From NCBI RefSeq assembly GCF_012641515.1, contig NZ_JABAHY010000002.1, positions 214,371-278,370 on the forward strand: a stretch of 64,000 nt of DNA. Reading direction: 5' to 3'. Position numbers and translations under genes: made by a program. Each line of letters starts with the position of its first letter. Position 1 is the first letter of the stretch. The notes under the pieces are model-generated. The model did not search any database. It was given only the letters and a program-made list of their open reading frames with translations, and was not told the DNA's origin. Shown here piece after piece: positions 1 to 64,000 of this stretch. The stretch is from Nesterenkonia sedimenti. GTDB lineage: Bacteria > Actinomycetota > Actinomycetes > Actinomycetales > Micrococcaceae.

Positions 1-756
1 ACCCTCGCGCAGTGTGTCCAAGAAACCATGCAGGGCGGGGGTGAAGGCCCGAAGGGTATGGGAATCCCCGTTGACCACATTGATGCCGATCTTCAGGGAG
101 ATGACATCGGCAGGCAGCTGACGGATTGTCCGTGCAGCGAAGGGGTCCAGTTTGGCGTTCCCGGCGAACCCGAGGTTCGTCAGCGCCACATCCACGCCCT
201 GGTGAGTCGCGCCCCGGGCAGCGACAGCCGGCCAGGCGTGACTGGAGCCCACGGCGTCGTACCCATGGCTGATGGAGGAGCCGTAGTGCACCCACTGCAC
301 TGCCCCAGTGTCGACCGGAGCCGGCTGAACCGGAGCCTCGGAGAGAACCGCGCCGAGGACTGTCCACTCCTGGTAGGGCAGCCAGATCTCCACGGTCTTC
401 GCCCCTGCTTGCAACCGGGGAACTACGACGACGCCGCGGCCGTCTTCTCCCAGCTCAACCTCCTGTTGAGCCACCAGGGTGTTATCGCACCAAATATCGT
501 AAACAAAGGGGACGCCTTCGGCCCCGTGAGCCTCTGGGGCCTCCCGCTGCGGCCAGACGATCAGCTGAAGCTCGGTGGCCTCCGTGTGCAGACGCAGTCG
601 CACCCCGGAAGGATCGCTGAAGACTTTGGGCTCCACGGGTCCGCCCAACTGAGCCCGTGAGGCCGATGTCAACCGGTGGGGGAGCAGCCCCTGCGCAGTC
701 CGCTCCAATTCGACAGCCCCATGGACCATCTCGGCGGAGATCTCAGTGCGCAGCAC
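1..756 (-). CDS. SGNH/GDSL-family hydrolase (partial, C-terminus beyond left edge)
   Basis: An open frame runs from a GTG at 756 to the window edge, about 250 codons, with no stop. Mid-protein it carries WVHYGSSISHG, a block-I serine motif of SGNH hydrolases with GSS in place of GDS. It is followed by NLGFAGNAKLDP (oxyanion Gly/Asn blocks) and SLKIGINVVNG. The catalytic His/Asp block would lie beyond the edge. The first 130 residues look like the beta-rich N-terminal domain found in two-domain SGNH esterases. A GAGGT ribosome site lies about 6 nt before the GTG and overlaps the stop region of the upstream MOSC gene, so the two are probably co-transcribed. An in-frame ATG at 729 is the alternative start. 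The substrate is unknown; ester hydrolysis is the family expectation. Confidence 0.75.
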   Translation of the reverse strand, partial: MLRTEISAEMVHGAVELERTAQGLLPHRLTSASRAQLGGPVEPKVFSDPSGVRLRLHTEATELQLIVWPQREAPEAHGAEGVPFVYDIWCDNTLVAQQEVELGEDGRGVVVVPRLQAGAKTVEIWLPYQEWTVLGAVLSEAPVQPAPVDTGAVQWVHYGSSISHGYDAVGSSHAWPAVAARGATHQGVDVALTNLGFAGNAKLDPFAARTIRQLPADVISLKIGINVVNGDSHTLRAFTPALHGFLDTLREG

Positions 757-765
757 AGTATGACC

Positions 766-1557
766 TCATACCGGTTGGACAGGATCACCGACGCAAATCG
801 GTCCACCCTCACCATCGGGCAGCAGCAGAATGCCCAGGGTGGGGTCGTTCTGATTGAACTCCTTGACCAGGGTGGGCATCACCGGAGCATCCCGGTCCCC
901 AGTATCGGGATTGGCGTGGGTGGCCAGACAGCGGACAATCGGGGCCTCCACGGTGAACTCAACCTCGCCGATCCGCAGTCTTCCCTGCCAGTCCAGCTCC
1001 TCCCAGGGGCCGGTTCCGGAGATCACAATATTGGACCGGTATCGGCGGTTATCCTCAGCGCCGGGGATCACCCGCCCGAGATCAGCAGCCGAGGCCTCCC
1101 CATGGAGGGAGATGAACCCGCGTCCTCGGTCCTGGAACCGTGAGGTTTCGGTATCGCCTACCAACTTCAGAGGAAGCACGTCCTCGCGGTCGAGCTGTTT
1201 GGCATCATCTGTGGTCCGCAGCCAGGAGGTTACTTCCTCGCAGATCCTGGTGCGCCCGGCGTCGTCGAGTTCCTCGGTGATGGAGAAGTCACCGGCGGCA
1301 TCGCGGATCTGCAGCTGGTTATCTTCCAGCCGCAGGCGCAGTCGAGCGATTGAGGGGAACGTCATCAGGGCAAGACCACGGCGCTTGGGCCAGTAGTCGA
1401 GGCCATCGCGCTCCTCCGGCTCAGTGGCGCTGGCGAACCGGAAGGCCAACACCCGGTCGCCAGTAATGCGACCATCCGCCTGGACAGTCAGCTCTTGGTG
1501 CGGTTCCGGGGTGAACCCCTTGACCGGATAACGGTATAGGGCAGAGACCTCAGCCAT
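766..1557 (-). CDS. MOSC domain-containing protein
   Basis: 263 residues starting MAEVSALYRYPVKGF, the usual opening of MOSC proteins with an N-terminal beta-barrel domain. The C-terminal half has the MOSC features GPWEELDWQGRLRIGEVEF and RCLATHANPDTGDRD, the latter including the conserved Cys. MOSC proteins bind molybdenum cofactor or handle reactive nitrogen and sulfur groups; the substrate here is unknown. The start at 1557 is chosen because the family begins there. The same frame stays open to 2109, but that stretch covers the remnants of other genes and does not look coding. It lies just upstream of the SGNH hydrolase. Confidence 0.8.
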   Translation of the reverse strand: MAEVSALYRYPVKGFTPEPHQELTVQADGRITGDRVLAFRFASATEPEERDGLDYWPKRRGLALMTFPSIARLRLRLEDNQLQIRDAAGDFSITEELDDAGRTRICEEVTSWLRTTDDAKQLDREDVLPLKLVGDTETSRFQDRGRGFISLHGEASAADLGRVIPGAEDNRRYRSNIVISGTGPWEELDWQGRLRIGEVEFTVEAPIVRCLATHANPDTGDRDAPVMPTLVKEFNQNDPTLGILLLPDGEGGPICVGDPVQPV

Positions 1558-1583
1558 GCCTCTCATCCTTCCACAGTGCGAGC

Positions 1584-1694
1584 TCAGGAGGGGTTCAGGA
1601 GGTTTAGGTAGTCGGCGACGATCTGGCCGGGGGTGCGGTTCTCCTCGCGTTTTCCCAGATGTCCGGTGAGGGTCAGCTCGATGGCACCGTGGGT
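1584..1694 (-). pseudogene. 3'-terminal remnant of an unidentified gene
   Basis: A short coding-like frame ends at TGA 1584-1586 and reads IELTLTGHLGKREENR followed by TPGQIVADYLNLLNPS. It looks like a genuine C-terminus but has no start or N-terminal part. The frame loses sense near 1695, exactly where the plus-strand DoxX remnant begins. I do not recognise the family. The pair looks like what remains of two divergent genes after one deletion removed both 5' ends and the shared promoter. Confidence 0.5.
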
Positions 1695-1957
1695 GCACCT
1701 GGGCACTGAAAGTCCTGGGGCTGATCAAGCTGGCTGCAGGAGTTGGCTTAATTCTGCCTGCGCTGATCGACACTGCCATCTGGTTAGTGCCCTTGGCTGC
1801 GCTGGGGCTCATGATGTTCATGACCGGGGCCGTGGCAGTCCGGGTGGTTCGCCGGGAGTGGGGCAGTGTGCTGGGGGATATGTTCTTCATCGCCATGGCC
1901 GGGTTTGTCGCCTGGGGGCGGGCTTTCAGTTCCGAGGCATTTCTGGCATTGGGGTGA
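1694..1957 (+). pseudogene. DoxX-family membrane protein, 5'-truncated remnant
   Basis: The frame from about 1694 to TGA 1955-1957 reads TWALKVLGLIKLAAGVGLIL, then PALIDTAIWLVPLAALGLMM and FIAMAGFVAWGRAF. This is the last two-thirds of a DoxX-like (DoxX_2) four-helix membrane protein: the KxLGlxklaaxvgLllP helix followed by two more helices. The first helix and the start codon are missing, and there is no start codon or ribosome site before the remnant. It abuts the oppositely oriented remnant at 1584-1694. It is not expected to make a functional protein. Confidence 0.65.
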
Positions 1958-1965
1958 GCTGAGCG

Positions 1966-2008
1966 TTTGATGGGCCGGGTGCCGAAACGGCAGGCCCAGC
2001 CCATCAAA
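1966..2008. terminator. Inverted repeat, probable transcript end
   Basis: The arms TTTGATGGGC and GCCCATCAAA enclose further pairing around a GAAA loop. The hairpin lies between the end of the ABC permease (minus strand) and the end of the DoxX remnant (plus strand). Neither strand has a strong U-tract after the stem, so efficiency is uncertain. Confidence 0.45.
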
Positions 2009-2026
2009 AAACTCACCAGGGGTGCT

Positions 2027-3682
2027 TTATACCCGGTTGACCTCGCGGCGATTGAAGCCGACCAGTCCGATGGCGATACCCACAGCGCCGATGGCAATGA
2101 GCACTCCAACTGGAGTCCAATCGATATCCTCCACCGGATACTCAGCGAGGTGACCGAAGATATTGAGGTTCAATACCGCCTCGGGAAGTTCGAGCAACTG
2201 ACCGAAGGTGGACATCACACCGCCGAAACCGACGAAGACCCAGCCCACGGCACCGGCGAGCTTCGGCAACCAGCCCAGTAGGGATGTGACAATCCCGATC
2301 AGGGCCAGAACAGCGGGGGCCTGCATGATTCCGGCCAGCAGCAGTTCACTGAAGTACTGTCCGCCGTCCTCCTCCAGTGAGGCCACCGCGCCAAGACCCA
2401 TCCCCAGGCCGACCAGCACCAGAATCAGCAGGACTCCGAGTACCAGCACAGTCAGGTGTGCGCCCATCCAGGCGGTACGCCCCACCGGAGCGGACATCGC
2501 GTATTCGGCCCGCCCGCGGTTCTCCTCGCCGCGCAGCTGCTGCAGTCCACTGACCCCAGCAGCACCGATGAATACCGCCATGAACACTGCCATATAGGCC
2601 AAGTAACCCAGCATCATGTTCTCGCCGGGCATGATCTGCGCCATCTCCGCAGGGAGGTCATCGGCAGCGTCGACCATGGTCTGGGCGAAACTGCCGAACA
2701 TCAACCCGGTCAGCAGCAGGGCAATGCCCCAACCGCGCAGACCGCCCTTCAGCGTATGGGTGGCCAAGCCCAGGGGAGTGCCCAGAGAAGGCTTCGCCGA
2801 AGCCCTGCCCAACCGGGTCGGCAAGAGACTGGCGCCGACATCGCGCTTTGTGGACAGCGCATAGCCCAGCCACACCAAGACCGCGGCGAACGCCACCGGC
2901 AGCACCAGGGGCCACCAACGGTCCTCAACATACGGGGCGGTCTGCTGGGACCAGGCCAGCGGAGAGAACCAGGACAGCGCATTGCCACCGACCTCGGCGG
3001 CGTCGCCTCCCATCCGAATCAGGAATGCGAGGCCGATGACTGCACCAGCCATCCCTGAAGCACCCCGGGAAGACTCACTGAGCTGTGCCGTCACCGCAGC
3101 TGTCCCTGCGAAGAAGAGACCCACGGCGAATCCACCGATGGCCACCAGGGCTGAGCCCTCGGCCGGGAAATCACCAACCAGGCCAGCTGCGTAGATAAGC
3201 ACGGCAGCAACGAGGTTGGCCACAACGGTCAGGATCAGTGCCGCGGTCAGTGTGGCATGACGCCCGACGACGTTTGCCCGAATCAGCTCCGCCCTGCCGG
3301 TCTGCTCCTCCACCCGGGTATGCCGAATGACAGTGAAGACACTGAACAGCGCAATGAGGATATACAGGTAGAGCACATAGCCGGCGGAGAACAGGGCCTC
3401 ATGGGTGGGGTTCTCCATCCCGAAACCGGGTCCGGTCATCATTCGCCCGATGGGATCGGCGAACATAGCGGTCACTGCCCGCAGTTCATCCTCGGTCTCG
3501 GCGATGAGCTGGATGGCATTGGCGAAGTAGAAGCCCAGAAGGCCGATACCCAGAACCCATGCGCTGGTACGGATTCGGTCTCGACGCAGCATGAACCGCA
3601 GCAGGGTGGCGGTACCGGATAGGGTCGCCTGGCCTGCCGCGGGGCTTGGGGCATGCTGTGCCTCAGTTACTTTCATGCTCAT
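2027..3682 (-). CDS. ABC-2 type exporter permease
   Basis: 551 residues starting MSMKVTEAQHAP. It has about 12 hydrophobic segments in two similar halves (roughly 40-290 and 310-545), which is the architecture of actinobacterial permeases annotated as exporters of polyketide antibiotics. ATG 3682 is one base from the stop of the ATPase gene, so the two are translationally coupled; the frame also stays open upstream to 3736, inside the ATPase. With the ATPase at 3684-4637 and the TetR gene at 4655-5392 it forms a TetR-ATPase-permease operon, typical of self-regulated efflux of a toxic or antibiotic-like compound. The cargo is unknown. Confidence 0.88.
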   Translation of the reverse strand: MSMKVTEAQHAPSPAAGQATLSGTATLLRFMLRRDRIRTSAWVLGIGLLGFYFANAIQLIAETEDELRAVTAMFADPIGRMMTGPGFGMENPTHEALFSAGYVLYLYILIALFSVFTVIRHTRVEEQTGRAELIRANVVGRHATLTAALILTVVANLVAAVLIYAAGLVGDFPAEGSALVAIGGFAVGLFFAGTAAVTAQLSESSRGASGMAGAVIGLAFLIRMGGDAAEVGGNALSWFSPLAWSQQTAPYVEDRWWPLVLPVAFAAVLVWLGYALSTKRDVGASLLPTRLGRASAKPSLGTPLGLATHTLKGGLRGWGIALLLTGLMFGSFAQTMVDAADDLPAEMAQIMPGENMMLGYLAYMAVFMAVFIGAAGVSGLQQLRGEENRGRAEYAMSAPVGRTAWMGAHLTVLVLGVLLILVLVGLGMGLGAVASLEEDGGQYFSELLLAGIMQAPAVLALIGIVTSLLGWLPKLAGAVGWVFVGFGGVMSTFGQLLELPEAVLNLNIFGHLAEYPVEDIDWTPVGVLIAIGAVGIAIGLVGFNRREVNRV

Positions 3683-3683
3683 C

Positions 3684-4637
3684 TCAGGACACCTTCTTAG
3701 TGGTCCCATTGCTGACCCCGCGGGCGGAGAGATCATCTCCGTAGTGGCGCATCAGCAGCTGCTCCAGAGTCGGCGGGTGGGCCACGATCGAACGGATCCC
3801 CAAAGGAGTGAGGGTGTTCATGACCTCCTGGACATGATCGCCGTCGACCTCGAATACTGTGCGGTCACCGGCTGAAGTCACCGACTCAGTGCGGAAATCA
3901 TGCACAAAGCTCAGATTGGCTAGGGACTCCGCCGAGTGGGTTGTCTCCACTTCGATGGTCGTACGAGTCATATGCCGCAACTCCGACAAGGTCCCGGACT
4001 CAACAATATGTCCGGCCCGAATGATCGAGATCCGATCCGAGAGTGCCTCTACCTGAGCCAGAATATGGCTGGAGAGCAGTACCGAGCGTCCCTGCCCCTT
4101 GGCCTCGTGGATGACCTCCTGGAAAACCGCCTCCATCAGGGGGTCAAGGCCGGCTGTGGGCTCATCCAACAGCAGGAGGTCGACATCGGCGGCCAGGGCC
4201 GAGATCAACGCGACCTTCTGCCGGTTCCCCTTGGAATAGGTGCGGGTCTTCTTCCGAGGATCGAGGTCAAACCGTTCGATCAGTTCATCGCGCCGGGCCT
4301 TGTTATAGGAACCGCGCAGACGCAGGAACATATCGATGACCTCACCGCCGGTGAGATTCGGCCACAACTCCACATCACCGGGGACATAGGCCAGGCGCTC
4401 GTGCAGGGTCACCGCATCACGCCAGGGATCGCGCCCGAAGAGCTGGATCCGCCCAGCATCCGGGCGCAGCAGGCCCAGCAGCACACGCATCGTGGTGGAC
4501 TTCCCAGCCCCATTGGGGCCCAGGTAGCCGTGTACCTCGCCGGGGGCGATATTCAGATTGAGGTCATCCAGAGCTCGGACGGGCCCGAATTCCTTGACCA
4601 GGTTTTCGGCATAGATGACCGGAGAGTTCTCGTTCAT
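3684..4637 (-). CDS. ABC exporter ATP-binding subunit
   Basis: 317 residues. Walker A GPNGAGKST is at about 40-48, the signature region YSKGNRQKV at about 138-146 and Walker B LLLLDEPTAG at about 158-167, followed by the switch His in SSHIL. A C-terminal domain of about 90 residues is usual for drug-exporter ATPases (DrrA-like). The signature reads SKGNRQ instead of LSGGQ, as in many drug-exporter ATPases. An AGGAAG ribosome site lies 7 nt before ATG 4637. It sits between the TetR gene and its partner permease. Confidence 0.9.
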   Translation of the reverse strand: MNENSPVIYAENLVKEFGPVRALDDLNLNIAPGEVHGYLGPNGAGKSTTMRVLLGLLRPDAGRIQLFGRDPWRDAVTLHERLAYVPGDVELWPNLTGGEVIDMFLRLRGSYNKARRDELIERFDLDPRKKTRTYSKGNRQKVALISALAADVDLLLLDEPTAGLDPLMEAVFQEVIHEAKGQGRSVLLSSHILAQVEALSDRISIIRAGHIVESGTLSELRHMTRTTIEVETTHSAESLANLSFVHDFRTESVTSAGDRTVFEVDGDHVQEVMNTLTPLGIRSIVAHPPTLEQLLMRHYGDDLSARGVSNGTTKKVS

Positions 4638-4654
4638 AGTGTGTCTTCCTGTGT

Positions 4655-5392
4655 TCAGTCCTCTCGAGAGGAGAAAGCTTCAACAAAGTCCACGAGGTCC
4701 GGATAGGCCTCAGGAATGAGCACGCCGTTGAGATAGATCTCGGAGACGGCGGCGATATAGGGGCCCCATTGCTCAGGGGGATCATCCACTGGGGAGACTC
4801 CCAGGAGGCGTTTCATCTGTTTATGCAGAATCATGGAGCCGAAAGTTGTCAGCAGCAGGAGAGCGGCACGATGGCGCCTGTTCTGACTGGGGCGAACCTG
4901 CCCCAGTTCTTCAGCTTCGGCGGTATAGACCAGGGAATCTTCGACAAGCTGATCCAACAGATTGTCGATTTCCTCCCCGCCTTCGGTGAAGGCCCGGACC
5001 ATGTATTGGACCAGATGGCGGGACTCCTGCATGACCTGGAAGATGTAGTTCTGCGGCATATGGCCTTCGCGATGGACCGCATCCAATTTCGCCGCATGAA
5101 ACCGTTCAGTGACATACCTGTCGCAGGCCCTGCGCAGTTCCGTCTTGGAGCCGAAATGGTGGACCACCAAAGGAGCCGACACTCCGGCCCGACGGCCAAT
5201 AGTCTTCAGGCTCACATCATTGAAACCGAGTTCACCGAAGAGCTCGATTGCCGCATCCCGGATGCGTTCCTTGGCTGATGCCTCCTGTGCGGGAGGAGAG
5301 GTATTGCCGGTGCCGGTGATGTTATGTGTGCTTGCCGCGCCCAGGGGATTATGCCCCGCGCGTGCCTTAGAGGCCCCGTATTGATAGGCCAT
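4655..5392 (-). CDS. TetR-family repressor of the adjacent ABC exporter
   Basis: 245 residues. After about 45 polar residues comes a TetR helix-turn-helix (ASAKERIRDAAIELFGE, then VSLKTIGRRAGVSAPLVVHH). The ligand-binding domain fills the rest. The frame opens at GTG 5401, but GGGAGG sits 8 nt before ATG 5392 and overlaps the GTG, so ATG 5392 is preferred. Its upstream region carries two compact palindromes built from CTGAA(C)/(G)TTCAG and a third widely spaced pair, a pattern expected for autoregulation. The downstream ATPase and permease genes follow at 17 and 1 bases, so one ligand-relieved promoter probably controls all three. Confidence 0.88.
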   Translation of the reverse strand: MAYQYGASKARAGHNPLGAASTHNITGTGNTSPPAQEASAKERIRDAAIELFGELGFNDVSLKTIGRRAGVSAPLVVHHFGSKTELRRACDRYVTERFHAAKLDAVHREGHMPQNYIFQVMQESRHLVQYMVRAFTEGGEEIDNLLDQLVEDSLVYTAEAEELGQVRPSQNRRHRAALLLLTTFGSMILHKQMKRLLGVSPVDDPPEQWGPYIAAVSEIYLNGVLIPEAYPDLVDFVEAFSSRED

Positions 5393-5423
5393 CACCGCCA
5401 CCTCCCTTCACATCATTCGGGGG

Positions 5424-5439
5424 CTGAACTGGTGTTCAG
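5424..5439. promoter_or_regulatory. Palindromic operator, site 1 of TetR gene
   Basis: CTGAAC-4-GTTCAG is a perfect 16-bp palindrome 32-47 bp upstream of the TetR start. It is the right size and place for a TetR dimer site; the assignment is by position only. Confidence 0.65.
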
Positions 5440-5459
5440 TCCTGATGTGAAAGACGGTA

Positions 5460-5477
5460 GCTGAATGGCTGTTCAGC
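5460..5477. promoter_or_regulatory. Palindromic operator, site 2 of TetR gene
   Basis: GCTGAA-6-TTCAGC is perfect and shares the CTGAA/TTCAG core with site 1, 36 bp away, about 3.5 helical turns. Confidence 0.55.
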
Positions 5478-5488
5478 CCACAAGAGTG

Positions 5489-5514
5489 CTGAACAAGAGG
5501 CGCTCGGCGTTCAG
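5489..5514. promoter_or_regulatory. Widely spaced CTGAAC/GTTCAG pair
   Basis: The half-sites CTGAAC (5489-5494) and GTTCAG (5509-5514) repeat the core of sites 1 and 2 with a 14-bp gap and run into the end of the GntR gene. It may be a weak third site or two single half-sites. Confidence 0.35.
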
Positions 5515-6194
5515 TGAGAACCCTCTACAGCCGCTTCATCATGCACCAGCCGGTCCAAAGCTTCCTCCATATGGGACTCAATGGCCTCCACCAGCTCGGC
5601 GGCGTCTCCGGCGGCAATGGCCTCGGCGATCCGTCGGTGTTCGGCCACCTGATCCTCGGGATCCTGATAGGTACCCTGCAGGGCGGTGAGGCACATCCGG
5701 GTCTCGACCATCAGAGTCTCGTGCATCCGCTGCAGGCGCGGGCTGCCGGCAGCGCCGACCAGCATCTCGTGGAAGTGAAGGTCGGCGTCGGAGAGTTTGT
5801 CCAGATCCCCGGCCTCAGCCGCTGCCTGCATCGCGTCATAGGCATCCCGCAGGGCGGCGACCGCCTCGCCGTCGTCGTTTTTGATGATGGCTCGCCCGGC
5901 CGCGGATTCGATCGCGATCCGGGCCACGTAGAGATCACGGATCTCCTCAGCGTCGAGCTCCTTAACAAAGAGCCCGCGGTTGGGTTCGGCGCGCACCAGT
6001 CCCTCCTGCACCAGCCGCTGCATCGCCTCGCGCAGTGGGCCCCTGCTGACGCCGAACTGAGAGGCCAGGGCGGCCTCAGAGAGCTGGGACCCAGGGGCGA
6101 TATGGCCGTACATGATGCCTTCGCGAAGCTGCCGGGTGATCAGCCCAGCGGTGGACTCGCGATGCACCCGTTTGAACGGCTCAGCGGCGGACAT
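5511..6194 (-). CDS. GntR-family regulator with FCD ligand domain
   Basis: 227 residues from ATG 6194. A winged HTH occupies about residues 15-80 (ITRQLREGIMYGHIAPGSQL; FGVSRGPLREAMQRL) and an alpha-helical FCD domain the rest, with metal-ligand His candidates in DLHFHEML. GGAG lies 8 nt before ATG 6194. The frame also opens at TTG 6233, but that codon lies in the presumed operator and lacks a ribosome site. The gene is divergent from the 2-hydroxyacid dehydrogenase at 6264, and the 69-bp gap holds a palindrome of FadR/FCD type. It probably represses that dehydrogenase-amidase unit in response to a small carboxylic acid. Confidence 0.87.
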   Translation of the reverse strand: MSAAEPFKRVHRESTAGLITRQLREGIMYGHIAPGSQLSEAALASQFGVSRGPLREAMQRLVQEGLVRAEPNRGLFVKELDAEEIRDLYVARIAIESAAGRAIIKNDDGEAVAALRDAYDAMQAAAEAGDLDKLSDADLHFHEMLVGAAGSPRLQRMHETLMVETRMCLTALQGTYQDPEDQVAEHRRIAEAIAAGDAAELVEAIESHMEEALDRLVHDEAAVEGSH

Positions 6195-6222
6195 TTCGGA
6201 ACTCCGATCGGTAGATGCCAGG

Positions 6223-6256
6223 ATTGTTGACAATCTGCATATTGAGTTTCTAATGT
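6223..6256 (+). promoter_or_regulatory. Promoter with overlapping GntR operator
   Basis: TTGACA (6227-6232) and TAATGT (6251-6256) are separated by 18 bp. ATTGT-TG-ACAAT (6223-6234), a perfect palindrome of FCD-GntR type, covers the -35 box. ATG 6264 lies 7 nt after the -10, so the transcript should be leaderless. Confidence 0.7.
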
Positions 6257-6263
6257 AGCACCC

Positions 6264-7253
6264 ATGTCAGAGTCTCGTCCGGTCATTACTGTCCTCATTC
6301 CCTCCGACCCGGACAATCCGCGTCCGACCCCTCCTGGGCTCGAGCGGATCGAAGATCGGACAGAGATCCGGCTGGCCACCGCTGAGCAGCTGCCGGAGAA
6401 ACTCCCCGGCTCCCAGGGGCTGCTGCTGTGGGACTTCTTCTCCGATACCGTCAAAAACGCCTGGCATGCCGCCGATGAGCTGCAGTGGATCCACGTGGCC
6501 GCAGCCGGTGTGGACAAGCTGCTCTTTGACGAGCTGCGCGACTCCGAGGTCACTGTCACCAACGCCCAGGGAATCTTCGACCGGCCCATCGCCGAATGGG
6601 TTCTGGGTGCGGTCATCGCCGAGGCCAAGGACTTTGCCGGCAACTACCGGCTCAAGACCGCCAAACAGTGGAAACACCGGGAGACCAAACGCGTCCAGGG
6701 GGCTAAGGCCCTGGTCATCGGCACAGGCGCGATCGGACGGGAGATCGCCCGAGTGCTCAAAGCCGCCGGACTGGAGGTGACCGGAGCCGGACGGCGGGCC
6801 CGCGAGCAGGATGAGGACTTCGGCGTCGTCGTGCTCTCCGAAGACCTGGCTCAGCACGCCGGCGCATTCGATGTGATCGTCAACGCCGCACCACTGACCC
6901 CAGCCACCACCGGCATGATCAGCGAAGAGGTGCTCAACGCTGTGAAGCCCGGTGCGCACTTCGTCAATATCGGCCGCGGTCCCAGCGTGGATGAACCCGC
7001 GCTTATCGAGGCCCTGCGCGAGGGGCCCCTGGGCTTTGCCTCACTGGATGTCTTCGCCGAGGAACCCCTGCCGCAGGCCTCCGAGCTCTGGGAGCTGGAG
7101 AACGTGATGATCGCATCCCATATGTCCGGCGACGTCGAGGGCTGGCGGGACGCGCTGGCCGAACTGTTCCTCGACAACGCCGAGCGCTGGCTGGCCGATG
7201 AGCCCCTGCGCAATGTAGTGGATAAGACCGCCGGCTACGTGCCGGGAAAGTAG
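6264..7253 (+). CDS. D-isomer-specific 2-hydroxyacid dehydrogenase
   Basis: 329 residues. The NAD-binding motif GTGAIGREIARVLKAAG is at about 151-167. The catalytic Arg lies in NIGRGPSVDE, the Glu in FAEEPLP and the His in ASHMSG, all in the usual order. The family reduces 2-keto acids or oxidises D-2-hydroxyacids with NAD(P)H; the glyoxylate/hydroxypyruvate reductase branch is closest by eye. It is divergent from the GntR regulator and followed after 51 bp by an amidase, so it may process a hydroxy or keto acid released by that amidase. There is no ribosome site; the start sits 7 nt from a -10 hexamer. Confidence 0.87.
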   Translation: MSESRPVITVLIPSDPDNPRPTPPGLERIEDRTEIRLATAEQLPEKLPGSQGLLLWDFFSDTVKNAWHAADELQWIHVAAAGVDKLLFDELRDSEVTVTNAQGIFDRPIAEWVLGAVIAEAKDFAGNYRLKTAKQWKHRETKRVQGAKALVIGTGAIGREIARVLKAAGLEVTGAGRRAREQDEDFGVVVLSEDLAQHAGAFDVIVNAAPLTPATTGMISEEVLNAVKPGAHFVNIGRGPSVDEPALIEALREGPLGFASLDVFAEEPLPQASELWELENVMIASHMSGDVEGWRDALAELFLDNAERWLADEPLRNVVDKTAGYVPGK

Positions 7254-7304
7254 GAAACGACGACGACGCCGGCTCACCGGTTTGAAGAAGAAACAGGAGG
7301 GGAT

Positions 7305-8717
7305 ATGACCGATCTCGCCGAACTGACAGCCGTTGAGCTGCTGGAAGGCTACTCGGAGGGCAGCTTCACCCCGGTGGATGCCACCGAGGCCGCTCTGGAC
7401 CGGATTGAACAGCGCGACGGCGACCTCAATGCCTTCGTACTGGTGGACCGGAAGGTCGCTCTGTCCATGGCGGAGGAATCCGCCAAACGGTGGAAGAACG
7501 GCGAGACCCTGGGCCCCGGTGACGGTGTGCCCACCTCGATCAAAGACCTCCTGCTGACCAAGGACTGGCCGACCCTGCGTGGCAGCAAGCTCATCGAGGA
7601 GACCGGGCCCTGGCCCGATGACGCCCCCGCGGTGGCGCGGCTGCGCGAGACCGGTGCGGTCTTCCTGGGGAAGACCACCACTCCGGAGTTCGCCTGGAAG
7701 GGTGTCACCGACTGCCTGCGCCATGGGGAGACCACCAATCCCTGGAACTCCAGCCGCCATGCCGGGGGATCCTCCGGCGGTGCTGCAGCTGCTGTGGGCT
7801 CGGGTATGGGCCCCTGGTCAGTGGGTACCGATGGCGGCGGTTCGGTGCGTATCCCGGCCTCCTTCACCGGGACTGTGGCGCTGAAGCCGACCTACGGCAC
7901 CGTGCCCCTCTATCCCTCCTCACCCTTCGGGACCCTGGCCCATGGTGGCCCGATGACCCGCACGGTTAAGGACACTGCCCTGCTGCTGGATATCATCGCC
8001 GGCTTCGACTCCCGCGACTGGTCGGCTCTGCCGACCCAGACGCGCTCTTTCACTGAAGGGATCGAGGACGGTATCGAGGGGCTGCGGATCGCCTACTCCC
8101 CGAACCTGGGCTTCGGTAAGAACGACCCCGAGGTGCAGCGACTGGTCGATGAGGCCGTGAAGGTCCTCGAGGACCAGGGGGCGATTGTCGAACAGGTCGA
8201 CCCGCAGATCAGTGATCCCATCGAGGCCTTTCACGTGCTGTGGTTCACCGGTGCCGCGAAAGTTCTGGAAGCCTACGGGGACAACGCCCTGGAGAACATC
8301 GACCCCGGTCTGCGCAAAGGAATCGAGAAGTACCAGGACGCCTCCGCCCTGGACTATCTCAGCGCCAACGCTGTGCGGATGGATATGGGCCTGATCATGG
8401 GTGCTTTCCACGAGAAGTACGATCTGCTGGTCACCCCGACCATGCCGATCACAGCCTTCGACTGCAAGCGTCAGGTCCCTGAGGGGTGGGACGGAGATAT
8501 CTGGACCTCCTGGACTCCGTATACCTATCCCTTCAATATGACCCAGCAGCCGGCGGCCTCTGTGCCCTGCGGTGTCTCGAAGACCGATGGCCTGCCGGTG
8601 GGCCTGCAGTTTGTGGGAGCACGCACCCAGGACCGCCTGGTGCTGCGCGGTGCCCGCGCCTACGAGAAGGCATCGGGCGAGCCCTTCGCGCGGCCGGTGC
8701 CGCCGAAGTCCGCCTGA
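7305..8717 (+). CDS. Amidase (amidase-signature family)
   Basis: 470 residues. The Lys-cisSer-Ser triad is visible: K80 in SIKDLL, S156 in GGSSGGA and S180 in GTDGGGSVRIPA. These enzymes hydrolyse linear amides to a carboxylic acid and ammonia. A strong AGGAGGGG site precedes ATG 7305. The gap of 51 bp to the dehydrogenase gene and shared orientation suggest one GntR-controlled operon that deamidates an amide and then handles the acid. GatA is unlikely because gatB and gatC are absent nearby and the length and sequence fit broad-specificity amidases better. Confidence 0.88.
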   Translation: MTDLAELTAVELLEGYSEGSFTPVDATEAALDRIEQRDGDLNAFVLVDRKVALSMAEESAKRWKNGETLGPGDGVPTSIKDLLLTKDWPTLRGSKLIEETGPWPDDAPAVARLRETGAVFLGKTTTPEFAWKGVTDCLRHGETTNPWNSSRHAGGSSGGAAAAVGSGMGPWSVGTDGGGSVRIPASFTGTVALKPTYGTVPLYPSSPFGTLAHGGPMTRTVKDTALLLDIIAGFDSRDWSALPTQTRSFTEGIEDGIEGLRIAYSPNLGFGKNDPEVQRLVDEAVKVLEDQGAIVEQVDPQISDPIEAFHVLWFTGAAKVLEAYGDNALENIDPGLRKGIEKYQDASALDYLSANAVRMDMGLIMGAFHEKYDLLVTPTMPITAFDCKRQVPEGWDGDIWTSWTPYTYPFNMTQQPAASVPCGVSKTDGLPVGLQFVGARTQDRLVLRGARAYEKASGEPFARPVPPKSA

Positions 8718-8723
8718 CCTGCA

Positions 8724-8729
8724 TAGGCT
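8724..8729 (+). promoter_or_regulatory. -10 hexamer of leaderless YdcF-like gene
   Basis: TAGGCT ends 6 nt before GTG 8736 and 12 bp after the amidase stop, so this gene may have its own leaderless transcript. The intervening GGAGGGG is too close to the start to act as a normal ribosome site. Confidence 0.4.
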
Positions 8730-8735
8730 GGAGGG

Positions 8736-9791
8736 GTGATCTCACTCCTCATCGGTGCCCTCTGCCTGGGGCTGTACTGGTTCTTCCAGCGCCAGGACCG
8801 GCGCATGCTACGCAACGGGGTCCTGCTGCTGGCCGGTGTGGCCTTCAGCCTGGTCGGCGTCGTCGAACTGCTCTGGCATCTGCTGGGGGAGGTGGAGGCC
8901 ACCGCCTGGGTGACCGGCTATACCTCACCATTGGCATTGGCGGTACTGGCAGGGCTGGTCGTGCTGCCGGTGGGGTTCATTGCCCTGGTGGTGTTTCTGC
9001 TGATCAACGGGGTCACCATGCTCCGGCGCGAGGGCCGAAGCCCCGCTAACCTCCTCTCGCTGGTGGTCGGAGTGGCCCTGCTGTTGGCGCCGGTGGTCTT
9101 TATCTGGCTGTTCATCTCAGATACTGCCGTCGGGGTCTCCCTGGCAGTACTGGTGTTCTTCGGTCTGGGATACCTCTCGGCATGTTTCGTCGTGATCCTG
9201 GTCTACGCATGGGTCTACGGCCGGGCTGCGGCCAAACAGGTGCCTCAGGCGATCATCATCCTCGGGGCCCAGATCATCGAGGGACAGGTGCCCCCACTGC
9301 TGCGCTCGCGGTTGGACAAAGCCATTGGGGTTTACCGGCAGACAGTCGAGGCTGGACACCCCGCGCCGCTGATGATCCCCTCTGGAGGGCAGGGTCCCGA
9401 TGAGTCCCGGCCCGAGGGGGAGGCCATGGCCGAATACCTGCAGTCCCAGGGGATTCCCGCCGAAGATGTAGTTGCCGAGATGCAGGCGGTCAACACAGAA
9501 CAGAACCTGAAGTTCTCAGTTGCCCTGCAGCAGGAGACTGAACGGACCGGTCCGGCGGTGATCGTGACCAATAACTACCACGCTCTGCGGGCGGCCCTAC
9601 TGGCGCGTCGACTGAAGCTCGACGCCGAGGCGGTAGGCGCCAAGACCGCCTTCTACTATGTGCCCAGTGCTTTCCTCCGCGAGTACATTGCGGTGATGGT
9701 CGGCCACAAAATCCTGCATGCAGTGCTCTTCGCGCCCTTCCTGCTGCTGGCCGCGGGCATCTTCGGCCTCTGGGTCCTCTACGACACCTGA
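8736..9791 (+). CDS. YdcF/ElyC-like (DUF218) membrane protein
   Basis: 351 residues. Five to six hydrophobic segments in the first 165 residues precede a DUF218 domain at about 168-325: QAIIILGAQI, then SGGQGPDE with the PEGEAMAEYL motif, then NTEQNL and VTNNYHALRA. A last membrane helix ends the protein (FLLLAAGIFGLWVLY). This is the usual layout of YdcF/SanA/ElyC proteins in Gram-positives. The family is linked to envelope integrity; the biochemical role is poorly defined. It starts with GTG and follows the amidase gene closely. Confidence 0.8.
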   Translation: MISLLIGALCLGLYWFFQRQDRRMLRNGVLLLAGVAFSLVGVVELLWHLLGEVEATAWVTGYTSPLALAVLAGLVVLPVGFIALVVFLLINGVTMLRREGRSPANLLSLVVGVALLLAPVVFIWLFISDTAVGVSLAVLVFFGLGYLSACFVVILVYAWVYGRAAAKQVPQAIIILGAQIIEGQVPPLLRSRLDKAIGVYRQTVEAGHPAPLMIPSGGQGPDESRPEGEAMAEYLQSQGIPAEDVVAEMQAVNTEQNLKFSVALQQETERTGPAVIVTNNYHALRAALLARRLKLDAEAVGAKTAFYYVPSAFLREYIAVMVGHKILHAVLFAPFLLLAAGIFGLWVLYDT

Positions 9792-9976
9792 GCGTCGTCG
9801 TTCTTCTTCTCCCCGGCGGTCTCCTCCACCTTCTCCACGAACCAGCTGGCCAAGGTGGCGGTGATAGTACCCAGCAGACCCAGGCCACAGATCATCAGGG
9901 CCACCACAACCATCGGCCACTCGGTGATCTTCTTCCACCTCTGGAACGTGGCATCGTTATTCCAAATCCTGCCCAT
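9779..9976 (-). CDS. Small one-helix membrane protein
   Basis: 65 residues starting MGRIWNNDATFQRWKK. A single membrane helix (MVVVALMICGLGLLGTITATL) at about 21-42 is followed by an acidic-basic tail. GGGAGG lies 4 nt before ATG 9976; ATG 9988 is a less likely start. It overlaps the 3' end of the MFS gene by 20 bp and the 3' end of the opposite YdcF-like gene by 13 bp. The function is unknown; it may be co-expressed with the MFS permease. Confidence 0.6.
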   Translation of the reverse strand: MGRIWNNDATFQRWKKITEWPMVVVALMICGLGLLGTITATLASWFVEKVEETAGEKKNDDAQVS

Positions 9977-11186
9977 CGGCCCTCCCATCTGCAGGTCGCT
10001 GCGGAATGCTGAAAAACAGTGCGACGACGCCGAGCATCCCGACAGCCGCCAACAACAGATACATGGCCTCCCAGCTGCCCAGCAGCTCCGCCAACCAAGC
10101 GCCGGCAGCAGGGGAGACCGCGATGGCCAACATCACCGGGGCATTGAACACCCCGGAGAGCCGACCATAGGCCCGAGTGCCCCAACGATCAGTCACCGCA
10201 GTGGCCTTCAAAAGGGTGGAGATTCCGCGGCCTACTCCAGCACCCATGGAGATGGCGATCAACCAGATCGCATTGGTGGAGTCCAGGGCCAGGGCCGCAG
10301 CAGTGACTGCAATGAGACTGTAGATCAGCACAGTCCGGGTCCGGACGCTCATCCCTCGCTCCATAGCCCAGTAGAAGAGTCGACCCAGAACCTGCCCCAG
10401 GCCGCCCAGACCGAGCACCCAGGCTGCCAGCGTGGAGGAGACCCCACGCTCGGTGAGCATCGGCACCAGATTGATCATCGAGGCGAACATCGCGAAAGAA
10501 CCCAGGGTCAGCCCAATAGTCAGAAACAGATACGGGCTTGAGCGCATCACCGACCGGGCATAGACCGTCTCCTGCTCCGCGGCCCGGGCATCAGCCTCCT
10601 GGCCGGCGGACTTATGCACCGGCCAGGGCCTGCGTAGCACCACAAGATGCAGGGGCAGAGTGATAGCCCCGAAGACCACTGCCAGAATTGCGTAGACCTC
10701 ACGCCAGCTGAATGCCTCAGCCAGTGCCTCGGTCACCGGGGCAAAGACAGTACTGGCCAATCCGCCGATCAAAGTGATCACCGTCAGGGCGAAGACCCGT
10801 CGCGGACCGTACCAGCGGGTCACTGCCGCAAAAGCCGGCGGATAGAGAGTCCCGGTCATCCCCACCCCGGCCAAGAGCCAGCCCAGCAGGAAGAACCAAT
10901 AATTCGGCGCCCAGGCGATCAGCAGAAGAGCCACGACGCCGGCCACCGAACCGACAGTCATCACCAGCCTCGGACCCCGCCGGTCCAAGACTCTGCCCAC
11001 CGGGATCCCCAAGAGTGCCGAGACCACCAGTCCGGCCGAATAGCCCACGGTGGTGGCCGCCACCGACCAACCGGTGGACTCTGCGATACGGGCAGAGAGA
11101 ACAGGGAACGCGTAGTAGAGAACGCCCCATGCTGTGATCTGGGTGATGCACAGCCCAGTGAGGATCGTCGGCAGAGTGGGGCGCAT
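9957..11186 (-). CDS. MFS transporter
   Basis: 409 residues with 12 hydrophobic segments and the loop 2-3 motif GIPVGRVLDRRGPRLVM. The opening (PTILTGLCITQITAWGVLYY) resembles the monocarboxylate/oxalate-formate type branch of MFS. The substrate cannot be assigned. It starts with ATG 11186 and has an AAGAAG sequence just upstream. Its 3' end overlaps the small membrane protein gene. Confidence 0.85.
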   Translation of the reverse strand: MRPTLPTILTGLCITQITAWGVLYYAFPVLSARIAESTGWSVAATTVGYSAGLVVSALLGIPVGRVLDRRGPRLVMTVGSVAGVVALLLIAWAPNYWFFLLGWLLAGVGMTGTLYPPAFAAVTRWYGPRRVFALTVITLIGGLASTVFAPVTEALAEAFSWREVYAILAVVFGAITLPLHLVVLRRPWPVHKSAGQEADARAAEQETVYARSVMRSSPYLFLTIGLTLGSFAMFASMINLVPMLTERGVSSTLAAWVLGLGGLGQVLGRLFYWAMERGMSVRTRTVLIYSLIAVTAAALALDSTNAIWLIAISMGAGVGRGISTLLKATAVTDRWGTRAYGRLSGVFNAPVMLAIAVSPAAGAWLAELLGSWEAMYLLLAAVGMLGVVALFFSIPQRPADGRADGQDLE

Positions 11187-11501
11187 TCTTCTTATTCTCT
11201 AGTATTGAGCCCCGGTTGCGGTTGGTGTGACGTTGCAACTGAGCAGCACTGCCGCGTATGATAGATCTTTGTCTGCCTCGGCTGTGCTGTGTCCTGATCA
11301 AGGGATCCAGCGCCGGAAAACAGCAAGAGGCTCACAATTTTGCACCGTCCACGCGGTCCCCGCGTGTCCGTAGGCAGCTTCGGTTGGATCTCACCCAGCC
11401 TGGTCGTCCTCCGTACCGGTGCGCGTATTGAAGGTCGGTCCCAAGCCGACCGACCCGAAAACAGCATCTACGTACACTGAAGAAACTAACGAGGAGTGAT
11501 C
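11187..11501. other. Intergenic region before the L28-L33-S14 operon
   Basis: I see no convincing gene here. It holds the divergent promoters of the MFS gene and the ribosomal operon, a hairpin with arms GGTCGG and CCGACC at 11433-11451, and a -10-like TACACT at 11473-11478. I looked for an AT-rich Zur-type palindrome before rpmB and did not find a clear one. Confidence 0.6.
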
Positions 11502-11738
11502 ATGGCAGCACGTTGCCAGGTGACGGGAGTGGGGCCGCAGTTCGGCAACCAGATCTCCCACTCGCACCGCCGCACCAAGCGCCGGTTCGACCCAAACATC
11601 CAGAAGAAGACCTACTACGTCCCCTCCTTGGGCCGTAAGGTCACCCTGAACCTCTCGGTAAAGGGCATCAAGACCATTGACGCCCGCGGCATCGAGTCCG
11701 TGGTGCAGGATCTCATCAAGCGGGGTGAGAAGCTCTAA
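11502..11738 (+). CDS. rpmB: 50S ribosomal protein L28 (zinc-free form)
   Basis: 78 residues starting [20 protein letters not shown]. It has the L28 signature around [12 protein letters not shown] and the C-terminal [17 protein letters not shown]. Only one Cys is present, so the two CxxC pairs of zinc-binding L28 are absent. GAGGAG lies 5 nt before ATG 11502. The L33 ATG overlaps its stop (TAATG), a sign of coupling. It is first in an L28-L33-S14 operon, the set that in actinobacteria often forms the zinc-independent paralogues. Confidence 0.93.
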
Positions 11739-11905
11739 TGGCAAAAGATAAGGACGTACGTCCCATCATCAAGCTGAAGTCGACCGCTGGCACGGGCTTC
11801 ACTTACGTGACCCGTAAGAACCGCCGCAACAACCCCGACCGCATCGTGCTGAAGAAGTACGACCCGGTCGTCCGCAAGCACGTCGACTTCCGAGAGGAGC
11901 GCTGA
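11738..11905 (+). CDS. rpmG: 50S ribosomal protein L33 (zinc-free form)
   Basis: 55 residues starting [20 protein letters not shown] with the L33 core [20 protein letters not shown]. There are no cysteines, so it is the zinc-independent type. ATG 11738 overlaps the rpmB stop by one base, and the rpsN start follows two bases after its stop. All three genes should be read from one message. Confidence 0.93.
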
Positions 11906-11907
11906 TC

Positions 11908-12213
11908 ATGGCTAAGAAGTCCAAGATCGCAAAGAACGAGCAGCGCAAGGTCATCGTTGAGCGTTACGCCGAGAAGCGCGCCCAGCTGAAGAAGACCCTC
12001 GTTGACCCCAACGCCAGCGACGAAGAGCGCGAGGCCGCACGCGTGGGCCTGCAGAAGCTGCCCCGCGACGCATCCCCGGTGCGTGTTCGCAACCGCGACA
12101 GCATCGACGGCCGTCCCCGCGGTACCTTCCAGAAGTTCGGCATCAGCCGTATCCGCTTCCGGGACATGGCACACCGCGGCGAGCTGCCCGGTATCACCAA
12201 GTCCTCTTGGTAA
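11908..12213 (+). CDS. rpsN: 30S ribosomal protein S14 (zinc-free long form)
   Basis: 101 residues starting [20 protein letters not shown]. The conserved C-terminus is [20 protein letters not shown]. This is the long S14 type, without the CxxC...CxxC zinc site of the 61-residue form. It is the last gene of the operon, with a terminator 20 bp after its stop. Whether zinc-binding copies exist elsewhere in the genome cannot be seen here. Confidence 0.93.
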
Positions 12214-12232
12214 TCCGGTAACTACCGCTTAG

Positions 12233-12266
12233 AAACGGGCCTCACCTTTGGGTGGGGCCCGTTTTG
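12233..12266 (+). terminator. Intrinsic terminator of the ribosomal operon
   Basis: AAACGGGCC...GGCCCGTTT stem with a short TTTG-centred loop, ending in GTTTTG. It lies 20 bp after rpsN. Confidence 0.85.
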
Positions 12267-12478
12267 TATGCGCAGTCACCGGTGCGGGAGCCCCAAATGC
12301 GTGCGCTGAGCGCTGAAACAGCTGGGAAATCACACCAAATAGGCGGTTTTATGCCGGTATCGGCCCAACTGCGTGGTAAGTTGCCAGACTGGAAGCCCAA
12401 ATGAGCCGCCGAGCCGCGGAATGACGCGGAAGTTCGGCCCTATGGGACAGCAATGAATCAGTCCAGGAGGACAAACAC

Positions 12479-12763
12479 ATGGCACTGAACCGCAGCGAAC
12501 TCGTCGCAGCAGTCGCAGAGAAGTCCGGCAACTCCCAGGCAGCCGTCAACGGCGTGCTGGATGCCGTCTTCGAGGTCTTCACCGAGCAGGTCTCCAAGGG
12601 CGAGAAGGTCTCCATCCCCGGCTGGCTCTCCGTTGAGCGCACTGAGCGTGCTGCTCGCACAGGTCGTAACCCCCAGACCGGCGAGACCATTCAGATCCCC
12701 GCTGGCTACTCCGTGAAGCTCTCCGCCGGCTCCAAGCTGAAGGCTGCTGCCTCCGGCAAGTAA
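12479..12763 (+). CDS. hup: HU-family DNA-binding protein
   Basis: 94 residues starting MALNRSELVAAVAEKSG. It has the HU/IHF core FTEQVSKGEKVSIPGWLSVE and the beta-arm RNPQTGETIQIPAGYSVKLSAG. It is the short HU type without the Lys/Ala-rich tail of mycobacterial HupB. It would act as a nucleoid-compacting dimer. GGAGG lies about 9 nt before ATG 12479. The 212 bp between the rpsN terminator and this gene hold no other gene and presumably its promoter. Confidence 0.93.
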   Translation: MALNRSELVAAVAEKSGNSQAAVNGVLDAVFEVFTEQVSKGEKVSIPGWLSVERTERAARTGRNPQTGETIQIPAGYSVKLSAGSKLKAAASGK

Positions 12764-12772
12764 GACCCTATC

Positions 12773-12792
12773 CACGGCTGATATCAGCCGTG
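12773..12792. repeat. Perfect 20-bp palindrome after the HU gene
   Basis: CACGGCTGATATCAGCCGTG, loopless, lies between the HU stop and its terminator. It may be a protein-binding site or extra 3' structure in the transcript. Confidence 0.6.
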
Positions 12793-12799
12793 CTGAATT

Positions 12800-12848
12800 G
12801 ACGGCCCCGCCCACCTCGGTCCAGAGGGAAGCGGGGCCGTCACTTTTT
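12800..12848 (+). terminator. Intrinsic terminator of the HU gene
   Basis: GACGGCCCCGC and GCGGGGCCGTC form an 11-bp stem followed by ACTTTTT. Confidence 0.88.
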
Positions 12849-12878
12849 CGACACCGTGTAGAAGACAACGCGTAGAAT
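12848..12878 (+). promoter_or_regulatory. Promoter of the small membrane gene and CtaG operon
   Basis: TCGACA (12848-12853) and TAGAAT (12873-12878). ATG 12886 lies 7 nt after the -10, so the message is probably leaderless. Confidence 0.5.
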
Positions 12879-12885
12879 CTTCACT

Positions 12886-13086
12886 ATGTCCTGGTTCCTG
12901 ATCAACTCCCTGCTGGCGCAGCCCGAGCTGGAGGTCGACACCCCCACCTGGGCCCCGATTGCCTTCGCGGCCGGGGCCTTCCTAGTGGTGGTTTCGGCAC
13001 TGGTGATGATGTGGAAGAAGCTCAAACAATCCGAGCAATGGCGCAGGGACGACGACGAACCCCATGACAACAACAACTCCCACTGA
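12886..13086 (+). CDS. Small membrane protein before CopD/CtaG
   Basis: 66 residues starting MSWFLINSLLAQPELEV. One membrane helix at about 24-42 (APIAFAAGAFLVVVSALVMM) is followed by a charged tail ending in DNNNSH. It overlaps the CopD/CtaG gene by 23 bp and the two share a promoter. Small proteins of this kind often lie next to cytochrome oxidase assembly genes in actinobacteria; no function is assigned. Confidence 0.72.
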   Translation: MSWFLINSLLAQPELEVDTPTWAPIAFAAGAFLVVVSALVMMWKKLKQSEQWRRDDDEPHDNNNSH

Positions 13087-15211
13087 GCCGCGCAGCCGGA
13101 CCTGGTCCGCACCCCTGCCGCTGACTACAGCCGCACTGTGCACCGGCCTCATCGCACTGATCATCGCCGGAGCCGCCACCGGCATGGGCGAGGTCGGCCA
13201 GATCAGCGACCCCGGAGCAGTCACCCGCTGGGGACTGCCGGTAGCCCGCTATATCCACCACATCGCCATGGCGACCGCCGTGGCCGCAGCGATCCTGGTC
13301 GCTATCGCTCTGCCCCGCTACACCGGCCCCCGGCAGCGGCCCAAACACGAGAAGGCCGGCCGCACCGAACACCCGCTCTACACCCGGTCACTGCAGATCG
13401 CCATGGCTGCCTCCGTGGTCTGGACCGTGGCCGCCATCGCCGTGCTAGTGCTGACCTTCTCCTCCCTGGCCGGCCTCCCGGTCTCCAGCGACCAGGCCTT
13501 CTCCGAGGGCTTCTTCGACTACGCCCTGAACATCGCCACCGGCCAAGCCTGGCTGGCCATCGTGCTGATCGCCGGGATCTTCGCCACGCTGATCGCCGCT
13601 ATCCGCAATCCCGCAGGTGTCGGCTTCCTCGCCGTCTTCGGGCTCTGCGCCATCGTGCCCATGGCCATGGTCGGTCACTCATCCTCCGGGGACGACCACA
13701 CCGCCGCGGTGAACTCACTGGGCCTGCATCTGCTGGGCGTGGTGGTCTGGGTCGGGGGACTGACAGTCCTTGCCCTGCTCGGCCCCGAGATCGCCCGCAC
13801 CGCCCGCACACTGTCCACCGCCGATCAGGGCGGAGAGCAGATCCTGGGCACCCTGCTGCGCCGATACTCCGTCCTGGCCGGACTCGCCCTGGTCACCGTA
13901 GCCGCATCCGGGGTGATCAACGCCGATCTGCGCGTAGCCGGGCTCAACCAACTGCTCGGCACCGACTACGGCCTCATGCTGGTGGCCAAAACGGTGGCCA
14001 CCCTGGCCCTGGCCGCCATCGGCTTTGCCCACCGCAGCTGGCTCATCCCACGCCTGTCCGGATCCGCACTGGGCACAGCAGCCGAACCCACCGCGGCAGA
14101 GAAGACCTCGACGTCGTCGTCGAGTGTTGGAAATCTCCTCTGGCGGCTGATCATTGTTGAGATCGCGATCATGGCAGCCGTCATCGGCATCAGCTCAGTG
14201 CTGGGCCGCACCGCCCCACCAGTACCCGAGGAACTGCCCCCGGATGCAACACCCGCCCGGCAGCTGACCGGCTACGACCTGCCGCCCGAGCCCAGCCTGG
14301 GCAACTTCTTCACCCTCTGGCGTCCTGATTGGCTCTGGATCGCAGTCATCGCCTTCCTCGCCATCTGGTACCTGCGCTCAATGATCCGAGTCCGCTCCCG
14401 CGGTATCGCCTGGCCCGTGATGCGAGCAGTCTCCTGGCTGTTCGGGCTCGCGGTCCTGCTGTGGATCACCTCCGGCGGGCCGGCAGTCTATGGCATGGTG
14501 ACCTTCTCCGGGCACATGATCCAACATATGACCCTGACCATGGTTGCCCCGATCTTCCTGGTCATGGGCTCCCCGGTCACCCTGGCCATGCGGGCGATGC
14601 CCATCCGCCGCGACGGCACCCGCGGAGCCCGCGAGTGGATCCTCTGGCTGGTGCATTCGACCTGGTCGAAGATCGTGACGAACCCCATTGTGGCCGCGGT
14701 GAACTTTGCCGGCTCCATCGTGCTCTTCTACTACACGCCGATCTTCGGCTGGGCCCTGGAATACCACCTGGGCCACATCCTGATGACGGTGCACTTCCTG
14801 CTTACCGGCTATATCTTCGCCCTGGTGCTCATCGGCCGCGACCCCCTGCCCTCCCGACCTCCGCATTTCCTGCGGGTGATCATCCTGCTGGCCACCATGG
14901 TCTTCCACGCGTTCTTTGCGGTGGCACTGATGTCAGCCGAGACCCTCATCCAGCCTGACTGGTTCGGCAATATGGGTCATGGGTGGTTCCCCGCCATCGA
15001 CGATCAGCGCAACGGTGGAGAACTCATGTGGGGCCTGGGCGAGGTCCCCGCGGTGGTGCTGGGCGTGATCGCCTGCATCCAGTGGGCCAAAGACGACAAA
15101 CGCGAGATGAAACGCATCGACCGTGAGGCCGACCGGACCGGGGACGCCGAACTGCAAGCCTATAACCGAATGTTCGAAGATATGGCGGACCGGAACAGAT
15201 CCGCCCGCTGA
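13064..15211 (+). CDS. Copper transport CopD / cytochrome oxidase assembly CtaG fusion
   Basis: 715 residues. The N-terminal half (about 20-370) has eight or so membrane helices with the CopD pattern, including VGHSSSGDDH and LHLLGVVVWVGGLTVLALLG. A linker rich in Thr/Ser follows. The C-terminal half (about 405-690) is a caa3-type CtaG domain with FSGHMIQHMTLTMVAP and HFLLTGYIFALVLIG. The protein probably moves copper across the membrane and helps metallate cytochrome oxidase. It starts at ATG 13064, overlapping the small membrane gene. The downstream thioredoxin-NHL protein may handle thiol redox for the same process. Confidence 0.9.
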   Translation: MTTTTPTEPRSRTWSAPLPLTTAALCTGLIALIIAGAATGMGEVGQISDPGAVTRWGLPVARYIHHIAMATAVAAAILVAIALPRYTGPRQRPKHEKAGRTEHPLYTRSLQIAMAASVVWTVAAIAVLVLTFSSLAGLPVSSDQAFSEGFFDYALNIATGQAWLAIVLIAGIFATLIAAIRNPAGVGFLAVFGLCAIVPMAMVGHSSSGDDHTAAVNSLGLHLLGVVVWVGGLTVLALLGPEIARTARTLSTADQGGEQILGTLLRRYSVLAGLALVTVAASGVINADLRVAGLNQLLGTDYGLMLVAKTVATLALAAIGFAHRSWLIPRLSGSALGTAAEPTAAEKTSTSSSSVGNLLWRLIIVEIAIMAAVIGISSVLGRTAPPVPEELPPDATPARQLTGYDLPPEPSLGNFFTLWRPDWLWIAVIAFLAIWYLRSMIRVRSRGIAWPVMRAVSWLFGLAVLLWITSGGPAVYGMVTFSGHMIQHMTLTMVAPIFLVMGSPVTLAMRAMPIRRDGTRGAREWILWLVHSTWSKIVTNPIVAAVNFAGSIVLFYYTPIFGWALEYHLGHILMTVHFLLTGYIFALVLIGRDPLPSRPPHFLRVIILLATMVFHAFFAVALMSAETLIQPDWFGNMGHGWFPAIDDQRNGGELMWGLGEVPAVVLGVIACIQWAKDDKREMKRIDREADRTGDAELQAYNRMFEDMADRNRSAR

Positions 15212-15221
15212 CCTGTTGGGA

Positions 15222-17174
15222 ATGAGTATGACCGAGACTATTCAGCGCCAGAGCCGTGTCCGGGCCTCCGAGCTCATCGGCCGCGGCTGGCTCAACACCG
15301 GCGGCAAGCAGGTAAGCCTGGAGGATCTGCGCGGCAAGATCGTGATCCTGGACTTCTGGACCTTCTGCTGCATCAACTGTCTACATGTGCTCGACGAGCT
15401 TCGCCCCCTGGAGGAGAAGTACGACGACATCCTGGTCACCGTGGGCGTGCACTCACCGAAGTTCGAGCATGAGGCTGACCCCGAGGCCCTGGCCGCGGCA
15501 GTGGAGCGCTACGAGATCGAACACCCGGTTCTCGACGACCCCGAACTGGTCACCTGGCAGGCCTACTCCGCCCGCGCCTGGCCGACCCTGGTGGTCATCG
15601 ACCCCGAGGGGTACATCGCCGCCTCACTCTCCGGTGAGGGACATGTGGCCGGTATGACCTCCTTGGTTGAGGAACTGGTGGCAGAACACGAGGCCAAAGG
15701 CACCCTGAACCGCGGCGATGGCCCCTATGTTCCCCCGGAGCCGGTCAGCCGCACACTGCGTTTCCCCGGCAAGGCCGTACCGATCACCCGTGAACTCGGC
15801 GGATCCGATGAGGGCTACCTCGTCGCCGATACCGGACACCACCGGATCCTGCAGCTGGGCGCGGACCTCGAGACCGTGCTGCGCAGCTGGGGCACCGGCG
15901 AGAAGGGCTACCGCGACGGCGATGCCGACACCGCCCAGTTCAACGAACCCCAGGGTGTGACGATCCTGCCCGAGGAGCTGGCCCAGAAGATCGGCTACGA
16001 CGTCGTCGTCGCCGATACTGTCAACCACCGGCTGCGCGGAATCAACACCACCACCGGTGCGGTCACCACCCTGGCCGGCAACGGGATCCAGCGACTGTTG
16101 GATGCCGAACGCACCCGGTCGGAGACCGTGGTCGGCAGCCTCGGCACCGAACCGCTGAATGTCTCCCTGTCCTCACCCTGGGATGTGCTCTGGTCCGAGA
16201 CTGTTGGTGCGGTGGTCATCGCTATGGCCGGAACCCACCAGGTCTTCAGCTTCGACCCCGCCACCGGCGAGCTGGCCGTCTACTCCGGCACCGGTCTGGA
16301 GGGACTGACCGACGGCGGACCCGATGAGGCCTGGTACGCCCAGTCCTCCGGGCTGGCCGAGGATGCCGCCGGTGATATCTGGATCGCCGATTCCGAAACC
16401 TCTGCCCTCCGCGTGCTGCGCACCGGGCAGAACGCCTCCGCCCCTGAGGTGCAGACCCTGATCGGTGAGGGCCTCTTCGACTTCGGCTTCCGCGACGGCG
16501 ATCCCGGCCAGGCGCGTCTGCAGCACCCCCTGGGGGTTACCGCCCTGCCTGATGGCTCGGTGCTGGTGGCAGATACCTATAACGGGGCCATCCGCCGGTA
16601 CAAAGGCGAGCACACCGCAGCCGACGGCACAACTGTGGCCGCAGCGGTCTCCACAGTGGCCCGCGGACTGAAGGAACCCTCCGATGTGTTCCTCGACGCC
16701 GATGGGAAGACCCTGCTGGTGGTCGAGACCAACGCCCACCAGCTGGTGCGCATCAGCGTTCCGGAGAAATACCTCACCGTGGATGAGGGCGCCACCCAGA
16801 CCCAGCGGCCCAGCACTCCGGTGACTGCCGGCGAGTTCGGTCTGACAGTGAGCTTCAGTGCGCCTACCGGTCAGAAACTCGACGACCGTTGGGGCGATCC
16901 CACCCAGCTGCAGGTCTCATCCACCCCGCCGGAGCTGATCACCGAGGGCGCTGGAACCACCGAGGGCCTGAACCGAACCCTTCAGCTGGACCCCGAGATC
17001 ACCGAAGGGGTTCTGCATATCACCGCCCGGGCTGCCGCCTGTGACGGTGCAGAGGGGGAGGAGATCCCTATGCATGCTGCCTGCCACCTCTACCAGCAGG
17101 ACTGGGGTATCCCGGTGGTCCTGGCTGAGGGCGGGGAGACAGCCCTGCAGCTGGACCTCCGGGGCGTGAAGTAG
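15222..17174 (+). CDS. Thioredoxin-like NHL-repeat protein (NHLRC2-type)
   Basis: 650 residues in three parts. A thioredoxin-like domain (about 15-165) has the active site FWTFCCINCLH with CxxC at C50 and C53. A beta-propeller of NHL repeats (about 170-540) has repeating units such as YLVADTGHHRILQL and VVVADTVNHRLRGI. A C-terminal beta-rich domain (about 555-650) carries extra cysteines (AACDGAEGEE, MHAACHLY). Residues 1-540 match the layout of animal NHLRC2 and its bacterial homologues. It has no signal peptide, so it is probably cytoplasmic. Start at ATG 15222 or 15228; the frame stays open further upstream inside the CtaG gene. The substrate is unknown. Confidence 0.87.
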   Translation: MSMTETIQRQSRVRASELIGRGWLNTGGKQVSLEDLRGKIVILDFWTFCCINCLHVLDELRPLEEKYDDILVTVGVHSPKFEHEADPEALAAAVERYEIEHPVLDDPELVTWQAYSARAWPTLVVIDPEGYIAASLSGEGHVAGMTSLVEELVAEHEAKGTLNRGDGPYVPPEPVSRTLRFPGKAVPITRELGGSDEGYLVADTGHHRILQLGADLETVLRSWGTGEKGYRDGDADTAQFNEPQGVTILPEELAQKIGYDVVVADTVNHRLRGINTTTGAVTTLAGNGIQRLLDAERTRSETVVGSLGTEPLNVSLSSPWDVLWSETVGAVVIAMAGTHQVFSFDPATGELAVYSGTGLEGLTDGGPDEAWYAQSSGLAEDAAGDIWIADSETSALRVLRTGQNASAPEVQTLIGEGLFDFGFRDGDPGQARLQHPLGVTALPDGSVLVADTYNGAIRRYKGEHTAADGTTVAAAVSTVARGLKEPSDVFLDADGKTLLVVETNAHQLVRISVPEKYLTVDEGATQTQRPSTPVTAGEFGLTVSFSAPTGQKLDDRWGDPTQLQVSSTPPELITEGAGTTEGLNRTLQLDPEITEGVLHITARAAACDGAEGEEIPMHAACHLYQQDWGIPVVLAEGGETALQLDLRGVK

Positions 17175-17178
17175 CCGC

Positions 17179-18132
17179 TCAGAGACTGGGTTCCAGGTGG
17201 ATGCCTGCGAGCATGCAGCGCACTGAGCCCCCGCCGCTTTCAATTGTGGGAACCTCGGCTGCGAGGATCTCACAGTGCCGCTGCAGGGTCTCACGCTGCT
17301 CACTCCGCAGGCTGGCCAGGGAGGTGGTCGACATCGCCATCACCGGTCCGGAGGAGCCGGCAAGCTCCAAGGTGTTTCCGGCAAACTTGCGGATCTGATC
17401 CTCGGTGAGCTCGATGACCTCCCGGCCGCCTGCCTGCAGCTGATCCAGGACATCCTGCCGGTGGTGCTCGGCGATCAGCTCAGCGCCGACCAGCGCCACT
17501 GAGGTGCCCACGCTCATCAGCACATTGGTGTGATACACCGGGGTGCCGGAGCTGTCGGCGGCGTGGAAGAGCACCGGCTCATAGCCGAACTCCCGGCACC
17601 ACCGGAAGAACAGGGTCGGGGTCAGCCGGTTGGAATAGCAGGCGTAGGCCCGGCGCTGGAGATGGTCCAGCACCATCGCCCCGGTGCCCTCCAGGTACCC
17701 GCCGATCTCCTCGGCGGGGGAGTAGTCGCGGACCTCCCAGACTCGGTAGTGCCGCTTCAGATGCTCGACGATGTCGGCCCGTCGCTCACCACGCCGGTTC
17801 TGCGCGTACATGGGGTAGAGCACCAGGCGGCCATCACTGTGGGTGGTGAACCAGTTATTGGGGAAGACACTGTCCGGAGTGGAGGTGCTGTGATCCTCAA
17901 AGAGGTCCACACCCACCCCCGCGGACTCCAACTGCTGGGCCAGGCCGGTGACCTCACGGTGGGCGGCATCGGCGATCCGCTGGGCAGGAAGCTGATGGTC
18001 CACCGCGGATTGGAAGGCGTTATCGGCAGTGGTCATCCGGTTGGGGGAGAACCGATGCGGTCGGATCATCACCACCCGGGAGGCCGACTGGGCGGCGGTG
18101 GCCAGTTGATGATTCGGCAGGGTCAGTGTCAT
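17179..18132 (-). CDS. ctlX: CtlX-type arginine deiminase-fold hydrolase
   Basis: 317 residues of the guanidino-modifying (amidinotransferase) fold. Motifs are MIRPHRFSPNRMT near the N-terminus, then FPNNWFTTHSDGRLVLYPM and NRRGERR, which are typical of the citrulline-utilisation hydrolase CtlX. The catalytic Cys is C306 in GGGSVRCMLAG. CtlX hydrolyses citrulline or a related ureido/guanidino amino acid. It lies 3 bp downstream of ornithine cyclodeaminase in the same orientation, giving a plausible citrulline to ornithine to proline route. Confidence 0.85.
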   Translation of the reverse strand: MTLTLPNHQLATAAQSASRVVMIRPHRFSPNRMTTADNAFQSAVDHQLPAQRIADAAHREVTGLAQQLESAGVGVDLFEDHSTSTPDSVFPNNWFTTHSDGRLVLYPMYAQNRRGERRADIVEHLKRHYRVWEVRDYSPAEEIGGYLEGTGAMVLDHLQRRAYACYSNRLTPTLFFRWCREFGYEPVLFHAADSSGTPVYHTNVLMSVGTSVALVGAELIAEHHRQDVLDQLQAGGREVIELTEDQIRKFAGNTLELAGSSGPVMAMSTTSLASLRSEQRETLQRHCEILAAEVPTIESGGGSVRCMLAGIHLEPSL

Positions 18133-18135
18133 CGG

Positions 18136-19164
18136 TTATGCCACCGGAGCCGGAGCGGTCACCAGGGAGAAGAGATCCTTGGGATCTTCGGGATCAGCGA
18201 TAAGGTCGATGAAGCTCTGCAGATCGCTGCCGACGGTGTCATCGCGCAGATAACGCAGGGCGGAGAAATCGGCGATCGCAAATCCCACGGAGTCGAAGAG
18301 CGTGATCTGCTCAGGCGACTGCCGTCCCTGCTCCTGGCCGGTGAGCACTTTCCAGAATTCGACAACCGGGAAGTCAGGGGCCATCTGCTGGATCTCACCC
18401 TCAATGCGGGTCTGTTCGGGGAATTCGACGAAGACCCGGCTGCGGTTGAGGATCTCTGCCTCCAGCTCGGTCTTACCGGGGCAGTCCCCACCGACGGCAT
18501 TGAGATGTACCCCGGGGGAGACATGTTCGGTGCCCAGCACCTTGTTCTGCGCCTTATCGGCAGTGCAGGTGGTGATGATATCGGCACCGGCCACAGCCTC
18601 GGCGGTATCCGTGGCCTGCTGGATGCGGAAGCCCAGTGGCTCCAGGTTTCGGCGTAGTTTTTCGACCGCTTTGGGGTCCACATCGAAGACCCGCAGCTCC
18701 TCGATGCCCAGTACAGCCCGGAAGGCCAGGGCCTGGAACTCGGCCTGGGAGCCGGCGCCGATCATCGCCATTGTGGTCGAATCAGCTCGGGCGAGGTGCT
18801 TTGCGGTCAGGGCGGAGGTTGCTGCGGTGCGCAGGGCAGTCAGCAGGGTCATCTCCGCCAGAAAGGTGGGGTAGCCGTTGTCGACATCGGCCAGCACTCC
18901 GAATGCGGTGACGGTCTGGAAACCACGGGCCGGGTTGAAGGGATGCCCGTTGACGTATTTGAAGGAGTAGGTCTCGTGGTCCGAGGTGGGCATCAGCTCG
19001 ATGACGCCGAAGGGAGTGTGGCTGGCCACCCGCGGTGTCTTATCGAACTGTTCCCACCGGGCGAAGTCCTGCTCGAGGTAGTCGACCATCCCGGTCATGA
19101 TGTTCTCCACGCCCCGGCGCTGAATCCACTGGGCCATACTGCCGACATCGACGAACTGCGTCAT
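18136..19164 (-). CDS. Ornithine cyclodeaminase
   Basis: 342 residues. It has the OCD/mu-crystallin NAD-binding region AMIGAGSQAEFQALAF at about 134-149 and DVDPKAVEKL after it. EHVSPGVHLNAVGGDCPGKTEL carries the conserved VGGD motif with the Asp needed for cyclodeamination. It converts L-ornithine to proline and ammonia. GGAGG lies 4 nt before ATG 19164. It is the first gene of an operon with ctlX, next to an Lrp/AsnC gene also on the minus strand. Confidence 0.88.
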   Translation of the reverse strand: MTQFVDVGSMAQWIQRRGVENIMTGMVDYLEQDFARWEQFDKTPRVASHTPFGVIELMPTSDHETYSFKYVNGHPFNPARGFQTVTAFGVLADVDNGYPTFLAEMTLLTALRTAATSALTAKHLARADSTTMAMIGAGSQAEFQALAFRAVLGIEELRVFDVDPKAVEKLRRNLEPLGFRIQQATDTAEAVAGADIITTCTADKAQNKVLGTEHVSPGVHLNAVGGDCPGKTELEAEILNRSRVFVEFPEQTRIEGEIQQMAPDFPVVEFWKVLTGQEQGRQSPEQITLFDSVGFAIADFSALRYLRDDTVGSDLQSFIDLIADPEDPKDLFSLVTAPAPVA

Positions 19165-19268
19165 CGGGCCTCCTTTGCTCTGTATCTGCTGGATATCTGG
19201 CAGTCAGCCTAGAAACAGCGGTGATCAGGCAAAAGAGGAAAACTGTGCAATGTTGCGCAGAAGCTTGA

Positions 19269-19298
19269 CAGTTTGATGTGCCCCTGTGGTCAAACTGC
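19269..19298. promoter_or_regulatory. Inverted repeat upstream of the OCD-CtlX operon
   Basis: CAGTTTGA and TCAAACTG are separated by 13 bp, about 105-134 bp upstream of the ornithine cyclodeaminase start. It is a candidate site for the neighbouring Lrp-type regulator. Confidence 0.45.
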
Positions 19299-19312
19299 AA
19301 CCTCAGGGGCAC
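19278..19312 (-). terminator. Hairpin after the Lrp gene
   Basis: GTGCCCCTG and CAGGGGCAC are separated by 17 bp directly after the Lrp stop codon, overlapping the Lrp-site candidate. There is no strong U-tract. Confidence 0.4.
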
Positions 19313-19744
19313 CTAGGCGATGACCGAGCTCAGCAGAACCGAGGTTTCGGAGTTCAGAACCCCTTTGACGCTGCGGATTCTGCGCAGCACCTGGTCCAAT
19401 GCCGGGAGGTCCTCACAGGCGATCTCCACTACGAGGTCCCAGGCCCCGTTGGTGGTGTGCAGGGCATGCAGTTCTGGGAATCCACGTAGTTGGGCGATGG
19501 CCTGATCGGTGCTGGTGCCGGCCACCTCGATGAAGGAGATCGCCCGCACCTGAGCAGTATCGGCATCCTTACGGATCTTGACGGTGAAGCCCATGATCAC
19601 CCCGGAGGCGGTGAGCTTCTCCAGGCGTGCAGAGACCGTGGTCCGCGAGACCCCCAGCTGCTCGGCCAGGGTCGCAATGGGAGTCCTGCCGTCCTTCCGC
19701 AGGGCAGCGATCAGCTGCCGATCCAGATCAGTGATGCGAGCCAT
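19313..19744 (-). CDS. Lrp/AsnC-family regulator
   Basis: 143 residues. HTH at about 5-55 (LDRQLIAALRKDGRTPIATL; VSRTTVSARLEKL) and a RAM ligand domain after residue 65, including GAWDLVVEIACEDLPALDQV. Members sense amino acids and form octamers. Its position just upstream of the ornithine cyclodeaminase and ctlX genes, with an inverted repeat between them, points to control of arginine, citrulline or ornithine use. ATG 19744 lies 6 nt after a TAGCAT hexamer, so it is probably leaderless. Confidence 0.9.
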   Translation of the reverse strand: MARITDLDRQLIAALRKDGRTPIATLAEQLGVSRTTVSARLEKLTASGVIMGFTVKIRKDADTAQVRAISFIEVAGTSTDQAIAQLRGFPELHALHTTNGAWDLVVEIACEDLPALDQVLRRIRSVKGVLNSETSVLLSSVIA

Positions 19745-19750
19745 AACCCC

Positions 19751-19756
19751 ATGCTA
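19751..19756 (-). promoter_or_regulatory. -10 hexamer of the leaderless Lrp gene
   Basis: TAGCAT on the minus strand, 6 nt before ATG 19744. Confidence 0.5.
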
Positions 19757-19772
19757 GCCGGGGCTAGTCGGC

Positions 19773-20903
19773 TCAGTTCTCCGACTTCAGGGCCTGGCTG
19801 AGCTTGACCCGCTGACCGGTGTGCAGCAGCGCACCGGAGTAGATCCGGGCGGCCAGAGCCATCACCAGCACGGTGGTTATCACCAGGATTCCCATGGACA
19901 GCAGTGGTTCGAACCAGGCTGTGCTGCCGTCGAAGAGCCGTACCGACATGGCCACAGGCGAAGTGAAGGGCACATAGGAGGCTACGGTCATCACGAGATC
20001 ATTATTGAGGCCAAAGAGAGCCACAATATAGGGGGCCATCACCAGCATCATCGCCGGGGTCATCACTGAGCCGGAGTCCTCCTGACGAGAAACCAGGGAG
20101 GCCGTGGCTGCGAAGACCGAGGCCACCAGCAGGAACCCGGGGATGAAGAACACCAGGAACCAGGCCATGGGCCAGGTGAGCATCTCCAGGTATTCCAGTT
20201 GGCCGGAGACCGCCATGCCGACCACTGAAGCAACTGCCATTGTGAGGAACTGCCCCAGGGCCACGATGGAGTTGCCGAGGATCTTCCCAGCCAGCAGCGC
20301 CTTGGCGGAAATGGCCGAGAGCAGGATCTCAACAATCCGGTTCTGCTTCTCCTGGATGGTGTTCTGCATGATGATCATGCCCGACCCCATGGCCACGAGC
20401 ATATAGATCAGGCCGAATGCCATGGCGACGAAGTACAGGATGTCACTGTCCTCGGCGTCGCCGTCGAGGACATCCATAGTTGGCATCACCGAGAGGTTCT
20501 GCGCCTCGGTCATCGGGAGCTCGTCCAGACCGATGAGCTGGATTTGGATATAGGACTCTTCATCGAAAGCGGCGATGACGTCCACATCGCCATCCTGAAG
20601 CAGCTGCTCAGCCTCATCCATCGATCCGGCCTGGGTGACCTCGAAGTTGGTCTCCTCCAGCATCTGCTGGTGCTCAGCCGGCAGTTCCACGGCAGCCACC
20701 GGTACCTCGTCCTCGTCATCACCACCCATGAAGCCCAGGGCGATGAAACCGCCGATGATCAGCACCACCGTAACCAAAGTGGAGATCACAAACGGCTTCG
20801 ACCTCACCTGAGTGTGGATTTCCCGGCCGGCAACGAGGCGGGCTGCTGCCGTGGTACTCAGCGGCGATTGGGGGGCGTTAGTTTCCTGGCTCTCGACGCT
20901 CAC
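19773..20903 (-). CDS. ABC-2 type permease (NatB-like)
   Basis: 376 residues. A first membrane helix at about 38-58 is followed by an extracytoplasmic acidic domain of about 110 residues, then five helices (for example FVAMAFGLIYMLVAMGSGMI and FLVFFIPGFLLVASVFAATA) and a QNTIQEKQNRIVEILLS cytoplasmic motif. This is the NatB/ABC-2 layout. GTG 20903 overlaps the ATPase stop (GTGA), so the two are coupled. The cargo is unknown; sodium or a drug are the usual proposals. Confidence 0.85.
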   Translation of the reverse strand: MSVESQETNAPQSPLSTTAAARLVAGREIHTQVRSKPFVISTLVTVVLIIGGFIALGFMGGDDEDEVPVAAVELPAEHQQMLEETNFEVTQAGSMDEAEQLLQDGDVDVIAAFDEESYIQIQLIGLDELPMTEAQNLSVMPTMDVLDGDAEDSDILYFVAMAFGLIYMLVAMGSGMIIMQNTIQEKQNRIVEILLSAISAKALLAGKILGNSIVALGQFLTMAVASVVGMAVSGQLEYLEMLTWPMAWFLVFFIPGFLLVASVFAATASLVSRQEDSGSVMTPAMMLVMAPYIVALFGLNNDLVMTVASYVPFTSPVAMSVRLFDGSTAWFEPLLSMGILVITTVLVMALAARIYSGALLHTGQRVKLSQALKSEN

Positions 20904-21808
20904 GCGGCAGCCTCCTCATCAGTCTTATCGGCGGTGAACTCACGGAAAATCTCACTGAGATTCGGCAGGATCGGAGAGAAGCTCTTCACGGTCCCGCGCT
21001 TGACCGCCTCGGTCAGCACAGCATGGGCCTGGGACTCCTCGGACTGAAAGAGCACCCGCTCGGGAGTGATCTCATCGATCAGAACACCCGGCTGAGTCTG
21101 CACCCAGCTGAGATCCGCATCGGAGGTGAGCTCATAGCGCAGGGAGCCGTGACGGCGTCGGAGGTCCTCGCGTCCACCGGCGTCCAGAATCTTGCCGTCA
21201 CCGATGATCACCAGCTCATTGCAGAGCCGTTCCACCACATCCAGCTGGTGGGAGCTGAACAGTACGGTGGCACCTGCATCGGCCCGTTCAGTGAGCACCT
21301 GGAGCACCTGATCCACCGCATGGGGGTCAAGACCGGAGAAGGGCTCATCCAGAATCAGCACGTCCGGCTCATGGACCAGGGCAGCAGCAATCTGCACCCG
21401 CTGCTGGTTACCGGTGGAGAGGGTCTCCAGGGCATCCGTCAGCCGATCCTTCAGCCCCAGGCTGACCAGGAGGTTCTCAGCCCGCTGGGTGGCATCCTCC
21501 TTGCTGAAGCCGTGCAGCCGGGCCAAATAGGTGATCTGTTCGGCGATCTTCATCTTCGGATAGAGTCCGCGCTCTGCCGGCATGTAGCCGAATCGGGAGC
21601 GGGAGGTGGCGGTCAGCGGGGAACCATCGAGGGTGATCGTTCCGGAATCGCTGGCGAGAACACCGAGGATGATCCGCATGGTGGTTGTCTTACCGGCACC
21701 GTTACCGCCGACGAAGCCGGTGAGCTGGCCGGGGCGGGCGGAGAATGAGACATCGTGCAATACCTGCTTGCCGGAGAATGACCGGCAGATGTCGTGCAGT
21801 TGAAGCAT
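20900..21808 (-). CDS. ABC transporter ATP-binding protein (NatA-like)
   Basis: 302 residues. Walker A GGNGAGKTT at about 34-42, signature LSTGNQQRV at about 129-137, Walker B VLILDEPFSGLDP at about 147-159, and the switch His in SSHQL. A C-terminal extension of about 85 residues follows, as in NatA-type ATPases. It precedes its permease in the same operon. A 37-bp region with ATGTCATC-type inverted arms lies about 85-120 bp upstream. Confidence 0.9.
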   Translation of the reverse strand: MLQLHDICRSFSGKQVLHDVSFSARPGQLTGFVGGNGAGKTTTMRIILGVLASDSGTITLDGSPLTATSRSRFGYMPAERGLYPKMKIAEQITYLARLHGFSKEDATQRAENLLVSLGLKDRLTDALETLSTGNQQRVQIAAALVHEPDVLILDEPFSGLDPHAVDQVLQVLTERADAGATVLFSSHQLDVVERLCNELVIIGDGKILDAGGREDLRRRHGSLRYELTSDADLSWVQTQPGVLIDEITPERVLFQSEESQAHAVLTEAVKRGTVKSFSPILPNLSEIFREFTADKTDEEAAA

Positions 21809-21890
21809 GTGGTGGTCGCCCCTCCGTATAGGGAAGCTGTTTCAGCCTTCTGTTCTGTATCCGTGAAAACTTTACCGGTATGGAAAAGTC

Positions 21891-21927
21891 GATGACATCA
21901 TCCTCAGGGTGTATTCGGTATGTCATC
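21891..21927. promoter_or_regulatory. Inverted repeat between the ABC operon and the flavodoxin gene
   Basis: GATGACAT and ATGTCATC are separated by 21 bp in the 221-bp divergent gap between 21809 and 22029. I see no gene there. The spacing is about three helical turns centre to centre, so a dimer site is possible but unproven. Confidence 0.35.
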
Positions 21928-22029
21928 CCTAAGGAGTGCCTGTGGCAGTGCGCCAACAGCGGCACAATTCGATAGGCTCATACCAATAGTCATGTACACC
22001 CAAGGCACAGGCGAAAGGCGTGTGAACCT

Positions 22030-22506
22030 ATGACCACCATGGTCGTCGTCGCGAGTAAGCACGGTTCAACCAGGGAAATCGGCGAGCGGATCGCCTCCAC
22101 TCTCTCGGCGCGCGGGGTCAAGGCCCACGTCAAGGAAGTCGACGAAGCCGGTGACTGGCTCTACGAGACCGACAACGTAGTGGTCGGAATGCCCGTCTAC
22201 CGGCAGAAGCTGCTGGGCGAGGGGCCTCTGTTCCTGGAGAGCCACCGCACTGAGCTCAGCGGTAAACCCCTGTTCCTCTTCGCCGTCGGCGGTGGGCCCA
22301 GCCTGGATCAGAAGCTGGTGGATGAACTCCGCCGCTTCCCTCACCGAGAGCTGGCCTATTTCCGCGGCGCCATGGACGCTGAGAAGCTCAGCTTCCTCGA
22401 GAAGCTCCAGCTGAAGGTCGCCAAGGCTCCCAAGGACGCTGACTTCCGTGACTGGCCCGCCATCGAGCACTGGGCTCACGGGCTGCTGGCCTACGGCATC
22501 AGCTGA
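22030..22506 (+). CDS. Flavodoxin-domain protein
   Basis: 158 residues starting [20 protein letters not shown], where SKHGSTREI is the FMN phosphate-binding loop of flavodoxin-like proteins. Later motifs are [16 protein letters not shown] and [11 protein letters not shown]. The layout matches HemG-like or flavodoxin-domain proteins of unknown partner. It ends 8 bp inside the oppositely oriented deleted symporter gene. Confidence 0.8.
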
Positions 22507-23032
22507 CCGCCGCTGGCCGCTCCGGTGGCGGTGAATCGGAGTCGGAATCCCCGTCGTCGAGCATTCCGGGCTCTGTCTTAGCGACGACTCGGGTGCAGGT
22601 GAGATCACCGGTTACGTTGACCATAGTCCGGCCCATATCCAGTAGGGCATCAATTCCGGCGATCAGGGCGACCGGAGCCATGGGAAGTCCGAGTGCGGTG
22701 ACGGACATGGTCACCATGATCATGCCGGCACCTGGCACACCGGCAGTGCCGATGGAGGCCAGCACTCCCACTAGGGCAATCGTGGCGATCTGGGCCATGG
22801 AGAGTTCCATGCCGTCGACATTGGCGACGAAAACCGTGGCGGCCCCCACATAGATCGCGGTGCCGTCCATATTCATATTCGCGCCCAGGGGCTGGACCAC
22901 CGCAATGTCCTCGCCGAAGATCAAACCAGCGACCACCCCTACGACCAGGGCCACGGCCATCTTCCAAATCAGCGAGACTTCAAGGTATCTGCGCCACAGC
23001 GACTTCTTTGTCTCTGTTTCCTCTGGCGTCAT
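22499..23032 (-). pseudogene. Dicarboxylate/cation symporter (DAACS) with large internal deletion
   Basis: 177 codons in one frame. Residues 1-47 are a normal DAACS N-terminus ([20 protein letters not shown], then QPLG). Residues 48-155 match the family's last third: [19 protein letters not shown], then [12 protein letters not shown] and [16 protein letters not shown]. About 240 middle residues that should lie between them are missing. The junction falls on PLG, a tripeptide present in full-length members both after the first helix and before the NMDG motif, so the deletion probably ran between short matching sequences. The product would lack most transport helices and is not expected to work. 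Confidence 0.82.
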
Positions 23033-23177
23033 CTCTTTTTTAACGGCACACGCGAAGTGTGTTCAGTTGTGCGAGTAATGTGCTCCACCGTATCCAGAAC
23101 ATTCTTTTCAGGCCATACCTTCGAGGTCATTCTTTACCCCGATGAAACATTTGCTCAGCCGCTAACTGTCGCGGGGC

Positions 23178-23183
23178 TACGAT
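23178..23183 (+). promoter_or_regulatory. -10 hexamer of leaderless cysteine desulfurase-like gene
   Basis: TACGAT ends 6 nt before GTG 23190. No ribosome site is placed usefully before the start. Confidence 0.5.
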
Positions 23184-23189
23184 GGCAGG

Positions 23190-24395
23190 GTGAGCTTCGA
23201 CGTCGAGAGTTTCCGCAGTCATTTCCCCGCCCTGGAGTCCGGGGTCGCCTTCTTCGATGCCCCAGGTGGCACCCAGACCCCACGTGTTGTCGGTGAGGCG
23301 ATCGCCTCGACCCTGACCGGGCCGCTGTCCAACCGGGGCGTACAGTCAATTTCCGAGCGCAATGCCGAAGGTGCTGTCGCAGATTTCCGCAGCGCCTATG
23401 CCGATCTCCTCGGTGCCGACCCCCGCGGAGTCGTCTATGGCCGCAGCGCGACTCAACTGGCCTATGACTTCTCCCGACATCTGGTCAAGAACTGGGGGCC
23501 AGAGGATGAAGTGGTGGTCACCCGGCTGGATCACGATTCCAATGTTCGGCCCTGGGTTCAGGCGGCAGAACACAGTGGAGCGACCCTGAAGTGGATCGAC
23601 CTCGATCCCAATACCGGGGAGCTGGAGACCTCCGCGCTGGATGATCTCATCACCGAGCGGACCCGCCTGCTGGCGGTGACCGCCGCATCGAACCTCATCG
23701 GCACTATGCCTGATATTCCTTCCCTTGCCGCAGCGGCCCATCAGCACGGCGCGCTGGTCTACGTTGACGGGGTCCACTACACCGCCCACCACCTGGTGGA
23801 TATGGCTGAGCTCGGCGCTGATTTCTACGTCTGCTCCCCGTATAAATTTTTGGGCCCGCACTGCGCGGTGCTGGCCGCAGCCCCGGAACTGTTGGGGAGT
23901 ATCCAGCCGGATAAGCTGGTGCCCTCGACCAATGATGTCCCGGAGCGATTCGAATTCGGCACCCTACCCTATGAGATCATGGCTGGAGCCACCGCGGCAG
24001 TGGATTTCATCGCCGATGCCGCAGGTGCCCAGGGCAGCCGTCGGGAGCGACTTATGGCCTCCCATGCAGCGATCGCTGAGCATGAGCGGGCCCTGGCTGA
24101 ACGGATCGAATCCACTCTCCGGCGCGACTTCGGCGATAGAGTCGTCATCCACTCACGGGCCGCTCGGCGTACTCCCACCTTGCTGCTGACCTTCCCCGGG
24201 CGCAGCAGCGCTGAAGTGTCCCGGGCTCTGTATGAGAAGGGCGTGCATGTGCCCGCAGGCAGCTTCTACGCCTATGAATCCTTCCAACGGCTCAACGTTG
24301 AGGACGAGGGTGGCCTGCGGATCGGGGTGGCACCCTATACCAACGACGAGGACGTCGACCGGCTGCTTTCGGCATTATCCGAAGCGCTGGCCTGA
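23190..24395 (+). CDS. Cysteine desulfurase-like aminotransferase (class V)
   Basis: 401 residues starting with GTG. Class V PLP fold: the PLP-binding Lys is K219 in SPYKFLGPH, the Asp/His region is VYVDGVHYTAHHLVD, and GRSATQLAYDFSRHL binds the phosphate. The sequence matches the actinobacterial cysteine desulfurase-like subfamily that lacks SufU/IscU partners nearby. The true substrate (Cys or another amino acid) is unsettled. The last 61 bp overlap the 3' end of the opposite MMPL gene. Confidence 0.85.
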   Translation: MSFDVESFRSHFPALESGVAFFDAPGGTQTPRVVGEAIASTLTGPLSNRGVQSISERNAEGAVADFRSAYADLLGADPRGVVYGRSATQLAYDFSRHLVKNWGPEDEVVVTRLDHDSNVRPWVQAAEHSGATLKWIDLDPNTGELETSALDDLITERTRLLAVTAASNLIGTMPDIPSLAAAAHQHGALVYVDGVHYTAHHLVDMAELGADFYVCSPYKFLGPHCAVLAAAPELLGSIQPDKLVPSTNDVPERFEFGTLPYEIMAGATAAVDFIADAAGAQGSRRERLMASHAAIAEHERALAERIESTLRRDFGDRVVIHSRAARRTPTLLLTFPGRSSAEVSRALYEKGVHVPAGSFYAYESFQRLNVEDEGGLRIGVAPYTNDEDVDRLLSALSEALA

Positions 24396-26497
24396 GCCCG
24401 GCTCATCCGGGAGGGCCACCAGATCTTCTGGCCGATATCAGCACAGAGGGCTGGAACCTGCAGTGTGCGCACGATGAAGGTATCGATCAGGATGCCGACG
24501 GCGACCAGGAAGGCCAGCTGCACCATGAACATAATGGGCAGCACCGCCAGGGCGGCGAAGGTCGCAGCCAGCACAACACCGGCTGAGGTGATCACCCCAC
24601 CGGTGACCACCAGGGAGCGCAGTGTGCCCTCGGTAGCCCCATGTTTCGGGGTCTCCTCTCTCGCCCGGGTCATCAGGAAGATGTTGTAGTCCACGCCCAG
24701 GGCCACCAGGAACATGAACCCATAGAGCGGCACCGAGGGATCGGCCCCGGGGAAGTCGAAGAGGTGGTTGAAAACCAGCGCTGAGATGCCCAGGGCTGCC
24801 AGATAGGACAGAACCGTGGTGGCCACCAGGATCAGCGGTGTCACCACCGATCGCAGCAGCATCACCAGGATCGCAGTGATCACCAGCAGTACCAGGGGCA
24901 CGATCACCATCAGATCCCGCTGTGCGGTGTCATTGGTGTCCAACTGGGTGGCGGTGGTGCCTCCGACCAGGGTCTCCCCATTGAGATCGGCAAGTTCGGC
25001 GCGCAGATCCCGAACAGTCTCCTCGGCCTCCAGGGAGTCACCGGCATGGTCCAAGGTCACCGAGATCTGCATCCACCCATCGAGCTGATGGGCATCCTGC
25101 GGCTCGGCGGCGGGGGCATTATTCTCATCGACCAGATAAGCATTGGCCACCCCCTCTGTTCCACTGACCGTCTCCAGCGCCTGGGAGGCCTCCTCAGCCT
25201 CGATGAAGACACTGCTGGGCGCACCGGTGCCGGCGTCGAAGTGTTCTTCCAGCAACGCCTGGCCGGACTGAGTCTCAGTCTCGGCCAGAACCAGATCGGT
25301 CTGCGGGACACCATGGGCCTTCAGCTGCGTGACACCGGCTGCGGCCACCAGCAGCAGGAGGGTGACCACCAGCCATACCTGGCGGGGGCGGCGCCGGACC
25401 ACCCCGGCGATACCTCGCCAGAGCCGGAACTGGGAGCTGGAGGTATCGGTATTGGCCTGGGGGACCTTCGGCCAGAAGGCGGGGCGACCGATCAGGGCCA
25501 GCAGCGCTGGCAGGAAGGTCAGGGTGGCCAACATTGCGAAGACGATGCCGGTGCTGGCCACCGGGCCCAGCGCCTGATTGGAGCTGAGATCGGAGAACAG
25601 CAGACACAGCATGGCTGCGGCCACGGTGCCACCGGAGGCGAGGATGGGTGGGGTAGACCGGCGCACTGCGGTGAACAGCGCTGTGTGACGGCTCTGGGTA
25701 TGGGCCAGTTCCTCGCGATACCGGGCCACCAACAACAGTGAATAGTCGGTGGCCGCTCCGATGACCAGAATGGAGAGAATGCCCTGGGTCTGATCATCCA
25801 GCACGATCCAGCCTTGCTGAGCCATGGCCCAGATGACAGTGATGGCCGCGCACAGGGCGCCGATGGCCGAAAGTAGAACCAGCACCGGCAGCAGCACAGA
25901 TCGGTAGACCGCGATCAGGATCAGGAAGACCGCGACGACGGCGACCAACAACAGGACCCCGTCGATCCCTGCGAAAGCTTCGGCGAAATCCCCCGACAGG
26001 GCCGCCGGTCCGGTCACATAGGCCAGCCACTGCTGATCATCGAAGCTCTCAGCAACCAGGCTGCGCAGCTCATCGAGGGCGCCGTTCTCAGTGCTCTCCT
26101 CCTCCAGGAGAACCAGAATCTGGAGGGCTGCACCGTCCTCTGCAGGCTGCGGCGGGATGACTTCAACGACCCCCGAGAGTCCGGAGACTTCCTCGGCGAG
26201 CTCCTCCGCCTCTGCCATTCCGGCTGAAGGAAGTTCCTCGCCATCGGAGGTTGCGGCAACGATAGTGGCCGGGACCGCGTCCTCCTCGGTGAACTGTTCC
26301 TGCAGTTCCATGGCACGGGTGGATTCAGCCTCCACCGGCAGGAATGCGGCCTGATCACTGGTGGTGACCTCGGAGAGGTTGCCGAAGGTCTGGCCTCCCC
26401 AGGAGGTCCAGGCCAGCCAGAGCAGAACCAGAACTGCTGGGATGAGGATCCGTCCGCGGCGGACTCGGCGGCGAGTGTCCTGCTTGGTTGAGTTCAT
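24335..26497 (-). CDS. MMPL-family (RND) transporter
   Basis: 720 residues. After an N-terminal helix and an extracytoplasmic domain (about 35-180), five helices follow. A second helix, domain and five-helix set occupies about 355-690, giving the 12-helix RND layout. The family motifs GAATDYSLLLVARYREEL and ALGVDYNIFLMTRAREE, each with the Asp-Tyr pair that relays protons, are in the expected places. MMPL proteins export lipids or drugs; the cargo is unknown. AAGGAC lies 8 nt before ATG 26497. Confidence 0.9.
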   Translation of the reverse strand: MNSTKQDTRRRVRRGRILIPAVLVLLWLAWTSWGGQTFGNLSEVTTSDQAAFLPVEAESTRAMELQEQFTEEDAVPATIVAATSDGEELPSAGMAEAEELAEEVSGLSGVVEVIPPQPAEDGAALQILVLLEEESTENGALDELRSLVAESFDDQQWLAYVTGPAALSGDFAEAFAGIDGVLLLVAVVAVFLILIAVYRSVLLPVLVLLSAIGALCAAITVIWAMAQQGWIVLDDQTQGILSILVIGAATDYSLLLVARYREELAHTQSRHTALFTAVRRSTPPILASGGTVAAAMLCLLFSDLSSNQALGPVASTGIVFAMLATLTFLPALLALIGRPAFWPKVPQANTDTSSSQFRLWRGIAGVVRRRPRQVWLVVTLLLLVAAAGVTQLKAHGVPQTDLVLAETETQSGQALLEEHFDAGTGAPSSVFIEAEEASQALETVSGTEGVANAYLVDENNAPAAEPQDAHQLDGWMQISVTLDHAGDSLEAEETVRDLRAELADLNGETLVGGTTATQLDTNDTAQRDLMVIVPLVLLVITAILVMLLRSVVTPLILVATTVLSYLAALGISALVFNHLFDFPGADPSVPLYGFMFLVALGVDYNIFLMTRAREETPKHGATEGTLRSLVVTGGVITSAGVVLAATFAALAVLPIMFMVQLAFLVAVGILIDTFIVRTLQVPALCADIGQKIWWPSRMSRAQASASDNAESSRSTSSSLV

Positions 26498-26592
26498 TGA
26501 GGGGTGTCCTTGCTGTAGACAGCCAGACTAGCCGGTTCCGGGCTGATGAGGGGATTCCCCTAGCCATGAAACAGACTGTACGTTTCGAAGCC

Positions 26593-26943
26593 ATGGAGAT
26601 AACGCGACAGACCATTGTCTTCGACGCAGCCGATATCGACGCCGAGGCCGACTTCTGGTCTGGGGTTTTCAACGGACGGGCCGAAGGTGACCATCACTGG
26701 CAGGTGGTCCGGTGCTCTGATGGAAGCATCCCGGTTGGAGTCCAGTTTGCCCCGGATCATAAGCCGGTGAACTGGCCGGATAACCCGGTACGCAGTCATA
26801 TGGACCTCTGGGTCACTGATATCCGTGCCGCCCACGCCAAAGTCTTGGGCCTCGGTGCTGAGATCATCCAGTTGGCCGAGGGAGAGCAGAACTTCAATGT
26901 CTACGCTGACCCCTCAGGGCATCCGTTCTGCCTCTGCTGGTGA
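26593..26943 (+). CDS. VOC-family protein (glyoxalase-like)
   Basis: 116 residues starting MEITRQTIVFDAADIDAEAD, the usual opening of glyoxalase-like VOC proteins in actinobacteria. The C-terminal half carries HMDLWVTDI and the closing NVYADPSGHPFCLCW. ATG 26593 lies 8 nt after TACGTT and fits the family start; ATG 26566 (adds nine residues) is possible but its GAGGGGA is 13 nt away. The function is unknown; related proteins bind drugs or metabolites. Confidence 0.75.
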   Translation: MEITRQTIVFDAADIDAEADFWSGVFNGRAEGDHHWQVVRCSDGSIPVGVQFAPDHKPVNWPDNPVRSHMDLWVTDIRAAHAKVLGLGAEIIQLAEGEQNFNVYADPSGHPFCLCW

Positions 26944-26973
26944 GCGGTAGCTGTGCTTCGGCCTAACTAGGGG

Positions 26974-27011
26974 TAGAATTATAGGTGTAGTTGGTAGAAA
27001 GGTGCACCTAT
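26974..27011. promoter_or_regulatory. vapBC promoter with operator
   Basis: A TAGAAT -10 at 26974-26979 is followed by ATAGGTG (26981-26987) and CACCTAT (27005-27011), a perfect inverted repeat that reaches into the vapB start codon. This is typical of toxin-antitoxin autoregulation. Confidence 0.55.
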
Positions 27012-27255
27012 GAGCCTGAACATAAAGAATCCTCGAGTTCATGCTTTAGCCCGGGAAGCCGCGCGTCGAGGTGGGACCACACAGACAGGTGCCATGGAAC
27101 GGGCCCTTGAGCAGTACCTGGAATCCCTGCAGAATGATGCTGAACGGGCTGCCCGGGTCGATGCGTTGATTGATGAGATGAGCGTGGCTATAGCCAAGGG
27201 CCCCGGGCCGCTGAGCACCGAGGACCTCTACGGCGAAGATGGGCTGCCAGTGTGA
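27010..27255 (+). CDS. vapB: VapB-type antitoxin
   Basis: 81 residues starting MSLNIKNPRVHALAREAARR. The N-terminal half is the short DNA-binding region of the PSK/Rv0623-like antitoxins (TTQTGAMERALEQYLE). The acidic C-terminus (LSTEDLYGEDGLPV) is the toxin-binding tail. It should neutralise the VapC toxin next door and repress the operon with it. Its TGA overlaps the vapC GTG start. Confidence 0.88.
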   Translation: MSLNIKNPRVHALAREAARRGGTTQTGAMERALEQYLESLQNDAERAARVDALIDEMSVAIAKGPGPLSTEDLYGEDGLPV

Positions 27256-27644
27256 TTGTAGATACCTCGGCGATCATCGCAATCCTCAATAAGGAGCCCG
27301 AGGGCGCAAAATTCAGAGAAGCTATCCTGCAGTCGCCGTCGCCGAAGATGTCCGTCGCTACCTACGTCGAGTTAGGGATCGTGGTTGAGCGTCATGGCAA
27401 CCCAGTACTCTCCAGGCAGCTTGACGAGTTGCTCGAACTCCTAGGTATTGGGCTGATTGAGGTCGATGCCGAACAGGCCCTAGTGGCTCGCGCCGCTTTC
27501 CGCGACTTCGGCAAGGGAATGGGGACCCGAGCGCAGCTGAACTACGGCGACACCTTCTCTTACGCACTTGCAAAGGTGCAAGGGGAGACTCTGCTCTTTA
27601 AAGGCACGGACTTCTCTCATACAGATATCCGCCCAGCTGTTTGA
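27252..27644 (+). CDS. vapC: VapC-type PIN-domain toxin
   Basis: 130 residues. The PIN acidic quartet is intact: D4 (MIVDTSA), E40 (ATYVELG), D100 (LNYGDTFSYALA) and D120 (FKGTDFSHTDI). VapC toxins are Mg-dependent RNases that cut tRNA or rRNA. The GTG start overlaps the vapB stop (GTGA). All four residues are present, so the module looks functional. It ends 5 bp from the opposite DUF1697 gene. Confidence 0.9.
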   Translation: MIVDTSAIIAILNKEPEGAKFREAILQSPSPKMSVATYVELGIVVERHGNPVLSRQLDELLELLGIGLIEVDAEQALVARAAFRDFGKGMGTRAQLNYGDTFSYALAKVQGETLLFKGTDFSHTDIRPAV

Positions 27645-27648
27645 TGGC

Positions 27649-28197
27649 CTAATTTGGATCCGGCAGTTTGGTCAGAACCTTGGTGACTGTCCTCCAGGTG
27701 CGCGTGGTGATCTCCTTGCCGTAGTTGCGCTGCAACCAGGACATGTAGTCGGGGGTCTTGCCCCGAGTTTGGTCGACTACTGCCAGTAGGGCGCGGGCGG
27801 CGTCGTCGTACTTTAGAATCTGTACATGGGGCAGCGGCTCCGCGGGGAACTGCGTTCCTGAGTGGTCCTGGGGTTCCTTGAGGAAGGTGACTGTGAGGTA
27901 GCTGGTCTTGCCATGGGAGAGATCCCCGAAGGGTTGCTGCTCCACCAGCGCCTGAAGTTCCTGCCGGCTGCGCAGAATGGTGCCGCAGCCGATACCGGTC
28001 TGCTGCTGCAGAGCCTGCTGGATGCGGTTCTCTAACTCACGTGCCGGTTTCGCCGAGCTGGTGGTGAAGAGGACATTGCCGCTGGAGAGCAGCGTGCAAA
28101 CCTCTTCGAATCCCAGGCCGGTGAAGGTTTCGCGGAGTTTGTCGTTACCCGGTTTGCCCGGTGAGATGCCGCGCAGCAGAGCACAATAAGAGGTCAC
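27649..28197 (-). CDS. DUF1697 family protein
   Basis: 182 residues starting MTSYCALLRGISPGKPGNDK. The family pattern is LRGIN near the start, LGFEEVCTLLSSGNVLF at about 31-47, and a C-terminal end resembling YGKEITTRTWRTVTKV. DUF1697 has no established function. GTG 28197 lies 6 nt after TAGCCT, so it is probably leaderless and divergent from the P-loop gene at 28236. Confidence 0.82.
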   Translation of the reverse strand: MTSYCALLRGISPGKPGNDKLRETFTGLGFEEVCTLLSSGNVLFTTSSAKPARELENRIQQALQQQTGIGCGTILRSRQELQALVEQQPFGDLSHGKTSYLTVTFLKEPQDHSGTQFPAEPLPHVQILKYDDAARALLAVVDQTRGKTPDYMSWLQRNYGKEITTRTWRTVTKVLTKLPDPN

Positions 28198-28203
28198 GGG
28201 TAC

Positions 28204-28228
28204 AGGCTAAGCCTCCGGGACATAGGAT
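28204..28228. promoter_or_regulatory. Divergent leaderless promoters
   Basis: On the minus strand TAGCCT (28209 down to 28204) lies 6 nt before GTG 28197; on the plus strand TAGGAT (28223-28228) lies 7 nt before GTG 28236. The two promoters sit back to back in 38 bp, so their -35 regions would overlap the opposite unit. Confidence 0.5.
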
Positions 28229-28235
28229 CGGAAGG

Positions 28236-28799
28236 GTGCGCAGCGCTGATGACCCGATCTCATGGAACCCACAACGAATTGCCGTAGCCGGGACCAGCGG
28301 TGCGGGAAAAACCACCCTGTGCACCCAGTTGGCTGAGCTCACCGGCTATCCGCAGGTGGAGATCGACAGTCTGCACTGGGGCCCGGACTGGACACCGCGG
28401 GAGAGTTTCATCGACGACGTCGACAAGTTTACCGCCCAGCAGCATTGGATCATTGAGCTGCAGTACCGACAGGTGCGGCCCATGATCACCGAGCGCGCCG
28501 ATACGCTGCTGTGGTTGGACTACTCCACCCCGGTGAAGATGCAGCGGCTGATCCGGCGCACTCTTCGCCGCAGGTTCGGCCGGCAGGAACTGTGGAACGG
28601 CAATACCGAGCCCCCACTGTGGACGATCTTCACCCGCAAAGAGCACATCATCCGGTGGGGCTGGGATACCCGCAATGCGCTGAAGCCGGTGGTGCCGACC
28701 TTAGAGGAGCGGTTCGCCAACCTCACAGTGGTGCGCCTGTCCAGCCCCAAAGCCGCCCGAATGTGGCTTCAGGAACTGGCGGTTACTGCTCGCGGGTAG
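28236..28799 (+). CDS. Small P-loop kinase-like protein (adenylate kinase/topology-modulation type)
   Basis: 187 residues starting with GTG. The P-loop GTSGAGKTT is at about 20-28, followed by [18 protein letters not shown], a pattern of the adenylate kinase-like FlaR/topology-modulation proteins. [14 protein letters not shown] is the lid-like region. The start at 28236 is set by the -10 hexamer 7 nt before it; the 75 bp of open frame upstream lie mostly inside the opposite DUF1697 gene. The substrate is unknown. The last 17 bp overlap the 3' end of purL. Confidence 0.78.
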
Positions 28800-31140
28800 C
28801 GATCTCAGCTTCGGTGATCGCGCCGAAGCGGCTGGGGATCACCGAGCTCCAGGCTTCCTTGAGCTCATCGAGGCTGATGCCGAAGCTGCCACCCTCGAAG
28901 GGGCCAGCAACCTCGATGCCGCCGGATTCGGCATCCACAACACCCAGGCGCAGGGCGGGGAAGCCCCGGGCGCTGGTCATATCGGTGAAACGCAGTTCCT
29001 CAGACCGTGGCAGGGCCACCAGGGCGCGGCCCTGGGACTCGCTGAACAGGGCGGTGAAGGGATCCACACCATCGCGTTCGCACAGCTCATCCAGTGCAGT
29101 CCGGGAACCCACACCAAAGCGCAGGCTCATCTCGGCCAGAGCGGCAGCCAGGCCACCTTCGGAGAGGTCATGGGCGGCGTCGATCATGCCGTCCCGGGAA
29201 GCGTTGATCAGGATCTCACCCAGGGTCTGCTCGACAGCGAGGTCCACCTGCGGGGGCTTTCCGCCGAGGTGCCCACGGCCGCGGGCGAACTCGGAGCCGT
29301 CGAGTTCATCACGGGTGACACCGAGCAGGTAGATCGCCTGACCATCAGCCCAACGCTGGAACCCAGAGGGGGTGCGACGTCCGACGTCGTCGAACTTACC
29401 CATCACGCCCACCACCGGGGTGGGGTGGATGGCCCGGCCAGCGGTCTGGTTGTACAGCGAGACATTGCCGCCGGTGACCGGGATCCCCAGCTCCTGGCAG
29501 CCATCGGCGAGACCGCGGACGGTCTCTGCGAACTGCCACATGATCTCGGGGTCCTCGGGGGAGCCGAAGTTCAGGCAGTCGGAGACAGCCATCGGTACAG
29601 CACCTGAGGTGGCCACGTTCCGGTAGGCCTCGGCCAGGGCCAGCTGGGCGCCGGTGTAGGGATCGAGGTAGGCGTAGCGGCCGTTGCAGTCAGTGGCCAG
29701 GCCGACACCGAGTCCGGTCTCCTCATCCACGCGGATGACACCGGCGTCGTCGGGCTGGCTCAAGGCGGTGTTGCCGCCGACGAACCGGTCGTACTGGTCG
29801 GTGATCCAGGAGACATCGGCCATATTCGGTGAGCTCATCAGCTCGACGACGGCCTCGCCCAGTTCCTCTGCGGTGGCGGGCAGGTTCTGACCGGCCTCCG
29901 AGGCGCTGAAGGTATCAGCCTGCACCTGGTCCTGCCATTGGGGGCGGTGGTAAGGGCGCTCGTAGACCGGGCCGTCATGGGCGACGGTGCGGGGGTCGAC
30001 GTCGACGATGGTCTCGCCGTCCCATTCGATGATCAGCCGTCCGGTATCGGTGACCTCACCGAGCCAGGAGTACTCCACGCCCCATTTGCCCATTACAGCC
30101 TCGAAGGCCTCGGCGTTCTCCGGGGTGACCACGGCCATCATCCGCTCCTGGGACTCCGACATCAGGATCTCGCCGGGGGTCAGGGTGGGATCGCGCAGCA
30201 GTACATTGGTCAGTTCCACATGCATGCCGCCCTCACCATTGGAGGCCAGCTCACTGGTGGCGCAGCTGATGCCGGCGGCACCGAGGTCCTGGATGCCCTC
30301 GACCAGTTCGTTGTGGAACAGCTCCAGGCAGCATTCGATGAGCACCTTCTCGCTGAAGGGGTCACCGACCTGCACGGCCGGGCGCTTGGAAGGTTTGGAG
30401 TCGTCAAAGGATTCGGAGGCCAGCACCGAGGCGCCACCGATGCCGTCGCCACCGGTGCGTGCGCCGAAGAGCACGACCTTATTGCCCACACCGGAGGCAT
30501 TGGCCAGCCGGAGGTCCTCATGCCGCATCACGCCCACGGCCAGGGCATTGACCAGGGGGTTCTGCTGGTAGACGGAGTCGAAGACGACCTCGCCGCCGAT
30601 ATTCGGAAGCCCTAAGGAGTTGCCGTAGCCGCCAATGCCGGAGACAACCCCGGGCAGCACGCGCTTGGTGTCGGGGTGGTCGATATCGCCGAAACGCAGG
30701 GGATCCATCACCGCAACTGGGCGGGCGCCCATGGAGATGATGTCGCGCACGATGCCGCCGATGCCGGTGGCTGCACCCTGGTAGGGCTCCACATAGGAGG
30801 GGTGGTTATGGGACTCGATTTTGAAGGTCACGGCCCAGCCCTCGCCGAGGTCGGTGACACCGGCGTTCTCGCCGATGCCGACCATGAGGTCCTTCTTCAT
30901 CTCCTCGGTGACTTTCTCACCGAACTGGCGCAGGTGGACCTTGGAGGACTTATAGCTGCAGTGCTCGGACCACATCACCGAGTACATGGCCAGCTCTGCG
31001 GCGGTGGGGCGTCGGCCCAGGATCTCAACGATCCGGTCGTACTCGTCTTCCTTCAGACCCAGCTCAGCCCAGGGCAGGTCGGTATCCGGTGTTGTGGCGG
31101 CGTTGGCCACAGTGTCGATGTTGAACGTCTGTTCGCTCAC
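28783..31140 (-). CDS. purL: Phosphoribosylformylglycinamidine synthase subunit PurL
   Basis: 785 residues, the length of the small (PurQ- and PurS-dependent) PurL. It has [15 protein letters not shown] near residue 55, the catalytic-region [19 protein letters not shown] at about 110, and two AIRS-like halves with [11 protein letters not shown] and [11 protein letters not shown]. It forms FGAM from FGAR using ammonia from PurQ. GTG 31140 overlaps the purQ stop, so purS-purQ-purL is one coupled operon on the minus strand. It acts in cytoplasmic de novo purine synthesis. Confidence 0.96.
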
Positions 31141-31919
31141 TTATTGCCTCCTGCCAGGGACGAGACCACGGAGGTGAAGATGGTCAGCCCGTCGGTGCCT
31201 TCGCGCATTCCGGTGGTGTCATCGGGGCCGTAGCCGGCTTCCACGGCATGTTCGGGGTGCGGCATCAGGCCCACCACATTGCCGCGTTCATTGGTGACAC
31301 CAGCAATGTTGTTCCGGGAACCATTGGGGTTCTCGCCGATATAGCGGAAGACGACCCGGCCCTCGGCCTCGATCTGCTCCAGCTCTTCAGCGGAGACCAC
31401 GTATTGGCCGTCCTGGTTCTTCATCGGAACGGCGATGAGCTCATCGGGAGTGAACTGGGAGGTCCAGGGGGTTGAGGTGTTCTCCACCCGCAGCACCTGG
31501 TCCTTGCAGATGAACTTCAGGTGGTCGTTTTTGATCATGGATCCCGGCAGCAGGTGGGCCTCGGTGAGGACCTGGAAGCCATTGCAGATACCGAGCACCG
31601 GCAGAGGGGACGACGACGTCGCGCTCGCGCCTGCCTCTTTCACCACAGTTTCCATCACGGGGGCGAAGCGGGCGATGGCCCCAGCCCGCAGGTAGTCGCC
31701 ATAGGAGAAGCCGCCGGGCAGAATCACGGCGTCGACACCGTGCAGGGACTGGTCAGCGTGCCAGAGGGGGACGGCAGTTCCGCCGCCGAGCCGGACTGCC
31801 CGGGCCGCATCGCGGTCATCCAGGGTGCCGGGGAAAGTGATCACGCCGATCCGGGCGCCGTCGAGAGGCCCGGAGGGTGAGACGTTGAAGTCGCCGATGA
31901 GGGGAGTCTCGCTGATCAT
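31137..31919 (-). CDS. purQ: Phosphoribosylformylglycinamidine synthase subunit PurQ
   Basis: 260 residues. Class I glutaminase: nucleophile C112 in [11 protein letters not shown] and H221/E223 in MPHPEHAVE. It supplies ammonia to PurL. Compared with the usual 220-235 residues it has about 20 extra residues before [13 protein letters not shown] and an Ala/Ser-rich insertion (GASATSSSP, about 97-105) before the nucleophile elbow. The insertion is written in DNA by a run of GACGACGACG. A start nearer RIGVITF is possible, but no ribosome site supports it. Confidence 0.93.
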
Positions 31920-31925
31920 CGTTTC

Positions 31926-32180
31926 TTAGATGTCCTCTTTGACGCTGACGGAGACCACGTCTTCGATCACCGGGTTGGAGAGCATCTCAGCGGCTGCTGT
32001 GCGGGCGGATTCGAGGACCTCATCGGTGACCTCGCCCTCCACTGTCAGCTCGAACCGTTTGCCTTGGCGCACTCCGGCGAAGGAAGTGAAACCGAGGTGG
32101 GGGAGTGCATTGGCGATGGCTTTGCCCTGCGGGTCGAGGATCTCGGGCTTGGGCATGACCTCGACGACGATCGTAGGCAC
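31926..32180 (-). CDS. purS: Phosphoribosylformylglycinamidine synthase subunit PurS
   Basis: 84 residues from GTG 32180, reading VPTIVVEVMPKPEILDPQGK, the PurS core, then LGFTSFAGVRQGKRFEL. AGGAG lies 6 nt before GTG 32180, so this start is preferred over ATG 32195, which overlaps the ribosome site. PurS bridges PurQ and PurL in the FGAM synthase complex. TAGACT at 32223-32228 (minus strand) is a plausible -10 for the operon. Confidence 0.92.
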   Translation of the reverse strand: MPTIVVEVMPKPEILDPQGKAIANALPHLGFTSFAGVRQGKRFELTVEGEVTDEVLESARTAAAEMLSNPVIEDVVSVSVKEDI

Positions 32181-32296
32181 AGAAGTCTCCTGCATGAACT
32201 AGGCGGCGCGAAACTGCTGAACCAGTCTACCGGGGATGAGACAGTTCACGACGCCGGTCGCACCTAATGGCTTATATGACAGACTCAGCCCAAGGA

Positions 32297-32765
32297 ATGG
32301 GGTCTCTATCTGAGGTTTCTAGCGGTAGTGCTGGTCATTGCTCTTACACCCGGAGCCGACACAGCGGTGGTGCTGAAGAACGTGGTTACCGGCGGGCGGC
32401 GCGGAGGTCTTGCCTCTGCCTCAGGAGTATTTTCTGCCTCCGCACTGCAGGCGGTGCTGGTCCGGCGGGGCTTTGCCCAAGGGTTCATCACCAATGCGAC
32501 GAGTCCGCAGATTCTATTGTTCTATCTGGCGCTGCTGCCCCAGTTCGTCTCTGCGGATACAGGGATGGGGTATTTGCTGCTGTGGGCCATGACCCTGCCT
32601 GTGATCGGAACAGCGCTATTGCTCATCGTAGTTCTGCTGATGGGTAGGGTGTCCCGTTGGTTGGAGAGGCGTAGCGTACGCCGGAGCCTCGATGCTCTGA
32701 CGGGACCTATCCTCGGTGGCTTGGGGATTCGAGTAGCGGCTGACGCCGTCCAAGAGGCTGCGTAG
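32297..32765 (+). pseudogene. LysE/RhtB-family exporter, frameshifted and internally deleted
   Basis: The frame beginning just after ATG 32297 encodes YLRFLAVVLVIALTPGADTA, the first helix of LysE/RhtB exporters, but the ATG itself lies in another frame, apparently because of one extra G in a GGGG run. The body continues LKNVVTGGRRGGLASASGVF, then jumps from LQAVLV to RRGFAQGFITNATSPQILLF. About 60-70 residues normally between these (helices 2-3 and the loop) are missing. Two independent lesions make this a pseudogene. The GTG at 32328 could start a 145-residue product, but it would lack part of the fold. Confidence 0.75.
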
Positions 32766-33078
32766 TTCCAAGATAGTTGTGAACGCGGCAACTGTTCGGA
32801 AGATTCGAACTGTTCGAGACGAAGGTGGCCGGTCAGGTGCGAGGTGCCTCTCGACAACCTGGATGCCATTATTGACTGAAACCCACTCCTCTCCTCCCGC
32901 TCGGCAGTCTCGATGTAGTCGGCCAGGATGTTCTCGAAATTAGTAACAAGGTGCAATCACCTTTGTGTCTCTGGGTGGTGTTGGGCACAGTCAGCCCCCG
33001 GCGGGAAGAGAGTGGGTGTATTCGCTGTTGGAGTACGTGGTTGTTCAAATTTGAAGCACTCCGTGGAGGGGAGGGTCC
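32766..33078. other. Gene-poor gap between LysE remnant and the NADP-binding gene
   Basis: I see no intact gene in this 313 bp. On the minus strand near 32885-32955 there is a short coding-like stretch reading NFENILADYIETAEREERSG with no conserved continuation; it may be another gene fragment. The perfect palindrome TTCAAATTTGAA (33044-33055) lies just before the next gene. Confidence 0.5.
33044..33055. promoter_or_regulatory. Palindrome before the NADP-binding gene
   Basis: TTCAAATTTGAA is a perfect 12-bp AT-rich palindrome 24 bp upstream of ATG 33079, a candidate repressor site. Confidence 0.4.
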
Positions 33079-33732
33079 ATGACTCAGCAGCTGAACATCG
33101 GCATTCTCGGGGCCGGGCGGGTAGGTACCGCCGTGGGCCGTCAGGCCGTGCGCGCAGGCCACACTGTGCGGATCGCCACCGGTAAACCGGCGGAGGACAT
33201 CAAACTGCTCACCGAGGTCATCGTGCCCGGGGCACAGGCAGTAAACAAGGAAGACCTGCGCGGCTCCGACATCATCGTCCTCGCGGTGCCGCTGCATAAA
33301 TACCGCAGCATCGACACCTCCGTGCTGCAGGGCCACCCCGTGATCGACACGATGAATTACTGGGCTCCGGTAGATGGAGTCATGGAGGAGTTTGAAACCG
33401 GGAGCTCAACCTCTGAGGTCATCAATGAGTTCCTCGGTGACGTCGAGCTGGTCAAGACGCTGAACCACATCGGATACGGCGACCTCGAAGTCGATTCCCA
33501 CCCCGCCGGCGACCCCCAGCGCCGTGCACTGGCGGTGGCCTCCGATCATGAGGATGCCAAACAGCTGGTGGCCGCATTTGTGGACACCCTGGGCTATGAC
33601 GCAGTGGATGCCGGGCCGCTGGCTGCCGGAAAGACCTTCGAGAACGGCACCGAAATCTTCAACGGCCGGCACAGTGCCGAGCAGATGCGCGCCCTGCTGG
33701 ATCAGTGCCAGAACGTGCTGGCTGAGGTCTGA
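33079..33732 (+). CDS. NADPH-dependent F420 reductase-like / Rossmann oxidoreductase
   Basis: 217 residues. The N-terminal dinucleotide-binding motif is GILGAGRVGTAVGRQAVRAG at about 8-27, followed by ATGKPAEDIKLLTEV and NYWAPVDGVMEEFE. The layout resembles NADPH:F420 oxidoreductases and related NAD(P)-binding proteins, but the partner substrate is not clear, and no F420 genes are in this window. GGAGGGGAGGG lies just before ATG 33079. Confidence 0.75.
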   Translation: MTQQLNIGILGAGRVGTAVGRQAVRAGHTVRIATGKPAEDIKLLTEVIVPGAQAVNKEDLRGSDIIVLAVPLHKYRSIDTSVLQGHPVIDTMNYWAPVDGVMEEFETGSSTSEVINEFLGDVELVKTLNHIGYGDLEVDSHPAGDPQRRALAVASDHEDAKQLVAAFVDTLGYDAVDAGPLAAGKTFENGTEIFNGRHSAEQMRALLDQCQNVLAEV

Positions 33733-33733
33733 C

Positions 33734-34151
33734 TCACTCGGCGTCGATCTCCTCAGGCGGATAAAGCGTGGGGCTGTCCTCGTTTGAGCTCTGCGCCCGG
33801 TCATCGAGGAAGGCCATCACGACCTGAGGTGAGCCGGAGAGACCCATGGTGAACTCCGTGACCTCGATCTCCTTGGGGCGCTCGATGGTGCCGGCATAGA
33901 CCGCGCCTTCGAACTGATCAACCCCCGCGGGGGCCTCATGCTCCTGCCATTGCTCGAGTTCCCCAGGATTCGTGTATAGATCTCCGCCTGGTCACGCAGG
34001 GTGATGCGCACACTGCCGTCATCCTCGTTGCACTTTCCGAGCGCTCCTCAATCTCTAGGGCGTCGCTGGGTTCATTGCAGGCAGTGGTTGCCATTAAGAG
34101 GCCAGTGCCGGCTATTGCGGTGGCAGCAGTCGGCAGCTTCGGGCGGTTCAC
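33734..34151 (-). pseudogene. Lipoprotein gene with frameshifts
   Basis: GTG 34151 begins a lipoprotein signal (MNRPKLPTAATAIAG, then LLMATTAC with the lipobox Cys). After about 38 residues that frame becomes nonsense. A second frame reads NEDDGSVRITLRDQAEIYT. A third reads ELEQWQEHEAPAGVDQFEGA and later RPKEIEVTEFTMGLSGSP to a normal end at 33734-33736. The three pieces join into one coherent protein only with two frameshifts. The GTG overlaps the stop of the upstream gene (GTGA), so this was the second gene of an operon. Two lesions make a sequencing error less likely than decay. Confidence 0.65.
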
Positions 34152-35056
34152 AGTGATTGACCCTCCAGATTCTCAACGACACTCAAAATTCGGGAGCGCA
34201 GCGCCTGTGCCTCCTCGGAGAAGGCCTTCTGCCTCCGGGTGTATTCAGCGCGACCTGCTGGTTCCTCGATGCGCACCGGCTCATAGCCCCAGTCCTGCAG
34301 GTCATAGGGAGAGGCGCGCATATCCAGCTCACGGATTCGCCAGGCTAAGTCGAAACAGTCCAGCAGAAGATCACTGCTGACGGCGGGGATGAGCTTATAG
34401 GCCCATTTATAAAGGTCCATATTCGCGTGCAGACAGCCCGGCTGCTCCATCTGAATCTGGGTTTCCCTGCTGGGCTGCAGGGTATTCAACGGTTTGGCCG
34501 AAGGGGTGTAAAAGCGGAAGGCATCAAAGTGGGTGCAGCGGATATTCAGTGACTCCACCACCTCATCGGTACCCTCGGCGCCGAGCCGAAGGGAGACCTG
34601 GTCATGACGCTGACCGTGCTGAGCAGACCGGTAGACCATGGCCCACTCATGCAGGCCGAAACAGCCCAGTTGGGCAGGCCGTGCCGCGGTCTGACTGAGC
34701 AGCCTTTGGGCGAAGTCGATGATGGAGGCCCGCTCGGTGCAGAAGGCGGCGACGTCGACAGTGGCACCGCCGCTATCGGTGCCATCCGGAACTGTAGCGT
34801 AGAACTTCCAGCTGGCCTGCTCACCGGTGCCGGCGCCCTCCAATATCTGGCCCGCACCGGGATGCCAGCGCGCGAGCTGGCCGGGTTTGAAGGAGTAGTA
34901 GGTGAAGAGGAAATCCTCCACCGGATGTTTCTTGCCGGCATGGCGGCGGGCCAGGAAGTCTTCGGTGTAGCGCTGGACCTTCTGATGGTGGGCAGCGGCG
35001 CGCTCACGGTGCTCCTCGGTGGGGATAACCGTCGCGGTGGGGGAGAGGGCAGGCAC
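34148..35056 (-). CDS. Conserved actinobacterial protein, often labelled 3-methyladenine DNA glycosylase
   Basis: 302 residues starting with GTG. Conserved blocks are HPVEDFLFTYYSFKPGQLARW, CFGLHEWAMVYR and FDAFRFYTPSA. I recall this family as commonly annotated 3-methyladenine DNA glycosylase, but I see none of the helix-hairpin-helix or catalytic Asp features of AlkA/Tag, so I do not assign that activity. GGGAGG lies 7 nt before GTG 35056. A lipoprotein gene, now frameshifted, was coupled downstream. Confidence 0.7.
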   Translation of the reverse strand: MPALSPTATVIPTEEHRERAAAHHQKVQRYTEDFLARRHAGKKHPVEDFLFTYYSFKPGQLARWHPGAGQILEGAGTGEQASWKFYATVPDGTDSGGATVDVAAFCTERASIIDFAQRLLSQTAARPAQLGCFGLHEWAMVYRSAQHGQRHDQVSLRLGAEGTDEVVESLNIRCTHFDAFRFYTPSAKPLNTLQPSRETQIQMEQPGCLHANMDLYKWAYKLIPAVSSDLLLDCFDLAWRIRELDMRASPYDLQDWGYEPVRIEEPAGRAEYTRRQKAFSEEAQALRSRILSVVENLEGQSL

Positions 35057-35192
35057 AGTGTTCCTCCCTACCAGAGAGTCAAAGGACCCAGCAAAGTTTT
35101 CAGCGTTCTTCCAGATTCGACACGGAAACCTGCAGAGGGCTGGACTGGGCCTGGAGAATCGCTACACTGGGAATCGTATCTCGCACCTGAAA

Positions 35193-35237
35193 CTTGTGGG
35201 CGACAGGATCCCGAACGGGAAACCTGTCGCCCACAAG
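35193..35237. repeat. Perfect 15-bp-stem hairpin between lysC and the 34148 gene
   Basis: The arms CTTGTGGGCGACAGG and CCTGTCGCCCACAAG are perfect, with a 15-nt loop that can pair internally (TCCCG/CGGGA). It lies 17 bp after the lysC stop. There is no U-tract on either strand, so it is not a classical terminator. A TACACT hexamer at 35163-35168 on the plus strand could transcribe it. Confidence 0.6.
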
Positions 35238-35253
35238 CCGTTAACGTGCGGTT

Positions 35254-36537
35254 TTACCGGCCGGTGCCGGCGTAGACCTTGGCCTCCTCATCGGAGTCCA
35301 GGTCGAAAGCGGTGTGGATGGCCTGTACGGCCTTATCCATATCCTCGATATCGGTGATCACCGAGACGCGGATCTCCGAGGTGGAGATCAGCATGATGTT
35401 GATACCGGCATCGGAGAGCGCGGAGAAGAACCGGGCCGAGACTCCGGGGTGGTTACGCATACCGCCGCCGACCAGGGAGACCTTGGCCACCTGCTCGGCG
35501 AAGTCCAGGTTGTCGAAACCGATCTCTTCCTTCCGCTCCAACAGCAGGCGCTGAGCCTTATCCCCATCGGAGCCAGAGAGGGTGAAGCTGATATTGGTCT
35601 TGCCGGTGGCCACCGAGATGTCCTGGACGATCATGTCGATGTTGATCCCGGCCTCAGCGATCGGGTTGAAGACCGCGGCGGCCTTCCCGGGGGCGTCCGG
35701 GACGCCGGTGATGGTGAGCTTGCCTTCAGAGGCGTCGTGGGCGACGCCGGAGATGATGGGCTGTTCCAAGGGATCGCCTTCCTTGATGGGGACTTGATCG
35801 GTCTCTTCGGGGATAACCCAGGTGCCTTCTTTATCGGTGAAGCTGGAGCGAACATGCAGCTTCACGCCGAACCGCCGGGCGTATTCCACACTGCGCAGGT
35901 GCAGCACCTTGGTGCCGGCCGCTGCCATCTCCAACATGTCCTCACTGGAGATGGTGTCGATCTTCTGCGCATTCTTCACCACACGCGGATCGGCGGTGAA
36001 GACCCCGTCCACATCGGTGTAGATCTCGCAGACATCGGCATTCAGCGCAGCCGCCAGGGCCACGGCGGTGGTGTCGGAGCCGCCACGGCCCATAGTGGTG
36101 ATGTCTTTGGATTCCCGGCTCATGCCCTGGAACCCGGCCACAATACTGATGTGTCCGTCGTCGAGGGCTTCCTGCACCCGTTTGGGGGAGACCTCGATAA
36201 TTCGGGCCTTGCCGTGGATGGCGTCAGTGATCATCCCGGCCTGGGAACCGGTGAAGGACTGGGCAGTCTCACCGTGTTCATGGATGGCCATCGCCAACAG
36301 GGCCATGGACATGCGCTCGCCGGAGGAGAGGAGAATATCCATCTCCCGCAGAGGCGGGTTCTCCGTGATGTCATCGGCGAGGTCTAGGAGATCATCGGTG
36401 GTATCACCCATCGCAGAGACCACAACCACAACCTGGTTGCCGGCCTTCTTCGTCTCGACGATCCGCCGAGCCACACGTTTGATGGATTCGGCGTCCTGAA
36501 CCGAGGATCCGCCGTACTTCTGGACAATAAGGCTCAT
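35254..36537 (-). CDS. lysC: Aspartate kinase
   Basis: 427 residues starting [20 protein letters not shown], the kinase N-terminus with catalytic Lys. [11 protein letters not shown] and [20 protein letters not shown] mark the active site. Two ACT domains occupy about 260-425 ([40 protein letters not shown]). It catalyses the first step of lysine, threonine and methionine synthesis and should be feedback-inhibited through the ACT domains. In many actinobacteria lysC encodes alpha and beta subunits from one gene and asd follows; here no asd follows. Confidence 0.95.
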
Positions 36538-36648
36538 AGGGGTATCTGCTCACTCCCGGTGAGAGGTTGGGGATATTGGTATCAGTCTATTAGGTGTGGG
36601 GGATTCAGCCGCGGGGTACCATCCTCAGTCTCAGACTGTGAGCTGCAC

Positions 36649-37485
36649 TCAGTTATGACCCAGTACAGCACCGAGGAACTTCTGGGTCCGCTCATGCTCG
36701 GGATTGGTGAAGATCTTATCCGGGTGGCCCTCCTCGACCACGCGGCCGCCGTCGAACATCATGACCTTATGGCTGACATCGCGGGCGAAGCCCATCTCAT
36801 GGGTGACGATCAGCATGGTCACATTCGTTGTGTCAGCAACCTCACGCAGAATATTAAGCACATCACCGACCACCTCGGGGTCCAGGGCAGAGGTGACCTC
36901 ATCCAGCAGCAGGATCTCCGGATCCATAGCCAGCGCGCGGGCGATGGCCACACGCTGCTGCTGACCACCGGAGAGGCTGGTGGGATGGGCATCGGCCTTA
37001 TCCGGCAGGCCCACCTGTTCCAGCAGGGAGTGGGCGTGTTCGATCGCGTCCTTCTTCGGCCGACCCAGCACGTGGATGGGTGCCTCGATGATGTTTTCCA
37101 GCACGGTCATATTGGGGAAGAGGTTGAACTGCTGGAAGACCATGCCGATCCGGGTGCGCAGCGCCTTCTGACGCTTCTTGGAGACCGGCACACGTTTGCC
37201 ATTGCGCTCCTCGTGGGTCAACGGCTCGCCGTCGATGAAGATATACCCACCGGTGAGCTCCTCCAGGGTCATCACCAGGCGCAGAATCGTGGTCTTACCG
37301 GAGCCTGAGGGGCCGATCAGTGTGACGCGCTCACCGCGGCTGACCGTGAAGTTGAGGTCCTTGAGCACCACATTGTCACCGAAGCGCTTCTCAACATCGG
37401 TGAACTCGATGACCGGTGTCTCAGCCGACGACGACGGCGCGGCCTCCCTGGGTGCTGGAACAGTGGGGTCAGTGGGCGTAGGCAA
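36649..37485 (-). CDS. ehuA: Ectoine/hydroxyectoine ABC importer, ATP-binding protein
   Basis: 278 residues from TTG 37485, with GGAGAAG 4 nt before it. Walker A GPSGSGKTT at about 57-65, signature LSGGQQQRV and Walker B ILLLDEVTSALDP, then the switch His in VTHEM. It belongs to the polar-amino-acid ATPase family. Its 17-bp overlap with ehuD and its place in an ehuB-C-D-A order identify it. The first 25 residues are Pro/Ser/Ala-rich and not conserved. It powers uptake of the osmoprotectants ectoine and hydroxyectoine. Confidence 0.85.
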   Translation of the reverse strand: MPTPTDPTVPAPREAAPSSSAETPVIEFTDVEKRFGDNVVLKDLNFTVSRGERVTLIGPSGSGKTTILRLVMTLEELTGGYIFIDGEPLTHEERNGKRVPVSKKRQKALRTRIGMVFQQFNLFPNMTVLENIIEAPIHVLGRPKKDAIEHAHSLLEQVGLPDKADAHPTSLSGGQQQRVAIARALAMDPEILLLDEVTSALDPEVVGDVLNILREVADTTNVTMLIVTHEMGFARDVSHKVMMFDGGRVVEEGHPDKIFTNPEHERTQKFLGAVLGHN

Positions 37486-38194
37486 GACGCTTCTCCAATC
37501 GATTGACCAGAAGGGCAGTGGGGTAGCTGGCGGCCAGGAAGATCAACCCGGCGATGGTGACCGGTTCGTTGTACCGGAAGGTGTTTCCGCCGATATCGGA
37601 AACTGCCAGGGTCACCATTTCCGCAGCACCGATGGCATAGAGGAAAGGGGTGTCCTTGAACATCGAGATCGCGTAGTTACCCAGGGACGGGATAGTCGAA
37701 CGCAGTGCCTGGGGGATGACGACCTTTCGCCAAGTCCGCACTGCCGACATCGACAGGGCGGTGGTGGCCTCCCACTGGCCCTTGGGCACGGATTCGATAC
37801 CCGCCCGGTAGACCTCAGACATATAGGTGGCGTAGTGGACACCGAAGACGATGACGCCGATGGTGATTGCGTCCATCCACAGGAAGGCCCAGAAGAGCAG
37901 CAGCAGCTGCACCACGATCGGGGTCATGCGGATGAAATTCGCGGTCCACCGGACGATCCAGGCCAAGGGCTTGGGGAGGACCATGATCAGGATGGCGATG
38001 ATCAGACCCAATACTGCAGCGATGATCGTGCCCATGACTGTCACCAGGAGCGTGACCTGCAGGAAGGCCATGAGCATATCCGGCAGGATCTCCCAGGCGA
38101 ACTCCCAATCCCAGAAGGTGGCTCCGGGCGGCTCCTCCGAGGGGGCATCAATTTCGCCAGCCAGTAGCTGATGAGGCGAGGTCATGTTGCTCAT
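37469..38194 (-). CDS. ehuD: Ectoine/hydroxyectoine ABC importer, permease EhuD
   Basis: 241 residues with five membrane helices and the His/Glu/Gln/Arg-type permease motif ATTALSMSAVRTWRKVVIPQAL near residue 150. The opening (MLMAFLQVTLLVTVMGTII) and MTPIVVQLLLLFW are as in EhuD. It starts at ATG 38194, adjacent to the ehuC stop at 38195, and overlaps ehuA. Confidence 0.85.
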   Translation of the reverse strand: MSNMTSPHQLLAGEIDAPSEEPPGATFWDWEFAWEILPDMLMAFLQVTLLVTVMGTIIAAVLGLIIAILIMVLPKPLAWIVRWTANFIRMTPIVVQLLLLFWAFLWMDAITIGVIVFGVHYATYMSEVYRAGIESVPKGQWEATTALSMSAVRTWRKVVIPQALRSTIPSLGNYAISMFKDTPFLYAIGAAEMVTLAVSDIGGNTFRYNEPVTIAGLIFLAASYPTALLVNRLEKRLAYAH

Positions 38195-39010
38195 TTACTT
38201 CCCCTCCTTCGCCTGTGCTGCATCCTGCTGAACCGGTACGGCAGCATCTGGTGGTGCCGCCTTCGGATCGGGGGAGAGGATTTCTCTCAGGGAGGGGCCC
38301 CGGCCCAGTTTGTGCTTGGCTCGCGCCTCAAGAATCTGCATGAACAGGGTCAGAATCAGGGCGAGGATGAAGTAGCTGACCAATCCCACAAAGGCGTGGG
38401 AGAACCAGATATCGGTGGGTCGGCGCAGATTATCCAGCTCAAAGGTGAGGTCATTGATTCCCGGCAGGATGTAGACGATGGCGCTGCCTTTGAGCAGATG
38501 GACCCACAGATTGGTCAGTGAAGGAATCATCAGCGCCCAGGCCTGGGGGAAGATGATGCGCCGCATCTTATGCGGCCAAGACATGGACAAGGCGGTGGTG
38601 GCCTCCCACTGACCTTTCGAAACCGTGGTCAGTGATGCTCGGACTGCTTCGGCCCCGTAGGCCCCGTAGTTGATACCCAGGGCAGTGATGCCGATCAGGA
38701 AGTTATTGCGAACGAAGTCCTCGCCAGGCAGTCCCGGATTGGCCATCCAGAATAGGGGCAGGACGTAGACCATCCAGAACAGCAGCACCAGCAGGGAGAT
38801 ACCGCGGAAGAACTCAATGATTACGCGGGCCGGCCCGCGAACCCACAGGCTGGGTGAGCCGGCCATGAGGCCTAAGACGACTGCGACGACGAAGGCCAGA
38901 GCACCGCCGAGCAGGGTGAGTTGAATTGTGGTCAGCAGGCCGTCGATCAGACGCTCCGAGAAGTTGTTCAACGCCTCGAAGTACTGTGGCCAGTCCTCAA
39001 ACCAGTCCAT
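38195..39010 (-). CDS. ehuC: Ectoine/hydroxyectoine ABC importer, permease EhuC
   Basis: 271 residues. The conserved permease motif is WEATTALSMSWPHKMRRIIF near residue 130, with membrane helices before and after it. The N-terminal TTIQLTLLGGALAFVVAVVL is typical. A non-conserved tail of about 40 residues ends PVQQDAAQAKEGK. A hairpin in the 96-bp gap after ehuB could lower its expression relative to the binding protein. Confidence 0.85.
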   Translation of the reverse strand: MDWFEDWPQYFEALNNFSERLIDGLLTTIQLTLLGGALAFVVAVVLGLMAGSPSLWVRGPARVIIEFFRGISLLVLLFWMVYVLPLFWMANPGLPGEDFVRNNFLIGITALGINYGAYGAEAVRASLTTVSKGQWEATTALSMSWPHKMRRIIFPQAWALMIPSLTNLWVHLLKGSAIVYILPGINDLTFELDNLRRPTDIWFSHAFVGLVSYFILALILTLFMQILEARAKHKLGRGPSLREILSPDPKAAPPDAAVPVQQDAAQAKEGK

Positions 39011-39048
39011 GGATTCTTTGCCGCTCCTTGAGCCTCAGTGTGTTGGCG

Positions 39049-39089
39049 GACGAAGCGGCCGACCCCCGTGGGGATCGGCCGCATCTTCG
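39049..39089 (-). terminator. Intercistronic hairpin between ehuB and ehuC
   Basis: GACGAAGCGGCCGA pairs with TCGGCCGC-AT-CTTCGTC. It has no U-tract, so it probably acts as an mRNA stabiliser or partial terminator that keeps the binding protein more abundant than the permeases. Confidence 0.6.
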
Positions 39090-39106
39090 TCAGCGCGATG
39101 AAGGGA

Positions 39107-40033
39107 TCAGTCGAGGTACTGCTCGTTCAGTGCCTCGATATCGCCCTCGCAGAGCTCTTCGGTAGTCAGCTCAGCCGGAGGAATCTCCTCGTCGGTGAAG
39201 CCGTACTCGCCGATGATGTCGAGCAGCTCGCCGCTGTCCTTCAGATCAGCCAGGACATCGTTGTACTCACCGAGCAGCTCATCGTCAGCAAAGCGGAAGA
39301 CAGTGGAACCGGCCGAGACTTCATGGGCGAAGTTCTCGGTGACCTCCAGGCCGTCCATTTCGCCAGCCATAGCTTCCAGGGAGATCGCGGTCAGAGCGAA
39401 CACATCAGCGCGTCCGCCTTCAACGAAGTCAACACCGTCTTCGGCACTACCCACACCTTCAGCGTCTACGCCGACCTCTTCGGCATATCCGGCCTCAACG
39501 CCTGCAGTCAGAGTGACAACCTCGATGCCGTGTTCCTCCTGGGCCTCAGCGAGGTCCTCGAAGTCGTGGACATCATAGGGGTTGCCCTCTTCGACCAGGA
39601 ACGCGGTGGTGTACATGATCTCTGGCTCGGAGAAGGAGGCCTGCTCACAGCGGTCCGGAGTAATGGACATGCCTGCTGCCACCACGTCCCACTGGCCGGA
39701 GTTCAGGCCGGGGATGAGGCTGTCCCAGTCGGTGAGTTCAGCTTCAACGTCGTAGCCGAGCTGCTCGCCCAGGATCTCCTCCGTCAGCGCAAGAGCTGCA
39801 CCGGTGGCTTCACCGTCATCGTCCAGCCAGGAGTAGGGCTCCTCGCCAGCGATCGCCACGGTGAGGGTCTCGCCCTCTTCAATGGTGAGTTCTTCACCCT
39901 GTTCGACGTTGGCATCCTCGTCGGATACCGCATCGCCGTTGTCGTCACCGTTGTCTCCGCCGCAGGCGGTCAGTGCCAGCAGAGCAGCACTGGAGAGTGC
40001 GCCGACACGCAGCGCGGAAGTTTTGAAACTCAT
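39107..40033 (-). CDS. ehuB: Ectoine/hydroxyectoine ABC importer, binding lipoprotein
   Basis: 308 residues. Signal peptide with lipobox LTACGG, lipidated Cys at 24, then an acidic linker of about 30 residues. The solute-binding family 3 core has LTVAIAGEEPYSWLDDDGEA, DWDSLIPGLNSGQWDVVAAG and ITPDRCEQASFSEPEI, which match EhuB features. A highly acidic surface is visible, as in halotolerant species. It is the first gene of ehuBCDA; its promoter region carries nested inverted repeats. Confidence 0.87.
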   Translation of the reverse strand: MSFKTSALRVGALSSAALLALTACGGDNGDDNGDAVSDEDANVEQGEELTIEEGETLTVAIAGEEPYSWLDDDGEATGAALALTEEILGEQLGYDVEAELTDWDSLIPGLNSGQWDVVAAGMSITPDRCEQASFSEPEIMYTTAFLVEEGNPYDVHDFEDLAEAQEEHGIEVVTLTAGVEAGYAEEVGVDAEGVGSAEDGVDFVEGGRADVFALTAISLEAMAGEMDGLEVTENFAHEVSAGSTVFRFADDELLGEYNDVLADLKDSGELLDIIGEYGFTDEEIPPAELTTEELCEGDIEALNEQYLD

Positions 40034-40082
40034 CTGGTACTTACCTCAGTTTCCTCATGGTCGGTTATGCGAGTGGATACCT

Positions 40083-40122
40083 TTACCGGTGGTAAGACTG
40101 ACGATGATCTTACGCCCGGTAA
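40083..40122. promoter_or_regulatory. Nested inverted repeats in the ehuB promoter
   Basis: The outer arms TTACCGG (40083-40089) and CCGGTAA (40116-40122) enclose inner arms GTAAG (40092-40096) and CTTAC (40109-40113). All are centred on the same point about 70 bp before ehuB, a likely regulator site. Confidence 0.55.
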
Positions 40123-40344
40123 GCACGCGTATCTACCCCTACGCTATGGATAAAGCCAGGATTTACAAACTGAATCTCCTGATGGAGACGCAGATTCGAC
40201 CCCTGGGATGACTTCAGGAAATTCTGGGGAAATTTAGTACCTAGGGGCGGGGATCCGCAGGATATCCACGGAGTTCGGGGGGTTGGATATCTCTGACAAT
40301 TCAGCTGCAGTTTCTCTGCATCACAAGTCGATAAACTTTTCTTC

Positions 40345-40369
40345 GGATGCGTGGATATGCCGTGCATCC
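40345..40369. promoter_or_regulatory. Inverted repeat before the 2-hydroxyacid dehydrogenase gene
   Basis: GGATGC (40345-40350) and GCATCC (40364-40369) are separated by 13 bp, ending 39 bp before ATG 40409. Confidence 0.35.
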
Positions 40370-40408
40370 TTCCCGGAGACGGTGCCACTACGTCAAGAAA
40401 GAGGTCCC

Positions 40409-41362
40409 ATGAGCGGCAAGAGAATTCTGATCACGACTGACTATCTCAAACCTGGGGATGAGGTTGACCAGTTCCTACGTGACCAGAGTTATGAGCCCAT
40501 CTACCGGCCGATGGGAGGGGCCACCGCACAAGAACTGATCGAGGCGCTGCAGGATGTGATCGGCGCCTTGGTCGCCAATGACCCACTTACCGATGAGGTA
40601 CTGTCTCAGACTCCGCAGTTGCGGGCCATTGTCCGCACCGGGGTGGGGTATGACTCAGTGGATATCGAGGCAGCTGCTCGGTATGGGATTACCGTCAGCA
40701 ACCTCCCGGGCGTCAACGCGAATGCGGTAGCTGAGTACACCCTCGGGCTCATCATCGCCGCGGCCCGTCGTCTGGTGCAGTCAGCCATCGGGGTTCAAGC
40801 AGGCGGCTGGCCGCGGGAGGATGGACAGGAGCTGCGCGGGGCCACCCTGGGTCTGATCGGCTATGGGGCGATCGCCAAAGCGGTTGTTCCACTGGCCAGG
40901 GCATTTGGGATGCGGGTCCTCTGCTCAACAGGAAACCTCGAGCCTGAGCCACTGGATGGAGTCGAGTTCACGGACCTCAACACGCTGCTTGCTGCATCCG
41001 ATTACGTCTCCATCCACACGGCCCTGAATGAACGTACCCGCGGGATGATCGGTGCGGAGCAGCTTCAGCTGATGAAACCTCAAGCGATCCTGATCAACAC
41101 CGCCCGGGGCCCAATCGTTGACGAAAACGCCCTCAGCCACGCAGTTCAGCAGGGGCAGATCCGCGGTGCAGCCCTCGATGTCGCCTCCGAAGAGCCCCTG
41201 CCTGCGGATTCACCACTGAGAGCGCACGAGAACATCGTCGTCTATTCTCATCTTGCCGGTCAGACAGCTCAGGCGCGGGCCGCCGCGGGCTTAAAGGGCG
41301 CCCGCGAGCTCCTGGCATCCCTCAACGGCACCCCCGAGTATCCGGTGACCTCAGCTGAGTGA
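40409..41362 (+). CDS. D-2-hydroxyacid dehydrogenase (phosphoglycerate dehydrogenase-like)
   Basis: 317 residues. It has [17 protein letters not shown], the NAD-binding [17 protein letters not shown], the catalytic Arg in [11 protein letters not shown], Glu in EEPLP and His in SHLAGQT. It lacks the C-terminal ACT/intervening domains of full SerA, so hydroxypyruvate/2-hydroxyacid reductase activity is as likely as serine synthesis. GAGG lies 5 nt before ATG 40409; open frame upstream to 40283 has no ribosome site. It overlaps the recR 3' end by 12 bp. It is divergent from the ehu operon. Confidence 0.87.
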
Positions 41363-41947
41363 GGTACGGCCTTCGAAGGCCCGGCCCAGGGTCACGTCAT
41401 CGGCGTATTCCAGATCCCCGCCCACGGGTAGGCCTGAGGCCAGGCGGGTGATCTTGATGCCGATCGACCCCAGCATCCGCACCAGATAGGTGGAGGTGGC
41501 TTCACCTTCCAGATTGGGGTCGGTGGCGATGATGACCTCTTGGATCGCGTCATCGGAAAGTCGGTTCAGCAGCTCCCGGATATGCAGCTGATCAGGTCCA
41601 ATGCCTGCGATGGGGTTAATGGCCCCGCCGAGGACGTGATACCGGCCCCGGAACGACCGGGTGCGCTCGATGGCCATAACGTCCTTGGACTCCTCGACCA
41701 CGCAGATCACCGAGGCATCCCTGCGAGTGTCCAGACAGATCCGGCACTTCGACTCCTCGGAGACGTTGAAGCAGATCTCGCAGAACTGGACCTTGTCCTT
41801 GACCGTGCGGATCGCATCAGCCAGCCGGCGCATATCCTCGGCGTCGGCCTCCAGGATATGGAAGGCCACACGCTGAGCTGACTTCGGGCCGATACCGGGA
41901 AGCCTGCCGAGCTCGTCGATCAGGTCTTGGACTGCGCCTTCATACAC
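41351..41947 (-). CDS. recR: Recombination protein RecR
   Basis: 198 residues, the usual length. HhH motif [18 protein letters not shown] at about 13-30, a zinc finger with C56, C59, C68 and C71, then the Toprim domain ([20 protein letters not shown]). It acts with RecF/RecO in loading RecA on gapped DNA. It is 11 bp downstream of dnaX, the conserved order; the small YbaB gene that often lies between them is absent here. Confidence 0.95.
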
Positions 41948-41958
41948 AATGGACCAGT

Positions 41959-44181
41959 TTACGGCCCAGAATCGTCCAGACGCCGCTCTTCGATCAGCAC
42001 GCCATCGAGGATTTTCTCAATCGCGCGACGGCCGAAGACTCCTGAATGCTCGAGGTCGGCGTCGTCGTCGCTCGGAATGTCCTCCATCTCATCAGCCGGC
42101 GGGGGCTGCTCCGCCCAATCCGGCGGAGGTGTGGCGTCATAGTCCTCATTGGGCTCCTCTGGGGTATCCCAACTGGGCATAGCTGCCCGCGCTGCCTCAG
42201 CGGGGGAGGGGGAGGAGGGCGACGACGGCGCAGCCGGAGGCTGAGCAGGTCCACGGCGGGCGAAGGCCGGCACCACTGGTTTCTCCGGCGGTTTCTTCCG
42301 CACTGGTTCCGAGGGAGAATCCGGTGTGGGTTCCTCAGGGGCCGGTTCGGGCTCAGAATCCCAGCTTCCCCACTCTTGAGGAGGCTCAGGCTGCGGCTGC
42401 TGGGGTTCGGCCGGAGCTGAAGGCTCAGCCCGGCCTTCAGCTTTTGGGGGCGGCCCCTGGCCAGTGAGATCAAGCCGAACCTGAATCCCGACGACCTCCT
42501 GGATGGCCTCGGTGAGGGCCTGCTCCCCACCACGGTTGGTGAAGGTATTGCGGGCACCTTCATTGGTGAAGGCCAGCGAAAGGGACTGTCCGTCGAATCC
42601 GGAGACCTGCACATTGCCTTTGACCAGCATCCACAGCATGCGGGAGCGGGTCTTCATCGCCTCGACGATGTCCGGCCAGGCCTGCTGCATACGCGCGGTG
42701 TTCCCGCCGCCGGGGGGAGATTGCGAGGGCGCGGGTTTTGCTGGCGCAGGCTGAGGTGGTTGGGGTTGCTGAGTATGAGGCTGTTGGGGTTGCTGCGGCT
42801 GCTGAGGTGCCCGGTCCGGTTCGGGAGTTGGCTCTGGCTCCGGTTCCGGTTTGGCCGCTGGAGGTCCCGAGACCCCGGGGGCTGCCCAACCGGGCTCAGG
42901 ATCAGGCTCGGGTGTGGGCTGGCTTTCCGGCGCAGGCTGGACCGCAGGCTTCGGTGCGGGCGGCTGGGAGGTGACCTCACTGGGTGCCTCATCAGCCGGA
43001 GTGCTGCCTGCACCTGCGGTGAAGTCCATGCGCCGCTCAAGCCGCTCCAGCCGGGCAGCGAGACTGGCCTGTCCCTGTTCTGCATGAGGCAGCAGCAGTC
43101 GAGCCATCAGCAGTTCCAAGTGCAGCCGGGGAGAGGTGGCTCCGACCATCTCAGTCAGGGCATTGGCGGTGATATCGGCAGCACGGGACAACTCGGCAGA
43201 CCCAATCTGCTGAGTCTGGTTCTGCATGGTCCGGATCTGGTCCTCCGGGACCCCGCGCAGGATTGCCTGCGGGTTCTCGGGGGTGGACTTCACAATGATG
43301 AGATCCCGCAGTCGTTCCAGGAGATCCTCAACGAACCGGCGTGGATCCTGCCCGGACTGCACGACCCGATCCACCACATGGAAGGCTTTGGCTCCGTCGA
43401 GAGCGGAGACCGCATCGACGACTTCATCCAGCAGGGTGGCATGAGTGAAGCCCAGCAGCGCGACCGCCCGGTCATAATCCAGGCCCTCGGTGCCGGCACC
43501 GGCAATCAGCTGATCCAGCACCGAAAGAGTGTCTCGGACCGAACCGCCGCCAGCCCGCAGCACCAGCTGCAGCACACCCGGAGCGGTGGCGACCCCCTCC
43601 TGAGTGCATAGCCGCTCGAGGTAGTCCAACAGGGGCTCAGGCGGAACCAGCCGGAAGGGATAGTGGTGAGTACGCGAGCGGATGGTGCCGATGACCTTAT
43701 CCGGCTCTGTGGTGGCGAAGATGAACTTGATATGAGCCGGGGGCTCCTCGACGATCTTCAGCAGCGCATTGAATCCGGCCGCGGTGACCATATGCGCCTC
43801 ATCGATGATGAAGATCTTGTAGCGGTCCCGTACCGGAGCGAATGTGGCCCGTTCGCGCAGGTCACGTGCGTCGTCGACACCACCGTGAGAGGCGGCGTCG
43901 ATCTCAATGACATCCAGCGAGCCCGGGCCGCCGGTGGCCAGATCCCGGCAGGATTCGCATTCGCCGCAGGGAGTTCCGGTCGGCCCGGCTGAGCAGTTCA
44001 GGCAACGGGCCAGGATCCGTGCCGAGGTGGTCTTACCGCAGCCGCGCGGCCCAGAGAACAGGTAAGCATGTGAGACGGCATCCTTGCTCAGAGCCGTCAT
44101 CAACGGCGTAGTGACATGCTCCTGGCCGATGACATCGGCGAAGGTATCTGGCCGGTAGCGGCGGTACAGGGCGGTGCTCAC
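41959..44181 (-). CDS. dnaX: DNA polymerase III subunit gamma/tau
   Basis: 740 residues. Walker [10 protein letters not shown] at 44-52, zinc-binding cysteines C63, C72, C75 and C78, the DEAH-box IDEAHMV and the SRC-like sensor region. Domains I-III end near residue 370; after that comes a long Pro/Glu/Gln-rich linker (about 390-500 and 580-700) around a conserved tau-type segment at about 505-570. It loads the sliding clamp. GTG 44181 lies 6 nt after TAAGGT on the minus strand, so it is probably leaderless. Confidence 0.95.
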
Positions 44182-44187
44182 CCTTAG

Positions 44188-44193
44188 ACCTTA
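44188..44193 (-). promoter_or_regulatory. -10 hexamer of leaderless dnaX
   Basis: TAAGGT on the minus strand, 6 nt before GTG 44181. Confidence 0.5.
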
Positions 44194-44264
44194 TCGCGGT
44201 CACCCGACGCGGGCGGAACCGAGAAGATTTACGGGGAGACGATCTCGAGGGAGGGCGTCCCCAT

Positions 44265-44270
44265 TAGGCT
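44265..44270 (+). promoter_or_regulatory. -10 hexamer of leaderless Nudix gene
   Basis: TAGGCT ends 6 nt before ATG 44277; no ribosome site fits. Confidence 0.5.
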
Positions 44271-44276
44271 GACAGG

Positions 44277-44756
44277 ATGAGCCAGGTGGTAGATCGGTTT
44301 CAGGTTATTCCGGCAGCGTATGTGCTGCTGGTTGATGAGAGTGGCCGGGTGCTGCTGACCTTCCGGCGAGGAACCGGGTATATGGATGAGCACTGGGCTT
44401 TCGGGGCCGCGGGACATGTCGAGGCGGATGAGTCCGTGTGCCAAGCCGCAGTCCGGGAGGCTCAGGAGGAGTTAGGCGTCGTCATCAGCGAAGAGGACCT
44501 CGAGCCCCTGACCGTTATGCACCGCACCCGCGGAAATGGACAGGCCATCGATGAGCGCGTGGACTTCTTCTTTACTGTCAGACAGTGGCAGGGCCTACCG
44601 CAGATCCAGGAGCCGGATAAGGCCGTGGACCTCATCTGGGCCGAACCCGCGGCCCTACCCCAGCCCCTCGTTCCGCATGAGTCCTACGTACTGGACCAAT
44701 GGCTCAGGGGCACACTGAAACCGATTGAGGCCTACGGTTTCACCAGCTGGTCCTGA
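44277..44756 (+). CDS. Nudix hydrolase
   Basis: 159 residues. A full Nudix box runs G46 to V68: GHVEADES, then REAQEELGV with R60, E61, E64, E65 and G67 in the required places. Nudix enzymes cut nucleoside diphosphates linked to another group; the substrate (dNTP, sugar nucleotide or other) is not evident. It starts at ATG 44277 and is divergent from dnaX. Confidence 0.88.
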   Translation: MSQVVDRFQVIPAAYVLLVDESGRVLLTFRRGTGYMDEHWAFGAAGHVEADESVCQAAVREAQEELGVVISEEDLEPLTVMHRTRGNGQAIDERVDFFFTVRQWQGLPQIQEPDKAVDLIWAEPAALPQPLVPHESYVLDQWLRGTLKPIEAYGFTSWS

Positions 44757-44782
44757 GATCGTCTGTGCCGGCTGATATCTGC

Positions 44783-46123
44783 TCAGGCGGCTTTGCGGTG
44801 TGCGCGGCTGTCTGAGGGTAGGTCGGCGTTGGGTGGGGGTAGGTATCCGTGGGATTTGAGTCGGTGATGGCGTCTACAGAGTGCCCAGAGGTTGGCCCCG
44901 GTGGTGGGTCCGGCTCTTTCGTGGGGGATCTGATGATCGAGATCGCTGCGTTCGGCTGTGATGGTGCAGCCTGGTGCCTGGCAGACCCCGTCACGGAAGA
45001 TAATCGCATCCCGTAGTCGTTCGGGTGCGAACCGGCCGTTGTAAACCACGCTGAGAATGTCCCGGTCTGCCTGTTTCTTGTTCTTTTGAGTACCAGCGGT
45101 GTACCACTCATGCTCCGCCTCGGGATCAGCAGCCAGTTTCCGGATATCCGCGGCGGGGATGACGCTGGCCCGGTCGGAGCTGATGGCGGGTTCGTCTGAT
45201 CCCCCGGTCAGCGTCTCTTCGGGGACCATCACGCAGATCTTGGCGGAGATGGGTGTGCTGTAGCAATGGCCATCGCGCAGACAGGCGCTGAGGAGGTCTG
45301 CCTCCCGCTGACGGATGGTCCGATCATCCACATCGGCAGCAGCGGTCTCGGGGTCGTAGTCCTGATGCCGGGCATCGAAGTCGATCGGAGTGTTCTCGTC
45401 CACTCCCACTGCGGCTGGATGAGATCCGTCGATGAGCGGCTGGTCGGAATCCTTTGGTTGTGCCCGGTTCATTCCTCGTGCTGCGGCGTGGACCTTCTTC
45501 TCGATCGCCTTAGCCTCAACAGTCGGGATGTAGAGCTCCAAGAAGCTCATGCCGTTTTCACCGTGGTAGAAGCTGGCATACCGGTGTTCCTTGGCTTCCT
45601 CGGCTGCTGCGTTGAACAGCTCCACGTCTAGTTCGGGGATACGGCGGATCACCCAGTTCTTCAACTCGGATGGGGTCTTCCCCGGAGCTATCTCGGCTAG
45701 TTCGGCATCGAGGATCTCCAGCAGGTCCTCGCGGTGGATGATGGGGCTGGTCTCTACAGCGGCCTTGCGGAGTGTGGTGAGGTTGATGGCACCGGTGCGG
45801 AAGGTTTTCCAGAACTTCGGCAGGTGCTCACGCACGTATTCAGCGTCATTGAGTACGGCGGTGGCCTGCTGGTCACTCATCCCCAACAGGACTCCGGCCT
45901 GCCGGTTGGCCTGCCGGGCATCAGCAGCTCGGATGAAGGGACTCTCACCAGTGACGGCTTTCTGCCGCGCCGCACGATGGGTGAGGAAATGCTCAATAGA
46001 GGTGGCGGTGGCGCGATTGGCATCAATGATGGATTCCCAGGCAGCTTCCATTCCCTCTTCACACATGAAGTGAGAGGCACGCTCCGGAATCTCCGGGCGA
46101 GGAAACTGCTGTTCATCCTTCAT
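44783..46123 (-). CDS. DUF222-HNH endonuclease
   Basis: 446 residues from ATG 46123 (MKDEQQFPRPEIPERASHF). The N-terminal DUF222 region (about 30-330) is followed by an HNH domain near 375-420: CQAPGCTITAERSDLDHQIP, then LWALCRRHHRLKSHG, with the His and Asn ligands present. Actinobacterial genomes carry many such genes, some inside mobile 13E12-type elements; the target is unknown. The frame opens 30 bp earlier, but TAGCGT lies 7 nt before 46123, so the leaderless start is preferred. Confidence 0.87.
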   Translation of the reverse strand: MKDEQQFPRPEIPERASHFMCEEGMEAAWESIIDANRATATSIEHFLTHRAARQKAVTGESPFIRAADARQANRQAGVLLGMSDQQATAVLNDAEYVREHLPKFWKTFRTGAINLTTLRKAAVETSPIIHREDLLEILDAELAEIAPGKTPSELKNWVIRRIPELDVELFNAAAEEAKEHRYASFYHGENGMSFLELYIPTVEAKAIEKKVHAAARGMNRAQPKDSDQPLIDGSHPAAVGVDENTPIDFDARHQDYDPETAAADVDDRTIRQREADLLSACLRDGHCYSTPISAKICVMVPEETLTGGSDEPAISSDRASVIPAADIRKLAADPEAEHEWYTAGTQKNKKQADRDILSVVYNGRFAPERLRDAIIFRDGVCQAPGCTITAERSDLDHQIPHERAGPTTGANLWALCRRHHRLKSHGYLPPPNADLPSDSRAHRKAA

Positions 46124-46130
46124 GAAACCC

Positions 46131-46136
46131 ACGCTA
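46131..46136 (-). promoter_or_regulatory. -10 hexamer of leaderless DUF222-HNH gene
   Basis: TAGCGT on the minus strand, 7 nt before ATG 46123. Confidence 0.45.
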
Positions 46137-46271
46137 CCCCTGGCACCGGACATGCCCAGATACCAGGTGGCACCTGTCTAAGTGGCTGCTGTTGATCTCC
46201 ATACACCCACTGTACGAAGGGGTGCGGACATGGCGATGTTCCAAGGGTTCGGACTCGCAGTGAAAACCAAA

Positions 46272-46305
46272 GAGTGCCCTGCCCCAAGAATGGGCCAGGG
46301 CACTC
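46272..46305 (-). terminator. Terminator of the DUF4352 gene
   Basis: GAGTGCCCTG and CAGGGCACTC form the stem; on the minus strand TTTGGTTTTC follows. Confidence 0.75.
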
Positions 46306-46336
46306 CGGACGAGGCAAAGTGTCGGGTCGTGGGAAT

Positions 46337-46988
46337 CTATTCGGCGGAGACGAATGCCTCTTCACGATCGAACATACCCAGCCGTACCCGTACGAGACCG
46401 TCGTAATCCTCCGGCACAGCCAGGGCGATATTGCCCTCTTCGGTGCCGCCGTTGTAGAGCTCATTGAGTCCGTCGAACTCATCGGGAGCGACTGCAAGGC
46501 TGTCGAATGCCTGAATGGTCTCACCACTGCCTGTCACCCAGGCGATCTCAGTACCGAGACTAGGCATCTCGGATTCCTCTCCGGTGTAAGTGGCTGTGAC
46601 ATTGACCAGGATGTAGGCGTTGCCTTCTTCGGCCTCATCATTGAACTCGTTCGCCTCAGCCACGGCATCATCGGCGTCGAAAGTAACGTCATTAACGGTG
46701 AGCTCCCATTCCTCGGCGACGATGGTCTCGCCCAGGCTCAGGGGATTATCGCGAGTACCGGCGTCGCCGGAAGCATCTCCTTCGTCAGCTTCCTCTACAT
46801 CATCTTCCGAGATCTCAGCAGCGGCTGCTTCGGCTTCCTCATCTGCGTCTTCAGCTTCTTCGATCTCCTCCTCATCAGAGGCCGTGTCTTCGTTGTCGGC
46901 GTCGTCGCCGTTGGCGGCCCCTGCGACCGCGGCGCCAACGCCGGAACAAAGCCCGTCCTATCCACAACACAATCGCCCGAATAACCAT
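46337..46988 (-). pseudogene. DUF4352-type secreted/lipoprotein with N-terminal frameshift
   Basis: A long frame ends at 46337-46339 and contains CSGVGAAVAGAANGDDADN, then an acidic linker, then NPLSLGETIVAEEWELTVND and NAYILVNVTATYTGEES, a DUF4352-like beta-sandwich. It has no start codon before GTG 46663, and a TAG at 46958-46960 closes it upstream. A different frame starts at ATG 46988, 6 nt after TATGGT, reading MVIRAIVLWIGR. Removing one base in the CCC run at 46952-46954 joins the two into one membrane-anchored protein. It is either a one-base lesion, phase variation at that run or a sequencing error. Confidence 0.6.
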
Positions 46989-46994
46989 GTATAG

Positions 46995-47000
46995 ACCATA
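46995..47000 (-). promoter_or_regulatory. -10 hexamer of the DUF4352 gene
   Basis: TATGGT on the minus strand, 6 nt before ATG 46988. Confidence 0.45.
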
Positions 47001-47033
47001 ACCACTGAAGCCTAGGGGTGCCTGAGCACAGAA

Positions 47034-47077
47034 AGGCCCCCACTCGACCGGAATAACTCCAGGTCAGGTGGGGGCCT
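47034..47077 (-). terminator. Terminator of tRNA-Ser
   Basis: AGGCCCCCAC and GTGGGGGCCT form a strong stem with inner GACC/GGTC pairing; TTTCTGTG follows on the minus strand, directly after the tRNA. Confidence 0.75.
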
Positions 47078-47082
47078 GTTGG

Positions 47083-47171
47083 CGGAGGCGGGGGGATTTG
47101 AACCCCCGATCCCCGGTTAAGAGGATCCTTCATTAGCAGTGAAGTCCGTTCGGCCGCTCCGGCACGCCTCC
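47083..47171 (-). tRNA. tRNA-Ser(GCU)
   Basis: 89 nt. Acceptor stem GGAGGCG/CGCCTCC with discriminator G. The anticodon loop in ACTTCACTGCTAATGAAG gives GCT, reading AGC/AGU serine codons. The long variable arm of serine tRNAs is present, and the T-loop is GTTCAAATCC between GGGGG and CCCCC. The CCA end is not fully encoded (GCC follows). Confidence 0.95.
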
Positions 47172-47282
47172 ATCGGATCAGAGACCCGATGCACCCTGCA
47201 GGCGGGAACCGCCCGCAACGCGCCTATCCAGGGTAGCGGTCACAGTCCCGCAGATCAAAGCGAATCACCTTCGGCGGGCCGG

Positions 47283-47288
47283 TAATGT
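47283..47288 (+). promoter_or_regulatory. -10 hexamer of the leaderless FAD/NAD(P)-binding gene
   Basis: TAATGT ends 7 nt before GTG 47296. Confidence 0.5.
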
Positions 47289-47295
47289 GTCTGGG

Positions 47296-49086
47296 GTGAG
47301 TAATCAAGAGCACGTCATAGCAGTGATTGGAGCGGGTCCGAGGGGGACTTCCTTTCTCGAACGACTCCTGGCCCATGTGGAGCAGCAGGCAATTCGTACC
47401 CAGTCAGAACTTCCCCCACTGCGAGTCTTGGTTATTGACCCCGCGCGCCATGGCTCCGGCAAGATCTGGGATCCCGAGCAGTCGCCGCGGTACCTCATGA
47501 ACACCCCCGCAAGCTTCCCCACAGCAGCACCTGCCGGTGCCACCCAGGAGGAACTCACACCATCCTCCTGCTCCACGAGCTTTCTCCAGTGGGCCAAAAA
47601 GCAGGGGCTCGCATATAACGACGGCGACTTCCCCCGCCGTGCTGACTACGGCGCCTATCTGCGCTGGCTCCATCAGGAAGCAGTCTCCGGGCTGCGAGCC
47701 AACGGGGTCTCGGTCGAAGAGATCCCTGACGAAGTCACATCCATCAGCGCCGGGAAGAACTGGTACGGCCTGCTCATGGCCCAAGGCCCGGCCCGCGAAG
47801 CCAACGCCGTCATTCTAGCCCTGGGGCATGTCCCGGCAGAACCTGCTGGCCCCGCCGCTCGGCTGAGCAGCCAGGCCCAGAAACTCGGACTGCACTATCA
47901 GGTGCCCGCCATCCCCACAGATGTGGACTACAACCGGTTCGAAGCCGGTGAGAACGTCCTGGTCCGTGGCATGGGCCTGAACTTCTTCGACCTCATGATC
48001 GAGGTCACCGCCGGACGTGGTGGGCGCTTCAAACAACACCTCTCCGGGGATCCCGGCCACCGGTTGGACTACCAGCCCTCAGGCCAGGAGCCGATCCTCA
48101 TCGCAGGATCCCGCCGAGGCACCCCCTACCGCGCGAAAACGGTGGCACCGGGCTTCGTGCCCGAAGGTGTCGAGCTCACCCAACTCACCGATGAGGTCAT
48201 CGAGGAGCTCATCCGCGAACATCAGCAGTTGGACTTCGCCGCCCACCTCTGGCCGCTCATCGAGGCCGATATGCAGCAGACCTACCGGCGCATCGGCGGC
48301 GACCCCCAGGCTGAGTTCAAGCTGGAGGAATTCACCAGGCCCTTCGACCACCAGTTCTTCGGCTCCGCCCAGGAGTACCAGCAGGCCATGGCTACCTGGC
48401 TAACCGAGGACGCGGCCACTGCCGCAGAAGGGGCCCAGAACCCCCAAAAGATGGCCGTAAATGCCCTGCATGCCGCCCGGCTGAAGGTCAAACACTTGGT
48501 CACCGAACGCCGGATCACCCAGACATCCCTCCTGCGCGACGTTGAAGGCTGGTTCGAAGCCACCGTGGAGGGACTGACCAGTGGCCCGCCTCTGCAGCGC
48601 ATCGAGGAGCTCGCCGCCCTCGCTCGGGCCGGGATCGTCCAATTCCTGGGGCCGTCCCCGGTCTACGGTGTTGAGCATGACGAGGGGCTCTTCATCGCTG
48701 ACTCCTCGGCGGTCAGCGGAGCCCGCTATACCGCCCGGTACATGATCGAAGCCATGATGCCGCCGAATCGCATAACCCAGTCCAGCGCCCCACTGGTGCG
48801 CAGCCTCCTCGAGGCAGGAACGGCCCGGCCAGCAACTTTCCGAGCCGGCGGGGAGAGCCATGTGCATAAGGGCTTCGCCGTAACTGACTCCCCCCACCGT
48901 CTGCTGACCAGTAGGGACAGCGTCGTCGAGGGTATCTACGTGCTGGGACTGCAGCTCTCCTCAGCCCAGTGGGGAACGGCCATCGCCGCTGAAGCCGGAG
49001 GTCAGATCACGACGACGGCGCGGAGCCTGGCAGATGCCGATGCCGTCGTCGTCGATATTCTCAGCCGAGCACCTTCCCGGGGTTGA
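47296..49086 (+). CDS. FAD/NAD(P)-binding protein
   Basis: 596 residues from GTG 47296 (VSNQEHVIAVIGAGPRGTSF). GAGPRGTSFLER is the FAD-binding glycine motif of the large FAD-NAD(P)-binding family; GKIWDPEQSPRYLMNTPAS and ENVLVRGMGLNFFDLMIE follow. The family's activity is mostly unknown. A GTG at 47287 would add three residues, but the TAATGT hexamer points to 47296. The last 26 bp overlap the 3' end of the opposite FAD-linked oxidase gene. Confidence 0.82.
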   Translation: MSNQEHVIAVIGAGPRGTSFLERLLAHVEQQAIRTQSELPPLRVLVIDPARHGSGKIWDPEQSPRYLMNTPASFPTAAPAGATQEELTPSSCSTSFLQWAKKQGLAYNDGDFPRRADYGAYLRWLHQEAVSGLRANGVSVEEIPDEVTSISAGKNWYGLLMAQGPAREANAVILALGHVPAEPAGPAARLSSQAQKLGLHYQVPAIPTDVDYNRFEAGENVLVRGMGLNFFDLMIEVTAGRGGRFKQHLSGDPGHRLDYQPSGQEPILIAGSRRGTPYRAKTVAPGFVPEGVELTQLTDEVIEELIREHQQLDFAAHLWPLIEADMQQTYRRIGGDPQAEFKLEEFTRPFDHQFFGSAQEYQQAMATWLTEDAATAAEGAQNPQKMAVNALHAARLKVKHLVTERRITQTSLLRDVEGWFEATVEGLTSGPPLQRIEELAALARAGIVQFLGPSPVYGVEHDEGLFIADSSAVSGARYTARYMIEAMMPPNRITQSSAPLVRSLLEAGTARPATFRAGGESHVHKGFAVTDSPHRLLTSRDSVVEGIYVLGLQLSSAQWGTAIAAEAGGQITTTARSLADADAVVVDILSRAPSRG

Positions 49087-50455
49087 GGATCCCCAGCGGA
49101 TCCAGGGCCTGCTTGACCGCCAGCATCGCCGGGACAGCTGAACGGTGCTCTTTGGCCATCGAAGCCACTTTGCCGACCCCCACACCGTGCTCACCGGTGC
49201 AGGTCCCGCCCATGGCCAGGGCGCGATCCACCAGGCGTTCATTGATCTGCTTGGCCTGGGCATAGGCCTGCTCATCACCTGGTGGCAGCAGGATGGCCAG
49301 GTGGAAGTTGCCATCACCTACGTGGCCGGCGATGGGGGCGATGAGATCGGTGGTTTCGAGGTCCTTCTTGGTCTCCAGAATGCACTCGGGCAGCCGCGAG
49401 ATCGGCACACAGACATCGGTGGGCAGCACCTTCGCATTCGGCACCAGGTGCTGTGAGGCCGGCAGGACGTCCGCCCTGGCCTGCCAGGTGCCCCGGACTT
49501 CCTCCGGTTCAGTGGTGGAGCTGAACTCCTCAGCGTTGAAACTGCGCGCCAACTGGGCGAACTGCGCGTAGTGAACCGGAGTCTCCGCCTCGTTACCGGT
49601 GAACTCCACGATGATGGTGTCGGCAGGTTTGGCGGTGTAGCCGTTGTACTCCTTCAGCGCGCGGATGGTCGGCGCATCGAGAAGTTCTACGCGGGTCAGT
49701 GGCAGTGAGGCGCGCAGGGCTGCAACAACCAGCTGGGCAGCGGTTTCGAGGTCGGGTAGGGACCAGACACCAACTGCGGTGCAGGCCGGAAGGGGGTGCA
49801 GGTTCACAGTGACCTCGGTGATGATCCCGAGGGTTCCCTCGGAGCCCACGAAAAGATGCGTGAGGTCATAGCCGGCTGAGGTCTTCTTCGTGGTGGAACC
49901 GGTGCGGATCACCGAGCCGTCGGCCAGCACCACGGTCAGTGCCAGCACGTTCTCCTTCAATGTCCCGTAGCGGACCGCGGTGGTGCCGCTGGCTGAAGTT
50001 GAGGCCATACCCCCGATGCTGGGATCGATGGCCGGCCCCGCGGCGAACTGCAGACCATGGGGCTCCACTGCGGCGTTGAGCTCGGACTTCAGCACCCCCG
50101 CCTCTGCAGTGGCGTACATGTCATCGGCGGCGATATCCACCACCTGGCGCATCCCGGAGACATCGATGCAGATGCTCCCGGCGGTGGTGTTGGCCCCGCC
50201 TTCCAGGCCCGTGCCTGAGCCGCGGGGGACCACGGGTGTCTGATGCTCATGGCAGATGCGCACCGCGGTGGCGACATCCTCGGTGCTGGTAGCCCTCACC
50301 GCCGCCTGAGGCAGCTCCCAGCCGTGGTGGGAGCGGTCATGGGACAGTGGCTCGAGGTCCTCGGCCGCAGTGAGAACTTTGTCTCCCAGGGCGGAGATCA
50401 GGGCTTGTACGACGCCGTCGTCGCGGGTTTCAGGGGTTTCAGAAGAAGTCGCCAT
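49061..50455 (-). CDS. FAD-binding oxidase / D-lactate or glycolate dehydrogenase-like (GlcD type)
   Basis: 464 residues from ATG 50455. The PCMH-type FAD domain has TPVVPRGSGTGLEGGANTTA at about 72-91 and AAGPAIDPSIGGMASTSASG. The C-terminal oxidase domain has HVGDGNFHLAIL and GTCTGEHGVGVGK. These enzymes oxidise D-2-hydroxyacids to keto acids. The acceptor and exact substrate are unknown; D-lactate and glycolate are usual. TTG 50464 is an alternative start. Confidence 0.88.
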   Translation of the reverse strand: MATSSETPETRDDGVVQALISALGDKVLTAAEDLEPLSHDRSHHGWELPQAAVRATSTEDVATAVRICHEHQTPVVPRGSGTGLEGGANTTAGSICIDVSGMRQVVDIAADDMYATAEAGVLKSELNAAVEPHGLQFAAGPAIDPSIGGMASTSASGTTAVRYGTLKENVLALTVVLADGSVIRTGSTTKKTSAGYDLTHLFVGSEGTLGIITEVTVNLHPLPACTAVGVWSLPDLETAAQLVVAALRASLPLTRVELLDAPTIRALKEYNGYTAKPADTIIVEFTGNEAETPVHYAQFAQLARSFNAEEFSSTTEPEEVRGTWQARADVLPASQHLVPNAKVLPTDVCVPISRLPECILETKKDLETTDLIAPIAGHVGDGNFHLAILLPPGDEQAYAQAKQINERLVDRALAMGGTCTGEHGVGVGKVASMAKEHRSAVPAMLAVKQALDPLGILNPGKVLG

Positions 50456-50468
50456 CCACTTCAAATTA

Positions 50469-51293
50469 TCACCGCAACTGCGAGATCAGTTGAGCACGAT
50501 TAGTGGTCCCCGTTTTCCGCAGCAGCTTGGAGATATGGAACTTCACAGTATGTTCCGAGATGTCGAGGTGCTGGGCGATTTGGGCATTGCGCAGACCCTC
50601 TCTTAGGCAGTCGAGTACCTGCTTCTCGCGGTCGGAGAGGTTAGTGAGTTCATGCAGCGGCGTAGGGGTCGGGGGTGGATCCAACGGGATGGTGATCCCC
50701 AGTTCGGTGCCCCATCCTGGGGTGGAATCCACCTCCAGTTTTCCCCCTAAGGCGGATACATGTTCGGCAATCGGCCGGAGGGTATCGTCATGGGCGCGCA
50801 GCTCACCCTTGCCGTCGTCGCGGATGCCGATCAGCAGATTGAGGCCATCGCAATCCCAATGAATCCGTACCCGTTGAGCCTCAGCCGTATTGGTAAATGA
50901 GAGAACTGCATTGCGCACAATCGCGCGGGCAGCTTGGGCGACATCACCGGGCAGTGCGCGGCCGTTCTCGGGGGGTTCGACAAATTCAACCTCGAGCTGT
51001 CCAAAGCGCACCAGGGGTTTCAAGTCGTTCTTCAGCCGGGCGAAGGCCCCCACCACAGGCTCTAAGAGGTCGTCTCGGCGCTCATCGGAATCAGTTCGCA
51101 GTTGCACTAACGCGGTAGCTGCAATGTGAATGGCCGTTTCCCGGGCCGCGCGGTCCTCAAGACGGTTGGAGCGCAGTGTTGCAAGCAGGGACTCCAGGGT
51201 GACCGCGTAACGGTCTGACTGTTCGGACAGCGCCCGAGCATGGGCTGAGAGCTGGATTCGCGCATCCTGTGGAGCTGGCTCAGGGGGAGTCAT
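50469..51293 (-). CDS. HATPase-LuxR fusion regulator
   Basis: 274 residues. A helical region (about 10-95) is followed by a GHKL-type ATPase core (about 110-205): ARAIVRNAVLSFTNT as the N-box, LIGIRDDGKGEL as the G1-like box and TPGWGTELGITIPL as the G2-like box. A LuxR HTH ends the protein (LSDREKQVLDCLREGL; IAQHLDISEHTVKFHISKLL). There is no receiver domain and no clear phospho-acceptor His. It thus looks like a kinase-derived sensor tied directly to DNA binding. It is divergent from the formaldehyde-fixing genes hxlB-hxlA. ATG 51293 is 7 nt after TACTCT. Confidence 0.82.
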   Translation of the reverse strand: MTPPEPAPQDARIQLSAHARALSEQSDRYAVTLESLLATLRSNRLEDRAARETAIHIAATALVQLRTDSDERRDDLLEPVVGAFARLKNDLKPLVRFGQLEVEFVEPPENGRALPGDVAQAARAIVRNAVLSFTNTAEAQRVRIHWDCDGLNLLIGIRDDGKGELRAHDDTLRPIAEHVSALGGKLEVDSTPGWGTELGITIPLDPPPTPTPLHELTNLSDREKQVLDCLREGLRNAQIAQHLDISEHTVKFHISKLLRKTGTTNRAQLISQLR

Positions 51294-51300
51294 AGTCGTC

Positions 51301-51306
51301 AGAGTA
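51301..51306 (-). promoter_or_regulatory. -10 hexamer of the leaderless HATPase-LuxR gene
   Basis: TACTCT on the minus strand, 7 nt before ATG 51293. Confidence 0.5.
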
Positions 51307-51316
51307 ACCGCAAAGT

Positions 51317-51374
51317 ACTACCCGAAGGTATAGCCCTATACGAACGGCTAGCCCACCTACCCATTCCGGGTAGT
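51317..51374. promoter_or_regulatory. Inverted repeats between the fusion regulator and hxlB
   Basis: The outer arms ACTACCCG (51317-51324) and CGGGTAGT (51367-51374) enclose GTATAG-CC-CTATAC (51328-51341), a perfect 14-bp palindrome. They fill the short divergent gap and are candidate sites for the LuxR-type HTH. Confidence 0.55.
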
Positions 51375-51407
51375 GACGTGCATCACTGTGCGGAAGATGA
51401 TCGAAGG

Positions 51408-51983
51408 GTGATTGAAAAGCATAGTTTCCACTCCTCGTTGAGCCAGATTCGTGACGAACTCTCCCGAACACTGGCCACTATCTGTCAGGACCAACAAGAA
51501 GCTTTAGAGCAGATGGCCGAGATGATCGGCGGTGCTGAACGCATCTTCGTGCTCGGCGCCGGGCGCTCGGGCTTAGCTCTCCAAATGACAGCGATGCGGC
51601 TCATGCACCTGGGAAAGGAGGCTTATGTCGTTGGGGAAACCACCACACCGGCCATTCGGGGAGGGGATGTGCTCCTCACCGCCTCTGGCTCCGGCACGAC
51701 CGGGAGTGTGGTCCGTGCGGCGGAGCAAGCCCGGGGTGCCGGGGCAACTGTCGTCTGTTTCACAGCCCGGCAGCATTCTCCCTTGGGGGAGCTCGCTGCT
51801 GCCGCCGTGCTGATCCCCGCGGCTGAGAAGCTGGACCGTTCTGGGGCTGCGTCAGCCCAGTATGCCGGCAGCCTCTTCGAGCAGGCCGTGGTGATTGCCG
51901 GGGACGCCTTGTTCCATGCCCTGTGGCAGCGCAGCGGGCGCAGCGCCGACGAGCTGTGGCCTCGCCACGCCAATATCGAGTAA
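51408..51983 (+). CDS. hxlB: 6-phospho-3-hexuloisomerase
   Basis: 191 residues from GTG 51408. SIS domain: AERIFVLGAGRSGLALQMTA at about 34-53, GETTTPAIRGGDVLLTASGSG and PAAEKLDRSGAASAQYAGSLFE, the family's phospho-sugar site. It turns hexulose 6-phosphate into fructose 6-phosphate after hexulose phosphate synthase has fixed formaldehyde on ribulose 5-phosphate. GATGAT lies 6 nt before GTG 51408; GTG 51378 would add ten residues. hxlA follows after 57 bp. Confidence 0.88.
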   Translation: MIEKHSFHSSLSQIRDELSRTLATICQDQQEALEQMAEMIGGAERIFVLGAGRSGLALQMTAMRLMHLGKEAYVVGETTTPAIRGGDVLLTASGSGTTGSVVRAAEQARGAGATVVCFTARQHSPLGELAAAAVLIPAAEKLDRSGAASAQYAGSLFEQAVVIAGDALFHALWQRSGRSADELWPRHANIE

Positions 51984-52040
51984 CACTTCCCAGAGTTTTC
52001 CCTAGCCCCAGTAGGAATCGATCGTAAGGAATCATCAACA

Positions 52041-52664
52041 ATGAAGATTCAATTTGCCATGGACACTTTGACCACCGAGCAGGCTCTGGAGTGGGCAAGT
52101 CAGGCTGCCCCGCATGTAGACATCCTTGAGCTCGGTACCCCGCTGATTAAAAGTGCGGGGCTTTCCGCGGTGACCGCGGTCAAGAAAGCTCATCCGGATA
52201 AAACTGTCTTTGCGGATATGAAAACTATGGATGCTGGGGAGCTTGAGGCGGATATCGCATTCAAAGCAGGTGCAGATTTAGTGACAATTCTGGGCACCGC
52301 GGATGACTCCACCATCGTTGGTGCTGTTCAAGCTGCCCGGGCTCACAGCAAAGGGATTGTGGTCGACCTCATCGGTGTGAGGGATAAGGCCGCTAGGGCA
52401 AGGGAGGTGGTGAAACTCGGCGCAGAATTTGTGGAGATGCACGCCGGTCTGGATGAGCAGGCTCAAGAGGGGTACTCCCTGGATGGCCTTCTGGAGGCGG
52501 GCAGAACTGCCCAGGTTCCGTTCTCTGTAGCGGGTGGGGTGAAGGATTCCTCAATTGGTGCAGTGAAGGATGCCGGGGCTCAGATTGCGGTAGCCGGAGG
52601 CTTTATCTATTCCGCTAACGATGTTGGAAGCGCAGCCAAGAAGTTGCGTGAAGCCATCGCTTGA
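52041..52664 (+). CDS. hxlA: 3-hexulose-6-phosphate synthase
   Basis: 207 residues of the orotidine-decarboxylase-like barrel. D8 (AMDT), E30 (DILELGTPLI) and D59-K61-D64 (ADMKTMD) form the family active site; VAGGVKDSSI and AVAGGFIYS bind phosphate. It condenses formaldehyde with ribulose 5-phosphate. AAGGAAT precedes ATG 52041. With hxlB it completes the two-step RuMP formaldehyde-fixing route, for assimilation or detoxification. Confidence 0.92.
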   Translation: MKIQFAMDTLTTEQALEWASQAAPHVDILELGTPLIKSAGLSAVTAVKKAHPDKTVFADMKTMDAGELEADIAFKAGADLVTILGTADDSTIVGAVQAARAHSKGIVVDLIGVRDKAARAREVVKLGAEFVEMHAGLDEQAQEGYSLDGLLEAGRTAQVPFSVAGGVKDSSIGAVKDAGAQIAVAGGFIYSANDVGSAAKKLREAIA

Positions 52665-52739
52665 AAACTCTCCGGGGCGCGGAAGCGAAGCGCTTCTCCC
52701 TGGTCATGGCCAGAACCCCTGTGTGCTTGCGGAATGGGG

Positions 52740-52761
52740 TTACCTACCGATCGGTCGGTAA
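52740..52761. promoter_or_regulatory. TetR-type palindromic operator before the MHS permease
   Basis: TTACC-T-ACCGATCGGT-C-GGTAA is nearly perfect over 22 bp, a pattern seen in many TetR sites. It lies 105-126 bp before ATG 52866. No matching TetR gene is nearby; the only one in the window (4655-5392) has a different palindrome. Confidence 0.55.
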
Positions 52762-52865
52762 GTCTGCTACAGTCCCTCATGCGGTGGCCTGAGTCACACA
52801 CTCTTGTGTGCCCAGTCACCCATAGTTGTGATTCGCATCCCATACCACGTGTCAATGGAGGCACA

Positions 52866-54236
52866 ATGAGCCAGCAGGCCTACCTCAGTAAAGAGGGCCA
52901 TGAGTTGACCCGCGAGGAGAAGAAAGTCCTCGCCGGTACCCTCGTGGGAACCACTATCGAGTGGTACGACTTCTTCATCTACGCCCAGGCTGCCGGGTTC
53001 GTCCTGGCAGTGCTGTACTTCGAGCCCCTGGGGGAGGAGAACGCTGCCCTGGCCCAGATCGTGGCATGGGCCTCCATCGGTATCTCCTTCCTGTTCCGTC
53101 CGCTCGGGGCGATCATTGCCGGTTTCCTGGGCGATAAATTCGGCCGAAAACTTGTCCTAGTCATCACTCTGATGGGTATGGGTGGTGCGACAGTGCTGAT
53201 CGGTCTGCTGCCCACCTACGCCACCTGGGGCCTGGCCGCACCGATCCTGCTGATCGTCCTGCGCATCCTCCAGGGGCTCTCCGCTGGTGGTGAGTGGGGC
53301 GGCGCTGCCCTGCTGTCGGTGGAGCATGCTCCCCGCCATAAGCGCGGTCTGTTCGGTATGTACCCGCAGATCGGTGTGCCCCTGGGCATGCTGCTGGCCA
53401 CCGGGTTCATGTTCGGTCTCAACGCGATCCTCACCGAGGAGCAGTTCCTGGAGTGGGGCTGGCGTGTGCCGTTCCTGTTCTCCTTCGTGCTGATCGTCGT
53501 CGGTTACCTCATCCGTCTGAAGGTCGAGGAGTCTCCGGTCTTCACCGAGATGAAGGACCGGAAGAAGGAATCCTCGGCTCCGCTGAAGGAACTGGTCACC
53601 ACGCATAAGAAGTACACCTTCCTGGCAGCTCTGATCTTCGCGGCCAATAACGCTGCCGGTTACCTCGTGATCGCCTTCTTCGCCTCCTACGGTGCCGCGG
53701 AGCTGGGCATGTCCCGCACCGAGACGCTGATCGCCTCGCTGATCGGCGGTGTCGGCTGGTTCATCTTCACCATGTTCGGCGGTTGGGTCTCCGACCGGAT
53801 CGGACGTGTGCGGACCTTCCAGATCGGTTACGCGATCATCATCGTCTGGGCAGTGCCGATGTGGTTCATGCTCGACACAGCTTCGCTGCCGCTGTTCGCC
53901 CTGGCGATCTTCATCCTCACCATCGGTCTGGGTCCCTCCTATGGTCCGCAGTCGGCGCTGTACGCGGAGATGTTCCCGGTCTCCATCCGGTTCTCCGGCG
54001 TCTCCATCGGCTACGCCCTGGGCTCGATCATCGGTGGTGCCTTCGCCGCAACTATCGCCCAGGCCATCCTGGACACTACGGGTCAGTCCTGGCTGATCGG
54101 TGTGTACATCGGCGGCCTGGCGATCATCTCCTTCATCGCCGTGTCGATGGTTCCGAAGAACCTGCAGGGCATCAACCTGCACGACGACTCTGAGCGCACC
54201 GAGCTCTCGAAGCCCAAGGTCAAAGAAATGGCCTAA
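52866..54236 (+). CDS. Metabolite:H+ symporter (MHS/ProP-like MFS)
   Basis: 456 residues with 12 membrane helices. The N-terminal GTTIEWYDFFIYAQAAGFVL and GDKFGRKLVL motifs and RILQGLSAGGEWGGAALLSV are diagnostic of the MHS family (ProP, ShiA, KgtP, PcaT). The substrate may be a carboxylate, shikimate, proline or betaine; it cannot be set. GGAGG lies 5 nt before ATG 52866; the frame opens earlier at 52734, but that part contains the operator. Confidence 0.88.
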   Translation: MSQQAYLSKEGHELTREEKKVLAGTLVGTTIEWYDFFIYAQAAGFVLAVLYFEPLGEENAALAQIVAWASIGISFLFRPLGAIIAGFLGDKFGRKLVLVITLMGMGGATVLIGLLPTYATWGLAAPILLIVLRILQGLSAGGEWGGAALLSVEHAPRHKRGLFGMYPQIGVPLGMLLATGFMFGLNAILTEEQFLEWGWRVPFLFSFVLIVVGYLIRLKVEESPVFTEMKDRKKESSAPLKELVTTHKKYTFLAALIFAANNAAGYLVIAFFASYGAAELGMSRTETLIASLIGGVGWFIFTMFGGWVSDRIGRVRTFQIGYAIIIVWAVPMWFMLDTASLPLFALAIFILTIGLGPSYGPQSALYAEMFPVSIRFSGVSIGYALGSIIGGAFAATIAQAILDTTGQSWLIGVYIGGLAIISFIAVSMVPKNLQGINLHDDSERTELSKPKVKEMA

Positions 54237-54244
54237 AAGCGCCT

Positions 54245-54306
54245 GAAATAACGACGGCGGCGGGGGCCGCCTCTTGCAGGCAGGCTCCCGCCGCCGTCGT
54301 TATTTC
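54245..54306. terminator. Bidirectional terminator with 20-bp stem
   Basis: GAAATAACGACGGCGGCGGG and its exact complement enclose a 22-nt loop, between the convergent ends of the MHS permease and GntR genes. Confidence 0.85.
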
Positions 54307-54308
54307 TG

Positions 54309-55007
54309 TCAGTAGAAAGAACGCAGCAGGGTCTCTTTGGCCTCATTGAGATGTGACTGCATCCCCTGGCGGGCCCGGTCAGGGTCACCGGCGATGATGG
54401 CATCGAGGATCTTCCGGTGGGCATTCAACTCGACATGGGAGACCACATGCTCCCGGACAGGTTTGAACACATAGTGCAACCGCGTGGTCTCGTCGAAGTA
54501 GTTGCGCAGCAGACGTAGAGCGCGGTCGTTCTTCGAGACCCGGGCGATCAGCCAGTGGAATTCAGTGGCTCCGGCCAGGCGCTCCTGAAAATCATGTGTG
54601 GCCTCATGCTGACGTTGCAGGGCAGCCTCCAGATCTTCGATGAGCAGTTGGTTGCGCTCGAGTGCGGCTATTCCGGTCAGCTGGGGTTCGATATAACTGC
54701 GCAGCGCCATCATATGCCCAATATCGTTGATCCCCACCGGTCGCACCATATAACCGCGGCGCGGAAACACCGTGACGAAATCTTCGATCAACAGCGTCTG
54801 CAGAGCCTCCCTGACCGGGGTCTTGGACACCCCGAACCGGGCAGCGATCTCCGACTCGCGGATAACGCCACCCGGTTCCAGTTCTGCGGTGATGACCTCC
54901 CGTCGCAGCTGACTCAGCACGCGTTGGGTGGCCGAAACCGGTAAGAACGCTTCAGCTGAGACTCCGTGGGGCGGGTCCACGGATGATTCAGCCGGCACTG
55001 GGATCAC
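54309..55007 (-). CDS. GntR-family regulator with FCD domain
   Basis: 232 residues. Winged HTH at about 27-90 (QRVLSQLRREVITAELEPGG; FGVSKTPVREALQTL) and an FCD domain (GATEFHWLIARVSKNDRAL, with a metal-ligand-like His). ATG 55007 overlaps the stop of the binding-protein gene, so it is the last gene of the six-gene operon it probably controls. The repeat ACTCGAA-5-TTCGAGT at the operon's promoter is its likely site. Confidence 0.88.
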   Translation of the reverse strand: MIPVPAESSVDPPHGVSAEAFLPVSATQRVLSQLRREVITAELEPGGVIRESEIAARFGVSKTPVREALQTLLIEDFVTVFPRRGYMVRPVGINDIGHMMALRSYIEPQLTGIAALERNQLLIEDLEAALQRQHEATHDFQERLAGATEFHWLIARVSKNDRALRLLRNYFDETTRLHYVFKPVREHVVSHVELNAHRKILDAIIAGDPDRARQGMQSHLNEAKETLLRSFY

Positions 55008-55888
55008 CGACCATTCAGGTAGAAGTCAGCCAGTTCGCCGTCGATGTCGTTCTCGGCGAGAGCTTCTTCGATGGTCCCATCCTCATGGGCGCGCTCATAG
55101 TAGTCATCAATGGCTTCAGTGAGTTCCGGAACATCCTTGGTGTGGGGCCAGTTGTTCTCGAAGAGCTGCGTCAGCTCGGGGTGGTCGGGGTCTTCATCGG
55201 GAATTATGGTGACGTAGTCCTCGTCCTGTTCGCTGAAGTTGAATCCCTGCATGGACTGCCATCCGATGGCATCGATCCGGCCGGCTCGCAGATCTTCGAA
55301 GGCATTGGTATCGGACTGGTACTCCTCAACCATGTCTGCTCCGAAGGCCTCCCGCAGCGGTTCCACATACGTGGAGCCGGAGAGCGTGCCCACTCGGATG
55401 CCTTCCATCTCATCGACTGATTCAAAAGAGTCATCCACATGGGAGGTGAAGCCGACTGTCTCATAGATGATGTAACCCTCTGCCTGACCGAAGACCTCTC
55501 CGCGCTCCTCGGTCTTGAGGATGAGGCCGCCGAAGAGATCCGAATTACCTTCACTGAGATCTAGTTGGGCGGCAGCCCCGGTCATGGGTTTGAAGTTCAC
55601 CTCCAGGCAGTTCTCTGCCGCGAACTCGGTGATCAGGATCGCGTCGATGCCCTCGAAGGGACCGCTGTCTGAGAGCGCGTGGAACTTCGGCGGGGCATTC
55701 ATCGCCGCAACTTCCAAGACGCCCTCTTCAAGAGTGGGGAACTCGTGGAGGGGTTCGCAGTCCTCGTCGATCTCAGGGGCCTCGACGGCGCCGTTGTCAC
55801 CACCGCAGCTGGTGATCACCAGTGCCGCAGCGCCAAGACTGGCGATTGTGGCGATTCCGCGCTTACGGAAATTTGATCGGATATCCAT
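55004..55888 (-). CDS. ABC importer binding lipoprotein (family 3)
   Basis: 294 residues. Signal peptide with lipobox ITSCGG, lipidated Cys at 28. Solute-binding family 3 core: GIDAILITEFAAENCLEVNF, RVGTLSGSTYVEPLREAFG and AGRIDAIGWQSMQGF. It belongs to the polar amino acid/opine class, but these proteins can also bind organic acids. It is fifth in the operon after the dehydratase, ATPase and two permeases. Confidence 0.85.
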   Translation of the reverse strand: MDIRSNFRKRGIATIASLGAAALVITSCGGDNGAVEAPEIDEDCEPLHEFPTLEEGVLEVAAMNAPPKFHALSDSGPFEGIDAILITEFAAENCLEVNFKPMTGAAAQLDLSEGNSDLFGGLILKTEERGEVFGQAEGYIIYETVGFTSHVDDSFESVDEMEGIRVGTLSGSTYVEPLREAFGADMVEEYQSDTNAFEDLRAGRIDAIGWQSMQGFNFSEQDEDYVTIIPDEDPDHPELTQLFENNWPHTKDVPELTEAIDDYYERAHEDGTIEEALAENDIDGELADFYLNGR

Positions 55889-55917
55889 TGTTTTCTCCTT
55901 TGAATCAGGATTGGTGC

Positions 55918-56652
55918 TTATCGTGCGAGTGCAGGGCTTTTGGAAGTTTTGTCATCGGTCTTGCCCTTCAGGCGTTTGCGGGCGGAGCCGGATCGGCGGC
56001 GTGAGGCCTTGCCGGTGATGCGTTGAACCCGCCGGTCGGCCAGAATTTCCATCCAGGACAGCAGCGAGGTCACCACCAGGTAGAGGGCCGCGGCGACCAT
56101 CAGGGGCTCCAGGACTCGGAAATCGGTCATGCCGATTGAATAGGCTGAGCCCAACAGCTCCCTGGCGCCGATGGCATAGGCCAGGGCTGTTCCCTGGAAG
56201 GTGATGATGGCAATGCCGATAATCGGCGGGACCACCACGTTGAGCACATGCGGAATGATCACCCGGGTGGTGATCTGTACACGGGTGAATGCCAATGACT
56301 GGGCCGCTTCCAGCTGGCCTTTGGGCACAGAGGCGATTGCGGCCCTGAAAATCTCGGCAGCGTAGGCAGCACTGGTCAGTCCGAAGGCGATCACCACGGA
56401 GGTGAACCTGCCTACGACCAGGAAGTTGGTCAGGCCAAAATAGACCAGGTAAAGCGTCAGCAGGGCGGGGAATCCGCGGAAGATCTCAACAAAGATGACG
56501 ACGACGATGCGCAGCCAGCGCTGTTGAGAGTTCAAGGCCATACCGGCCAGGAAGCCCAGGGGCAGGCCTACCGCCAGACAGGCTAGGGCCATGTAGATAC
56601 TGGTGCGCAGTCCCGGCAGGAGGTCCACTGCGAGGTCGAGGTAGTTCTCCAT
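55918..56652 (-). CDS. ABC importer permease (polar amino acid type), second
   Basis: 244 residues, five membrane helices, conserved EAAQSLAFTRVQITTRVIIPHVL near residue 137 (EAA loop). It ends in a basic tail. ATG 56652 is immediately coupled to the stop of the other permease gene at the same position. It pairs with that permease as a heterodimer. Confidence 0.87.
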   Translation of the reverse strand: MENYLDLAVDLLPGLRTSIYMALACLAVGLPLGFLAGMALNSQQRWLRIVVVIFVEIFRGFPALLTLYLVYFGLTNFLVVGRFTSVVIAFGLTSAAYAAEIFRAAIASVPKGQLEAAQSLAFTRVQITTRVIIPHVLNVVVPPIIGIAIITFQGTALAYAIGARELLGSAYSIGMTDFRVLEPLMVAAALYLVVTSLLSWMEILADRRVQRITGKASRRRSGSARKRLKGKTDDKTSKSPALAR

Positions 56653-57299
56653 CAGCTGGCCACCCCCGTGGTGCTGCGCATGACTCGGGCGTCCAGCCAG
56701 CGGGCAAAGAGTCCCACCGGAATAGTGAACAGAAGGTACACGATGCCGATGGTCAGGAAGGCCACCAGGGGGTTCACGCCGACCTGTGAGGCGTTATATG
56801 CGTAGAAGACCATTTCATTGGCCCCGATGATGGAGGCAATGGCGGTGTTCTTCAGCAGGGTGATGGAGTAGGCAGCGGTGGAAGCTAGCATCACAGGTAA
56901 TGCCTGAGGCAGGATCACCCGGAACAGAGTGTCACGCAGGTTCATGCCAACGGAGGCGGCGCCTTCCCACTGGCCGGTGGGAACTGCATCCAGGCCGGCG
57001 CGGATGCTGTCTCCGATATAGGCGGAGTTCACGACTCCCAGGCCGACGATGGCTGCATAGACCGGAACCTCGGAGATGATCCCCAGGGAGAGGCCGAAAT
57101 AGATGATGATCAGCCAGGCCACAGGAGGAATCCCTCGGGCGATCCATGCCCAGATGCCTCCGATAAAGCGCAGCAGCAGGTTGTCTGAGCGCCGCAGGAT
57201 GGCCACCGGAACGGCCAGGATGACGGAGAGCAGAAAGGCCCCAACCCAGATCTGCAGGGTGATCATCAACCCCTCGATGACATAGCTTGAGTCAAGCAT
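56652..57299 (-). CDS. ABC importer permease (polar amino acid type), first
   Basis: 215 residues with five membrane helices and the EAA loop EGAASVGMNLRDTLFRVILPQ near residue 131. MLDSSYVIEGLMITLQIWVG is the usual opening. ATG 57299 overlaps the ATPase stop, so ATPase and permeases are coupled. Confidence 0.87.
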   Translation of the reverse strand: MLDSSYVIEGLMITLQIWVGAFLLSVILAVPVAILRRSDNLLLRFIGGIWAWIARGIPPVAWLIIIYFGLSLGIISEVPVYAAIVGLGVVNSAYIGDSIRAGLDAVPTGQWEGAASVGMNLRDTLFRVILPQALPVMLASTAAYSITLLKNTAIASIIGANEMVFYAYNASQVGVNPLVAFLTIGIVYLLFTIPVGLFARWLDARVMRSTTGVAS

Positions 57300-58072
57300 C
57301 AGACGACCCCGGATACTGCCTTGACGAAGCGGTGGATCCGCTCATGGGGTGGATCAACGAGCATCTCCTGTGGTGTGCCGGTGGCCAGGGCCTCACCGTC
57401 GGCGATGAACATCACTCGATCGGCCGCCTGCTGGGCGAACTGAATCTCGTGAGTGACCATCAGCATGGTCATTCCCGCTTCAGCCAGTTCCTTCATCACC
57501 TTCAGCACCTCCACCCGCATTTCGGGGTCGATGGCGCTGGTGGGTTCGTCGAAGAGAATGACTTCGGGGTCCATCGCCAAGGACCGTGCAATGGCCACCC
57601 GTTGCTGCTGGCCGCCGGAGAGCTGACTGGGATGTTTCTGCATATGGTCTTGCAGACCGACCCGCTCTAGTTGTTCCTCGGCGCGCTTCCTGGCGGCGTT
57701 CTTGTCGCGACCGAGGACGAGTTTCTGGGCCAGGGCGACATTCTCCAGCGCGGTGTGGGTGGCGAAGAGGTTGAAGGACTGGAAGACCATCCCCACCCGG
57801 CGCCGCAGCGCCCTGACAGAGGATGCGGAGGTGCGTCTGTCGGCGTCGAAAACGCGCTCACCCTGTAGGTCCAGGGTTCCAGCGTCGGGGAGCTCCAAGA
57901 GATTGAGGCAACGAATGAATGTGCTTTTCCCGGAGCCGCTGGGGCCGATGATGGCGATGTGCTCGCCCTTATGCACATCGGCACTGATCCCTTTGAGAAC
58001 TTCCTTACCGCCGAAGCTCTTGTGGATCTCACGAGCGGAGAGGGCGATACCGCTATGTGTTGGGACTGTCAT
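57299..58072 (-). CDS. ABC importer ATP-binding protein (polar amino acid type)
   Basis: 257 residues. Walker A GPSGSGKST at about 39-47, signature LSGGQQQRV, Walker B VILFDEPTSAIDP and switch His in VTHEI. It is 6 bp downstream of the IlvD/Edd dehydratase gene, an unusual lead gene for an amino-acid-type importer. Confidence 0.9.
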   Translation of the reverse strand: MTVPTHSGIALSAREIHKSFGGKEVLKGISADVHKGEHIAIIGPSGSGKSTFIRCLNLLELPDAGTLDLQGERVFDADRRTSASSVRALRRRVGMVFQSFNLFATHTALENVALAQKLVLGRDKNAARKRAEEQLERVGLQDHMQKHPSQLSGGQQQRVAIARSLAMDPEVILFDEPTSAIDPEMRVEVLKVMKELAEAGMTMLMVTHEIQFAQQAADRVMFIADGEALATGTPQEMLVDPPHERIHRFVKAVSGVV

Positions 58073-58078
58073 GGGACA

Positions 58079-59791
58079 TCAATTCCTGTCTTCGACTGGA
58101 AGGGCATGGCGGAGAAAATCGAAATCGCAGCCGTGCTCGGCCTGCAGGACATGTTCGGCATGGAGTTTCGCGAATCCCCGAATGGGTTTCGGCGGTGGTG
58201 CGTAGGGAGCGCGGGCGGCAAATTCCTCGGGGTCGACTCCGTGGTCAATGCGCCCGTTCTCAGCGTCGAGGGTGATTTCATCGCCATCGCGCAGATACGC
58301 CAAAGGGCCGCCGACGGCAGCCTCGGGGGAGGTGTGGAGGACCACTGCTCCAGTGGAGGTGCCGCTCATCCGGGCATCAGAGATGCGGACCATGTCCCTG
58401 ACGCCCTGTTTATGCAATTTGGTGGGAATCGGAATATGCCCCACCTCAGGCATACCCGGGGCGCCTACAGGTCCGAGGCCCCGCAGCACGAGGATGCTGT
58501 CCGGGGTCACCTCGAGATCTGGGTCATCAATGCGGGCATTGAGGTCTTCCAAGCCGTTGAAGACCACAGCTTTTCCGCGGTGTTTGAACAGCGTAGGATC
58601 GCCGACTCCAGCAGTCTTGAGAACTGCGCCTCCGGGAGCCAGGTTTCCCTGCAGCATGACCAACGGCCCCCGGGGGCTCAGAGGGTGGTCGCGTTCGGCA
58701 ATAGCCGGATTCGCAGCAGGAAGTGTCTCAGCAAGTACATCGCCTAAGGTCCCGCCCTGGGCAGTGAGTGTTTCCAAGTGAAGGAGGTCTTGGATACGGT
58801 GCAGCACAGCGGCCACCCCTCCGGCCGCATCCAACTCTGGGAGTGTGCACACCCCACCCGGGCGCACATTAGCCAGATGCGGAGTCTGCGCGGACCAGCG
58901 ACGGAAATTCTCGACCCCGATCTGTAGGCCCGCCCGGCCGGCAATTGCCTCTAGATGGATCACGGTATTGGTCGAGCCGCCCAGGGCCGTGACGGTTCGG
59001 AAGGCGTTCTCCAGCGAGGCCATGGAAATCAGCGCCTGGGGAGACTGGTTGCGCTGAACAGCGTGGACGGCTTCAAAGCCGGTTCGGTAGGCGATATCGC
59101 GACGTTTCTGCGCCGCGGCCTCCGCTAAGGCACTGCCAGGGAGGGCGAAGCCGAGAACCTCAGCCACGGCAGCCATGGAGCTGGCCGTGCCCATGACATT
59201 GCAAGTGCCGACCCCCGTGTTGAGGTTCCCTTCGAATTCCTCCCATTCCTGGTCATCTACCTCGCCTGCCCGGTGGCGGTCGAAGAAGTCCCAGGCATCG
59301 TCAACGGTGAAGGGCTCCTGTCCTCGGTGGCAGGAGACTGGCCTGGGGCCAGCTGTAACCATCAGGGAGGGCTTATTAGCGCTCACCGCTCCCATGATCT
59401 GGGCCGGCACTGTCTTATCGCAGCCGCCCATTAAGACCACGCCATCAATGGGCGCGGTGGTCACTGCTTCCTCAATATCCATGGACATCAAGTTCCGCAG
59501 ATACATGGAGGTGGGCCGGGTGTAGGGCTCTGAGATCGAGATCGTGGGGAACTCAAGAGCGAGACCACCGGCGTCCCGGACGCCTCGTTTGACATGGTCA
59601 ATGAGGTCGGAGAGTCCCTTATTGCAGGGGTTCAGATCCGAGGTGCTGTTGGCGATGCCGATAACGGGAGTGCGGCGGACATCGTCATAGCTGAATCCTC
59701 CGCCACGGAGGAATGCCCGGTGCAGCAGCCCATCCTGCCCTTCTGCGGTGAAGAGCCGACCTCCGGCACTGCTGACGTCGCGTTGCGACAT
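58079..59791 (-). CDS. IlvD/Edd-family dehydratase
   Basis: 570 residues. Iron-sulfur cysteines are visible in SDLNPCNKGL, LMGGCDKTVP and NTGVGTCNVMGTASSM. GRAVVFNG-like KHRGKAVVFNGLEDLNARID and SGTSTGAVVLHTSPEA match the family's C-terminal domain. These enzymes dehydrate dihydroxy acids or sugar acids. Biosynthetic DHAD is unlikely because the gene leads a transporter operon; a sugar-acid-type substrate (aldonate) is likelier. GAGGGG lies 5 nt before ATG 59791. Confidence 0.87.
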   Translation of the reverse strand: MSQRDVSSAGGRLFTAEGQDGLLHRAFLRGGGFSYDDVRRTPVIGIANSTSDLNPCNKGLSDLIDHVKRGVRDAGGLALEFPTISISEPYTRPTSMYLRNLMSMDIEEAVTTAPIDGVVLMGGCDKTVPAQIMGAVSANKPSLMVTAGPRPVSCHRGQEPFTVDDAWDFFDRHRAGEVDDQEWEEFEGNLNTGVGTCNVMGTASSMAAVAEVLGFALPGSALAEAAAQKRRDIAYRTGFEAVHAVQRNQSPQALISMASLENAFRTVTALGGSTNTVIHLEAIAGRAGLQIGVENFRRWSAQTPHLANVRPGGVCTLPELDAAGGVAAVLHRIQDLLHLETLTAQGGTLGDVLAETLPAANPAIAERDHPLSPRGPLVMLQGNLAPGGAVLKTAGVGDPTLFKHRGKAVVFNGLEDLNARIDDPDLEVTPDSILVLRGLGPVGAPGMPEVGHIPIPTKLHKQGVRDMVRISDARMSGTSTGAVVLHTSPEAAVGGPLAYLRDGDEITLDAENGRIDHGVDPEEFAARAPYAPPPKPIRGFAKLHAEHVLQAEHGCDFDFLRHALPVEDRN

Positions 59792-59853
59792 ATAACCCCT
59801 CAGTGTGATGCGGTTGCTGTGACCGGGGGCTCAGGCTGAATATCTCATTGCGT

Positions 59854-59872
59854 ACTCGAAAGGTATTCGAGT
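59854..59872. promoter_or_regulatory. Operator between the dehydratase operon and the dehydrogenase gene
   Basis: ACTCGAA-5-TTCGAGT is a perfect inverted repeat in the 186-bp divergent gap, 63-81 bp before ATG 59791 and about 105 bp before ATG 59978. The size fits a GntR/FCD dimer, possibly controlling both directions. Confidence 0.6.
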
Positions 59873-59977
59873 GATATATCAGGAGAGCCGCTAGTCTAAG
59901 CATGGAAGTGATGTAAGCCACACTAACATGATCTTGGTGATCTGGATCACACTCGATTGAGGAGTCAGAGGATAAAT

Positions 59978-60889
59978 ATGGACGTCTATGTCATTGGCAG
60001 TGTCTACCCCCAGCTGGAACAGGGGATTGCTGCAGCAGGTGGGAGTATCACTGCCGACTCGAGCAGGGCCCAGGGCGTGGTGGTCAGCGTTGGGGGAAGC
60101 CCTGCGGAACTGTTGGAGGTGCTGACTTCGAACCCGGCGATCCGATGGGCCCAGTTGCCCAGTGCTGGTATTGAGAGGTTCAACGATTCGCTCCGCGCTC
60201 GTCCCGACCTGGCATGGACAAGCGCTAAAGGGGCCTATGCCGCACCGGTTGCCGAGCATGCATTGGCTCTGACCCTGGCGCTGTTGCGGGAGCTGCCCAC
60301 CCGTGTGCGTGCCCGCAGCTGGGCCCCTGCCACTGGCACTTCCCTGCACGGGCTGCGCGTCATGGTGGTCGGAGCAGGTGGAGTGGGGCTGGAGACTGCT
60401 CGACTTATGCAGTGTTTCGACACCCATGTCACGATGGTGCGCCGACTGCCGAAACCGGTGCCGAGCGCCGATGCCACGATCAGCCTCGATGAGATGCGGG
60501 ATCACCTGCCCAAGACGGATGTCCTCGTCTTGGCCGCTGCCCTGACTCCGCATACCCACCATATGGTCGATGCCGCTGCCCTTGAGGCCCTGCCCGATGA
60601 GGCAATCCTGGTCAACATCGGCCGCGGTGGATTGGTGGACACCGAGGCTCTGGTCAATGCCCTCCAGCGAGAGCAGCTGGCTGGCGCAGCTCTGGATGTC
60701 ACAGACCCCGAGCCGCTGCCGGATGGCCATCCCCTGTGGGAGGAGCCTCGAGCCCTCATCACGCCACATGCAGCTGACACCCTGGAAATGATCCAGCCCC
60801 TGTTTGCCCAGCGGGTGTCCGAGAACCTCCGCCGTGTCATCGCCGTAGAGGAGCTTATTGGCGTCGTCGACGCTGAAGCCGGTTACTGA
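59978..60889 (+). CDS. D-isomer-specific 2-hydroxyacid dehydrogenase
   Basis: 303 residues. NAD motif RVMVVGAGGVGLETARLMQC, catalytic Arg in VNIGRGGLVDTE, Glu in DPEPLPDGHPLW and a His in ITPHAADT. It is divergent from the dehydratase operon and may reduce the keto acid made by it. AGAGG lies 6 nt before ATG 59978. It overlaps the next gene on the opposite strand by 7 bp. Confidence 0.86.
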   Translation: MDVYVIGSVYPQLEQGIAAAGGSITADSSRAQGVVVSVGGSPAELLEVLTSNPAIRWAQLPSAGIERFNDSLRARPDLAWTSAKGAYAAPVAEHALALTLALLRELPTRVRARSWAPATGTSLHGLRVMVVGAGGVGLETARLMQCFDTHVTMVRRLPKPVPSADATISLDEMRDHLPKTDVLVLAAALTPHTHHMVDAAALEALPDEAILVNIGRGGLVDTEALVNALQREQLAGAALDVTDPEPLPDGHPLWEEPRALITPHAADTLEMIQPLFAQRVSENLRRVIAVEELIGVVDAEAGY

Positions 60890-61776
60890 GTCCCCCTCGC
60901 CCACTGGTCGCTCAGGGTGGCCAGTGCCGCGAGGTCCCGGGGACTCCAGCCGCGATCGCGGGCCTCGGTGAATTGGGCAGCAGCCTGCCTGAAGACGTCC
61001 AACTTCACGCCTGTGGCATCTGAGCTACGAATCAATAGCCTCTGCGCCTCTTTCAGACCACCGATGGGCGCATTAGAATCCTGGCTGAGATCCTCAGTGA
61101 AGGCGATGGGCAGGCAACGTTCCAACATGGTGCTCTGGGCCCAGCCATTGGATAGGGCTCGAGTGGCAGCAGCGTGATCTATGCCGAGGGCCTGGATCAG
61201 TTGGGCAGCCTCAGCAGCGACTGCCACATGAGTACTCACCAGCATCTGGTTGATCAATTTCAGTCTCAACCCGCTGCCGGCTGAGCCAAGCCATTCCACA
61301 GTTGAGGCATAGGTTGCGGCAACTTCACGCAGAGCGCTCTCGGCCTCCGAGGGTCCACCAGCCATAACGACCAGTGATCCGGATTCGGCAGCAACTGCAC
61401 CCCCGCTGATCGGGGCATCTACGAAATGCACTCCGTGGGTCTCTGCCTCGGCGGCCAGTTCTTCGGCAGCTTCAGGATCAAAGGTGCCATGCTCAATCAG
61501 AATGGTCCCCTCGGCCGCTGCAGCGAGGAGCCCCTCTTCGCCGCTGTACATCTTCCGAATAACTTCGGTGTTGAGCAGGCAACTGAGCACAATATCGCAG
61601 GAGGCTGCCAGCTCCGTCGGGGAAGCGGCCTCTTCGGCCCCTGCCTCCACCAGTGGGGCGGAGCGAGCCGGTGTGCGGTTCCAGACTTTCAGTCGGTAAC
61701 CAGCCTTCAACGCTCGTCGGGCCATGGGAGCGCCCATGGCGCCAAGGCCGATAAACCCTACAGTTGTCATCGTCAT
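60883..61776 (-). CDS. 3-hydroxyisobutyrate dehydrogenase-like beta-hydroxyacid dehydrogenase
   Basis: 297 residues. Rossmann motif GFIGLGAMGAPMARRALKAG at about 7-26, substrate motif FVDAPISGGAVAAESGSLVV at about 116-135, and the catalytic Lys in LKLINQMLV. The family oxidises beta-hydroxy acids or reduces semialdehydes such as tartronate semialdehyde. It is 9 bp downstream of the SDR gene, forming a two-gene unit at the end of the catabolic cluster. A start two codons in (MTTVGF) is also possible. Confidence 0.88.
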   Translation of the reverse strand: MTMTTVGFIGLGAMGAPMARRALKAGYRLKVWNRTPARSAPLVEAGAEEAASPTELAASCDIVLSCLLNTEVIRKMYSGEEGLLAAAAEGTILIEHGTFDPEAAEELAAEAETHGVHFVDAPISGGAVAAESGSLVVMAGGPSEAESALREVAATYASTVEWLGSAGSGLRLKLINQMLVSTHVAVAAEAAQLIQALGIDHAAATRALSNGWAQSTMLERCLPIAFTEDLSQDSNAPIGGLKEAQRLLIRSSDATGVKLDVFRQAAAQFTEARDRGWSPRDLAALATLSDQWARGTQ

Positions 61777-61785
61777 CTCCTGTTC

Positions 61786-62511
61786 CTAAACCAGTCGCTG
61801 TCCGCCGTCGACGGGCAGTATCGCCCCTGTGATGAAGTCGTGTTCCAACAAGTTGAGGCAGGCCTGGGTGACATCGCTGGGGGTGCCCGATCGGCGCAGG
61901 GGGGTGGTCTCCTGTACGGCCGCACGAATCTCGTGCCAATCCTTGGTGCGCTCAGTTTCGACAAGGCCGGGGGCCACCGCATTGACTCTGACCTCTGGTC
62001 CCATGGCCACAGCCAGCATGCGGGTTAGATGCTCTAGGCCCGCTTTACTGACGGCGTAGGGAATGGAGCTGCCGCTGACAGTTGTCGCCGCGACGGAGCT
62101 CATGTTGATTACAGCGCCCCGTGCCTTTTTGAGCTCGGTGGCACTGGCGCGGATCAGATGCCAGGGGCCCGCGAGATTCACCCCGAGTATCTGATTGAAG
62201 AATTCAGGCTCCAGGGCCTGCAGGTCGCGGTGATCCCGGGGAATGCCAAGGCCCGCGTTATTGATCACCACATCGATGCGGCCGAAGTTCTCAACAGCCT
62301 GCTCGGCAATCTCAGTTGCGCCCTGTGGGTCGGAAATATCGGAGTCCACATAGACGCTGTTGCCCAGTTCAGCTGCTAGGGCCCGTCCGATTTCAGTGGT
62401 CTGGTAGCCATGCAGAACCAAGCGGTATCCCCGTGCGCTCAACGTGCGGGAGAGCTCTTGCCCGATGCCACCAGTGGCTCCGGTGATGATGGCTACGGGG
62501 TCTCCCGACAT
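61786..62511 (-). CDS. Short-chain dehydrogenase/reductase
   Basis: 241 residues. NAD(P) motif TGATGGIGQELSRTLSARG at about 11-29, NNAGLG at about 85-90, and the catalytic Ser-Tyr-Lys as IPYAVSKAGLEHL with the Ser in MSSVAATTVSGS. It would oxidise or reduce a hydroxyl of the pathway compound. It is first in the unit with the beta-hydroxyacid dehydrogenase. Confidence 0.88.
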   Translation of the reverse strand: MSGDPVAIITGATGGIGQELSRTLSARGYRLVLHGYQTTEIGRALAAELGNSVYVDSDISDPQGATEIAEQAVENFGRIDVVINNAGLGIPRDHRDLQALEPEFFNQILGVNLAGPWHLIRASATELKKARGAVINMSSVAATTVSGSSIPYAVSKAGLEHLTRMLAVAMGPEVRVNAVAPGLVETERTKDWHEIRAAVQETTPLRRSGTPSDVTQACLNLLEHDFITGAILPVDGGQRLV

Positions 62512-62588
62512 GATGAACAGGCCTCTTCTCTCCGCGGGGCAGTTCCCTGATTGCGGTCTAGTCGCAGTATCTTCAGGAACTGTATAAC

Positions 62589-62611
62589 AGGTGAAGTGAC
62601 CTCAATCACCT
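62589..62611. promoter_or_regulatory. Inverted repeat before the SDR operon
   Basis: AGGTGA (62589-62594) and TCACCT (62606-62611) are separated by 11 bp, about 78-100 bp before the SDR start; TATACA-like hexamers lie on the SDR side. Confidence 0.4.
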
Positions 62612-62696
62612 AGTGAAGCGATGTGTGACACTTCCGGATGGGGAGATGGGCTCCGCCTAGGATGTGAATGTCGAAGGCCAACCAAGGAGGAAACTC

Positions 62697-63212
62697 ATGG
62701 CACATGTGCTCACTGTCAAAGGGAAGACGCCGAAAGTGGGGGAGCGGGTCTTTCTGGCCCCCACTGCAGCGGTCACCGGTGATGTGATCATCCACGACGA
62801 CGCCTCGGTCTTCTATGGAGCCTCCGTCCGCGGTGACTCCGACACCATCACCGTCGGCGAAGGAACTAACCTCCAGGACAACGCTGTTCTCCATGCCGAC
62901 GCAGGGATCCCCTGCACTCTGGGCAAAGGCGTCTCGGTCGGCCATTCAGCCGTGGTGCATGGTGCCAGCATTGGCGATAACTGTCTGATCGGAATGTCGG
63001 CGACCGTGATGAACGGCGCCACCGTGGGGGAGGAGAGTCTCGTGGCAGCAGGTGCGCTGGTTCTCGAAGGCACCGAAATTCCGCCGCGCTCGCTGGTGGC
63101 CGGAGTGCCGGCCAAAGTGCGCCGGGAGCTCACCGAGGAGGAAGTCGCCGGCCTGCAGCGCAACGCCGAGGTCTACCTCGAGCTCAAAGAGGCCCATATC
63201 GACGCCGAATAG
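62697..63212 (+). CDS. Gamma-class carbonic anhydrase-like hexapeptide protein
   Basis: 171 residues of left-handed beta-helix with repeats such as VIIHDDASVFYGASVRGDSD. The zinc-ligand histidines are H66 (AVLHAD), H83 and H88 (GHSAVVHG), in the spacing of gamma carbonic anhydrases. AAGGAGG lies 6 nt before ATG 62697. The frame opens earlier, without a ribosome site. It may interconvert CO2 and bicarbonate or act on another acyl compound, as some of the family do. Confidence 0.87.
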   Translation: MAHVLTVKGKTPKVGERVFLAPTAAVTGDVIIHDDASVFYGASVRGDSDTITVGEGTNLQDNAVLHADAGIPCTLGKGVSVGHSAVVHGASIGDNCLIGMSATVMNGATVGEESLVAAGALVLEGTEIPPRSLVAGVPAKVRRELTEEEVAGLQRNAEVYLELKEAHIDAE

Positions 63213-63280
63213 CCACTTCTTCGACTGAATCGAGGAAGTTTGACGAATATAGGCGCTTTACCCGAGCTTGTGACCAGGAT

Positions 63281-63286
63281 CATACT
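63281..63286 (+). promoter_or_regulatory. -10 hexamer of the leaderless P450 gene
   Basis: CATACT ends 6 nt before ATG 63293; TTTACC at 63257-63262 could be the -35 with an 18-bp gap. Confidence 0.45.
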
Positions 63287-63292
63287 GAGGGT

Positions 63293-64000
63293 ATGAATGC
63301 TGAAACCCTCGAAGCGGAACCCACAGTAGAGGCACCAGTAGCTGACGACGGCGTCATCTCAGACCTCTACAACGACCCTTTCCCCATCTACCGCCGGCTG
63401 CGTGAAACGGCCCCGGTGCACTGGGTCCCGGCCATCGGCCGCTATCTGGTGGTCGGGTTCAGCGCCATCCACACCATCGACCACGACCCGGAAACCTTCA
63501 CCGCCAATGAGGAAGGCTCCCTGATGATCCGTGCCATGGGACATTCCATGCTGCGCAAGGATGACCCCGAGCACGCCGAGGAACGCAAAGCCCTCGGTAG
63601 CGTCCTGAAGCCTAAGGCCATAAAAACTGTGTGGAACGAAGTCTTCCAGTGCAATTACGAGCGTTACCTCAAGGACTTCATCGCGGAGGCCGAGCCAGAC
63701 ACTGTTGATGGGCAGAAGGTTCTGCGCGCCGATTTCCACACTGGCTTCGCCGAACCCTATGCCGCAGAGAACCTCCGGGAGATCATCGGATTCAAAAACG
63801 CCACCTGGCAGGACATCCGCCGATGGAGTCAGGACATGATCAACGCCACCGGAAACTACGCCGATGACCCCGAAATCTGGGACCTCGGCAAGAAGGCTTT
63901 CGATGAGGTCGACGACGCCATCGACGAGGTCATCCCGAGCCTGGACGAAAACACCCTGCTGGCCCATATGATCAGCGCCGGGATGCCCATCCACTCCGTG
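63293..64000 (+). CDS. Cytochrome P450 (partial, C-terminus beyond right edge)
   Basis: 236 codons open to the window end. It reads YNDPFPIYRRLRETAPVHWV, the P450 N-terminal beta-1 region, then FSAIHTIDHDPETFTANEEG and MLRKDDPEHAEERKALGSVL, the helix C region with the His/Arg heme-propionate contacts. The I helix, ExxR and heme-Cys motifs would lie past the edge. It resembles bacterial class I P450s, which need a ferredoxin and reductase. The substrate is unknown. Confidence 0.88.
   Translation, partial: MNAETLEAEPTVEAPVADDGVISDLYNDPFPIYRRLRETAPVHWVPAIGRYLVVGFSAIHTIDHDPETFTANEEGSLMIRAMGHSMLRKDDPEHAEERKALGSVLKPKAIKTVWNEVFQCNYERYLKDFIAEAEPDTVDGQKVLRADFHTGFAEPYAAENLREIIGFKNATWQDIRRWSQDMINATGNYADDPEIWDLGKKAFDEVDDAIDEVIPSLDENTLLAHMISAGMPIHSV

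Follow-up and report, generated by a model that had tools for sequence, protein, structure and literature searches.

The regulator gene considered here lies in a window of 64,000 nucleotides from Nesterenkonia sedimenti (contig NZ_JABAHY010000002.1, positions 214,371 to 278,370). It occupies positions 50469–51293 on the minus strand (274 amino acids; assigned from ORF, domain search and structure model) and is divergent from hxlB (6-phospho-3-hexuloisomerase, 51408–51983, plus strand) and hxlA (3-hexulose-6-phosphate synthase, 52041–52664, plus strand). Both enzyme identities, assumed in an earlier sequence-only reading together with the positions of the three ORFs, are confirmed by scores above the NCBIfam equivalog cut-offs (HxlB: TIGR03127, 233 bits; HxlA: TIGR03128, 246 bits). 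The longest ORF of hxlB begins at 51378. Since the alignment to most homologues begins no earlier than residue 9 (that of locus L067, beginning at residue 1, is an exception), translation probably starts at the GTG at 51408 instead. A -10-like hexamer (GATGAT, 51396–51401, plus strand) 6 bases 5' of this GTG suggests a leaderless hxlB mRNA.

The regulator consists of a catalytically decayed histidine-kinase DHp–CA core and a LuxR/NarL helix-turn-helix (HTH), without a receiver domain: (i) a DHp-like two-helix region (residues 8–71; 51081–51272, minus strand), modelled at low confidence with helices at residues 8–41 and 48–71 and with Ser26 at the H-box acceptor position, (ii) a Bergerat-type CA domain (residues 78–206; 50676–51062, minus strand), delimited by model and alignments, and (iii) a LuxR/GerE HTH (residues 216–272; 50478–50648, minus strand; Pfam GerE match at residues 218–271, 4e-19). 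The Pfam HATPase_c match (2.8e-4) is under Pfam's own cut-off; the model shares the kinase CA fold with VraS (Z 17.1, rmsd 2.5 Å across 125 residues), and the CA domain has a profile match to that of DosS. A receiver finds no Pfam match at E up to 1, NCBIfam response-regulator models align to the HTH only (among the matches listed, 25 of 43), and an HxlR-type winged HTH is absent among the 12 Pfam families matched. The receiver-less fusion of a GHKL-type core with a LuxR HTH, as read from the letters, thus stands, and the predicted structure has the ATPase-type fold on which that reading depended.

The protein of the window represents a short form with no sensor domain recognised by Pfam. Long-form relatives carry an additional N-terminal domain ahead of the core, which may be their sensor; in the long forms searched against Pfam, nothing near the cut-off matches N-terminal of the core (the L063 reference being a partial protein). 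By eye only, this domain resembles GAF. Within the own genome, a match at L002 was rejected as paralogue because it belongs, as response regulator, to an ordinary kinase/regulator pair, and the other 12 matches begin at residue 190 or later, covering the HTH or little more. A phylum-wide profile search matched 194 of 396 genomes, with at least five full-length places (G009, G000, G463 twice, G445) and HTH-only hits for the others among the matches listed.

The gap between the regulator gene and hxlB harbours inverted arms (ACTACCC, 51317–51323; GGGTAGT, 51368–51374) around a 14-bp palindrome (51328–51341; GTATAGCCCTATAC, 6 of 7 pairs), as noticed before. This palindrome was rejected as a functional or conserved unit, since relatives have a 16-bp operator in its place; in the window it arises where operator copies 1 and 2 adjoin. 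The candidate 16-bp operator (CTACCCGNNCGGGTAG) recurs in most divergent gaps of the regulator family. Copies 1 (51318–51333) and 2 (51336–51351) each match the consensus at 11/14, and copy 3 is a 17-bp variant (51357–51373; CTACCCATTCCGGGTAG). The centre of copy 2 lies 64.5 bp from the GTG at 51408, close to the distance preferred by short-form relatives, and that of copy 3 at 43 bp.

In the window alone, the motif occurs at chance level (3 matches at ≤3 mismatches vs. 3.26 expected), so its significance derives from the relatives. Among 99 divergent gaps, 76 score at least 11/14 and 32 at least 13/14; among 1980 control segments of equal length, 74 and 3 do so. The consensus was derived from part of the very gaps scored. 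The 248 genomes contain 7 exact copies, of which 4 lie in gaps flanking the regulator gene itself. Only 4 of the 20 order-wide regulator places contain an exact copy, and the motif reversed as a control is found more often, with about 32 exact copies in the same 248 genomes, so it is the place and not the number of sites that counts as evidence. Nine operator-bearing genomes hold 23 sites with ≤1 mismatch (10 in the regulator loci retrieved, 13 outside them), and the window's own genome holds 204 sites at 3 mismatches, the level of its hxl sites (reversed control: 626). High scores are found ahead of fdhA (14/14 in L209, 13/14 in L123) and in a plasmid gap of C. deserti (13/14); lower ones in six Rhodococcus hxl gaps (≤10/14), in the Arthrobacter ERGS1 gap (9) and in Nesterenkonia fdhA gaps (8–10, a variant with shorter spacing). 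Of the 34 strong sites at the named loci, 18 fall 64.5–66.5 bp from hxlB; the distance varies in same-family gaps (25.5–181.5 bp, 12 strong sites) and is not fixed in long-form gaps.

The regulator very probably controls hxlBA. Divergent genes with an operator in their common gap are a layout frequent among repressors. LuxR/NarL-type activators, however, have their sites upstream of or at the -35 region, and sites about 65 and 43 bp 5' of the probable leaderless start are activator-like in this respect. Activation appears likely, and release of a repressor by formaldehyde, the mode of action given for FrmR in a 2022 review (PMC8879981), rather unlikely.

Residue conservation in the core was counted in an alignment of 113 rows. 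Position 26 of the H-box, the register of which was set by eye from the motif, is A/T/V/R/S/Q/G/M/I and never His in the 111 rows with a letter (the other 2 are blank), in agreement with the missing phospho-acceptor His reported at first; 84 of 113 rows have a His three positions later (position 29), where the window has Tyr. The N-box positions, placed by alignment to DosS, never hold Glu (128) or Asn (132) in the 113 rows, and the G2 motif is missing in the regulator–DosS alignment. The G1 motif DxGxG is retained (D159 113/113, G161 111/113, G163 112/113), and nine residues are invariant, i.e., W146, C148, D149, G150, R158, D159, G184, W194 and the terminal G195 of the CA domain (113/113). 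With the N-box Glu/Asn, G2 and the acceptor His of the H-box gone, the core is very unlikely to be catalytic, and its binding of ATP is uncertain.

As the short form contains nothing else, either its pseudokinase core, its HTH or some partner protein would have to act as the sensor. The lack of a recognised sensor domain and the predicted DHp-like helices would also suit a decayed core that merely dimerises the HTH, with control exerted by another protein (e.g., a heterodimerising true kinase) or by the regulator's own expression level; however, nine invariant CA residues seem to exceed the needs of dimerisation, and this explanation is improbable. Sensing by the core is somewhat favoured. A switch set by ATP/ADP occupancy of this core, as supposed in the sequence-only reading, could draw on the Bergerat-type fold of the model and on the retention of D159, G161, G163 and G195 in 111–113 of 113 rows, but with G1 alone left and both N-box residues, G2 and the H-box His gone it is quite improbable, all the more as an energy signal leaves the linkage to several formaldehyde sinks unexplained.

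This linkage is strongly conserved. An order-wide draw of 248 genomes contains the regulator family at 20 places in 18 genomes: 17 adjoin hxlA, 2 are divergent from fdhA (glutathione-independent formaldehyde dehydrogenase), and one is divergent from a transketolase–transaldolase inside a trimethylamine/RuMP island. Co-occurrence of regulator and hxlA across these genomes is significant if relatedness is ignored (Fisher p 2.5e-22). Among 113 loci of a wider set, 95 adjoin hxlA/hxlB (divergent in 95/95), 9 adjoin fdhA and 9 neither, bearing out the expectation that the fusion accompanies hxlAB in other genomes; the 80 named loci were the top-ranking ones by similarity among 569 and are therefore biased to hxl-linked kin. 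On the tree, the fdhA label requires at least 3 changes (gains or losses), the fdhA-linked copies standing on separate branches. Of 15 plasmid records matched, 12 were examined (hosts: Streptomyces, Rhodococcus, Arthrobacter and Corynebacterium), and 11 of them have the regulator beside hxlAB and/or a mycothiol-dependent formaldehyde dehydrogenase; where annotated, the protein is labelled LuxR-type, helix-turn-helix or response-regulator-family.

Formaldehyde is the common substrate of HxlA, the fdhA product and mycothiol-dependent formaldehyde dehydrogenase. As the family adjoins genes for the latter two as well, several with the same operator, formaldehyde or an adduct of it is likely to be the signal. 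A signal consisting instead of a sugar phosphate from the RuMP pathway (ribulose-5-P, hexulose-6-P or fructose-6-P) would suit the hxlAB genes next to most copies and zwf, gnd, pgi, tkt and tal near some, but is improbable in view of the fdhA-linked copies (9 of 113 loci) and of a plasmid copy facing mycothiol-dependent formaldehyde dehydrogenase with no hxl inside 6 kb, as neither enzyme handles a sugar phosphate.

Taken as a whole, a one-component activator of formaldehyde sinks, sensing formaldehyde or its adduct by a pseudokinase core, is a reasonably probable description of the regulator. It would have descended from a HisKA_3-type histidine kinase that lost its chemistry and acquired a LuxR/NarL HTH. 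The dimer may bind the tandem 16-bp palindromes between its own gene and hxlB, activating hxlBA from the sites at about 65 and 43 bp and probably also tuning its own gene. The first candidate contact for the signal would be Cys148 of the CA domain (codon 50850–50852, minus strand), which is conserved in 12/12 plasmid copies and in 0/11 distant relatives of other orders. Locus L219 faces a mycothiol-dependent formaldehyde dehydrogenase yet is devoid of Cys148, L235 possesses it with no formaldehyde genes in 5 kb, and the core holds no conserved Lys to accompany it; a reactive role of Cys148 is accordingly proposed only tentatively. More speculatively, one may think of an actinobacterial class of one-component regulators, made from a histidine-kinase transmitter turned reagent-type sensor, in which the dead CA domain traps formaldehyde or a thiol adduct at Cys148 and signals directly to the LuxR HTH without ATP, phosphate or receiver, its members having been repeatedly re-paired with different formaldehyde sinks. 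The one-protein regulator of formaldehyde removal proposed at the outset thus keeps its kinase-derived core, LuxR HTH and tie to formaldehyde removal, but finds no support for its ATP-state switching.

Because the family adjoins one or another formaldehyde-destroying enzyme in many related bacteria, with RuMP, fdhA or mycothiol-dependent genes as neighbours both within the window's order and on plasmids, it probably represents a previously undescribed type of regulator that responds to formaldehyde. If so, it would help to explain how formaldehyde removal is switched on in its carriers, provide a clear example of a two-component kinase converted into a one-component regulator, and supply synthetic methylotrophy with a compact sensor for which a candidate operator is already defined.

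No description of this type was found in the open literature searched, subscription literature being outside its scope, or in the accessible portions of PMC3466318, PMC7835342, PMC5023230 and PMC8879981. The last, the 2022 review, names FlhRS, HxlR, TtmR, AdhR, FrmR and RamAB/GlxR in those portions, none described as a kinase-derived LuxR fusion. FrmR, AdhR and TtmR are formaldehyde-linked, the former two with a conserved cysteine (PMC8879981), but belong to the CsoR/RcnR, MerR and MarR families, respectively. RamA of Corynebacterium glutamicum is presented there as a regulator with LuxR-type HTH in actinobacterial C1/C2 metabolism (PMC8879981); identity with RamA was rejected, as the model matches over the HTH only (23.2 bits vs. 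a cut-off of 500). With the HisKA_3 kinases VraS, DesK and DosS the regulator shares the CA fold and G1, but it differs in its lost H-box, N-box and G2 residues and in its output, a fused HTH. NarL/FixJ response regulators have the C-terminal GerE HTH in common with it, but possess a receiver. FlhR of Paracoccus denitrificans is likewise LuxR-type. Compared by description, FlhS/FlhR are a formaldehyde-induced kinase/DNA-binding pair for formaldehyde genes (PMC8879981). They are two proteins with phosphotransfer, whereas the present regulator is a single protein without acceptor His or receiver. HxlR of Bacillus subtilis (MarR/DUF24), a one-component, formaldehyde-responsive activator of hxlAB using a cysteine (PMC7835342, PMC8879981), resembles the regulator as proposed here, with its candidate Cys, but has an unrelated winged-HTH fold with a Cys11–Lys13 bridge in a helix and no kinase core.

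The regulator gene (274 codons, window 50469-51293, minus strand) lies back to back with the hxlB-hxlA pair for 6-phospho-3-hexuloisomerase and 3-hexulose-6-phosphate synthase, and both enzymes exceed their NCBIfam equivalog cut-offs, confirming the divergent arrangement of the sequence-only reading. In Pfam, GerE is clearly recognised in the regulator, and a HATPase_c match stays below the cut-off. Four bases past the regulator stop begins an ORF for a FAD-linked oxidase (GlcD-like; 49061-50464), likewise on the minus strand, and the two genes are possibly co-transcribed; no such ORF was seen in the same place relative to the regulator among the 80 named loci. A DUF222 ORF (44783-46153, minus strand) with a weak HNH-endonuclease match belongs to a common actinobacterial repeat family.

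An AlphaFold2 model of the regulator built on 55 sequences (mean pLDDT 78.6, pTM 0.57) places two low-confidence N-terminal helices before a CA domain (confidence ~76-93 per ten-residue block), followed by the HTH. DesK was the top Foldseek match, and in structure alignments the modelled CA domain fits VraS with Z 17.1 (rmsd 2.5 Å over 125 residues) and DesK with a Z of about 16; together with the clear GerE domain, this bears out the proposed fusion of a kinase-derived core with a LuxR HTH. The core profile matches the CA domain of DosS/DevS at 3e-5, and by this alignment positions 128 and 132 correspond to the catalytic Glu and the Mg-binding Asn of the N-box. Across 113 aligned rows (window plus 112 loci) the N-box is gone, with Glu at 128 in 0/113 and Asn at 132 in 0/113, and the G2 motif is replaced in the DosS/DevS alignment. 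At H-box position 26, in a register set by eye, none of the 111 rows bearing a letter has His, in agreement with the earlier remark that no phospho-acceptor His is visible; position 29 is His in 84/113 rows and Tyr in the window. The G1 residues D159, G161 and G163 are retained in 111-113 of 113 rows, and invariant CA residues include R123, R143, W146, C148, D149, G150, R158, D159, G184, W194 and G195. Judged from these residues, the kinase is very probably dead. Because the N-box Glu and Asn and the H-box His are lost and G2 is replaced, ATP binding by the core is uncertain, the ATP-state switch initially envisaged is disfavoured, and we do not class the protein as a histidine kinase; nor do we class it as a response regulator, since the receiver domain is missing, as already noted from the sequence.

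A homologue at E <= 1e-12 was found in 29/149 same-family genomes. In an order-wide draw, with the regulator, HxlA and FdhA (glutathione-independent formaldehyde dehydrogenase) each looked for in the same 248 genomes, the regulator occurred at 20 places in 18 genomes: 17/20 have an oppositely oriented hxlA within 2 kb, two (G575, G463) are divergent from fdhA, and one (G659:C11) is divergent from transketolase-transaldolase, where gnd, zwf, trimethylamine monooxygenase and hxlAB share one 20 kb with the regulator. It was present in 17/20 genomes with HxlA over the cut-off (Fisher p 2.5e-22, kinship ignored). Among 113 loci pooled from all searches, of which the named ones lean to hxl-linked kin because the best 80 of 569 were taken, 95 adjoin hxlA or hxlB, all 95 divergently, and nine adjoin fdhA (6 divergent, 3 same strand). 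The predicted linkage with hxlAB is thus conserved. Nine loci adjoin neither: L049, L067 and L081 end at a contig edge (hxlAB being about 4-5 kb off in L067), L051 is on a 4-kb contig, L066 is a truncated regulator copy, L058 (same strand) and L211 (divergent) lie beside transketolase, L071 has an exact candidate operator just upstream, and L128 a 12/14 site upstream of a small ORF preceding the regulator.

L211 1-19501 (G659:C11) is a compact methylotrophy island with a long-form regulator and genes for trimethylamine monooxygenase, transketolase, transaldolase, gnd, zwf and hxlAB, as well as a TMAO-permease-like gene below cut-off. At the Frigoribacterium loci L097 and L107 the regulator directly adjoins hxlA; hxlB gave no match at 1e-12 and was possibly lost. 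In a same-genus genome (G012) with no regulator match, an fdhA-like frame (G012:C5:40226-41173) with an internal TGA and a break near its start is probably a decaying copy. A small ORF accompanies fdhA or the regulator at L123, L132, L209 and L128 (133-134 aa in the latter two); it looks HbpS/GlcG-like by eye, and two tested had no NCBIfam match at 1e-25.

Fifteen PLSDB plasmid records carry a homologue, each of <60% identity, labelled LuxR C-terminal-related (11), helix-turn-helix (1) or response regulator family (1), or unannotated (2; hxl checked by tblastn). Neighbours were examined in 12/15 records, all but three of S. cellulosae, and in 11/12 formaldehyde genes are divergent from the regulator: hxlBA with zwf, and in several cases gnd or pgi, on Rhodococcus plasmids, and hxlBA-zwf in Arthrobacter ERGS1. 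In Streptomyces cellulosae and Corynebacterium deserti, hxlBA is joined by genes for S-(hydroxymethyl)mycothiol dehydrogenase and an MBL hydrolase, while Streptomyces sp. ITFR-16 has just the mycothiol enzyme in this position. On the Rhodococcus sp. NBC_00297 plasmid, no formaldehyde genes were found within 5 kb. Genome and plasmid linkage strongly support the suggested tie to formaldehyde removal.

The regulator gaps have CTACCCGNNCGGGTAG in common as candidate operator. The best site reached at least 11/14 in 76/99 divergent gaps versus 74/1980 same-length segments of the same loci, and at least 13/14 in 32/99 versus 3/1980; the consensus was derived from part of the gaps it scores, and therefore other operator tests weigh more. 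Exact copies number 7 in the 248 genomes, 4/7 in regulator-hxlB or regulator-fdhA gaps; since a reversed control pattern has about 32 (manual count), the operator's place and not its number is telling. Before fdhA the site is exact in G575 and scores 13/14 in M. murale L123 and 12/14 in L132; L210 and L131 each reach 11/14. Plasmid gaps score 13/14 (C. deserti), 12/14 (Streptomyces ITFR-16) and 11/14 (S. cellulosae, Arthrobacter StoSoilB13). Counting against the operator, the score is 9-10/14 in six Rhodococcus hxl gaps, 9/14 in Arthrobacter ERGS1 and, in a shorter-spaced form, 8-10/14 in Nesterenkonia fdhA gaps. L134 has, besides an exact gap operator, a second near-exact one (13/14) at 7787-7802, just past the regulator match end.

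In the window, candidate copies at 51318-51333, 51336-51351 and 51357-51373 are centred 82.5, 64.5 and 43 bp before the hxlB GTG at 51408. This distance is 64.5-66.5 bp for 18/34 strong sites of the named loci and spans 25.5-181.5 bp for 12 strong sites in same-family gaps. The hxlB start region GATGATCGAAGGGTG matches GATGATCGAGGGATG of L070, and the -10-like hexamer (51396-51401) lies so near the start that leaderless transcription is suggested; sites at -65 and -43 would then suit an activator. Between copy 3 and the hexamer, GTGACGTGCATCAC (51373-51386) resembles a CRP/GlxR-type site (consensus GTGA-N6-TCAC), and carbon-source control of hxlB through it is possible.

A tree of 82 regulator cores splits into a 28-row clade holding long forms and a 54-row clade holding short forms, window included; the fdhA label changes at least 3 times, forced by starred branches, by gains or losses. 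Formaldehyde or its adduct is the substrate common to HxlA, FdhA and the mycothiol enzyme, so their exchange points to formaldehyde as the economical signal. The protein looks to work as a one-component formaldehyde regulator, with a good chance of belonging to an undescribed family. Long forms (L040-L058, L062, L063, also L211 and L219) have an N-terminal domain of about 150 aa with a conserved [EQ][DE]CTGRPxK-like motif and, in those tested, no Pfam match near cut-off; the motif Cys is missing in the fdhA-linked long forms L060, L061, L064, L065, L209 and L210.

Because short forms consist of core and HTH only, their sensing must sit in the core, the HTH or a partner protein. Cys148 of the CA domain is invariant in 113/113 aligned rows and present in 12/12 plasmid copies. 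Distant relatives in other orders, 11 copies at ten loci with 33-43% identity, share the decay and have V, L, A or I in place of Cys148. Neighbours tested at 9/10 of these loci (one each, two for L219) gave no match at 1e-60 in four cases and a formaldehyde enzyme at L219 only, which faces a mycothiol-dependent formaldehyde dehydrogenase and has the N-terminal CTGRP motif in the absence of Cys148; the L227 copies have two partial FdhA-like matches (37% and 30%) within 6 kb. At L235, Cys148 is present and no formaldehyde genes lie within 5 kb. As the L219 and L235 exceptions cut both ways and no Lys of the core is conserved in the 113 rows, Cys148 is only a candidate sensing residue, and in this lack of a matching Lys the regulator differs from HxlR, for which a Cys-Lys bridge is described (PMC7835342).
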